Source: Balneolaceae bacterium
Lineage (GTDB): Bacteria > Bacteroidota > Rhodothermia > Balneolales > Balneolaceae
Reading direction: 5' to 3'
Length of the DNA: 39,104 nucleotides
Assembly: GCA_007694095.1 (NCBI GenBank)
Contig: RECI01000214.1
Coordinates: 1-39,104 of the forward strand
In this document: positions 1-39,104 of the stretch, piece by piece
Layout of the letters: each line of letters opens with the position of its first letter
Numbering within the stretch: position 1 is the stretch's first letter
The notes under the pieces: model-generated
The model's input: the letters and a program-made list of their open reading frames with translations, nothing else
What the model was told of the DNA's origin: nothing
Database searches by the model: none
Position numbers and translations under genes: made by a program

Positions 1-52
1 ATCGAAATATAGCTGAAAATCATTTTAACAATTCTTTTTGTAATTTTTAGGT

Positions 53-454
53 ATGAATATTCCAGAAAGAAAAATTTCCGATTATATCTCCGGGTTGGAA
101 AATGTGGCCGTTGCATTCCTGTTTGGATCTCAACTGAGCGGGAATGTACACCCGGAAAGCGACGTTGATATCGCAATTCTGTTTACATCTGGCAATGTAC
201 CCACAAATGATATGCAACTCGATTTAAAAGACCGCCTTTCACGAATTTTGAAAAGTGAGGCTGATGTTGTTGTGCTAAATAATGCCTCTCCAATTATTAA
301 AATGCAGGTGTTGAAGAACGGCAAAAAAATCATTGAACTTGACAGGCGGGCATATGTACATTTTTTTGTACGAACAATTAATGAATACGATGATCTGAAG
401 AGGGTCAGAGCCATAAACGAAAATAATATTTTAAAGGGCAGAATCTATGATTGA
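53..454 (+). CDS. MNT-type nucleotidyltransferase, MntA-like antitoxin
   Basis: A minimal nucleotidyltransferase of 133 residues. The signature GS-X10-DxD is complete: G25, S26, then D37 and D39 (GSQLSGN...SDVDIAI). In this family it is the metal- and nucleotide-binding site. Family members paired with HEPN toxins (MntA/HepT) neutralise the toxin by adding AMP to it. The stop codon overlaps a second start (ATG at 447), the usual translational coupling of mntA to hepT, but the partner here is a short remnant. The gene is therefore an antitoxin without a working toxin, or a gene kept for another reason. The start at 53 is the first ATG; only 52 bases lie upstream, so the promoter may be outside the window. 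Family assignment is firm; the present role is inferred. Confidence 0.85.
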   Translation: MNIPERKISDYISGLENVAVAFLFGSQLSGNVHPESDVDIAILFTSGNVPTNDMQLDLKDRLSRILKSEADVVVLNNASPIIKMQVLKNGKKIIELDRRAYVHFFVRTINEYDDLKRVRAINENNILKGRIYD

Positions 455-509
455 CCGAGATGTGATTTTTGCCAAAATCAGTTCAATTCAACGATGTCTC
501 CATAAATAA
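447..509 (+). pseudogene. Truncated HEPN (HepT/DUF86) toxin remnant, 20 codons
   Basis: An ATG at 447 overlaps the end of the nucleotidyltransferase gene and opens a frame reading MIDRDVIFAKISSIQRCLHK, then TAA at 507-509. This matches the typical amino-terminal helix of DUF86/HepT toxins, where an isoleucine/leucine-rich segment ends in ERCL or QRCL. A full toxin is about 110-145 residues and carries its RNase motif R-X4-6-H near the C-terminus; all of that is absent. None of the three frames in 510-600 resembles the missing part, so a deletion reaching nearly to mnmA is more likely than a point stop. Recognition of the first 20 residues is from memory of the family. Confidence 0.65.
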
Positions 510-600
510 ACGAAATACCCTTTTTAACCGTTATCATGCCTCCCGTGCAACTGCCGCTAAAAAGTTTTATTTTTAAAGGCAAATCAGATTTCAAGCATCT

Positions 601-1737
601 ATGAGTAAAAAAGGGCGTGTTCTTGTTGCGATGAGCGGCGGTGTCGATTCTTCGGTTTCGGCTGTGATGCTCAATGAACAAGGATACGAAGTGATCGGAA
701 TTACCATGAAAACCTGGGATTACCACCGAAGCGGTGGCAATAGCGGGAAAGAAACGGGCTGCTGCACGGTTGAATCCATGAACGATGCCCGCCATATCGC
801 GGTGCGCCATGGATTCAAACACTTTATCGTAGACATCCGGGATGAGTTTGGAAACTGGGTGATTGACCGCTTTGTGGAAGATTATACCAGCGGACGCACA
901 CCCAACCCGTGTGTATTGTGCAACACCCACATCAAATGGGCGGCATTGCTGCGGCGGGCCGACAACCTGGGCTGCGATTATATTGCAACCGGCCATTATG
1001 CCAACGTACGTGAAGAAAACGGACGGTATGTGATTTCAAAAGGGAAAGATCACAACAAAGACCAATCTTACGCTTTATGGGGCGTTCATCAGAAACACCT
1101 TGAAAGGACTATTTTCCCGTTGGGCAACTATCGCAAAACCGAAATCAGGCAGCTTGCTGAGGACTACGGTTTGTTGAATGTGGCAAATAAACCAGATTCT
1201 TACGAAATATGCTTTATACCCGATAACGATTATCACCGATTCTTGATGGAACGTGTGGACAATCTCGAAGAACGGGTTAGCGGCGGTATTTTTGTAGACA
1301 AACATGGGAACATACTTGGCAAACATAAGGGATTTCCGTTTTACACAATTGGACAACGGCGAGGTTTACATCTGCCGATGGGTAAGCCGGTTTATGTTAC
1401 CCATATTGACGCAGAAAACAATGTAATAACCGTTGGCGAAAAAGATGACCTTATCAGTACAACGTGCCGCGCCAAAGAAATCAACCTCGTGAAATACGAG
1501 TCAATTCCCGGCGGACAGATGGAAATTACCGGAAAAATTCGTTATAACGATGACGGTGCCATAGGTACGTTGAAACAGCTTTCCGATGATGAAATCGAAG
1601 TAAATTTCCCGACAGGCAGAGAGGCAATTACTCCCGGACAGGCCGTGGTGTGCTATGAAGGCGACGACCTGGTGGCAGGCGGCTGGATACATAAAGTAAA
1701 TGTATCCATGGAAGAACTTCTTCAGGCTGGTGCCTGA
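601..1737 (+). CDS. mnmA: tRNA-specific 2-thiouridylase MnmA
   Basis: A 378-residue enzyme that makes 2-thiouridine at the wobble position 34 of tRNA for Lys, Glu and Gln in the cytoplasm, using ATP and a relayed persulfide sulfur. The ATP-binding PP-loop SGGVDSS is at residues 12-18. The two catalytic cysteines are both present: C104 in PNPCVLCN and C204 in SYEICFIPD. The TGHYA motif is near residue 130, and the C-terminal beta-barrel region includes FYTIGQRRGL. Length is normal for the family. The ATG at 601 fits the start of known homologues (basic residues, then RVLVAMSGGVDSS). It lies 91 bases after the truncated hepT, so the deletion that removed the toxin ends close to this gene's leader. 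Confidence 0.97.
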   Translation: MSKKGRVLVAMSGGVDSSVSAVMLNEQGYEVIGITMKTWDYHRSGGNSGKETGCCTVESMNDARHIAVRHGFKHFIVDIRDEFGNWVIDRFVEDYTSGRTPNPCVLCNTHIKWAALLRRADNLGCDYIATGHYANVREENGRYVISKGKDHNKDQSYALWGVHQKHLERTIFPLGNYRKTEIRQLAEDYGLLNVANKPDSYEICFIPDNDYHRFLMERVDNLEERVSGGIFVDKHGNILGKHKGFPFYTIGQRRGLHLPMGKPVYVTHIDAENNVITVGEKDDLISTTCRAKEINLVKYESIPGGQMEITGKIRYNDDGAIGTLKQLSDDEIEVNFPTGREAITPGQAVVCYEGDDLVAGGWIHKVNVSMEELLQAGA

Positions 1738-1823
1738 AACATTATTCGTCAACGATTGTAAAAATAGCAGGAAAGACACATCGTTATATATCCATCCGGA
1801 AAAAAATCATTACATTTAAGCCT

Positions 1824-2585
1824 ATGAAAGCAATTCTTACGATACTTATTTTTTCTTTTAGTTTCCTGTGGTCAGGAATAAATTCAGCCCAATACCAGGG
1901 GGAAATAAATTTTATGATCTACAATCCCGCCAGTGAAACTGGAGTGGCTGAGGCTGCTACCATGAATCTTGTTTTTACAAGAAACAGAATATTTATTGAT
2001 TCAAATGTATCGATGAATGTGATGGCGGGTTTGAGTGCCAGAGGTGTTTTAGTGCGGAACGACCTTCAGGATTTTATTTTAATTACTGCGGAAAATGAAG
2101 GGCTCAAAGTTGCCAAATCGGAGCTCGAAAACCTTGTTATCATCATGAACAGGTTACAGGGGAGGCCGGACACATCCCAAAGGCCTGTATTTGACTGGGA
2201 AAATAAGGTATCTGAAACCGGGCGAACAAGGTCAATTCTTGGCAAGCAAAGCTATGAATTTATACTGAAAGGTGATGAAGACGGCGAGTATATCACGGTA
2301 TGGCTGACCGACCAGATCAAAGTGAACTGGGGATTGCTGTTAGATGCCTGGTATAGTACCGGGACCACGCAATTCGACCATGAAATACCGATTGAAATGG
2401 TAATGAACAGCAATAGCTTCCCTCTTCTTGTTGAAGCACATAAAAACGATGAGGTTGTTTTCAGGGCACAGGCAATCTCGGAGAACAACCGGAATTTTAA
2501 CCGCTCCAAAACCGAGCTTTCATCCGGTATGAAACTGCTTGGTGTAACCGATTTGATGATGAACTTTTTCCGGCAGCAACGATAA
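1824..2585 (+). CDS. Secreted DUF4412-like protein
   Basis: A 253-residue exported protein with a clear signal peptide (residues 1-22, MKAILTILIFSFSFLWSGI, cleavage near SAQ). The remainder is beta-rich: a metal-free, alternating pattern with GEINFMIYNP at the start and a GKQSYEFIL...EYITVWLTDQI segment in the middle. This is the layout of DUF4412 proteins, which are secreted or periplasmic proteins of Bacteroidota of unknown function. No catalytic motif is visible. It is followed after 14 bases by the 5'-nucleotidase C-terminal-domain gene and is probably co-transcribed with it. The family call rests on pattern and is moderate. Confidence 0.6.
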   Translation: MKAILTILIFSFSFLWSGINSAQYQGEINFMIYNPASETGVAEAATMNLVFTRNRIFIDSNVSMNVMAGLSARGVLVRNDLQDFILITAENEGLKVAKSELENLVIIMNRLQGRPDTSQRPVFDWENKVSETGRTRSILGKQSYEFILKGDEDGEYITVWLTDQIKVNWGLLLDAWYSTGTTQFDHEIPIEMVMNSNSFPLLVEAHKNDEVVFRAQAISENNRNFNRSKTELSSGMKLLGVTDLMMNFFRQQR

Positions 2586-2599
2586 ATCATATCAAAATC

Positions 2600-3316
2600 A
2601 TGTTGAGAACCCTTTCCGGTTTTGCAATTCTGATTCTTTTGGCTTCAGGCTGCTCAATTTTTCGTCCGGCGGTTCCTGTAGAAAAACCGGTTTTGTTCTA
2701 TCCGGATCCTGATTCATCTATGGTTCAAATGCTTGATTCTTACCGTCCGGCTTTAGACCGGTATATGGGCCAAAGGGTTGCAACCGTTCGCGATACAATC
2801 CGGTTTGACCAGCCCGAAGGGGCCCTTGGTAATCTTGTGGCAGACGCTCTCCGTTTTCGTGCCGCACATGAAACCCACAGTTTTGTACATGTGGGAATTA
2901 TCGGGGAGAGTTCGTTTAATCTATTCTTCGAACCGGGCGATTTAACTCTTGGCCATATTTACGAATTTATGCCATTTGAGAATCATCTTGTGGTACTCAC
3001 GCTTAACGGTATCAAATTGCAGGAACTGATGGACCAGGTTGCAGGGCTTGGCGGTGCACCTGTAAGTGGAGTAAGGTTTAATATTAACGAAGAAAATACA
3101 GCACGAGGAATTCTTGTAAATTCAGAAGTGATAGATCCCGGCCGAAATTATCTGGTTGCAACAACAAGCTGGGCCGCGAATGGCGGCGATGTATTTCCTG
3201 CTCTATGGGATGCAACTGGCCGGACAGACCTGGATGTTTCTGTCAGACAGATTTTTTTAGATTATTTCAGCAGGCAGGCTGAACTGGTTGATTTTCGTGA
3301 CGGAAGGATTCGCTAA
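2600..3316 (+). CDS. Lipoprotein with 5'-nucleotidase C-terminal domain
   Basis: A 238-residue lipoprotein: hydrophobic leader with lipobox LASGC (Cys18). Residues from about 70 onward form the 5'-nucleotidase C-terminal domain (PF02872), with GALGNLVADALR, then LTLGHIYEFMPFENHL and TLNGIKLQELM, followed by the closing NGGDVFP segment. In UshA-type enzymes this domain supplies the nucleotide-binding residues and lies after the metallophosphatase domain in one chain. Here it is a separate gene, and the metallophosphatase half follows as another gene 94 bases downstream. The two probably assemble into one nucleotide-scavenging hydrolase in the periplasm or on the outer membrane; that pairing is inferred from order and domain complementarity. 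Confidence 0.88.
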   Translation: MLRTLSGFAILILLASGCSIFRPAVPVEKPVLFYPDPDSSMVQMLDSYRPALDRYMGQRVATVRDTIRFDQPEGALGNLVADALRFRAAHETHSFVHVGIIGESSFNLFFEPGDLTLGHIYEFMPFENHLVVLTLNGIKLQELMDQVAGLGGAPVSGVRFNINEENTARGILVNSEVIDPGRNYLVATTSWAANGGDVFPALWDATGRTDLDVSVRQIFLDYFSRQAELVDFRDGRIR

Positions 3317-3324
3317 TGTATGTA

Positions 3325-3386
3325 CCGCAAAGATCGCTAAGTACGCAAAGAATTAATTTTATGATAGCTAAGTCGCGTTTTAGCTA
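3325..3386 (+). repeat. Intergenic CGCAAAG repeat plus hairpin
   Basis: Between the two 5'-nucleotidase halves lie two copies of CGCAAAG (3326-3332 and 3344-3350), spaced so that a degenerate copy sits between them. Spacers of this type recur in many Bacteroidota genomes. Just after it is a hairpin, TAGCTAA (3365-3371) pairing with TTAGCTA (3380-3386) across an 8-base loop. No run of T follows directly, so it is not a classical terminator. It may stabilise or separate the two transcripts. Confidence 0.4.
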
Positions 3387-3410
3387 CAATAATGTATTGT
3401 AATAACACTA

Positions 3411-4340
3411 ATGATAACCCGTAAAAATTTCCTGAAACATGCATCTGTGCTGGCTGCCGGGTCATTATTGCCCCTGAATATAAGCGGCGATTTATTTAAC
3501 CGGTTTAACGGGCAGAAGATTACAATCCTGTACACAAATGATACCCATGCGCGTCTGGATCCTTTTCCTGAGAATGCCCGCAGGTTTGCCGGGCTGGGCG
3601 GAATTGCCCGCAGGGCATCGCTGGTAAAAAAAGTTCGGGCGCAAGAAAAAAATGTACTCCTGCTTGATGGTGGCGATGTATTCCAGGGCACCCCGTGGTT
3701 TGATGTATACGGCGGTAAGGTGGACCTGGAATTGATGACCGAGATGCAGTACGATGCCATGGTAGTGGGCAACCACGAGTTCGACCGGGGGCTTGAGGGT
3801 TTTGCAGAAGCAGCGCAAAAAGCAGGATTTCCAATCCTTGCCTCAAATTACCTCACCCGAAATACCCCGATGCATCCCCATGTACAGCGTCAGATCATAA
3901 AAGAATTTGACGGTTTCCGGATCGGTATCTTCGGTCTTGGAATACAGTTCAATGGAGTAGTAGATCCAAAACTGTATGGCGAGGTAATTTCCCAAGACCC
4001 TGTTTCAGTAGCCCGGCGCGGCGTGGAGAGTCTCCGGAATTTTCATTATTGTGATTATGTAATCTGCCTGAGCCACCTTGGATTTCAGTATCAAAACGGC
4101 CGGATAGATGATATTACCCTTGCCACATCTGTTGAAGGAATCGATCTTATCATCGGCGGACACACGCATACCTTTCTTGACGAACCTGTTATAATTGAAA
4201 ATCCATCAGGTAAAAAAACCACCATTACACATATGGGCCACAGCGGGGTACGGGTTGGCCGAATAGATATTGATATATCCGGGATTGGCCAATACACGGC
4301 AATCCAAAGCCGTTACTACATCATCGACGGCCAATCATAA
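3411..4340 (+). CDS. Metallophosphatase, N-terminal half of a 5'-nucleotidase (UshA/NT5E-like)
   Basis: A 309-residue exported calcineurin-like phosphoesterase. The leader (MITRKNFLKHASVLAAGSLL) looks Tat-like but has TRKNF and not a twin arginine, so the export route is uncertain. All five metal-binding motifs of the family are present in order: TNDTHARL (D, H), DGGDVFQG (D), VVGNHEFDRG (N, H), CLSHLG (H) and GGHTHTFL (H, H). The chain ends after this domain; the nucleotide-recognition C-terminal domain is encoded separately by the gene upstream. Substrate is probably nucleoside 5'-monophosphates or related phosphoesters. Without its partner the specificity would be poor, so joint action is likely. 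Confidence 0.92.
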   Translation: MITRKNFLKHASVLAAGSLLPLNISGDLFNRFNGQKITILYTNDTHARLDPFPENARRFAGLGGIARRASLVKKVRAQEKNVLLLDGGDVFQGTPWFDVYGGKVDLELMTEMQYDAMVVGNHEFDRGLEGFAEAAQKAGFPILASNYLTRNTPMHPHVQRQIIKEFDGFRIGIFGLGIQFNGVVDPKLYGEVISQDPVSVARRGVESLRNFHYCDYVICLSHLGFQYQNGRIDDITLATSVEGIDLIIGGHTHTFLDEPVIIENPSGKKTTITHMGHSGVRVGRIDIDISGIGQYTAIQSRYYIIDGQS

Positions 4341-4499
4341 GCGTAATATTGGCAGTATATTAAATATTAGGGATAATCTTATCCAAATTTCAGTTGTTAT
4401 CCTTTCGTTTCCAATTTTTCTATGATTCAGTTCGAATATAGCTGTTATATTACCCATTCATGAGTAGTCATACATGCATACATTGATTATTCCCCTGCT

Positions 4500-5594
4500 A
4501 TGGTTTTCATTAAAAGACTGATTTGGCTGTTAGTTGCATTTCTTTTTTTCTTGGTGTTTCAGGTTGACTTATTTGGCCAGGATACAACTGTCAGAACTAT
4601 TCATGGTACAGTAACCGATTCTGCTGATAATCAAACCATACAAAATGTACACGTCTATCTTTCGAATACCACAGATGGAACCGTTACAGATGCTGGTGGT
4701 CATTATATCCTGAAAACAGAGTTAACGGGCCATTTTACATTGGTGTTCAGCCATGTGGGATACGATACAAAATCAGTTGAAATCCGGCTGGGAGAAGAAA
4801 CAGAAATAGAGGCTACAACGGAGTTGCATACTGTTGTTTATGACCTGAATGGTGTCGCGATCATTGCTGAGGCTGACGATGAATGGGAGCGGAACCTGGA
4901 TTTGTTTACCAAAGAATTCATAGGTACCAGTTTCATTGCACAGGATGCTGAAATCCTGAATCCCTGGATCATTGAATTTGGAATAAACGGAAATGGTCAA
5001 CTTGAAGCCAATGCATCGGAACCGCTATTAATTGAACATCATGCACTGGGATATCACATCCATGTTGATCTTATCTCCTTCCGGTGGGATCCTGATGAAG
5101 GAACCGGCCACTATACATTTTTCCACAGGTTCACTGAAATGGAATCCGACAGCTGGCGTCAGCGAAGAAGTTGGAGATACCAGCGAAGGCTTGCATTCAG
5201 AGGGTCTTTCGAACATTTTCTGCATAGCCTTTACCATGATCAGTTATCGCAAGACAAATTTATGACTGCTGTACAGGATAGTTTTAAAACAACTGAAATT
5301 GAACTGCTGAACCAATATGAGTTAGATGAATATCTTGCTGACCGGGAAATTAAGTACTCAAGCCATCCGGGGCTTAAAGGTTTTCGGATTAGGGAAAATG
5401 TTGATATAATTTTTTTGAGAAGCTATGCCAGAAGCGTTATCAGAGAGCGGTCAAGGCTGGTTCCGCAGAATCCTTCAAACATTTTTCTGGTTACGGAACA
5501 TGGCAGGTTATTTCATCCTCTATCTTTGCGAATAGATGGCGTTTGGTCGCAACACAGAATAGGTGATTTGCTGCCGGTTGGATTTACATTATGA
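4500..5594 (+). CDS. Secreted protein with carboxypeptidase-regulatory-like domain
   Basis: A 364-residue exported protein. Residues 1-26 form a signal peptide ending near LFGQD. Residues 35-115 are a CarboxypepD_reg-like/peptidase-associated beta-sandwich (IHGTVTDSADNQTIQNVHVYL...TDAGGHYIL...HVGYDTKSV), the same domain that caps TonB-dependent receptors in this phylum. The remaining 250 residues (from EADDEWERNLDLFTKEF) contain no TonB plug or barrel and have many Trp, Arg and His residues; I do not recognise a catalytic motif. Similar proteins with this domain followed by an uncharacterised region occur in Bacteroidota and are probably outer-envelope proteins. It ends convergently, 116 bases from the receptor pseudogene. 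Confidence 0.75.
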   Translation: MVFIKRLIWLLVAFLFFLVFQVDLFGQDTTVRTIHGTVTDSADNQTIQNVHVYLSNTTDGTVTDAGGHYILKTELTGHFTLVFSHVGYDTKSVEIRLGEETEIEATTELHTVVYDLNGVAIIAEADDEWERNLDLFTKEFIGTSFIAQDAEILNPWIIEFGINGNGQLEANASEPLLIEHHALGYHIHVDLISFRWDPDEGTGHYTFFHRFTEMESDSWRQRRSWRYQRRLAFRGSFEHFLHSLYHDQLSQDKFMTAVQDSFKTTEIELLNQYELDEYLADREIKYSSHPGLKGFRIRENVDIIFLRSYARSVIRERSRLVPQNPSNIFLVTEHGRLFHPLSLRIDGVWSQHRIGDLLPVGFTL

Positions 5595-5710
5595 AACTGG
5601 TTAAAATTTTTTTTTATCATATAACAAAACTCTACAATGTGTTTCGTTAACCTATCTGATTTGGGATGGTTGGGTAATAGATTTTCGGAAGGAAAAAACT
5701 TCTGCCCCGG

Positions 5711-7257
5711 TTAGCTTAACCTGAAACTTAGCGACAGGTAAGGCAAAAACGGCAGCTCATCCACCTGCTGCATGGTGTTTACGTCGAAGTAGAAGATGTT
5801 CTGAACGTTGTATGCATTCACGGCGCCGATTTCTGCTTCAAGAGTGAAACCGGGCGCCAGCCGGAAGGGCCTGCTGAGCGACACATCCAGCCGGCGGAAA
5901 CTGGGAAAACGCCCGTCAAACGGTTCTGAATAGAGGCTGACCATACGCCCCCGGTCGGTGAGCGGATGTTGTGTGGAAACATCCAGTAACATATCAATTG
6001 CAAAGAGTTTGGTGTAAGGGTTGCCGCTGCTATATTGCCAGATGGCATTAGCTGTTAACCCGGCAAACTTCATACTGGTGATCAGGTTGAGCTGATGGCG
6101 GCGGTCGTGCGGCGGGTTGTAGCGGAACACATCCCGGTCGATCCAGGCAACAAGGTCATTTGCATCGGCCCGGTACTCTGTTTTCGATAATCCGTAGCCG
6201 AAAAGTAGATAAAACCGACCCCGATTGAATTCCGCCTGCACGTCTGCTCCCCAGGTGGTTCCATCTGCCAGGGCCGTTACAATGGTATTTCCCGGCTCGC
6301 GGGTCCACCTGGCAACGGGAATATTTCGGTGGCGTTTGGCATAGCCTTCTACGCTGATGTCTACCAAATTACCGATCTGCCGACGGTATCCCATGATGCT
6401 GTGCAGCGATTCCGGCAGCGGATCTTCCCTGTCCACAGGTTTGTACACATAAAAAACGGTACCGGCATCACGTTCGTCAGAGATCGCCTCCATCACCTGC
6501 AGGTAGCGGCCCGTCGCCAGGCTCCATTCCTGCCGGTCATCGCCACCGGGCTGCCATGAAATGCGCAGGCGTGGTTCAAATGTGGGAGAGATGGTGCTCA
6601 GCGTTACCTGTGTCACAAATCCCGGTTTCAGGGTTAATCCGTGCGCAGGTTGCCAGTTGAGGGCGGTGTAGCCGCTGAAGGTGGAGGTGAGCTGGTCGAT
6701 TTTGGAATCCCAGTGGGTAAAGCGGACTCCGGCCCCGCTCCGTTCGGCAAACAGTTCGTCTAACTGAGCGTTATACTGAACAAAATCAATCTTGACACCA
6801 TAATCGAGTGGCACTCTCATGATTTCCCATTTATTGTCCATGCGAAGAAAACCCATCTTTATTCCGGAACTGCGTTCCGTGTTGTCAAACCCGCTTTCAG
6901 TGCTGTGGTAAGAGCTGAAGCCAAGCGAAAAATCCACGGCGTGGTCAACTTCCTCACCAAAACCGAGGCAGCGCATGCCAAGTGCGGTGTTACCCCAGGT
7001 CAGCTCCACGTTACGGTCGGGGTTGATGCGTCCGCGAAACCGTCGGTATTGGTTACGCCCGCGCGGAGGGTGTCGGCCCCCGGTTCGCTGATGAACACCG
7101 TGGCGCCAATCACCGGGGTGCCGTCTTCTTCGATGATGATAAGCACACGGAGGGTGGCCTGGCCGGCCTGGGCAAATACATTTGTTTGAGATGCAAATAA
7201 CAATAAAACGACAATGGTTTTTATGAATACCCAATATTTGAGTTGCATCATCTTCAT
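5711..7257 (-). pseudogene. TonB-dependent receptor, plug region deleted and frameshifted
   Basis: Reading the minus strand from 7257, the start MKMMQLKYW leads into a signal peptide (to VFAQAGQ) and the opening of a CarboxypepD_reg domain (GTPVIGATVFISEP...NTDGFAD). At about 7031-7045 the meaningful frame shifts: the first frame soon stops at 7000-7002, and the new frame gives NPDRNVELTWGNTALGMR, which is already beta-barrel, and continues through amphipathic strands to LSLSFRLS at 5711. The end of the regulatory domain and the whole plug, well over 100 residues, are missing. Deletion plus frameshift makes a functional receptor impossible as written. About 480 residues of barrel remain open, so the loss may be recent. 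The upstream lipoprotein gene is damaged too. Confidence 0.82.
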
Positions 7258-7268
7258 ATATGCCGGGC

Positions 7269-7950
7269 TTAAATAATCAATCGAGTTGAATGGTAAATGT
7301 GGTTGACATGCTGTGTTGACATTTGATGGGGTGAAGAATCTGGTTAGCAGGTTTCGCGGAGTAATAATGAGAACCATCTCATCATCCTCAATCCGGTGTT
7401 TAGGCTTTGGGCCTGCAGCAAAACCCGACCACTGGATTCCATCTGCATCAATAATTCCAACTTCCATCAGGATACGTTCGGGGTACTCTACATTTTTGAA
7501 AATAAATTCAATGTTCTGAGTACAGCCCACATGTTGCTGCGGTACCACGGATACTTCGGTAATTCCCGGAATTGTTGCCACACTGGAAACGGAAACAATG
7601 CCATCTCTTTTTACGGTGAGGCGGTAGCTGTTTTTCGGAACGAGCTCTTTTTCCACAAGAAAGTTGTAAGCAATAAATCCGGAGAAATCCACTTTTATGT
7701 TTTGGAGTATTTGAACCGAGCCGGTCCCGAGATCTTCAAAGGTTACAGTTCCATCAAATTCTTCAGGCTGTTCATTTAAAGGAATATGCGTGTTTTTTAC
7801 GCGGACATAATGTTGATCATGATCTGCATCCAGTGAACCATAAATCGAATAAAATCAGTCATTTTCTTCGAATGGATCAAGATTTCTTTCGATACACCCG
7901 GATACAATGAATAATAGTGTCGGCAAGATAAGAACCTTGTAATGAATCAT
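7269..7950 (-). pseudogene. DUF4249-like lipoprotein with in-frame nonsense codon
   Basis: From an ATG at 7950 the minus strand encodes a lipoprotein leader with lipobox IVSGC, then IERNLDPFEEND, then TGA at 7855-7857. The same frame resumes at once with FYSIYGSLDADHDQHYV and continues through SYRLTVKRDGIVSVSS, a pattern typical of DUF4249 proteins, which commonly sit beside TonB-dependent receptors. The frame then runs on into the receptor start with no stop of its own; shifts to the other frames would stop at 7277-7279 or 7269. There are thus at least one nonsense codon and probably a C-terminal frameshift. The family call is moderate; the stop codon is directly visible. Confidence 0.7.
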
Positions 7951-8233
7951 GATGAATTATTAGAAATTGAACTAATAATAAAGAAAATGGGGAGGAATCA
8001 CAGGTAAAACATGACTAACCCGGAATTCTCACAGAAAATATGTGAAGTGTGTTATAACTTTATGATATATAATACCTTAAGATATAATTTTTGAGCCTAT
8101 GAAAAAATGTGATGGTTATTTCCGCATATACAGGGTAATTAGCCACATAAAAACCGATCAGAATTGATGTATTTTCAGAAATAACGGGCTGGGAAAGATC
8201 AGTAAACCAGTCATGTAACTGAACTGAAGAGAG

Positions 8234-8659
8234 TTACCGCTTGGTAGTGATTAAAATTACACCATTCGCACCTCTAACCCCGTAAATGGATGCATCACTT
8301 CCCATCAGTACTCTTACATTATCGATATCGCGGACATTAATCATATTGTTAACCTGTGAATAACTGTTGCCCATCACGTTGCCGTCAACAACATAGAGCG
8401 GATCGGTATTGGTCATGAAGGAAGCTGAGCCCCGCACCTTTATCGATGGGTTGTGGCTTGGCCCTGTTACCTGAACACCGGGAACTCTCTGAAGGAAATC
8501 TGCCAGGGTACGGTATGTATCCCTTGAATCGGAAGATACAGTGGGTGAGCCCTCGGCTGATGATACGCTTTGTTCACGATCTGATGTTTGTCCGGAAGTT
8601 GAACATGCGGTACATATTAAAAAAAGAGAGATAACTAAGGGAATGAATAAGCTTTTCAT
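8234..8659 (-). CDS. Plug-only TonB-domain lipoprotein (copy 1)
   Basis: A 141-residue lipoprotein consisting of a leader with lipobox CTAC, a short Ser-rich linker and one TonB-dependent-receptor plug domain: TLADFLQRVPGVQVTG, IKVRGSASF, DPLYVVDGNVMG, then VRVLMGSDASIYGVRGANG and VILITTKR, where it stops. The last motif is the SusC/RagA-type signature that normally leads into the barrel; no barrel follows. The ATG at 8659 is preferred over one six codons upstream because GGAGG (8664-8668) is spaced four bases before it. A close paralogue lies upstream on the same strand. The function is unknown; such free-standing plugs might engage TonB, a porin or a surface partner. Confidence 0.85.
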   Translation of the reverse strand: MKSLFIPLVISLFLICTACSTSGQTSDREQSVSSAEGSPTVSSDSRDTYRTLADFLQRVPGVQVTGPSHNPSIKVRGSASFMTNTDPLYVVDGNVMGNSYSQVNNMINVRDIDNVRVLMGSDASIYGVRGANGVILITTKR

Positions 8660-8663
8660 GAAA

Positions 8664-8668
8664 CCTCC
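8664..8668 (-). promoter_or_regulatory. Ribosome binding site GGAGG
   Basis: On the minus strand GGAGG lies four bases before the ATG at 8659. It decides the start of plug lipoprotein copy 1, because the alternative ATG at 8677 would place this site inside the coding region. Confidence 0.6.
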
Positions 8669-8796
8669 ATGGAACATGATTGAAAACTCAGTAAAAACAA
8701 ATCAGGGAAATTCTAAGACTTTACCTGAAATCAGATCATTCAAACTGAAAAATATTGTTCAAATGATGAGAGGAGTAAATTGTAGTGTAAATTCGT

Positions 8797-9222
8797 TTAT
8801 CGCTTTGTGGTGATAACTATCACACCATTAGCCCCTCTTACGCCATAAATGGCCGCATCACTTCCTTTTAAAACACGCACATTGGCAATATCCCTCACAT
8901 TCAGCATATTATTTACTGCATTATAATTGGTGCCCACGGAAGTGCCATCAATTACATAAAGTGGCTGTATTTCAGAATTAAATGATGAAACTCCCCTGAT
9001 AAGTACCATTTGATTGTTCTGAGGTCCGGAAACATAAACACCCGGAACGCGTTGCAGGTAATCTGCAAGTGAACGGTAGTAATCACGGTCATCCGTTACA
9101 GTATTTACAGCATGTCCCGTATGCAGTTCAATTTCATGAGGCCGGGTGGTCTGTTCTGAAGTAGTACAGGCTGCCATCAAAAAGAGGAAGGAAAATAGGA
9201 ACAGCAGAGTTTGGTTTTTCAT
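8797..9222 (-). CDS. Plug-only TonB-domain lipoprotein (copy 2)
   Basis: A paralogue of the next gene downstream, with identical length (141 residues) and domain order. The leader has lipobox LMAAC. The plug reads SLADYLQRVPGVYVSG, VLIRGVSSF, QPLYVIDGTSVG, VRVLKGSDAAIYGVRGANG and VIVITTKR, then a stop. The start at 9222 is chosen because GGAG (9228-9231) lies five bases upstream. The two copies share most plug residues but differ in leader and linker, so the duplication is old enough for divergence and both frames have stayed intact. That suggests selection for function. The 137 bases between the coding regions may hold a second promoter. Confidence 0.85.
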   Translation of the reverse strand: MKNQTLLFLFSFLFLMAACTTSEQTTRPHEIELHTGHAVNTVTDDRDYYRSLADYLQRVPGVYVSGPQNNQMVLIRGVSSFNSEIQPLYVIDGTSVGTNYNAVNNMLNVRDIANVRVLKGSDAAIYGVRGANGVIVITTKR

Positions 9223-9227
9223 AGCAA

Positions 9228-9231
9228 CTCC
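9228..9231 (-). promoter_or_regulatory. Ribosome binding site GGAG
   Basis: On the minus strand GGAG lies five bases before the ATG at 9222 and supports that start for plug lipoprotein copy 2 over the ATG at 9240. Confidence 0.5.
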
Positions 9232-9441
9232 GTTAAACATTGTTTGTATTTATAATAATATAGTAAAAAACGGTTGTTGAAAACGTTTTGGTACAGATTT
9301 TAAGAATTTAGATTTTTTTATCAGATTTTTTCAACTTGTTTACAAATTACATGAAATGTAAACCGTTAAAAGGTATTTATGCCCCGAGTGGATAACTGTG
9401 GAAAAACAGTGAAACCGGGAAAGAAATGTACTTCCCCGGGT

Positions 9442-9492
9442 CCTGTTTATCTGTTCCAGGCATCATCATCCCCGTTAACTTATATAAACAGG
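9442..9492. repeat. Inverted repeat downstream of ilvE
   Basis: CCTGTTTAT (9442-9450) is perfectly repeated in inverse as ATAAACAGG (9484-9492), with 33 bases between. It lies just past the ilvE stop on the minus strand, so it could fold in the 3' part of that transcript and act in termination or stability. No clear T-run follows on the minus strand, and it may equally be an operator-like site. Confidence 0.35.
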
Positions 9493-9503
9493 AGAGCCAT
9501 TAT

Positions 9504-10589
9504 TTAATGATATACAGAAGTTGTTACATCCACAGGATGTGCCCAGCCATGTGAGTCTTCCACTTTACCGTATTGAATACCGGTAATAGCATCATACATT
9601 CTTTTGGCAAACGGTCCGATTTTTTCCATGTCGAGGTCGATGGTATTTCCCTGGTGATGGACGAGGCCAACCGGAGAAATAACGGCAGCAGTACCGGCAC
9701 CAAAAATTTCTTTCAGGGTACCGCTGCGGTATGCATCGAATAATTCATCAATAGATATTTTCCGTTCTTCAACGGTTACTTCCCATTCTTTTGCAAGTGT
9801 AATTACCGACCTGCGTGTAATTCCGGGTAATACCGTTCCCTCTAATCCGGGGGTGATGAGTGTATCCCCAATCAGGAAAAAAATATTCATGGTCCCTACT
9901 TCTTCAATGTATTTATGCTCATTTGCATCGAGCCAAAGAACCTGTGTGTATCCGTTTTGCTGGGCTCTGAGTGCGGGCAAAAAACTTCCGCCGTAATTTC
10001 CGGCCGCCTTGGCTTCACCTGTACCACCTTTAACAGCCCGAACATATTGATCTGATGTGGTAAGCTTTACTGGATTAAATCCTTCGTTGTAATAGGCTCC
10101 TACCGGGCTGGTGATTATAAAAAAACGATACTCCTGCGAAACTTTTGCTGCGAGATACTCTTCAGTTGCAAACATAACAGGGCGAATGTAAAGAGCCTGA
10201 CCATGTTTTTTGGGAACCCATTCGTGATCAAGTTTCAACAGTTCCTCAAGGGCATTGATAAAAACGGATTCATCGATTTCCGGCATGCAAAGCCTTCGGG
10301 CCGAATTATTAAGCCTCGCATGATGATCCTGTGGCCTGAACAGTTGAATGGTATCATGATTAACATGATAAGCTTTCATACCTTCGAATATCGCCTGGCC
10401 GTAGTGCAGCGCCATCATGGATGGTTCGAATGTGATAGGCCCGTAAGGTTTGATCACGGCAGAATGCCATTTCCCGTCAGAATAAGCCATTTCGAACATA
10501 TGATCGGAAAAAATGCGCCCGAAATCGAGGTTATCAAAATCCAGTTCGGAAATTCTGCTTTGTTCTGCTTTAGTTATGCTTATTTTCAT
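9504..10589 (-). CDS. ilvE: Branched-chain amino acid aminotransferase
   Basis: A 361-residue PLP-dependent (fold IV) enzyme that interconverts Leu, Ile and Val with their 2-oxo acids, the last step of synthesis and first of breakdown. Characteristic segments are ALHYGQAIFEGMKAY, FRPQDHHARLNNSARRL, the PLP-lysine segment GEAKAAGNYGGS, QVLWLDANEHKYIEEVGTMN, and the GTVLPGITRRSV phosphate-binding region. Length and motifs fit the large bacterial/eukaryotic BCAT group (type 2) and not the short E. coli type. It is a single-gene unit on the minus strand, divergent from the M24 peptidase gene across 207 bases. Confidence 0.95.
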   Translation of the reverse strand: MKISITKAEQSRISELDFDNLDFGRIFSDHMFEMAYSDGKWHSAVIKPYGPITFEPSMMALHYGQAIFEGMKAYHVNHDTIQLFRPQDHHARLNNSARRLCMPEIDESVFINALEELLKLDHEWVPKKHGQALYIRPVMFATEEYLAAKVSQEYRFFIITSPVGAYYNEGFNPVKLTTSDQYVRAVKGGTGEAKAAGNYGGSFLPALRAQQNGYTQVLWLDANEHKYIEEVGTMNIFFLIGDTLITPGLEGTVLPGITRRSVITLAKEWEVTVEERKISIDELFDAYRSGTLKEIFGAGTAAVISPVGLVHHQGNTIDLDMEKIGPFAKRMYDAITGIQYGKVEDSHGWAHPVDVTTSVYH

Positions 10590-10796
10590 GGGTATTGAGG
10601 CTTTGATGGGATGTATCTTGTTAAGGAAACCCGGTGTTCAGACACACATTTTCCTGATAATTTAAACATCAGAAAAACCCGATATGGTCCTGGTTGACAA
10701 GAAAGAATCCAAATATTTTTTAAAATCTTTTGTAAGATAAGGTGAATTTATCAAACTGAAGAAAAATTAATCGCATTATTTGTCAAATATCAACAT

Positions 10797-12137
10797 ATGA
10801 AGAAAAATTCAGCCATAATTCTGACCTGCCTTTTTTTGATTTCAGATGTATTAATTGCTCAAACCAGAAATGAAATTACACCTCACATACTCTCTATGCG
10901 CGAACGTGCTGAGGTTATGGACCGCTGGACTGAGTACCGCCTTGATAACCTGGTACCCGAACTGATGCGCCGTGAAGGAATCGATATGTGGGTCTTAGTG
11001 GCCCGCGAATATAATGAAGACCCCGTATTGCTCACCATGCTGCCGGCAACCTGGCAATCGTCGCGCAGAACAACCATTCTTGTTTTTTTTGATGATGGAG
11101 AACAGGTTGATAGGCTGGCGGTGGCCCGCTACAATATCGGTTTTTTTGAGACTCAGTGGTTTCCCGATCAGGAGCCTGACCAATGGAAACGGTTCGGGCA
11201 GATTGTGGAGGATAGGAACCCTGAAAAAATCGGGGTGAATATATCGGAGCATTTTGCCCTGGCTGACGGTATCAGTTATACCGATTTCATGCATCTGAAA
11301 AACAGTCTAACACCCGGGTTGCAGGAACGGATCATATCAGCGGAGAATCTTTCAGTCGGGTGGCTGGAGACTCGTACAGAAGAAGAAATTACGGTTTACC
11401 GGCAAATTAACAGGATTGCGCACAACATTATAGCTGAGGGGTTATCTGAGGCGGTTATTACACCGGGAGTGACCACCACTCAGGATGTTCAATGGTGGTT
11501 CAGGGAGCGTATGCGTGATCTGAATTTGACAACATGGTTTCACCCGTCAGTATCGGTGCATCGCAGTGAATTGCCCGAACATACCGGCGATTTTTCAGAT
11601 TACGCTGATAGTGATGTGATTTTGCCGGGTGACATCATCCATATGGACCTCGGTATTGAATACCTTGGCCTTACAACAGATACCCAGCGAAATGCGTATG
11701 TTTTGCGGCCTGGCGAGACCGATGCTCCGCAAGGGCTTAAAGATGCTCTTGCCATCGGGAACCGATTGCAGGATATACTGACAAATGAATTTATTACAGG
11801 GCGAACAGGGAATGAAATTTTGGCCGCAGCCCTTCAAAAAGCTGAAGAGGAAGGTATAAAGGCAACCATTTACACCCATCCGCTCGGCTATCACGGCCAC
11901 GGTGCAGGCCCCACCATCGGCCTTTGGGATCAGCAGGGCGGTGTTCCGGGAAATGGTGATTATCCGCTCTATCCTAATACAGCCCATTCTATCGAGTTGA
12001 ACGCTGAAGTATATGTTCCTGAATGGAACCGAAATATTCTCATTATGCTTGAAGAAGATGCTATTTTTGACGGTGAAAATGTGTGGTATATCGACGGAAG
12101 GATGGAAGAGTTTTATTTAATACCCCGGCAGAGATAA
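10797..12137 (+). CDS. Secreted M24-family metallopeptidase (Xaa-Pro aminopeptidase-like)
   Basis: A 446-residue exported protein: signal peptide to about residue 21 (LIAQT), a creatinase-like N-terminal domain, then an M24 pita-bread catalytic domain from about residue 190. The five metal ligands are visible: D in IHMDLGIEYLG, D in TTDTQRNAY, H in THPLGYHGHGAG, E in SIELNAEVYVP and E in MLEEDAIF. The family removes N-terminal residues, often before proline, or is a close relative with other amide substrates. Export points to peptide scavenging outside the cytoplasm. It follows the promoter region shared with ilvE; recQ starts 100 bases after it and need not be in the same operon. Confidence 0.9.
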   Translation: MKKNSAIILTCLFLISDVLIAQTRNEITPHILSMRERAEVMDRWTEYRLDNLVPELMRREGIDMWVLVAREYNEDPVLLTMLPATWQSSRRTTILVFFDDGEQVDRLAVARYNIGFFETQWFPDQEPDQWKRFGQIVEDRNPEKIGVNISEHFALADGISYTDFMHLKNSLTPGLQERIISAENLSVGWLETRTEEEITVYRQINRIAHNIIAEGLSEAVITPGVTTTQDVQWWFRERMRDLNLTTWFHPSVSVHRSELPEHTGDFSDYADSDVILPGDIIHMDLGIEYLGLTTDTQRNAYVLRPGETDAPQGLKDALAIGNRLQDILTNEFITGRTGNEILAAALQKAEEEGIKATIYTHPLGYHGHGAGPTIGLWDQQGGVPGNGDYPLYPNTAHSIELNAEVYVPEWNRNILIMLEEDAIFDGENVWYIDGRMEEFYLIPRQR

Positions 12138-12237
12138 AATACGCGGCAGCGCAACCGCATATAGGAATTTTTTGTAAGGACTTGCGGATTTTTGGTTCAT
12201 ACAATGTAGAAACTGATTTATAAACAAAACCAATTCC

Positions 12238-14415
12238 ATGATTCAGCAAGCCAGAACAATCTTGAAGCAGACTTTTGGATACGATGAATTTCGTCCGTTG
12301 CAGCAGGATTCAATCAACAATGTTCTCCAAAAGAGAGATAGTATGGTGATTATGCCCACTGGCGGTGGCAAATCACTGATTTACCAGATACCATCTATTA
12401 TTTTTAATGGCCTAACAATAGTGGTTTCACCGCTTATTTCCCTGATGAAAGACCAGGTGGAGCAGCTTGAGGAGTATGGTGTGCCGGCACTGTATCTCAA
12501 CAGTACTCTTACAACAGAACAGTACAGAATCAATGTAAACCGGATACGGGCCGGGCAGGCAAAACTCCTCTATCTTGCCCCCGAAACATTGATGCTGGAA
12601 AAAACAAGAAGGCTCCTTTCGACGCTAAAGGTTGATTGTTTTACAATCGATGAAGCACATTGCATCTCCGAATGGGGGCATGATTTCAGGCCTGAGTACC
12701 GGCAGCTTGCCGAAGTGCGAAAAGAATTCACAGATGCGGTTTGCCTTGCCCTTACGGCAACAGCAACACCCCGGGTTCAGGACGATATTCAGAAGATTCT
12801 CGGAATGAAAGACTCAGCCCGGTTTGTTGCCAGTTTCGACCGGAAAAATCTGGTTTTGAAAGTGGCCGATAAGGAGAATCCGCTGGACCAGATTCTCGAT
12901 TTTCTTTACACGCGGAACAACCAGTCGGGGATCATCTACTGCTTTTCAAGGAGGCAGGTAGACGAACTGGCATATGATCTCAAAAACAACGGGCACTCCG
13001 CGCTGCCATATCATGCAGGCCTGACTGATCAGGACCGGATGAATAACCAGGATGCCTTTATTCGGGATGATGTGCGGATCATTGTGGCAACCATTGCATT
13101 CGGGATGGGTATTAATAAACCGGATGTGCGTTATGTTATCCACCATGATATGCCTCAGAATATCGAATCATATTACCAGCAGATCGGCCGGGCCGGCCGG
13201 GATGGACTCAAGGCAGACTGTCTTTTGCTCTACAGCTATTCCGACAGACAAAAAATTCAATACTTCATAAATCAGAAAGAAGGAACTGAAAAAGAAGTAG
13301 CCGAAAGACACCTTGATGCACTCATTAACTATCTTGTATTTGACGGTTGCCGGCGAATACCGCTTATCAGGTATTTTGGCGAATCATACAAAAAGAGCCA
13401 ATGCGGAATGTGTGACAACTGCCTTAGGGTAAAAGGGAATGAGGAAGATTATACCTTACAGGCGCAAAAATTTTTGAGCTGTGTTATTCGAGCCGACCAA
13501 TTGTATGGTGCCTATCATATAGCAGATGTTCTGAGGGGATCTTCAGCGAAGAAAGTTTTGGAAAAAGGTCACAATAAACTCTCTACCTATGGCATTGGCA
13601 AGGAATGGTCGAAAAACCAGTGGGTACAGTTTTCAAGGCTTCTGATTCGCAAAGGGCTGGTAGAAAAAGACCCTGAGCATGGCAGCCTGATCCTTACGGA
13701 AAATGCAAAACCGGTGCTGAAGGGAGATGCAAGTGTTACCGGGATTTTGGACAGAACTCAAACGGCTTCTGATGGGGCTGTAAAGGCAAAAACTTCCGGG
13801 TTTGTTGAGAAGAGATATAACGAACACCTTTTTGAAGAACTCAGGAAAAAACGAAAAGAACTGGCCGATGAGCAGGATATCCCTCCGTATGCAATTTTTC
13901 CGGATACAACCCTGATTGAGATGTCTTACTATTTTCCCCAGGACGAAACCAGCCTGATTGGAATTTACGGTGTGGGGGATATGAAACTTAAAAAATACGG
14001 GAATCTCTTTCTGAATATTATACGAAAGTTCACACGTGAAAATAATATAACTTCACGATCGAGAGTTATCCGGAAAAGAGCTGTAAAAACGGCATCAAAA
14101 CAGAGGCATGAACTGGTTGGTAAAGAATTTCAGGATGGAAAGACCATTGATCATCTTGCCGAGCAGTTTGGCGTTAAAACAGCAACGATTCTCAGCCACC
14201 TGAAGAAATACCTAGAAGATGGTAATTCCATTGATCCGGCAGGAATCATCAACACATCAGGTCTGTCGGAACGGAAGCGCGATGAGGTTTTTTCCTCTAT
14301 GAAAAAACTGGGGCCGGGGTTGCTGAAACCGATTTATGAAGATCTGGATAAAGAAGTGGACTATAACGAATTGAGAATATTACAGCTTGCGTATTTAGCA
14401 GGTTCAAAAAAATAA
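12238..14415 (+). CDS. recQ: ATP-dependent DNA helicase RecQ
   Basis: A 725-residue 3'-5' helicase acting in recombination and fork repair. In order: Walker A MPTGGGKS (39-46), DEAH box IDEAHCISEWGHDFRPEY (D138), motif III LTATATP, motif VI QQIGRAGRDG, a zinc-binding cysteine cluster with CGMCDNC and one upstream C, the RQC winged helix, an HRDC domain (FEELRKKRKELADEQDIPPY...LIGIYGVG), and a C-terminal helix-turn-helix region (IDHLAEQFGVKTATILSHL), an arrangement common in Bacteroidota RecQ. The length is therefore longer than the 610-residue E. coli enzyme for a known reason. The UDG-like gene follows after 12 bases and is probably co-transcribed. Confidence 0.97.
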   Translation: MIQQARTILKQTFGYDEFRPLQQDSINNVLQKRDSMVIMPTGGGKSLIYQIPSIIFNGLTIVVSPLISLMKDQVEQLEEYGVPALYLNSTLTTEQYRINVNRIRAGQAKLLYLAPETLMLEKTRRLLSTLKVDCFTIDEAHCISEWGHDFRPEYRQLAEVRKEFTDAVCLALTATATPRVQDDIQKILGMKDSARFVASFDRKNLVLKVADKENPLDQILDFLYTRNNQSGIIYCFSRRQVDELAYDLKNNGHSALPYHAGLTDQDRMNNQDAFIRDDVRIIVATIAFGMGINKPDVRYVIHHDMPQNIESYYQQIGRAGRDGLKADCLLLYSYSDRQKIQYFINQKEGTEKEVAERHLDALINYLVFDGCRRIPLIRYFGESYKKSQCGMCDNCLRVKGNEEDYTLQAQKFLSCVIRADQLYGAYHIADVLRGSSAKKVLEKGHNKLSTYGIGKEWSKNQWVQFSRLLIRKGLVEKDPEHGSLILTENAKPVLKGDASVTGILDRTQTASDGAVKAKTSGFVEKRYNEHLFEELRKKRKELADEQDIPPYAIFPDTTLIEMSYYFPQDETSLIGIYGVGDMKLKKYGNLFLNIIRKFTRENNITSRSRVIRKRAVKTASKQRHELVGKEFQDGKTIDHLAEQFGVKTATILSHLKKYLEDGNSIDPAGIINTSGLSERKRDEVFSSMKKLGPGLLKPIYEDLDKEVDYNELRILQLAYLAGSKK

Positions 14416-14427
14416 GTAAATAGTGTT

Positions 14428-15108
14428 TTGATTTCTGAATTTATCCAATCCCTCGAACCATCTCCCAAAGGACTTTTCAACCCCTGGTTTCACCAGGATA
14501 AAAAACATGACCTTAGCCCGGATTCACCAGGTAACAGAAGGCGTCAACTTGAAGCGTATCTTACCGAACGGTTAAAACGGGCGAGGTTTCTTTTGATAGC
14601 GGAAGCGCTGGGATACCAGGGAGGGCATTTTACAGGTATAGCCATGACGTCAGAACGTATCCTGCTTGGCTGCCAGGAAGAAAAATATGGTATAAAGCCC
14701 GAACACGTATTCAAATCAATTCAGCCGGTTCGAACCAGCCGCCCCGACCTGATCAAAAACGGTATGAGCGAACCTACAGCGACTATTGTATGGGGAGCAC
14801 TCATTGAGCTGAATATTGATCCGTATGATGTGGTACTCTGGAATGCCGTGCCGTGGCACCCATTCAAAGAAGTGAAAGGGATGTTAAGCAACCGGACACC
14901 GTCAAGCAGTGAGTTGGAAGCAGGCCTCAGGCATCTAAAAACATTTATTGGAATGTTTCATGGCGCGAAAGTGGTGGCAGTAGGGCGCAAATGTGAGCAG
15001 AGTTTATCAGAACTCTGCATTGAACATACGGGTGTACGCCATCCGGCAAATGGGGGAGCCACTAAATTCAGGGAGCAGTTACATCATTTGACAGATAAAT
15101 TTCGATAG
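14428..15108 (+). CDS. Uracil-DNA glycosylase-superfamily protein
   Basis: A 226-residue protein of the UDG fold. Seen motifs: FLLIAEALGYQGGHFTGIAMTSER, comparable to the GEAPG...G-x-FTG water-activating segment of the superfamily; VLWNAVPWHPF in the core; and VGRKCEQSL followed by VRHPANGG, the usual C-terminal HPS-like loop (HPA here). This suggests base-excision repair of uracil or a related damaged base, but the exact subfamily is unclear. No ATG is available near the N-terminus; the start used is TTG at 14428, 12 bases after the recQ stop. No strong ribosome site precedes it, consistent with translational coupling to recQ. Confidence 0.75.
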   Translation: MISEFIQSLEPSPKGLFNPWFHQDKKHDLSPDSPGNRRRQLEAYLTERLKRARFLLIAEALGYQGGHFTGIAMTSERILLGCQEEKYGIKPEHVFKSIQPVRTSRPDLIKNGMSEPTATIVWGALIELNIDPYDVVLWNAVPWHPFKEVKGMLSNRTPSSSELEAGLRHLKTFIGMFHGAKVVAVGRKCEQSLSELCIEHTGVRHPANGGATKFREQLHHLTDKFR

Positions 15109-15180
15109 AATTTATTTTTTTTGAAACATGAATAAGATCAAAAGGGTTATGTAACTTAAAGATCAACAAAATCAAACGTA

Positions 15181-16029
15181 ATGAAGAAATATATTTCCAT
15201 CTTACTGGTTGCTATAATAGCAGCCGGATGTGCTGCTTTAAGGGATTTCGCAGATACGAGGCGGCCAACCCTTGAATATAACAGCATGAGTGTACAAAGC
15301 ATCGATTTTAACCGGGCGATATTACAGTTTCATTTCGATGTGAATAATCCAAACCCTGTAGGCCTGACGGCCGACAGATATTCATACGAGTTTTTTATTA
15401 ACGACAACTCTTTCTTATCCGGTTCTCAAGATCAAAACTTGAGAATCAGCAGGGAAAGTGTAAGTACTCTCAGTGTACCAGTAACACTAAGTTTCTCCGA
15501 AATGGTAAATACATTCAGTTCACTTGTTGGGAGCGATTCATTTGCATATCGCATCAATACAGAAGTTCAATTTGATATCCCTGGCCTTGGTGTGCAAAGC
15601 TTGCCCGTTAATGCTTCCGGAGAATTACCGATTCCAAGAATGCCCCGAATTGAATTTGGGGGATTTGATGTAAAAAATCTCTCACTTGCCGGTGCCGAAA
15701 TGGAGGTGGCATTCAGGGTATCCAATCCGAACAGGTTTGGCATATCCATGTCGAATGCCGCTTATATACTACAGGTAAATGGAAGAGAATGGCTCGATAC
15801 ACGCCTGGGTGATGCGGTACGGATAGGTGCTTCAGAAAGCGATACCATTCGCATTCCAATCCGTTTAAACGCCTCACAAATGGGTTCCGTATTGTTGGAG
15901 ATGATGGCCGGGAGAACGGAATTTGACTATGATTTGTCAGGATCAGCAAACATTGCTGCAGATTTAGAAGGTTTTACCGGGGGGCAGACGATGCCGTTTA
16001 ATTTGAGTGGAAGGTATTCAACAAATTAA
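15181..16029 (+). CDS. Lipoprotein with two LEA type-2 (WHy) domains
   Basis: A 282-residue lipoprotein with lipobox IIAAGC (Cys17). Two related beta-sandwich repeats follow: the first from about residue 35 (SVQSIDFNRAILQFHFDVNNPNPVGL) and the second from about residue 160 (FDVKNLSLAGAEMEVAFRVSNPNRFGI). Each contains the N-P-N motif of the LEA14/WHy family, which is linked to desiccation and stress tolerance in plants and is widespread, but poorly understood, in bacterial envelopes. The protein would sit in the periplasm anchored to a membrane. It stands alone between the recQ pair and the sensor kinase; the promoter probably lies in the 72 bases upstream. Confidence 0.85.
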   Translation: MKKYISILLVAIIAAGCAALRDFADTRRPTLEYNSMSVQSIDFNRAILQFHFDVNNPNPVGLTADRYSYEFFINDNSFLSGSQDQNLRISRESVSTLSVPVTLSFSEMVNTFSSLVGSDSFAYRINTEVQFDIPGLGVQSLPVNASGELPIPRMPRIEFGGFDVKNLSLAGAEMEVAFRVSNPNRFGISMSNAAYILQVNGREWLDTRLGDAVRIGASESDTIRIPIRLNASQMGSVLLEMMAGRTEFDYDLSGSANIAADLEGFTGGQTMPFNLSGRYSTN

Positions 16030-16140
16030 TGGAGGAGTAGTTATTTTTCTGATTTTGAAAAAGGAAGGCTGCTTTGAATAAATATTAAAATTTATTAATA
16101 ATTTATACTTACCTTCCATAAGAAAAAAAAGTCTTAAACG

Positions 16141-19100
16141 ATGAGCGGGTTACAACAAAAGCTTTCTTTCGTGCTTGTATTGATCTGTTTCACATCTGTT
16201 ATATCATTAAATACAAGCCTGATTGCCAATACTGTTATTTCTGAAATAGAAATTACACAATCGGAATACACGGTAAAAAAAGTACTAAATACCGAAAACG
16301 GGCTACCTGCAAATGGTGTGAGTATGATCTTACAAGATTCAAGAGGATACATCTGGGCTGCCACATTTAACGGTTTGGTTCGCTATGAGGGCAAACGGAT
16401 AACTGTATTCAATACCAGTAATGTGCCAGGATTAGAAACCAACCGCTTTGTATCAGTTATGGAAGATCAGCATGGCCGTATCTGGGCAGGCCTCGAGTAT
16501 AGTAGTTTTATTATGATTGACGGCAACCAAACAATGGTCTACCGGATAGATGAAGAGATCGCTGAAACGAACACATATATAACAAGCCTGTATGTGAATA
16601 GTGGTGGGGATATATGGATCGGCACCAATTCGGGTATATACACCTATTCAGATAACTCATATTCAAAACTTTATAACCTGCCTGGTGAGGTTGTACAAAA
16701 TATCACCGAAATTTACGGTCATATGCATATTGTGTTTGAAAGTTCACTCTATGTTAAATATGACCAAAGCCTTGAGTTTGAAAAAATTCTTGAAATATCT
16801 GAAAATGTTATTCACTTCAAATCCGGTCTAACCATAACTGAATTCAGCCAAATTGACAGGTTATGGAATATATATCCTCATAATAACAGCTATTTATTGG
16901 TACATGAAAACGGTATAGTAACAATAAATGATGATGGTTATGAGATCCATTTACACAAGAATGATATCAATCAATCTATTCTGCATGGCCTTGTAGAAAA
17001 AGACGGATACGTATATGTGTATGGTGCTGACGGACTGTATGAATTTGAAGATTTTTTCGGAGAGAACCGCGTTGCACAAAAATTAACGGATATCAGGGTG
17101 ACCGATATGATGTTTGATAATGAAGGTTCTGCCTGGCTATCAACATCAGCCCGGGGTATCATTCAGTTCGTAAAAACTCCTGTGAATCAGGGTGGCCGTT
17201 TCAGTTCTGTTGCAGAAGTGCCGGTTACTGCAATTATTGAAGACAGCTATGAAAACCTCTGGATGGGTACAAATTGTGACGGGCTTTACAAGTTTTCCGG
17301 ACAGGGTGTACAACGTTATGGTATAGATGAGGGCATTACAAATGTTTGTGTTTGGTCGGTTCTTGAGGCATCAGATGGAACCATTTGGGCCGGAAGCTGG
17401 GGTGGCGGAGTGTACTATTTGGAACCCGAAAGGGACGTTTTTGTACGCTTTATTCCGGAAATAATGGAAAGTACAGATGCAATATTATCGGTTTTTGAAG
17501 ATAAAAATGGAAATTTATGGTTCGGGTCTTTTGATAAAGGATTATTCCGTTATGACGGGGAAACAACCCATTCCATAAAAAATGAAACCGTGGGCAATCT
17601 GAGTGCCGTAAGGATGATGTATGAGGATGATTCCGGAACGATTCTCTTTGCAACCGACAGGGGGATCGGGTATTATGACGGACAAAGAATCGTGAAACCA
17701 AAGGAGTTTAATCAACTCAAAAACAAAAACTTCAGGGTCATTAAAAAAGATACTGAAGGCAGATTTTGGTTTGGTAGTTACGGGGCGGGAATATACGTAT
17801 ATACACCCGGCGGCTCTAACAGAAGCATAACCACCGAGAACGGTTTGTTCGACAATACGATATCTCAGATTCAGTTTGATTCAGAAAATAACGTATGGCT
17901 GGCAGGAAATATGGGTGTTTTTTTTATTAATGCCGAACAGGTTAGCCAGTTTATGAACAACGAGACTGATTATTTGAAAGTTTCCCGAATTGGTGTTGCC
18001 GAAGGATTGCCAACCCGTGAAACTACTGGTGGTTTTATGCCATCAAGCCATTTTAACCCCGCTACAGGAGAGCTGTTTATTCCGCTGGTGAGAGGCGTCG
18101 CTATGATTCAAACAGAGAACATGCAGCTAAACACCCAGATACCTGCTCTGTTTCTTGAAGAGATTGAAATGAATGGGAACGTTTATTTTCCTGAGGAAAT
18201 CGTTGAAATACCATATGATGCGCAGAGAATAATTTTTCGCTTTACTGTATTAAGCTTTATCAATCCCGACTATGTACAGGTTCAATACAAATTGGACGGC
18301 GTTGATACTCAGTGGCAGCTTGCAACTGATTCAAGGGAAATAATTTATACAACATTACCGGTAGGTGATTATCGTTTAATTTTGCGGGCTTCAAATAATG
18401 ACGGTTATTGGACTGATGAGATTACTCTGCACACATTTACGATTAAACCTCCATACTGGCAAACAGCCTGGTTTATATTACTTGTAATCGGATTTATTGG
18501 TACCATCGTATTTGGCATGTACTGGTACAGGCTGAAAAACATCAGAAAGATGAATGTGTTATTGCAGAAAAAAGTAGATGAACGCACATCTGAATTAAGG
18601 ATGTCAAACAGGGAGCTAAAAGAAATGATCGAAGAGAAAAACAAATTGCAAAGAGTACTGGCACACGATCTCAGAAATCCGTTCACTGCTATCCTGGGAT
18701 ACATTGACTTACTCAAAAATAATTACAAAAGAGAAAAAAATAAGGAAAATCTTGAGATCATGGAGATGCTGCTTGATTCCGGCAGAAATACTCTTAATCT
18801 GCTTGAAAATCTGCTGCATTGGTCCTCTTCAAAAAGTGGTGGACTGAAAATTGAACTAAAGCCTGTAAATATTCAAATACTTGTTGATGAGGCAATTGAA
18901 TCAACCGAAGCACAGGCTACATTTAAAAACATCAAGGTGAAATCACATTTTCATGACCCTTTGTTTGTGGAAGCAGATCAAAATATGATTTTGACAGTTC
19001 TAAGGAACCTGATTTCTAATGCAATAAAATTTTCAGGCCGTAATGAAAGTGTTAATATTTATTATGAAGAGAATGAATCAGAGATAATTATCTCGGTTTC

Positions 19101-19323
19101 TGATAATGGAATTGGAATAAAAAAAGAAATTTTTTCTTCAGAAAAACTAATTACGAAAACAGGAACATCAGGAGAGAAGGGGATAGGTATTGGTTTGCAA
19201 ATTTGCAAAGAATTCATAGATCTGCATGAAGGACGACTATGGGCTGATAGTAAACCTGATCAAGGCAGCATATTTAAATTTTCTCTAAGGAAATCGGCAG
19301 TTTTCGAGGAAGCTTTTAAATAA
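16141..19323 (+). CDS. Sensor histidine kinase with Reg_prop beta-propeller sensor
   Basis: A 1060-residue membrane kinase. After a signal peptide or N-terminal membrane segment comes a large periplasmic sensor of repeated two-component-propeller blades, each with a D-x-x-G-x-x-W-x-G/A-type core (DSRGYIWAAT, DQHGRIWAGL, NSGGDIWIGT, DNEGSAWLST, SYENLWMGT, SDGTIWAGS, KNGNLWFGS, TEGRFWFGS). Then a Y_Y_Y domain (about 690-765), one membrane helix (about 775-798), a coiled coil, HisKA with phospho-acceptor His842 in LAHDLRNPF, and HATPase_c with NLISNAIKFSG (about 955), DNGIGIKK (about 987) and GEKGIGIGL. Unlike SusR-type hybrids it has no receiver or AraC output domain, and no response regulator gene is adjacent, so the partner is elsewhere. 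Ligand unknown, possibly a glycan. Confidence 0.95.
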   Translation: MSGLQQKLSFVLVLICFTSVISLNTSLIANTVISEIEITQSEYTVKKVLNTENGLPANGVSMILQDSRGYIWAATFNGLVRYEGKRITVFNTSNVPGLETNRFVSVMEDQHGRIWAGLEYSSFIMIDGNQTMVYRIDEEIAETNTYITSLYVNSGGDIWIGTNSGIYTYSDNSYSKLYNLPGEVVQNITEIYGHMHIVFESSLYVKYDQSLEFEKILEISENVIHFKSGLTITEFSQIDRLWNIYPHNNSYLLVHENGIVTINDDGYEIHLHKNDINQSILHGLVEKDGYVYVYGADGLYEFEDFFGENRVAQKLTDIRVTDMMFDNEGSAWLSTSARGIIQFVKTPVNQGGRFSSVAEVPVTAIIEDSYENLWMGTNCDGLYKFSGQGVQRYGIDEGITNVCVWSVLEASDGTIWAGSWGGGVYYLEPERDVFVRFIPEIMESTDAILSVFEDKNGNLWFGSFDKGLFRYDGETTHSIKNETVGNLSAVRMMYEDDSGTILFATDRGIGYYDGQRIVKPKEFNQLKNKNFRVIKKDTEGRFWFGSYGAGIYVYTPGGSNRSITTENGLFDNTISQIQFDSENNVWLAGNMGVFFINAEQVSQFMNNETDYLKVSRIGVAEGLPTRETTGGFMPSSHFNPATGELFIPLVRGVAMIQTENMQLNTQIPALFLEEIEMNGNVYFPEEIVEIPYDAQRIIFRFTVLSFINPDYVQVQYKLDGVDTQWQLATDSREIIYTTLPVGDYRLILRASNNDGYWTDEITLHTFTIKPPYWQTAWFILLVIGFIGTIVFGMYWYRLKNIRKMNVLLQKKVDERTSELRMSNRELKEMIEEKNKLQRVLAHDLRNPFTAILGYIDLLKNNYKREKNKENLEIMEMLLDSGRNTLNLLENLLHWSSSKSGGLKIELKPVNIQILVDEAIESTEAQATFKNIKVKSHFHDPLFVEADQNMILTVLRNLISNAIKFSGRNESVNIYYEENESEIIISVSDNGIGIKKEIFSSEKLITKTGTSGEKGIGIGLQICKEFIDLHEGRLWADSKPDQGSIFKFSLRKSAVFEEAFK

Positions 19324-19717
19324 ATAATCAGCGTTTTGTAGTACTACTGGAATTCTTGTCCCTAACCTGGATAAATCATCTCATTTTTTAACCCCGACTG
19401 AATTATCGGAACAGGCGTGTTAATGAAATACCAAAACACAAATTCCAAAATGTTGATATGAATTCGTACAACTAACAGGTTTGTTTCGGGTAACACAAAA
19501 CACTTATATTTTGTAAAAAAATAAATCCTGTGGAATATTATCAGCAGAGTTATAGTTATACATTTGGTGTGTAATGCCTTATAGTAATGAAAATGTGCTA
19601 ATAACGCAGTCTGTTTATTAGTAATATGGCGACAAAACACTGAAGGAATTACTTAAAAACGGGCATGCAATATTTTAAGTGATTCACTTACCCAGTTGTT
19701 AATCTAAACCGATACGT
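19324..19717. other. Long intergenic region, no gene seen
   Basis: 394 AT-rich bases lie between the sensor kinase and the sugar dehydrogenase gene. Open frames on either strand here have no protein-like composition, and no tRNA or clear terminator was seen. The 3' end must hold the dehydrogenase promoter; the length would allow regulatory sites. Confidence 0.5.
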
Positions 19718-20947
19718 ATGAAATTCTCAATATATTTACGGCATATCTTATTCCTGGTACTCTTTTTTATGATCCCTTTTGTAGCCTGTACAGAAAGCAT
19801 GGAAGCTGAGGGTGATGTAAATCAGGATAATAATGGTGATACAGATCACACATTCAGTTCTGATTTTTATTTTCCCCTGCCATCTGATTTAGGCCGGTTG
19901 TATGAAACAGAAGAATTGAACTTTCATGTTCAGACCGTAGTTAGCGGTATATCCGTGCCTTGGGGTATGGCCTTTTTACCAAATGGAACAATGCTTGTTA
20001 CCGAACGTGATGGGAACCTGTGGTTAATAAGTGAAGGGCAGAGAGTAAATGAGCCTGTGGGTGGTGTTCCACAAGTGTTTGCACAAGGCCAGGGTGGCTT
20101 GCTCGACATTGAGATACACCCCAATTATGAAGAAAACGGTTGGATTTATATCAGTTACTCCAAACCAGGTAGCGGTGGAGCACATACAGCGATTATGAGA
20201 GCCCGTTACGACGCAGATAACCATTCGTTAACCGACCAGGAAGAGATTTATGTTGGTCAGCCTATGACCAGTGCCCGTCACCATTTTGGCAGCCGTATTG
20301 CATTTGCCCCAGATGGTTACCTTTTCTTTTCTATTGGCGACAGGGGATCTATGAATACGGCTCAGGATATCACAAATTCTAACGGTAATTTATTTCGAAT
20401 ATATGATGACGGTACAATTCCAGAGGATAATCCTTTCGTAGGACGAGACGGCCTGGACGAAATCTATGCCTATGGGCTGCGAAACATCCAGGGAATGGCG
20501 GTTCATCCTGTAACAGGAATTATCTGGACCAACCTGCATGGCCCCAGGGGCGGCGATGAACTGAATGTACATGATAAACCCGGAGCCAACTACGGCTGGC
20601 CGGAGATTACGTATGGAATCAACTATAACGGTTCCATCATTACAGAGCATACAGAAAAAGAAGGCATGGAACAACCGGTGATGCACTGGACTCCCTCTAT
20701 CGCCCCATCAGGTATGGACTTTGTAACGAGTGACAGATATCCCGGCTGGAAGGGCAATGTACTAAATGGGGCACTAGCCTTTCAGCTTATCTCCCGAATA
20801 GTTGTTGATGGCGATCATTTTGTGCATGAAGAAAGATTTCTTGAGGGAATCGGTAGAATCCGCGATGTGCGGCAGGGTCCCGATGGTTTTATTTATTTCA
20901 GCAATGAATCGAATGGCACCATTAACAGGATTATACCGGCAGATTAG
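19718..20947 (+). CDS. PQQ-dependent aldose/sugar dehydrogenase, lipoprotein
   Basis: A 409-residue six-bladed-propeller enzyme of the soluble glucose/aldose dehydrogenase family (GSDH, Yli/Asd type), which oxidises sugars outside the cytoplasm with pyrroloquinoline quinone. The leader ends in lipobox PFVAC, so it is membrane anchored. Family landmarks: ISVPWGMAFLPNGTMLVTERDG near the start, ARHHFGSRIAFAPDGYLFFSIGDRG (catalytic His region), YGLRNIQGMAVHP, GGDELN and NYGWPEITYG. No PQQ synthesis genes are in the window, so cofactor may be imported or made elsewhere. It lies directly downstream of the propeller sensor kinase but 394 bases away, so a functional link is only possible. Confidence 0.92.
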   Translation: MKFSIYLRHILFLVLFFMIPFVACTESMEAEGDVNQDNNGDTDHTFSSDFYFPLPSDLGRLYETEELNFHVQTVVSGISVPWGMAFLPNGTMLVTERDGNLWLISEGQRVNEPVGGVPQVFAQGQGGLLDIEIHPNYEENGWIYISYSKPGSGGAHTAIMRARYDADNHSLTDQEEIYVGQPMTSARHHFGSRIAFAPDGYLFFSIGDRGSMNTAQDITNSNGNLFRIYDDGTIPEDNPFVGRDGLDEIYAYGLRNIQGMAVHPVTGIIWTNLHGPRGGDELNVHDKPGANYGWPEITYGINYNGSIITEHTEKEGMEQPVMHWTPSIAPSGMDFVTSDRYPGWKGNVLNGALAFQLISRIVVDGDHFVHEERFLEGIGRIRDVRQGPDGFIYFSNESNGTINRIIPAD

Positions 20948-20977
20948 TCGACAATTTTAAGTTGATTTTATGAATCT

Positions 20978-21718
20978 TTGGTTATAAAAAAATATGTACC
21001 TGCAAATGTTGATGTTGTTGTTACATCATACGGAGGTGTCGGAACAACATTTATAATGGATTTTATATCACAACAACGTCGGGTGAATGACAAAATTAAT
21101 GAAGACAGACTGAAACACCTGCCATATCCTCCACTATCCATCGATAGCAATCAAAAGTTTATTTACATTTTCGGGGACCCAGTAATGGCTGCTATCTCTT
21201 TATTCAGAAGGAAACTGCATTATCCACAGTCAAAAAGAATAATTCATGGATTGAGAAATAATCAACAGCCAATTCCGCGATCAATGACAATTGAACAGTA
21301 TGCATCGGAAGGGGTTGATCGGTTTTATTTCCAGGAACATTTCAGAAATTGGTATAACTCTATGCATACAAACCCTATAATTTTTCTCAGGTATGAAACT
21401 TTAAAAAATCATCTCGAAAAGATTTTTGATTATTTGGATCTGCCTCATGAACTTGTGAGCACTTTTCCTGAATTCAGGGTTCGTGAATCTTATAATCATA
21501 AACTTTCGGATAATACTCTAATACAGCTACAAACGATATATCATGAATTTAATCAGGAGCTTGATCAGGTTCCAGATATTAAAGTGTATTATCCAAATTC
21601 AAGGAATTTTCTAAAAACTATTACGAATTACAAGCTCTACTCAATGTCCCGTATTTATTGGGGTATGAATAAGGCCATAGGTCCATTGTACGAAAGGATG
21701 AAAATAAATAAGCTCTGA
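20978..21718 (+). CDS. Sulfotransferase-like protein
   Basis: A 246-residue protein. DVVVTSYGGVGTTFIMDFI near the N-terminus resembles the 5'-phosphosulfate-binding loop of PAPS-dependent sulfotransferases; FIYIFGDPVMAAISLFRRK resembles the 3'-phosphate site (usually RDP, here GDP); and IIFLRYETLKNHLEKIFDYLDL matches the LRYEDL...FLGL region. The altered RDP arginine makes activity uncertain. The likely start is TTG at 20978; a nearby ATG at 20970 is out of frame and stops after five codons. Composition is more AT-rich than neighbouring core genes, and it is paired with a broken sugar-transferase-like gene, which suggests an acquired cell-surface polysaccharide-modification fragment. Role inferred. 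Confidence 0.65.
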   Translation: MVIKKYVPANVDVVVTSYGGVGTTFIMDFISQQRRVNDKINEDRLKHLPYPPLSIDSNQKFIYIFGDPVMAAISLFRRKLHYPQSKRIIHGLRNNQQPIPRSMTIEQYASEGVDRFYFQEHFRNWYNSMHTNPIIFLRYETLKNHLEKIFDYLDLPHELVSTFPEFRVRESYNHKLSDNTLIQLQTIYHEFNQELDQVPDIKVYYPNSRNFLKTITNYKLYSMSRIYWGMNKAIGPLYERMKINKL

Positions 21719-21810
21719 TAATTGTGAGTTGAGAGAGTATCAATTACAGTATTAAATCTTTTCGACACAAGGTTTCGGTATTCAAGTTCAAATTTGATTA
21801 ATGATGATAA

Positions 21811-22119
21811 ACTCCTCATGGCTGGTGTAATTTTGGAATGTTTCAGTTATGTTTTTTTGAGAATCATGAGGTAGAATTGGTTGATATCGGTCTTAATCAG
21901 GAATACCCCTATTATCCTTTTGCGAATAAAATATTTGCCTGTGCCCACAGGGAACAGAACACATCTGCAGATATTCTAATATTCCTGGATGGCTCTGCTA
22001 ATGGGAAATTGATTAATTCGAAATTGGAAGAGTTTGAGTTATTGATGCGAGGAAGTAATATTAAAATACTGAAACATGGTCTGTATAAGTTTTACAATAA
22101 TTTCCTGAAACGGCAATAA
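21811..22119 (+). pseudogene. Fragment of a glycosyltransferase-like protein
   Basis: An open frame bounded upstream by TAA (21808-21810) reads TPHGWCNFG, then from ATG 21838 MFQLCFFENHEVELVDIG, PYYPFANKIFACAHREQ and ADILIFLDGS, ending FYNNFLKRQ. The PFANK...ILIFLD layout is that of GT-A-fold sugar transferases, where ILIFLD should continue to a DxD-like site; here it jumps to an unrelated-looking lysine-rich tail. At 93-103 residues it is far shorter than such enzymes (about 250 or more). I read it as the remains of a gene with the 5' end and middle lost. It could alternatively be a small genuine ORF of unknown role. It lies 92 bases after the sulfotransferase-like gene. Confidence 0.45.
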
Positions 22120-22149
22120 ATTGTGTCTTTAAATTTAAATTCTGACAAA

Positions 22150-22270
22150 AAATTCAAACTCCAGGCACCAAATTTCAAACATTATCTACCCACAATTTAG
22201 GCTTCGAAGTTCCGAAAAAGTGAGATAAAAAAATGAAACCAATATTTTGGAATTTGTGATTTGGAAATTT
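22150..22270. repeat. Intergenic element with inverted TTTGGAATTTG-type repeats
   Basis: The convergent gap before pntB holds, at 22245-22270, a repeat built on TTTGGAATTTG/GATTTGGAAATTT. At 22150-22180 is a diverged copy in the opposite orientation (inverse reading GTTTGAAATTTGGTGCC). Between them is the palindrome CTTCGAAG (22202-22209). The two arms could fold back on each other. Simple repeats of this sort recur in Bacteroidota spacers; origin and function are unknown. Confidence 0.45.
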
Positions 22271-22288
22271 CGGTTTATGCGGGTTAAG

Positions 22289-23707
22289 TTAATCCAGCTC
22301 CTTAATTGCTGCTGCCAGTTCATTCAGTGATTTTTTTGCATCACCAAAAAACATCTGATTCTTTTCACTATAGAAAAGGTCGTTGTCGATGCCGGCATAA
22401 CCGGGATTCATGCTTCGCTTAAAGACAATAGTGCGCCTGGCTTCATCCACGTTTAATATCGGCATTCCGTAAATCGGACTACCGGGAGATGTTTTGGCGG
22501 CAGGATTTACCACATCATTTGCACCAATGATGAGCACAACATCGGTTGTGGAAAATTCCGGGTTAATTTCATCCATGTCTTTAAGCTGATCGTACGGTAC
22601 ATCGGCTTCTGCGAGCAATACATTCATATGCCCAGGCATGCGGCCTGCTACCGGGTGTATTCCATATTTAACGGTAACACCTCGCTCCTCGAGCAGATTG
22701 GCCACCTCTTTTAATGCATGCTGCGCCTGGGCAACAGCAAGGCCATAACCGGGGGCAATAATCACTTTTTTAGCATAGGCACACTGAATCGCAACATCAT
22801 CCGGGAATGTTTGCTGAATCGATTTATCAGAATCGCCGGCAATTACTGCTCCTGCTGAATCACCACCAAACGCACCAAATAATACATTAGGAAGTGTTCG
22901 GTTCATGGCCTTGCACATGATATTTGTAAGGATCAATCCGGCCGCTCCTACCAAAGCACCGCTGATTATCAGAAGGTTATTGCCAACCACAAAACCTGCC
23001 ATAGAAGCGGCTATTCCGGAATAGGAGTTCAGTAGTGAAATTACAACCGGCATGTCGGCTCCGCCGATAGGTAGTACAGTAAGTACTCCAATAAGCAACG
23101 CCAGGCCAAATAAAAGCCAGAAAACCAGCTGATACTCAGGATCCACAGCAAACCATCCGACAAGGCCGAAAGCAATAAAAGTTAATACAAGGTTGATGAT
23201 ATTTTGACCCGGCAGGGCAATTCGACCGCCGCCAATATATCCGCTGAGCTTTCCAAATGCTACAAGACTGCCGGTGAATGTGATAGAACCAATTAGAATA
23301 CTGAGTCCGATGGTAACAAGGCTTTGAATATCGAAAAAATGAGGGTCCATCCTGCTGAATTCACCCCACGCAACAAGGGCCGAAGCGCCGCCTCCTGATC
23401 CGTTAAACAGAGCGACCATTTCGGGCATGGCTGTCATTTGTACTTTTTTGGCAGCAAAAATTCCGATAACAGCGCCAATCAAAACACCTGCAATAATGAA
23501 CTCAAAACTGATAATTTCACGGTCGAAAAGGGTTACAACTACTCCAAGAAGCATTCCGAATGAGGCGTATTGATTGCCCGAGCGTGCTGTTGCAGGAGAA
23601 TTCAGCCGTTTTATACCGACAATAAAAAAACCGGTTGCAATCAGGTAAGCTATCTGAATCGCATTAGGTATATATAGCTGGAGGAAATCCGGAAGAAATT
23701 GACTCAT
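22289..23707 (-). CDS. pntB: NAD(P) transhydrogenase subunit beta
   Basis: A 472-residue subunit of the membrane proton-translocating transhydrogenase, which drives hydride transfer from NADH to NADP+ with the proton gradient. The first 280 residues are hydrophobic with repeated Gly-rich helices (AVIGIFAAKKVQMTAMPEMVALFNG), and the C-terminal third is the cytoplasmic NADP-binding domain III (VIIAPGYGLAVAQAQH, IHPVAGRMPGHMNVLLAEADVPYD, VLIIGANDVVNPAA, and GMPILNVDEARRTIVFKRSM). All are family hallmarks and the length is normal. Its ATG overlaps the pntAB stop in an ATGA junction, so the two are translationally coupled. Confidence 0.96.
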   Translation of the reverse strand: MSQFLPDFLQLYIPNAIQIAYLIATGFFIVGIKRLNSPATARSGNQYASFGMLLGVVVTLFDREIISFEFIIAGVLIGAVIGIFAAKKVQMTAMPEMVALFNGSGGGASALVAWGEFSRMDPHFFDIQSLVTIGLSILIGSITFTGSLVAFGKLSGYIGGGRIALPGQNIINLVLTFIAFGLVGWFAVDPEYQLVFWLLFGLALLIGVLTVLPIGGADMPVVISLLNSYSGIAASMAGFVVGNNLLIISGALVGAAGLILTNIMCKAMNRTLPNVLFGAFGGDSAGAVIAGDSDKSIQQTFPDDVAIQCAYAKKVIIAPGYGLAVAQAQHALKEVANLLEERGVTVKYGIHPVAGRMPGHMNVLLAEADVPYDQLKDMDEINPEFSTTDVVLIIGANDVVNPAAKTSPGSPIYGMPILNVDEARRTIVFKRSMNPGYAGIDNDLFYSEKNQMFFGDAKKSLNELAAAIKELD

Positions 23708-23997
23708 TTTTCATCCTCCTTTTTCTTTTTGAACATTTCAAGCATACGGTCGGTAACCATAAATCCACCCACAACATTAATTGTGGCAAAAACAATTGCC
23801 GTAAACCCTATCCATTGCGAATAGACACTTTCAGAGCCGCCTGCTATGATGAGCGCGCCGATCAAAGTAATACCAGAAATAGCATTGGCTCCCGACATCA
23901 GCGGTGTGTGCAATGTTGGCGGAACTTTTGAAATAAGTTCAAAACCGATGAATGCGGCAAGTACAAAAATAAAAAGGTTAAAGATAAGATCTTCCAT
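23704..23997 (-). CDS. pntAB: NAD(P) transhydrogenase subunit alpha, part 2 (membrane)
   Basis: A 97-residue membrane subunit with three hydrophobic helices, corresponding to the C-terminal membrane part of E. coli PntA. Residues VPPTLHTPLMSGANAISGIT and IGFTAIVFATINVVGGFMVTDRML are the conserved core. An ATG at 24051 in the same frame would add 18 non-conserved residues; the ATG at 23997 (MEDLIFNLFIF) is preferred because it begins at the first helix as in homologues. It overlaps pntB by four bases and follows pntAA by 198 bases, so it may have its own promoter or a processed leader. Confidence 0.93.
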   Translation of the reverse strand: MEDLIFNLFIFVLAAFIGFELISKVPPTLHTPLMSGANAISGITLIGALIIAGGSESVYSQWIGFTAIVFATINVVGGFMVTDRMLEMFKKKKEDEK

Positions 23998-24195
23998 AAT
24001 AATCAGATGTGCGTCATGAGTAGTGAGTATTGAGATTTTGCACGATGGCATGAAATTGCCAGGGGCATATTTGGCATACTTATGTTAAATGTAGATTCAG
24101 GTTAGTTAAAGTCATTATCATTAAATTTTTAAATTCAGTACGTGATATTGCTAAGATAAAATTACTACTGTGCACAATTTGCGTAATACGCTGGT

Positions 24196-25323
24196 TTAAC
24201 TGTTTTCGAGTACAAAAGGCGAAATCACATCACCGTTATGCGTAATGGTGGCATTCACAATGATGTCATCTTCAAAATTGAAATCAGGTTTTCCATCCTG
24301 GATCAGCAGGTTCAATAGTGACAAAATATTTTTTGCATAGAGTTTACTGGCATGGTAAGCGAGCGAACTTGGCAGATTCAGCGGACCGGCAATATAAACC
24401 CCATTGTGGTTAACGGTTTCACCAGGCCTGGTGATTTCACAATTTCCCCCTTGTTCAGCTGCGATATCCACCACTACTGAGCCTGGGCTCATATCGTCAA
24501 CCATAGCTTTGGTAATCAACAGGGGAGCTGGTCGGCCGGGAATAAGCGCAGTGGTTATGACGATATCTGATTTTTTAACGTGCTGATGAATCACTTCACG
24601 CTGCTTTTCCTTATTCTTTTCAGTCAGCTCTTTTGCATAGCCGCCACTGGTTTCGGTACTTTCTTCTTCAAGTGGCACTTCAACAAACTTGGCACCAAGG
24701 CTTTCCACCTGTTCTTTCACAACCGGGCGAACATCAAAGGCTTCAACAATAGCTCCAAGCCGTTTTGCCGTGGCAATGGCCTGTAAGCCGGCTACCCCGG
24801 CACCGAGAACCAGAACCCTCGCAGGTGGTATGGTTCCGGCTGCGGTCATCATCATGGGCAGATACTTATCAAGGATACCTGCTCCAATAAGCACAGCTTT
24901 ATATCCGGCAATATTACTCATGGATGACAAGGCATCCATCGACTGGGCACGGCTTATTCTTGGGATGGTGTCCATCGCCATGGAGGTTATATTCTGTTTT
25001 TTCAGATATTCAATATATTCTTTGTTCTGCAAGGGCCAGATGAAGCATATAAGAATTGCTCCCTGTTTCAGATGATTAATCGTATCCTTTGCAGGGGCCT
25101 GTACAGCGAGTAACAGATCGCTGGTTTTTAAAACATTGGTACGACTGTTTTCAACGATAGCACCGGCAGCCAGATAATCGCCATCAGTATAACTCGATGC
25201 CAAACCGGCCCCGCTTTCTACAGTAACATTGAGGCCCATGGCTATAAGTTTTTGGGCTATTTCGGGTGTGAGGGCTACGCGCTTCTCATTAAGCTCGGTT
25301 TCTTTACAAACTCCAATTATCAA
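24196..25323 (-). CDS. pntAA: NAD(P) transhydrogenase subunit alpha, part 1 (NAD-binding)
   Basis: A 375-residue soluble subunit (domain I) that binds NAD(H). It starts MIIGVCKETELNEKRVALTPE, the alanine dehydrogenase/PntA N-terminal signature, and has the dinucleotide fold VLVLGAGVAGLQAIATAKRLGA plus EAFDVRPVVKEQVESLGAKF and the flexible-loop area with VITTALIPGRPAPLL. It ends where E. coli PntA would continue into the membrane part, so this is the three-gene pntAA-pntAB-pntB form. The start is TTG at 25323: a strong GGAGG lies six bases upstream, and the only nearby ATG hits a stop within four codons. Confidence 0.95.
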   Translation of the reverse strand: MIIGVCKETELNEKRVALTPEIAQKLIAMGLNVTVESGAGLASSYTDGDYLAAGAIVENSRTNVLKTSDLLLAVQAPAKDTINHLKQGAILICFIWPLQNKEYIEYLKKQNITSMAMDTIPRISRAQSMDALSSMSNIAGYKAVLIGAGILDKYLPMMMTAAGTIPPARVLVLGAGVAGLQAIATAKRLGAIVEAFDVRPVVKEQVESLGAKFVEVPLEEESTETSGGYAKELTEKNKEKQREVIHQHVKKSDIVITTALIPGRPAPLLITKAMVDDMSPGSVVVDIAAEQGGNCEITRPGETVNHNGVYIAGPLNLPSSLAYHASKLYAKNILSLLNLLIQDGKPDFNFEDDIIVNATITHNGDVISPFVLENS

Positions 25324-25329
25324 TTTATT

Positions 25330-25334
25330 CCTCC
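25330..25334 (-). promoter_or_regulatory. Ribosome binding site deciding the pntAA TTG start
   Basis: On the minus strand GGAGG is followed by six bases and then TTG at 25323. It is one of the few strong Shine-Dalgarno sites in the window and supports the non-ATG start. Confidence 0.6.
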
Positions 25335-25518
25335 ATTGTCATGGTTTGCATAAACATAGCGAATTCTTAGAATTTTGCAACATTCTTCATGAAATGGAAG
25401 CGTTTTTAATTTTTTTTTAAAAAAGTTTTAAAAAAGCTATGGACTTGATAGAGAATATTGACCATAACAGGGCACGATTTTTCTTACATTTAGGATAGAA
25501 AAACTAAAAAACATTATT

Positions 25519-26496
25519 ATGAAAGATATAGAAGGAAAAACGTTTGAAGTTGTAATCATTGGATCTGGCCCGGCCGGTTTAACTGCTGCTTTGTATGCTG
25601 CAAGGGCCGATTTAAAACCGATAGTTTTTGAAGGGCCTGAGCCCGGCGGACAATTAATGCAGACTACAGATGTAGAAAATTATCCGGGCTATCCGGGAGG
25701 TGTGCTTGGCCCGAAAATGATGCAGGATTTCAGGGAGCAGGCAGTGAAATTCGGTGCAGATTGCCGGTATGGGTTTGTTACCAACATTGATTTTAGTAAA
25801 CGCCCGTATAAGGTTACTGTGGATGAAGAAACTACAGTTTACGCCAAAACAATCATTATATCTACAGGTGCTTCTGCCATGTGGTTGAATCTACCCAGCG
25901 AGCAGCGTTTACGTGGGAAAGGTGTGAGCGCATGCGCCACATGCGACGGAGCATTCTTCAGAAATCAGCACGTGGTGATTGTAGGTGGTGGAGATACGGC
26001 GATGGAAGAAGCTACATTTCTGACAAAATTTGCGAGTAAAGTAACTGTGATTCACCGGCGTGATGAATTACGCGCATCAAAAGCGATGCAGAACAGGGCG
26101 TTTGAAAATGAAAAAATCGAGTTTATGTGGGATTCTTCACTCGAAGAGGTGCTTGGTGATCAGGTGGTACAGGGTGTAAAGGTTAAAAATCTGAAAACAG
26201 GCGAAATCACAACTCTGCCTGATGTAACCGGGGTATTTATCGCTATAGGCCACAAACCGAATACGGACCTCTTTAAAGATGTATTGACAATGGACGATGT
26301 AGGTTACATTATTACAAAGGGGCAGTCAACGGAAACCGACCTTCCCGGTGTTTTCGCAAGTGGTGATGTAATGGATCCTGTTTACCGCCAGGCCGTTACA
26401 GCAGCCGGTACCGGTTGCCGCGCAGCTTTGGATGCCGAAAAGTTTCTTTCTGAACACCTGGATGAAGAAGCCATTGCTCAGGCTCACTGGAAGTAA
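25519..26496 (+). CDS. trxB: Thioredoxin-disulfide reductase
   Basis: A 325-residue flavoenzyme that reduces thioredoxin with NADPH in the cytoplasm. FAD-binding GSGPAGLTAALYAARA is at residues 15-30, the redox-active CATC is at C139/C142, the NADPH-binding GGGDTAMEEA follows, and the C-terminal FAD motif TDLPGVFASGDVMDP is present. The length is normal. The gene is divergent from the pnt operon across 195 bases, so an NADPH-using enzyme and an NADPH-making complex share one regulatory region. A Bacteroidota-like -7 element, TACATTTA, lies at 25485-25492, with a TTG at 25458-25460; the spacing is wider than usual, so this promoter guess is weak. Confidence 0.97.
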   Translation: MKDIEGKTFEVVIIGSGPAGLTAALYAARADLKPIVFEGPEPGGQLMQTTDVENYPGYPGGVLGPKMMQDFREQAVKFGADCRYGFVTNIDFSKRPYKVTVDEETTVYAKTIIISTGASAMWLNLPSEQRLRGKGVSACATCDGAFFRNQHVVIVGGGDTAMEEATFLTKFASKVTVIHRRDELRASKAMQNRAFENEKIEFMWDSSLEEVLGDQVVQGVKVKNLKTGEITTLPDVTGVFIAIGHKPNTDLFKDVLTMDDVGYIITKGQSTETDLPGVFASGDVMDPVYRQAVTAAGTGCRAALDAEKFLSEHLDEEAIAQAHWK

Positions 26497-26515
26497 ACGG
26501 ATCAATAATTGGATT

Positions 26516-26551
26516 ATCGTCTGACGGATGTTTTTCCCGTCTGACGATTTT
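26516..26551 (+). terminator. Hairpin terminator after trxB
   Basis: ATCGTCTGACGG (26516-26527) pairs with CCGTCTGACGAT (26537-26548) with one central T-T mismatch, across a 9-base loop, and is followed by T residues. Because of its near-symmetry the other strand folds as well, so it may end the minus-strand DUF4342 transcript too. Confidence 0.75.
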
Positions 26552-26630
26552 GAAAAATGTTCGTTAATAAACATGCGTAGAAAACGCCAACCAATTAGGA
26601 ATATGAAAAAATTTTACCGTTAGCCGGCAG

Positions 26631-27023
26631 CTATTTCTTCTTATCCTTGCCAACAGTTTTATCGGTATCATTCTGTTTTGAATCATCTTCATCCACTTCA
26701 TCTTCATCTTTAATTTCAATTACCTCTGCCTGCACTTCATACTCGTCTTTATCTTGATCAACTTCTTTTTCAACGATTACGGATACGTCATTAGCCACAA
26801 GTAACAGAGTGGTGATAGCTGTGATAACCGGTGCATAAAAAACGAAAAAGGTTAAGCCAGCCGCTCCGATGGTCAATTGACTCTGAAAAAGGGTTTTGCC
26901 ATGTTTGTTTTTGATGATAACCCTCCGGGTATTGCCTTCCTTAATGAGTTTTTTTATTTGGCTGATGATCTCATCAACGGTTCCCTGGATCTCTTCGAGA
27001 ATGGTATTTGATTGCTTTTCCAT
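26631..27023 (-). CDS. DUF4342-like membrane protein with acidic tail
   Basis: A 130-residue protein. The first half (TVDEIISQIKKLIKEGNTRRVIIKNKHGKTLFQSQLTIG) matches the DUF4342 pattern: an amphipathic helix, then RR-I-IKN and a Gly-rich strand turning into one or two hydrophobic helices (FFVFYAPVITAITTLLLVAN). After it comes a long, strongly charged C-terminus rich in Glu, Asp and Lys (EVIEIKDEDEVDEDD, ending KDKKK). The ATG at 27023 (MEKQSNTILEE) is preferred over one 16 codons upstream because the extra residues are poor in conservation features. Function unknown; DUF4342 proteins are often small stress- or envelope-associated proteins. Confidence 0.65.
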   Translation of the reverse strand: MEKQSNTILEEIQGTVDEIISQIKKLIKEGNTRRVIIKNKHGKTLFQSQLTIGAAGLTFFVFYAPVITAITTLLLVANDVSVIVEKEVDQDKDEYEVQAEVIEIKDEDEVDEDDSKQNDTDKTVGKDKKK

Positions 27024-27115
27024 GATGATCGCACTTTTTTTAAAATTTTTTGTAAGTAAATCGCTTTTCATAGTTCATACTACGAGAAGCCATATAAAAA
27101 GATACAGGATAAACC

Positions 27116-28657
27116 ATGCTTTCAAGAGTATTTTGTGCCTCCACAATCGGAGTGGATGCGAGGTTAATTGAAGTTGAAGTGAATTTGAGCGGTGGAGTAC
27201 CAAAGTATTTCCTTGTTGGGCTGCCCGACCGGGCTGTGAGTGAATCCAAAGACCGGATTGATGCGGCACTGAAAAATGCCGGTGCATTTCTGCCGCGCGG
27301 CAAAATTATTGTTAATCTTGCTCCCGCCGACCTCCCAAAAGAGGGCAGTGCATTCGACCTGCCAATTGCTGTAAGTCTCCTTGCTGTTTCAGGACAAATT
27401 GAAACCGATAAACTTCAAAAATCTCTGATACTGGGCGAACTTGCACTGGATGGGAAGCTGCGCCCGGTAAAAGGAGTGTTGCCAATGGCTGTAGAAGCCA
27501 GAAACCGGGGTATGGAATATGTTTTGGTTCCGAAAAGCAATGGAGCAGAAGCCGCTGTTGTTGATGGAATCAAAGTAATAGCATTTGAAAACCTGCAAGA
27601 GGTAATGGAGTGGCTTTATGATGAAAGCCGCTTGGATCCTGTAGTTGTGGATCTTCAATCGCTCTTCCATCAAAACGGGGAGGCCGAAATGCTGGATTTT
27701 GAAGATGTTCGGGGCCAGGAAAATGTGAAGCGTGCACTTGAAGTTGCTGCAGCCGGCGGACATAATGTAATTATGGTAGGCCCCCCGGGTTCAGGGAAGA
27801 CCATGATGGCCAGGCGGATTCCCACAATACTACCTCCACTCACTCTTGATGAAGCCCTTGAAACAACAAAAATCCACTCGGTAGCCGGCCTGATGGAGCC
27901 GGGAAATTCATTGGTAATAAACCGCCCGTTCAGAAGTCCCCATCATACTGTTTCTGATGTGGCATTGGTTGGAGGCGGTAGTATACCTATGCCGGGTGAA
28001 ATTTCGATGGCTCACAATGGCGTGTTATTTCTGGATGAACTTCCGGAGTTTAAACGAAGTGCACTCGAGGTAATGAGGCAGCCTCTTGAAGACGGATCAG
28101 TGAGTATATCACGAGCGCGAATGAGCGTGAATTATCCGAGCCGGATTATGCTCGTAGCCTCAATGAACCCGTCACCCACAGGTGATTGGTACAACCCTGA
28201 AGATGAAAACGGGGCAACCAACACCCAGATGCAGCGTTATTTGAGTAAAATCAGCGGCCCGCTTCTCGACAGGATCGACCTGCATATAGATGTTGATAAA
28301 GTGAGTTTTGAGGAACTATCAGCCAAAACAAAAGGTGAAAGCTCTGCAAGCATCAGAAAACGTGTGGTTGAGGCAAGAGAGTTACAGAGCAGAAGGTTTC
28401 TGGGTATACGTGGCGTCTATAGCAATGCACAAATGAGCACGAAATTGGCGAGAAAAATCTGCAGGATAGATGAGGCGGGTGAGCAGATGCTGAAAAAAGC
28501 AATGAATTCACTTGGGCTTTCAGCCAGGGCATTCGACAGGATCTTGAAAGTTTCACGGACAATCGCCGATTTGGATCGATCGGAATCGATAAAGTCGAAT
28601 CACATCGCTGAAGCCATCCAGTACAGAACGCTCGACAGGGAAGGCTGGCTGGGTTGA
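27116..28657 (+). CDS. comM: YifB/ComM-family Mg-chelatase-like AAA+ ATPase
   Basis: A 513-residue AAA+ protein. The N-terminal Lon-like domain (SRVFCASTIGVDARLIEVEV, VGLPDRAVSESKDRI, NLAPADLPKEGSAFDLPIA) is followed by the AAA+ core with Walker A GPPGSGKTMMARR (about 222-229), HHTVSDVALVGGG, Walker B GVLFLDELPEF, and MNPSPTG. ComM is a branch-migration helicase that helps integrate incoming DNA during natural transformation; YifB homologues exist in many non-competent species too. The C-terminal region (LSARAFDRILKVSRTIADL) is complete. One Cys at residue 6 replaces the usual variable position. Natural competence is possible but not shown. Confidence 0.95.
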   Translation: MLSRVFCASTIGVDARLIEVEVNLSGGVPKYFLVGLPDRAVSESKDRIDAALKNAGAFLPRGKIIVNLAPADLPKEGSAFDLPIAVSLLAVSGQIETDKLQKSLILGELALDGKLRPVKGVLPMAVEARNRGMEYVLVPKSNGAEAAVVDGIKVIAFENLQEVMEWLYDESRLDPVVVDLQSLFHQNGEAEMLDFEDVRGQENVKRALEVAAAGGHNVIMVGPPGSGKTMMARRIPTILPPLTLDEALETTKIHSVAGLMEPGNSLVINRPFRSPHHTVSDVALVGGGSIPMPGEISMAHNGVLFLDELPEFKRSALEVMRQPLEDGSVSISRARMSVNYPSRIMLVASMNPSPTGDWYNPEDENGATNTQMQRYLSKISGPLLDRIDLHIDVDKVSFEELSAKTKGESSASIRKRVVEARELQSRRFLGIRGVYSNAQMSTKLARKICRIDEAGEQMLKKAMNSLGLSARAFDRILKVSRTIADLDRSESIKSNHIAEAIQYRTLDREGWLG

Positions 28658-28799
28658 GGATAAATGTGGATTTCCTGAATTGACTGGAGTTTGGGGTATA
28701 CTTCAGACATTCCAAATACTTCAATCACTTGATATTCAAGGTATACCTGCTTGTCGGGAACAATTCCGTTCCGGATGGGTATCAAAAATTAAAAACAAA

Positions 28800-28886
28800 A
28801 TGTACCGGGAATATCAAACATACTGGAAGGGCAACTGGGTATTCACCCTGCCATTTATCCTGCTGATTCTCTATCTCTTCTTATAG
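28800..28886 (+). CDS. Possible 28-residue single-helix membrane peptide
   Basis: From ATG 28800: a polar start (MYREYQTYWKGNW) followed by one hydrophobic helix (VFTLPFILLILYLFL) and a stop. The charge pattern fits a small membrane peptide, and it stands alone between comM and the SDR gene. No ribosome site is obvious and chance cannot be excluded. Confidence 0.3.
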   Translation: MYREYQTYWKGNWVFTLPFILLILYLFL

Positions 28887-28944
28887 AGGCAGAAGTATGT
28901 TTAGGCGTTTAGAGCGCCGTTAATACCAACTTGTTGTTCATCAT

Positions 28945-29667
28945 TTAGATTCTTTCGATCAGCCAGTTTGGCGCTAATTTGATCAGCCACGCAATAAATC
29001 TCCAGCGGCGTGTGATATACGAGATCTTTTTTTTCTTTTCTATATCGATAAGCATCTGATGTACAGCTTTGTTTGTAGCTGCAACCCAAAACATCCCTTT
29101 TTTACCCTCAGTCATTTCGCTTTCAACGAAACCGGGTTTCACATCTGTAATGGTTATATCATATTTTGAATGATAGCATCGGTTTCTGTACCCTTGCATG
29201 TATGTTGAAATAAATGCCTTAGAAGCTGAATAAGGTGCATTGCGGGCAGCACCAAACAATCCTGCGATAGATGAAACCCCAACAATGTGACCGTGTCCTT
29301 GTTTACGAAAGTATTGAAATGCCTCTCCGAATATTCTGACAAACCCGCTTACATTCACATCTATTATTTCCTGTTCCATGGATGTTACAGAAGAAGCCGG
29401 GTAGTTGGCAATTCCCGAGTTTATTACAATAATATCCATACCTCCCATTTCTTCGATGAGTGAGTGCAGCTGCTCAATTGCTTTCTCTTGCTGAACTACA
29501 TCCATTTCACGAAAATAAAAATCTTCACCCAGATCTTCCCGGAGCTGTTTCAGTCTATCAATGCGGCGCCCTGTGCCGCCTACAATATACCCCTTGCTAT
29601 ATGCCTGGCGGGCAAGGGCAGCACCGATGCCCGATGTGGCACCGATAATGATCATACGTTTTTTCAC
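28945..29667 (-). CDS. Short-chain dehydrogenase/reductase
   Basis: A 240-residue NAD(P)-dependent oxidoreductase of the classical SDR type. TGxxxGIG cofactor loop appears as GATSGIGAALARQ at residues 8-20, followed by GGTGRRIDRL (Arg residues suggest NADPH preference). The NAG-like motif is NSGIANY, and the catalytic triad is visible as S in VSSIAG and Y-x3-K in YSASKAF. The C-terminus ends in a hydrophobic/charged segment (FIAWLIKLAPNWLIERI) that may contact membrane lipid. Substrate cannot be told from sequence. It is the last gene of a minus-strand cluster; the DUF6580-like gene ends 13 bases upstream. Confidence 0.92.
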   Translation of the reverse strand: MKKRMIIIGATSGIGAALARQAYSKGYIVGGTGRRIDRLKQLREDLGEDFYFREMDVVQQEKAIEQLHSLIEEMGGMDIIVINSGIANYPASSVTSMEQEIIDVNVSGFVRIFGEAFQYFRKQGHGHIVGVSSIAGLFGAARNAPYSASKAFISTYMQGYRNRCYHSKYDITITDVKPGFVESEMTEGKKGMFWVAATNKAVHQMLIDIEKKKKISYITRRWRFIAWLIKLAPNWLIERI

Positions 29668-29680
29668 GAAAAGGAGATAT

Positions 29681-30268
29681 TCAGGATTCTATGTAAGCAG
29701 GTGCAATGGATGGGTATCGGAATTTAAGCCATTCATATCCTCCAAATAGAAAAGCCGAATAAATAACATTTCCAGCAATAGTATAATGGAAAAAGGGTAT
29801 AGCGGCAACATAGCAGGAGATAAGGCCTTCAAATGTAAATGGATACATTGGGCTTCCAACCCAAACACCGAAGTTGCTGACAATGTAAAAAATTACTGAT
29901 GCACCCAGGGCCCCGCCAAGAACACGGCCAAAAGTTATTTTTTTCAAAAGAACATAGCCAAGAAGTACAATCATAACTATACTGCCATAAAGGTAAATAA
30001 AACCACCAGTTAGCCAGGTAAATCCATCAAAATATGCTGTGTACACAATATTATTTAGATATAAATCACTTAGCCAGAGGGCTGCCAGCGGAATAATCAA
30101 GGCCCATTTTTTATCTGAGAAATATGCTGCCCCAAATAGAGCAATTGCACCAATCGGCGTAAAGTTGTAAGCATGTGGCAGCAATCGTGACAGGACAGCG
30201 AATATGATGAAACCGGCTATAATGTAGATAGATTTTTTTGACATTGTGATTTTTGGCTTTTTATTCAT
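29681..30268 (-). CDS. DUF6580-like integral membrane protein
   Basis: A 195-residue protein with about five membrane helices. The segment SRLLPHAYNFTPIGAIALFGAAYFSDKKWALIIPL followed by LWLSDLYLN is the recognisable core of DUF6580 proteins, which resemble the S components of ECF vitamin transporters. GNVIYSAFLFGGYEWL closes the last helix. The frame is open for 72 more codons upstream but that part overlaps the AAG gene and is not protein-like, so the start is ATG 30268 or ATG 30244; either gives a normal N-terminus. Substrate unknown. No ECF ATPase gene is nearby. Confidence 0.75.
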   Translation of the reverse strand: MNKKPKITMSKKSIYIIAGFIIFAVLSRLLPHAYNFTPIGAIALFGAAYFSDKKWALIIPLAALWLSDLYLNNIVYTAYFDGFTWLTGGFIYLYGSIVMIVLLGYVLLKKITFGRVLGGALGASVIFYIVSNFGVWVGSPMYPFTFEGLISCYVAAIPFFHYTIAGNVIYSAFLFGGYEWLKFRYPSIAPAYIES

Positions 30269-30326
30269 TGCCCTAAATATAAGAGTTGAGAAACAAAAGT
30301 GTGAGGAAGAAATAAAGACAATTTTA

Positions 30327-30923
30327 TCACAGTAATTCTGCAGAAATAAAAAAACGCCATAGCCTGTTTGCATCTTCACCGGCATAATCAACACCAATTC
30401 GTTTTGAGTGTTGGATTTTGTATGAATGGATAAATATCTCTCTGTCTTCGATCCACAATGGAGGTTCTGATAATGATACTGCATTTAGGCTGGTTGTAAT
30501 ACCGAGTGCTTGTGACAGTTTGCCTGGCCCGTTGGTCAGGTTCTCCCTGGTTCTGCTTTTCCTCCGCTCCAACATTACTTCTATTCCGTCAACAGGATGA
30601 ATTGCCCTTATCAAAACAGCATCGGCCATTCCCTCTCTGTTGGTAACTACATTCAGTAAATGATGGATTCCGTAACATAGATATATATATGCCCGGCCCG
30701 GCCTGCCATACATCACCTCGGTCCGGGCAGTTCTGAGGCCATTGTTGGCGTGGCAGGCTTTGTCATTTCGGCCGCAGTAAGCCTCAGTTTCGGTGATAAT
30801 GCCCGCGGTAAACCGGCTGCCAATGTTACTGCACAAAACCTTACCCAGTAGCATTTGACTTGCTTTAACGACATCCGGGCTGGCATAAAAAGATGCTGGC
30901 AGCAGTACACCCTGTTTTTTCAT
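30327..30923 (-). CDS. DNA-3-methyladenine glycosylase (AAG/MPG family)
   Basis: A 198-residue base-excision repair enzyme that removes alkylated purines such as 3-methyladenine and hypoxanthine. Landmarks: VKASQMLLGKVLCS, ITETEAYCGRNDKACHA (the catalytic Glu and neighbouring residues), RTEVMYGRPGRAYIYLCYGIHHLLNVVT and NGPGKLSQALGI. Length is typical for bacterial members. It begins 2 bases after the BrkB-like gene stop, so the two are in one operon, and the DUF6580 gene follows after 58 bases. Confidence 0.95.
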   Translation of the reverse strand: MKKQGVLLPASFYASPDVVKASQMLLGKVLCSNIGSRFTAGIITETEAYCGRNDKACHANNGLRTARTEVMYGRPGRAYIYLCYGIHHLLNVVTNREGMADAVLIRAIHPVDGIEVMLERRKSRTRENLTNGPGKLSQALGITTSLNAVSLSEPPLWIEDREIFIHSYKIQHSKRIGVDYAGEDANRLWRFFISAELL

Positions 30924-30925
30924 TG

Positions 30926-31849
30926 CTAGGAAATAGCAGTGTATGGATTCTTTTCAACCGCGGGAACATGCCTCAGGTAAACATCCTGGTAGGCACGGGC
31001 GAGTATGGACGTAAAGATAAAGAGCGCCGCCGCGTAAAATGCCCAAAATGTAATGATTAGCAGCGCTGCATATCCCTGGTAAAAAAACCTGTAAGCTGTA
31101 AATGCATATTCAAGATAAATACTGACTCCGTAACGGGCTGATTCAAAAAGGATGGTATATGACAAGGCTGCCACAAGCGCAACCCGTATATTAATCCTTC
31201 CCTCGCTGATAAACCGGTAAATCACAAAAAAGAGAAGGAATGTAAATACCAGTGGAACGAGACCGGTAAGCCACTCCGACAGCCAGCCGAGTTGAATTAC
31301 AATTTCCGTGAATGGTACATGGTACTCTTCAAAACTGAAAAATGAGATCAATGAAATCGCCATCGTAAAAAAGATGAAAACCCCGCCAATAATACCGAAT
31401 GCAAAAAAATTATAGACAAACTCCATTGCGGGGCTCTTCCTGTCTTTTATATCAAACACATTGAAGAGTACATGCTTGAGTGAATGAAGAAGGCCTTGTG
31501 CGAAAACCATCAAAATAATCAATCCTGTAATTCCGAATATTTGCCTTGCGCCAATGAGTGGTTCAATCATGGCTTCTATCGTTACAGCCCCTTCGATGAT
31601 ATCGCCAGCTTGTGATTCATAGGCGAATGAAGGCAGTAATTCTCTGCCATAACGAACAAGTTCCTCAAATGCGGCATCAATGGAGAGTATATAACCGAGA
31701 ATGGAAATCAGAATGAGTGTGAAGGGAATAGCACAAATGAATAGATTAAACGTTATCGCAGAGGCATTAAAAAGTACATCCTTTCTGTACAGCAGAGTGC
31801 CTACCCGTTTCCAAAAAAGTACCATGTTGCTCTTTGAATAATCACCCAT
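30926..31849 (-). CDS. YihY/BrkB-family membrane protein
   Basis: A 307-residue inner-membrane protein with about six helices. The start region (FNASAITFNLFICAIPFTLILISILGYIL) and the segment RFISEGRINIRVALVAALSYTILFESARYGVSIYLEYAFTAYRFFYQGYAALLIITFWAFYAAALFIFTSIL are characteristic of the YihY family, long mislabelled ribonuclease BN. Family function is unsettled; roles in envelope or serum resistance are suggested for BrkB. It is the first gene of the minus-strand cluster, so its promoter lies in 31850-32034, shared with the divergent mutS. Confidence 0.93.
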   Translation of the reverse strand: MGDYSKSNMVLFWKRVGTLLYRKDVLFNASAITFNLFICAIPFTLILISILGYILSIDAAFEELVRYGRELLPSFAYESQAGDIIEGAVTIEAMIEPLIGARQIFGITGLIILMVFAQGLLHSLKHVLFNVFDIKDRKSPAMEFVYNFFAFGIIGGVFIFFTMAISLISFFSFEEYHVPFTEIVIQLGWLSEWLTGLVPLVFTFLLFFVIYRFISEGRINIRVALVAALSYTILFESARYGVSIYLEYAFTAYRFFYQGYAALLIITFWAFYAAALFIFTSILARAYQDVYLRHVPAVEKNPYTAIS

Positions 31850-32034
31850 ACATTTAGAAAAATAAGTTGATCAGACCTGAAAGCAAAATGTGCTTTTTTA
31901 TTGGCCTGACGGGCAGAATCTGATTGAAGCTTTGTGTAAGTTATGGCTTATAACCTGATGGGTGGATCGGGCTTGAAAGTTGGTAATATAATGTTCTTTT
32001 TTGAAAAGGGCGGAATGTTTTCTTAGAATTGAAC

Positions 32035-34707
32035 ATGAGTAACAAGAAAAAGCAGACGCCGCTGATGCGGCAATATTTTGAGATAAAAGAGAAGCACCCT
32101 GGTACAATTTTACTTTTCAGGGTCGGGGATTTCTATGAAACGTTTGCTGATGATGCGGTACTGATCAGCAAGGAGCTTGGTATTACGCTAACCAAGAGAA
32201 ATAATGGCGGTGATCAGACCCCGCTGGCCGGATTTCCATATCATGCGCTCGACACATACCTTCCCAAACTGGTGAAACGTGGTTACCGGGTGGCTATCTG
32301 TGAACAAACCGAAGACCCTGAGACTGCCAAAAAAGCCGGAAAAAAAATTGTAGACCGTGAAGTTACTGAAATCACCACTCCGGGGGTTACGCTGTCTGAT
32401 AAACTTCTTGATCATAACCGGAACAATTACATTGTTTCGGTCTATTTTGCCGGTGGAACTGCAGGAGTGGCTTTTTCCGACATTTCGACCGGCGAATTTG
32501 CCCTCAGCCAGATTTCCAAATCAGACCTGGATTCTCTGCTGCAATCACTCCAGCCGTCAGAGCTTTTAATTCAGAAAAAACTGAAAAATAATTTACCCGA
32601 ACTTCTCACGCGATATAACATTACCTATATCGACGATTGGGTATATGATGGCAATTACGGCTACAAACTCCTGACAGAACATTTCAAAACGCATTCATTA
32701 AAGGGTTTTGGAGTCGAAGAGCTTGAAATTTCACACACTGCTGCCGGTTCGCTGCTTCACTATATGCAGGAGACACAAAAATCAACACTTGGGCACCTAA
32801 GGCGTTTATACGCTTATGAAAATAGTGACTATATGTCGCTGGATGGATCCACCAAACGCAACCTGGAACTGGTTGCAACCATGCAGGAAAGTGGCACAGA
32901 CGGTACGCTGGTTTCAATTCTCGATGATACGGTAACCGCAATGGGGGGGCGATTACTCAGGAAATGGATTATGCGACCGTTGAAAAAAGTGAAGCCGATT
33001 GATGAAAGGCTGGAAGCAGTTGGCTGGCTGCGCGATCATCACGAACGAAGAAACGAATTGCGCGATGAGAAGGAGCAGATTGGTGACCTGGAACGTCTCA
33101 TCAGCCGCATTAGCGTTGGACGAACAAACGCGAGGGATATGAAGCAGCTGCAGCTTTCCCTTGCCCAGATTCCCCGTGTAAAAATACAACTGTCACAAAC
33201 CGAAAATTTGTTGTTAAAAACAATTAACAGCAAGTTGAAGCTACTGGTTGAAGTTCAGGAACGGATCAACAGGGCCATCGTTGATGAACCGCCGGCAAGT
33301 ATACGTGATGGGGGGATGATTGCCGATGGGTTCAACAGCGATCTCGATGAACTGCGGGAAATTGCCAGGAACGGCAAACAATATATTGCACGGATCAAAG
33401 ACAAACTGGCTAAAGAATCGGGAATTCCTTCACTTAAAATCGGTTACAACAAAGTGTTCGGATACTATATCGAAATAACAAATACCCACAAAAACAAGGT
33501 GCCGGTTCATTTTATCCGGAAGCAAACTCTCGTTAATTCAGAGCGTTACATCACACCTGAATTGAAAGAAGTTGAGGAAAAAGTTCTTTCGGCAGAGGAT
33601 AAGAGTAAGACACTGGAAGGAGAGCTATTTGAAGAATTGCGGTTGTATGTGGCTGAGTTTGCTGATGATGTTCAACAAATTGCCCAGGCGATTGCCGAAC
33701 TTGACTGCCTTCAAAGTTTTGCCGAAGTGGCATTTCGAAACAGTTATGTAAGGCCGGTTATCAATACGGGCGATGTGATTGATGTGAAAAAAGGGCGGCA
33801 TCCTGTTGTGGAAAAAACACTGCCTGCGGGCGAGCCGTTTATTCCCAACGATATTTATCTCGATAATTCCGAGTACCAGATCCTGATTATTACAGGGCCA
33901 AACATGGCCGGGAAAAGTATCATACTACGGCAGACCGGATTGCTTGTATTAATGGCTCAGCTCGGATGTTTTGTTCCTGCACAGGCGGCGACAATCGGTT
34001 TGGTTGACAAAATATTTACACGGGTTGGTGCATCCGATAATCTTGCTGCCGGGGAAAGCACGTTCCTGGTAGAGATGAATGAAGCTGCAAATATTCTGAA
34101 TAATGCAACGCCAAAGTCATTGATATTACTTGATGAAGTAGGCCGGGGTACAAGTACGTTCGATGGCCTGAGCATTGCATGGTCTCTTTCCGAATATCTG
34201 CACAACAAACCGGAAGTGGCCGCAAAAACGCTTTTTGCAACACACTACCACGAATTGAATGAACTTGAGAGCCGGTACGAGCGTATAAAAAATTTCAATG
34301 TAGAAGTGAAAGAGCATCAAGGGAAAGTGATCTTTATGCGTAAACTGGTTCGCGGCGGTTCTGACCACAGTTATGGTATCCAGGTGGCAAACATGGCCGG
34401 TTTGCCGCAGGTGGTTATTAATCGGGCGAAGGAGATTCTTGCAAACCTTGAAAGCCACACTCTGGATGTAAGTCATGAAGGAAACGGAGCTGTGAAGCAA
34501 TCTGCGCTCAAAAAAGAAGCTGCACGCAAAACCGTTCAGCATGTGCAAAAACAGGAACAGCTGCCACAAATGACACTTTTCGATACTCATATCGATCCCA
34601 ATGTGGAGACCGTTCTGAATAAACTCGAAGCATGTGATCCAGAGAGAATGACACCTATTGAAGCGTTATTGTTAATGAGTGAATTAAAGAGATTGGTAAA
34701 AAAATAA
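32035..34707 (+). CDS. mutS: DNA mismatch repair protein MutS
   Basis: An 890-residue mismatch sensor. The mismatch-contact motif F-x-E is seen in GDFYETF (F33, E35). The clamp and lever domains follow, then the ATPase with Walker A GPNMAGKS (about 621-628), Walker B LILLDEVGRGTSTFDG and the ATHYHEL switch, and a C-terminal tail with VQKQEQLPQMTLFD (a possible beta-clamp-binding QxxLF-like element) and a final helix-turn dimerisation segment. Full length and intact. The ATG at 32035 is preferred; a TTG two codons upstream would add only two residues. Confidence 0.98.
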   Translation: MSNKKKQTPLMRQYFEIKEKHPGTILLFRVGDFYETFADDAVLISKELGITLTKRNNGGDQTPLAGFPYHALDTYLPKLVKRGYRVAICEQTEDPETAKKAGKKIVDREVTEITTPGVTLSDKLLDHNRNNYIVSVYFAGGTAGVAFSDISTGEFALSQISKSDLDSLLQSLQPSELLIQKKLKNNLPELLTRYNITYIDDWVYDGNYGYKLLTEHFKTHSLKGFGVEELEISHTAAGSLLHYMQETQKSTLGHLRRLYAYENSDYMSLDGSTKRNLELVATMQESGTDGTLVSILDDTVTAMGGRLLRKWIMRPLKKVKPIDERLEAVGWLRDHHERRNELRDEKEQIGDLERLISRISVGRTNARDMKQLQLSLAQIPRVKIQLSQTENLLLKTINSKLKLLVEVQERINRAIVDEPPASIRDGGMIADGFNSDLDELREIARNGKQYIARIKDKLAKESGIPSLKIGYNKVFGYYIEITNTHKNKVPVHFIRKQTLVNSERYITPELKEVEEKVLSAEDKSKTLEGELFEELRLYVAEFADDVQQIAQAIAELDCLQSFAEVAFRNSYVRPVINTGDVIDVKKGRHPVVEKTLPAGEPFIPNDIYLDNSEYQILIITGPNMAGKSIILRQTGLLVLMAQLGCFVPAQAATIGLVDKIFTRVGASDNLAAGESTFLVEMNEAANILNNATPKSLILLDEVGRGTSTFDGLSIAWSLSEYLHNKPEVAAKTLFATHYHELNELESRYERIKNFNVEVKEHQGKVIFMRKLVRGGSDHSYGIQVANMAGLPQVVINRAKEILANLESHTLDVSHEGNGAVKQSALKKEAARKTVQHVQKQEQLPQMTLFDTHIDPNVETVLNKLEACDPERMTPIEALLLMSELKRLVKK

Positions 34708-34837
34708 CCTGAATCAGATTATTTAATTTATCAGAAAAATTTCCATATTTGTCCTGATTTTTCGTATTTGTTAAAGAACCGATGCAAGTGGAATGGTGCA
34801 AAGGCGAGTTTTCATTGCATTCTTAAAACAGTTCTGT

Positions 34838-36034
34838 ATGCCAATTAACAAAAATACCGGCAGTTTCACACCATTAATAGGGTTCATGGCTGTCATAATT
34901 GCTACTTTATTGATCCTGCTTTCCGGATGTTCAACAGGTTTAGATAATTCTCAATGTGATATGGCTCCTTTTTTCGACCATCTTCCGGTAAACGAAGAAG
35001 CCATTGAATCGTTCATCGTATTAGGCCAGTTTAACCCTCCGGGTGATGTGGCTCCACGTCCTCAAACAGGCCTTCGTTTACACCCTGACACGATTACACC
35101 CGTGTATGCACCCGGTAATATCGTGATTACAGCTGTTGAACGTTCAACCTGGCTCAACTCACCTTTCAGGGAGGGCCATTCTGATTATACCATAGTTTTT
35201 GAAATAGACGGGTGCCGGTCAATTTCAGGAAATATGGAGCATATGGATTTTCTGATTCCGGAACTCGAGAATGAACTATCGGGGGCGAGATGCGAAACTT
35301 ACTCAACAGAATCCGAAACGGTTCAGTCATGCCTGAAAAGAGTAAAAATCAAAAAGCAATCGGGTGATATTTTGGGCCAGGCCGGCGGCTTCGTCGGAGC
35401 ACTTGATTTTGATCTGTTCGACAGAAATCACCGCAATGAGTTTGTAAACCAAAACAGGCTGCGAGATGGATTTCGGCAAGCCATTTGCCCACAAGCATTG
35501 TTTATTGAACCCTTAAAAAATATCTTACTGAGAAAAGTTGGGAGGGGTGGTATTTGGAGAACGGCCGAACCGGTTTGCGGCACCATGGAAATTGATATTA
35601 ACGGTACAGCTCAGGGGCTTTGGGTGCTTGACGGAAGGGATGTATCTTTAAGTGGAGATACCTACAATCTGTTCTTTTCACTTGCATTGGATGACATTAT
35701 GCCGCAGAAATACGTGGTGTTGGTTACTGCACATGAAAAATTCAGAATTAGTGATGCTGGATCGGTTGTAATTGGTTTTGAAACTGAACCTGCCGGACGT
35801 ATAAATAGAAATTTTGCCGATCTTCCTGCGGATGGGTCCATCTACTGTTATATGCCTGTAACCGATTCGCCCTTACACCGGGCAATTCATGATTTGAGTG
35901 TGTTCATGGCATTTAATTCTGATGGGAAAGTTACCCTTGAACGAAAATATCACGCACCTGGTGAGAGTCCCTGTTTTATAGCAGAGCCAGAAACCTGGGC
36001 TTTCTCTTCTGCTGCGATACGACTGATGCGTTAG
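34838..36034 (+). CDS. Lipoprotein with possible degenerate M23-like domain
   Basis: A 398-residue lipoprotein. From ATG 34838 the leader MPINKNTG...LLILLSGC (Cys31) is well formed; an ATG at 34793 adds 15 residues and makes the leader unusually long. The middle part (TPVYAPGNIVITAVERS, then SDYTIVFEIDGCRSISGNMEHMD) has the order of a LytM/M23 barrel (APADGTV, then substrate strands, then HxH region) but lacks clear zinc-ligand HxH and HxxxD motifs, so any peptidase activity is doubtful. The C-terminal part is beta-rich and ends in a possible disulfide-bonded region. I do not recognise a named family with certainty. Confidence 0.6.
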   Translation: MPINKNTGSFTPLIGFMAVIIATLLILLSGCSTGLDNSQCDMAPFFDHLPVNEEAIESFIVLGQFNPPGDVAPRPQTGLRLHPDTITPVYAPGNIVITAVERSTWLNSPFREGHSDYTIVFEIDGCRSISGNMEHMDFLIPELENELSGARCETYSTESETVQSCLKRVKIKKQSGDILGQAGGFVGALDFDLFDRNHRNEFVNQNRLRDGFRQAICPQALFIEPLKNILLRKVGRGGIWRTAEPVCGTMEIDINGTAQGLWVLDGRDVSLSGDTYNLFFSLALDDIMPQKYVVLVTAHEKFRISDAGSVVIGFETEPAGRINRNFADLPADGSIYCYMPVTDSPLHRAIHDLSVFMAFNSDGKVTLERKYHAPGESPCFIAEPETWAFSSAAIRLMR

Positions 36035-36342
36035 TTTATCAACAGTTTACCGCGATACTCGTCTTTTAATCCCGCATGGTTCAATCCATTTTCAGGAATT
36101 CTTAACTGTATTCTATCTGAAAAGGCTTGTAAAATAAACTATTAAGCTGTTAAGATAAGTAGTTGATATTATTGCAAGTCTAAAAAAAGGTGCTTGGTTA
36201 TCTTTTTATAAGAATTGAGAAAAATGTTTTTCTTCAGTATCCTGTTAGAATAAGTAGTAAATAGTTCATGGTGGATTCGCTCAAAACAAATTTTACTGTC
36301 ATAACCACCAAAACCGAAACTTAAAAAGAAAAGAAAATTAAC
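36035..36342. other. Intergenic region, no gene seen
   Basis: 308 AT-rich bases between the lipoprotein gene and the isomerase-like gene. Two similar stretches, GATAAGTAGTTGAT and AATAAGTAGTAAAT, occur about 95 bases apart and could be a weak direct repeat or operator pair. No terminator or small gene stood out. Confidence 0.4.
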
Positions 36343-37206
36343 ATGGAATATACACGTCGTTCGTTTTTAAAAACTTCCGGAGCTTTGGCATCCGGCCTGG
36401 CTTTAGGGACAATACCATTCCTAAAATCCTGTGCACCTGCAGAGGCTTCCTATAGTCCCTTCGGTATACAGCTGTATACACTGCGCCATGTAATCGGCGA
36501 CGATCCGCAGGGAATTATCAGGCAGGTGGCAGAATTTGGTTATAATCAAATTGAAAGCTATGAAGGCCAGGCAGGAATTTTCTGGGGCATGGGCAACACA
36601 GGTTTCAAGCGTTTTATGGATGATCTCGGCATCGAAATGGTTTCAACACATGCAAACGTCTTCCAGGGCTTTGAGCAAAAGGTTGAACAACTGGCCGAAA
36701 TCGGTGTACCATATATTGTATGTCCGTTTATCGGTGACCAGGGTTCGATTGATGCCTATAAAGAGATGGCTGATACCTTCAACAACCTGGGCGAAATCGC
36801 TAACAATGCCGGTGTGAAATTTGCGTATCATAACCATGCCTATACGTTCCATGAACTGGAAGGGGAGATTCCCCAGGAAGTATTAATGGCTAATACCGAT
36901 CCGAACCTTGTTGAATACCAAATGGATATTTATTGGGTACACAATGGAGGGCATGATGCAATTGAATGGCTGAGAAGATACCCCAACAGGTTCACCTCAT
37001 GCCACGTTAAGGATGCGTCTAATGGGAATGGGGATATGGAATCCGTAACGCTGGGAACAGGGGTTATTGATTATCCTGCGATTCTTCCGGTTGCCCGCGA
37101 AAATGGTATGAAATATTTCCTGGTAGAACAGGAAGCCTATGCAGGAACTACTCCTGTTGATGCCGTACGGGATAACGCAGAATACATGAAGAACCTGGAA
37201 TTCTAA
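36343..37206 (+). CDS. Tat-exported sugar phosphate isomerase/epimerase-like protein
   Basis: A 287-residue TIM-barrel protein of the xylose isomerase-like (AP_endonuc_2) family. The N-terminus has a twin-arginine motif (TRRSFLK) and a hydrophobic stretch ending in LKSC, so it is probably Tat-exported and may be lipid-anchored. Barrel landmarks are FGIQLYTLR, VSTHAN, AYHNHAYTF, VEYQMDIYWV (metal-site acid region), SCHVKDAS and FLVEQEAY (C-terminal Glu). These are the usual metal- and substrate-binding positions of sugar or inositol-type epimerases and isomerases. The exact substrate is not given by the sequence. Two terminator-like hairpins follow it. Confidence 0.9.
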   Translation: MEYTRRSFLKTSGALASGLALGTIPFLKSCAPAEASYSPFGIQLYTLRHVIGDDPQGIIRQVAEFGYNQIESYEGQAGIFWGMGNTGFKRFMDDLGIEMVSTHANVFQGFEQKVEQLAEIGVPYIVCPFIGDQGSIDAYKEMADTFNNLGEIANNAGVKFAYHNHAYTFHELEGEIPQEVLMANTDPNLVEYQMDIYWVHNGGHDAIEWLRRYPNRFTSCHVKDASNGNGDMESVTLGTGVIDYPAILPVARENGMKYFLVEQEAYAGTTPVDAVRDNAEYMKNLEF

Positions 37207-37222
37207 ATTTATTCTTCAATTA

Positions 37223-37246
37223 AAGCCCGTTAATCCGGGTTTATTT
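37223..37246 (+). terminator. Short hairpin terminator after isomerase gene
   Basis: AAGCCCG (37223-37229) pairs with CGGGTTT (37236-37242), including one G-T pair, across a 6-base loop, with a short T-rich tail. It lies 17 bases after the stop codon. Confidence 0.55.
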
Positions 37247-37267
37247 CACGATCTTTCGTGCTAAATT

Positions 37268-37317
37268 AAACCTGCGAGAGCTAAGCTTTGTGCCGATGCT
37301 TGAGCAGGTTTTTTTAT
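37268..37317 (+). terminator. Second, branched hairpin with T-run
   Basis: AAACCTGC (37268-37275) pairs with GCAGGTTT (37304-37311), and the 28-base loop has an inner AAGC/GCTT pairing. A run of T follows. It is a good intrinsic terminator and isolates the GntR gene from upstream reading. Confidence 0.7.
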
Positions 37318-37342
37318 TTAGACTACACACTGGTAATTTCTA

Positions 37343-38236
37343 ATGCAGCATTCCGCAAAACATATTGCCGATCGAATACGGCTGATGATTGCCACAAAAC
37401 AGTTCCAGGTCGGGGAAATTCTTCCGTCAACCCGGGAGTTGGGCAAGCAGCTTAGTACCAGTTTTCATACTGTGCGAAAAGCGTATCACCAGCTTGAAGG
37501 TGAGGGTTTGGTAAGAGGTGAACGGGGAAGGGGATTTGTGGTATTGCGTCAAAGCACTACGCTTGATAAAACCGAAAGACTTGAACTGGCTGCCGAAAAA
37601 ATGCAAACCCTGCTTGAAGAATTGATCGGTCACGGGCTTGATGAAACGGAAGTCGAGGCTATTTTTGAAGAAAAAATCAGTTTCATGGAATGGCCCGAAA
37701 AAATTCAGAGTATCGCAACGGTTGGGGAAACAGTTGAGCTTGCCAAGCTTCTGTCCGATTCTATCAGGAACCAGATAGGGGTAAAAAGCTCAACACTCAG
37801 CATCAAAGATTATGATGATGCAGTGCATTTTGATGCCTTGTTTGTTCCAATTCAACTTGTAAACCAGTTTCGAAACCCCGGAGATTCCATTAGAATCATA
37901 CCTGTGGTTTTTCATTATGATACGGACGTATTGCTTTCCATCCTTGACCGTTCAGGAATTGAAGCTATTGGCCTCGTTACAGCTGAAGAGGACTCGATTC
38001 CGAAAATTATCAATGAATTAAAAGTACTTATGAAGTTTGAGGGGGCATTTGTAGCCGGTGCTACATACGGGAAATCATTGCCGCTGTTTGTGAGAAATAC
38101 AGATCTTATAGTCTATACCCCGGCAAGTGCCCGGCTTGTCGAATCTAAAATTCCTGAAAAGAACCGTATAAAGCTGGAATATATAATATCTGAAAAAAGT
38201 GCCGATTCGATCCGTGCGGAATTGTGGGATCAGTAG
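37343..38236 (+). CDS. GntR-family transcriptional regulator
   Basis: A 297-residue regulator. Residues 1-70 form the GntR winged helix (IADRIRLMIATKQFQVGEILPSTRELGKQLSTSFHTVRKAYHQLEGEGLVRGERGRGFVV), closest to the YtrA/HutC-type layout with a short helical linker. The remainder (about 90-297) looks like an alpha/beta effector domain with a periplasmic-binding-protein-like pattern (IRIIPVVFHYDTDVLLSIL, GIEAIGLVTAEEDSIP, and a closing ELWDQ), and not the UTRA or FCD domains. The ligand is unknown. It is flanked by terminators upstream and a structured repeat downstream, so it may be a single-gene unit. Confidence 0.88.
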   Translation: MQHSAKHIADRIRLMIATKQFQVGEILPSTRELGKQLSTSFHTVRKAYHQLEGEGLVRGERGRGFVVLRQSTTLDKTERLELAAEKMQTLLEELIGHGLDETEVEAIFEEKISFMEWPEKIQSIATVGETVELAKLLSDSIRNQIGVKSSTLSIKDYDDAVHFDALFVPIQLVNQFRNPGDSIRIIPVVFHYDTDVLLSILDRSGIEAIGLVTAEEDSIPKIINELKVLMKFEGAFVAGATYGKSLPLFVRNTDLIVYTPASARLVESKIPEKNRIKLEYIISEKSADSIRAELWDQ

Positions 38237-38238
38237 GC

Positions 38239-38450
38239 AAAAGTGAAAAGTGAAACCTGCAAGAGTGGCGGTGATTTTCCGCCACCTGGCAGAGTTGAAC
38301 GTGTTTTTAAATTGAAAAGTCCAGATGAAACAGGGTACTGTGTTAATCCAGATGGCGTCTCGCTCCAGATGGCACAAGCCCCGCGGGGGTAAACGGGATC
38401 TTGCGCCATCTTATACTTTTTCACTTTTCACTTTTCACTTTTCACTTTTA
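38239..38450. repeat. Structured intergenic element flanked by inverted GTGAAAA repeats
   Basis: The left edge is AAAAGTGAAAAGTGAAA (38239-38255), the right edge four tandem TTTTCAC units (38418-38445), its inverse. Inside is a hairpin GTGGCGG (38265-38271)/CCGCCAC (38279-38285). Further on, two near-identical CCAGATGGC boxes (38349-38357 and 38366-38374) compete for one partner: AGATGGCACAAG (38367-38378) pairs with CTTGCGCCATCT (38400-38411) with one mismatch, while AGATGGCG (38350-38357) pairs perfectly with the end of that arm. A CCCCGCGGGG palindrome caps the loop (38379-38388). It looks like a non-coding repeat element, possibly mobile. Confidence 0.6.
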
Positions 38451-38463
38451 CCTTCTACACCAT

Positions 38464-39104
38464 ATGAAATCAATTAAAAAACTAATTCGTCAGGCAGCCG
38501 GCGCTCTCGAGTCAGAAATCGAAACAGTTCGGGAGAAACCGTCAACCGATATCTTATTCAATGGAAAGCGAAACAAAACTTCCGGTAGCGATCAAAACGA
38601 CTACTCGTTCGAATGCCATCAGCCATCCATACGTTTTGCCGAAGAGATAAAAGCTGTAATTGGTGAAAAAGCTTTCACGGTTAAACCGGTGTCGTACGAG
38701 GATAAAACGATCGTACTTCGTTTTCCCGAAAGTTTGGGTGATGAGATTGACCAGGCAGATCTTGAATGGGAAAATGATTTTGTACTAAAGCGAACCCTGT
38801 CTGAGGTCATAAACCTTGAAGATGCTGAAAAAAATGTACAAAAGCGTGTGGAACGCCTTTTTGAACCAACAGATGAAAGTATACCTTTTAATAAGGAGAT
38901 CATTCATGACGACAGGCGAAATCAAGCCCAGCTTGATGCTATTTACAAAGCGATGCAGTGCCGTACGCTTTTTATCTGGGGGCCGCCGGGAACCGGGAAA
39001 ACCGACACGCTTGGCTACATCATTGCCAATTATCTTCTGCAAGGCAAAACAGTACTTTTTGCATCAAATACCAACCGGGCAGTGGATGTTGGGTTATTGA
39101 GTGT
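38464..39104 (+). CDS. SF1 (DNA2/NAM7-like) helicase, 3' end outside window
   Basis: From ATG 38464 the frame stays open to the window edge, giving 213 residues with no stop. The first 150 residues are acidic/basic N-terminal domain sequence with a PSIRFAEEIKAVIGEKAF segment. Then NQAQLDAIYKAMQCRTLFIWGPPGTGKTDTL has the Q motif-like residue and the Walker A GPPGTGKT, and NYLLQGKTVLFASNTNRAVDVG continues as motif Ia of DNA2/NAM7-type (AAA_11) helicases, which unwind DNA or RNA. The remaining motifs are not visible. Preceding structured repeat at 38239-38450 lies just upstream of the start and may be in its leader. Confidence 0.85.
   Translation, partial: MKSIKKLIRQAAGALESEIETVREKPSTDILFNGKRNKTSGSDQNDYSFECHQPSIRFAEEIKAVIGEKAFTVKPVSYEDKTIVLRFPESLGDEIDQADLEWENDFVLKRTLSEVINLEDAEKNVQKRVERLFEPTDESIPFNKEIIHDDRRNQAQLDAIYKAMQCRTLFIWGPPGTGKTDTLGYIIANYLLQGKTVLFASNTNRAVDVGLLS

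Follow-up and report, generated by a model that had tools for sequence, protein, structure and literature searches.

A probably dead receptor–lipoprotein uptake operon in a variable gene slot of a Balneolaceae genome

The window, i.e., the whole 39,104-nt stretch of Balneolaceae DNA analyzed here (contig RECI01000214.1), contains an intact gene and the damaged remains of a lipoprotein gene and a TonB-dependent receptor gene, set between two conserved flanks. Gene and fragment boundaries were drawn from frame inspection, alignment with relatives, domain matches, homology searches, and synteny, as given for each feature:

3411–4340, plus strand: metallophosphoesterase, left conserved flank (domain match, synteny)
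4500–5594, plus strand: intact gene for a 364-aa protein carrying a CarboxypepD_reg-like domain, part of the same extra block (domain and homology search)
5711–7033, minus strand: receptor fragment 2, the barrel of the C-terminal part, open over 439 codons (frames, homology search)
7031–7038, minus strand: receptor deletion junction, 249–250 residues missing plus a frame change
7034–7257, minus strand: receptor fragment 1, covering the signal peptide and the beginning of a carboxypeptidase-regulatory-like domain (frames, alignment)
7258–7950, minus strand: lipoprotein pseudogene (ORF and frame inspection, alignment with relatives)
7855–7857, minus strand: in-frame TGA, the 32nd codon of the lipoprotein counted from the ATG at 7950
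8234–8677, minus strand: small plug-domain lipoprotein, right conserved flank (second copy at 8797–9240)

The lipoprotein gene begins with the ATG at 7950 and encodes a signal peptide with a lipobox-like IVSGC motif. Downstream of the TGA its frame is open to 7258 and meets no stop before the receptor start at 7257 (or one of the next in-frame ATGs), so that the lipoprotein, having no stop of its own, runs on into the receptor gene. An earlier note on this DNA had described both the in-frame TGA and the lost stop, and both lesions can be read in the sequence. We aligned the gene with 12 relatives (open frames of 278–313 residues; one of them, L049, is cut by a contig end). At the position of the TGA the relatives have Gly (9/12), Ser (2/12), or Ala (1/12). 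The window copy tracks them up to the region of a conserved H-Y-x-P-G-F motif, after which the C-terminal tail, 34–46 residues long in all 11 relatives with a complete end, is gone. Its loss could reflect a recombination junction or a plain deletion.

The family label that the lipoprotein had been given in the earlier note, DUF4249, did not hold. The window copy has no match to PF14054 at E ≤ 0.1 and thus does not attain the gathering score; among six intact relatives, one reached 14.4 bits (E 0.029) against a cut-off of 28.5 and five gave no match at E ≤ 5. The gene does have the layout of that family in being encoded beside a TonB-dependent receptor, and at 14 of 18 other receptor loci found at E ≤ 1e-100 the barrel match has a related lipoprotein no more than 1.4 kb away (counted by hand). 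The lipoprotein is therefore DUF4249-like in layout only. NCBIfam gave nothing useful for either the lipoprotein or the barrel. A structure predicted for an intact relative of the lipoprotein (mean pLDDT 78.5) had only weak beta-sandwich matches, with no TM-score above 0.41 among the 50 matches listed, and gave no clue to function.

The receptor is split between two frames: that of fragment 1 terminates at the stop at 7000–7002, and the barrel is read in a different one, out of frame with the signal peptide and N-terminal domain. To define what is missing, we entered the two fragments separately into an alignment with 11 intact receptors encoded in this genome and in related ones (open frames of 756–799 residues, stop to stop). 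Both fragments fit in order, and the gap between them measures 249 or 250 residues in 11/11 intact relatives, which argues against a chance arrangement. The barrel's nearest intact receptor, an open frame of 799 residues, is 55% identical to it across 436 residues; identities to the 11 aligned receptors are 42–55%. In an intact paralogue from the same genome the missing stretch corresponds to residues 92–340 and holds the entire Pfam plug match (residues 152–246; PF07715, 29.5 bits against a cut-off of 23.9). Lost are the remainder of the regulatory-like domain, the plug, and about 90 residues beyond it. Accordingly, PF07715 has no match in the window fragments. Fragment 1 matches PF13620 below threshold (15.3 versus 32.3 bits); Pfam barrel models do not match the window barrel, and solved structures gave no sequence match. 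By homology to its intact relatives, the gene is thus assigned to the TonB-dependent receptors, with the window copy itself falling short of membership for lack of a plug.

Since the frame change sits at the missing segment, the most economical reading is a single deletion whose length is not a multiple of three, and the plug loss and the frameshift most likely go back to one out-of-frame event of about 750 nt. An in-frame deletion combined with a further small indel would look the same. The earlier note had described a plug deletion and a frameshift in the receptor; both are present and meet at about 7031–7038. Its view that the two genes decay by different mutations stands for the nonsense codon, the tail loss, and the internal deletion, the receptor's two defects being most likely one. 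Three pairs of direct repeats of 14–21 nt occur in 4300–8260, none of them flanking the deletion junction. Searches with the middle part of the intact receptors gave no hit in the rest of the window at E ≤ 1e-3. Of 11 matches to this part in the genome, 10 lie in open frames of 528–970 residues and the 11th is weak (E 0.001, frame of 259 residues); an orphan plug encoded elsewhere, as expected of a shuffled receptor, was considered and no convincing case emerged.

Both genes are thus disrupted in frame relative to their intact homologues. Long open frames on either side of each lesion would also be expected of a locus that still works, with readthrough of the TGA and a receptor produced by frameshifting or in two parts. 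We regard this as very unlikely. Of the 28 ORFs that we treated as genes in the window, 7 end in TGA, and none of the 12 relatives has Trp at the aligned position; recoding of TGA was rejected on these grounds. A search of 7000–7250 for slippery heptamers of the XXXYYYZ type found none, and a frameshifted product would still be without the plug and the roughly 90 residues that follow it. The barrel frame alone shows no signal peptide, so that an exported receptor is not expected from it.

To place the pair in its genomic context, we compared 19 related loci found by a metallophosphoesterase scan (16 titled Balneolaceae, one Rhodohalobacter, two otherwise labelled); their flanks vary in length, that of L108 being short, and some come from genomes that are also in our set of 28 genus genomes. 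The order largely common to them is mnmA, a conserved gene, a 5'-nucleotidase C-terminal-domain gene, the metallophosphoesterase, a porin (in some), plug lipoproteins (in some), ilvE, a peptidase, and recQ. The metallophosphoesterase is followed by a porin in 11/19 loci, by no porin in 7/19, and by a contig end in 1/19; the receptor, the lipoprotein, and the 4500–5594 gene were found in 0/19 at E ≤ 1e-5. Full-length genes similar to the latter, at 36–40% identity, occur elsewhere in this and other genus genomes. The nearest relatives by flanking DNA, G011 and G018, have a Porin_O_P-family porin in the slot (L074:3995–5245). It is whole in G011, where it matches PF07396, and split in G018, with its end beside the plug genes at the start of one contig and the rest at the edge of another. 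The porin is found in 16/28 genus genomes at E ≤ 1e-10 and has no match in the present genome (99.29% complete) at E ≤ 0.01. Given its position in the nearest relatives, the block 4500–7950 stands at the porin's place.

Other features of this neighborhood are worth recording. The plug lipoproteins at 8234–8677 and 8797–9240 (both minus strand) are arranged in tandem, consist of little beyond a TonB plug domain, whose SusC/RagA-type signature falls slightly short of the cut-off, and adjoin ilvE (compare L079, L080, and L081). One to three copies were found in 10/10 loci of a set partly chosen for them. Among the related loci that reach ilvE, 9/15 have them, with no match to this receptor alongside; as related loci keep them without an adjacent receptor match, we rejected the idea that they are partners of the receptor. 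One narrow literature search found nothing on such tandem plug lipoproteins. Directly 5' of the metallophosphoesterase (3411–4340, plus), the 5'-nucleotidase C-terminal-domain gene (2600–3316, plus) is found in 19/19 related loci; we take the two to be the halves of a UshA-type enzyme, here split into two genes that stand in the reverse order. A fragment (8014–8107, plus) of a MITE-like dispersed repeat with ends resembling TAGCCCGGAATTCTCAC lies immediately upstream of the lipoprotein gene. The repeat recurs at six other places in this genome and has matches in three relatives (compare L084–L089); L088 carries both inverted ends within about 120 bp.

Beyond what the earlier note had recognized, the pair thus forms an extra block in the porin slot, and the receptor, not the lipoprotein, is compositionally unusual for the window. 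The barrel has a GC3 of 0.631, which exceeds that of the 28 ORFs treated as genes in the window by 5 SD (mean 0.418, SD 0.042, maximum 0.496), and receptor fragment 1 has 0.61, whereas the lipoprotein is host-like at 0.387. The receptor–lipoprotein difference is 0.24 in the window pair and −0.015 to 0.076 in 10 intact pairs. This suggests that receptor and lipoprotein may not have arrived together. High GC3 alone is no proof of import, since intact receptors of relatives range from 0.388 to 0.571 (the genome's own paralogue has 0.473). In midpoint-rooted trees of 12 receptors and 13 lipoproteins, both window copies group with G011, G018, and the own paralogue, the lipoprotein on a very long branch (1.79). 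In the receptors nearest by sequence, the lipoprotein lies downstream rather than upstream.

With the genome in 324 contigs and several receptor paralogues present, the plug and the tail could be missing through a collapsed or chimeric assembly, perhaps one in which paralogous receptors were confused. We consider such an artefact unlikely. At least three lesions fall in this one pair, whereas nine flanking genes each align with relatives in a single match over 98–100% of their length, so that damage is seen in this pair alone. Moreover, the nearest paralogue within the genome is just 54% identical in protein, the pair's DNA matches the rest of the genome only in short stretches or at 67% identity, and the two receptor fragments are alike in GC3.

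That the decay is recent, as the earlier note had put it, is plausible. We simulated random substitution in the barrel (kappa 2, 1000 runs per point, substitutions alone without indels) and obtained chances of a stop-free frame of 0.443, 0.157, and 0.051 at 2, 5, and 8% neutral substitution, respectively. As all 439 codons are still open, more than about 8% neutral substitution is unlikely. Of the alignment columns that do not vary among ten relatives, the barrel still matches 93.5% on average (94/100 in one set), compared with 90–100% for intact relatives left out one at a time. The corresponding values are 83% for the lipoprotein (11/13 in one set; intact relatives 81–100%) and 78% for the N-terminal receptor fragment (7/9; intact relatives 90–100%), the latter resting on few columns and weaker than that of the barrel. 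Retention of most invariant columns is equally expected of a gene under selection, and these data fit a recent loss of function rather than prove it. No orthologue above 55% identity, close enough for dating, was found in the 28 genus genomes, and at 55% the nearest relative is too distant for a dN/dS estimate; a pattern scan of genome contigs with the barrel confirmed no relative, and sequence search finds relatives at 55% and below.

The earlier note had proposed that the transported substrate became dispensable or harmful, with a phage receptor as its example. TonB-dependent receptors act as phage receptors in other bacteria, and loss of this one could have been selected because it served a phage or a bacteriocin. 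This concerns the cause and would be compatible with a dead operon; we give it little probability, as relaxed selection explains the decay of the pair equally well. A literature search on this idea, in the parts consulted, turned up nothing specific to this pair.

Taken together, the region is very probably a dead two-gene uptake operon that lies in a variable slot and lost its function through a nonsense codon and deletions. In the scenario we favor, the original operon would have carried a gene for an outer-membrane lipoprotein ahead of one for a TonB-dependent receptor. Together with the 4500–5594 gene, this pair occupies the slot between the metallophosphoesterase and plug-domain lipoprotein genes, which is the site of a porin in the two nearest relatives, and the receptor, at least, may come from elsewhere. 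Translation of the lipoprotein would end at the nonsense codon, 31 codons in, the gene also lacks its tail and stop, and the single out-of-frame deletion proposed above would have taken the receptor plug and the part behind it. A plug-less barrel that is still made, and that either stands in for the porin as an open pore or is gated in trans by the neighboring stand-alone plug lipoproteins, is extremely improbable, because it needs an undetected route by which the barrel obtains a signal peptide and the missing part.

The finding is real as sequence and looks like ordinary gene loss in an accessory outer-membrane uptake pair, of low broader importance. It offers a clean small case of outer-membrane slot turnover, in which the relatives' porin is absent and a receptor–lipoprotein pair is present but decaying. 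It also cautions against annotating the long barrel ORF as a receptor, since that ORF has neither plug nor signal peptide.

Among known systems, the decayed pair resembles ordinary pseudogenes of accessory outer-membrane genes, with the same combination of a nonsense codon and deletions in adjacent genes and no notable difference. The signal peptide, domain start, and barrel of the receptor are homologous to those of TonB-dependent receptors with an N-terminal carboxypeptidase-regulatory-like domain (PF13715/PF13620 plus PF07715); the window copy differs from them in having lost the plug and the residues behind it and in being spread over two frames. Pairs of a TonB-dependent transporter and a DUF4249 protein are known from BT2172/BT2173 of Bacteroides thetaiotaomicron, and disrupting either gene reportedly has similar consequences, according to the part of that report consulted (PMC11003636). 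The likeness, as far as that part describes it, is that the receptor adjoins a small partner gene and the two are conserved as neighbors (PMC11003636); the difference is that the lipoproteins studied here stay below the threshold of the DUF4249 model. By analogy with BT2172/BT2173, the window pair would have cooperated in uptake.
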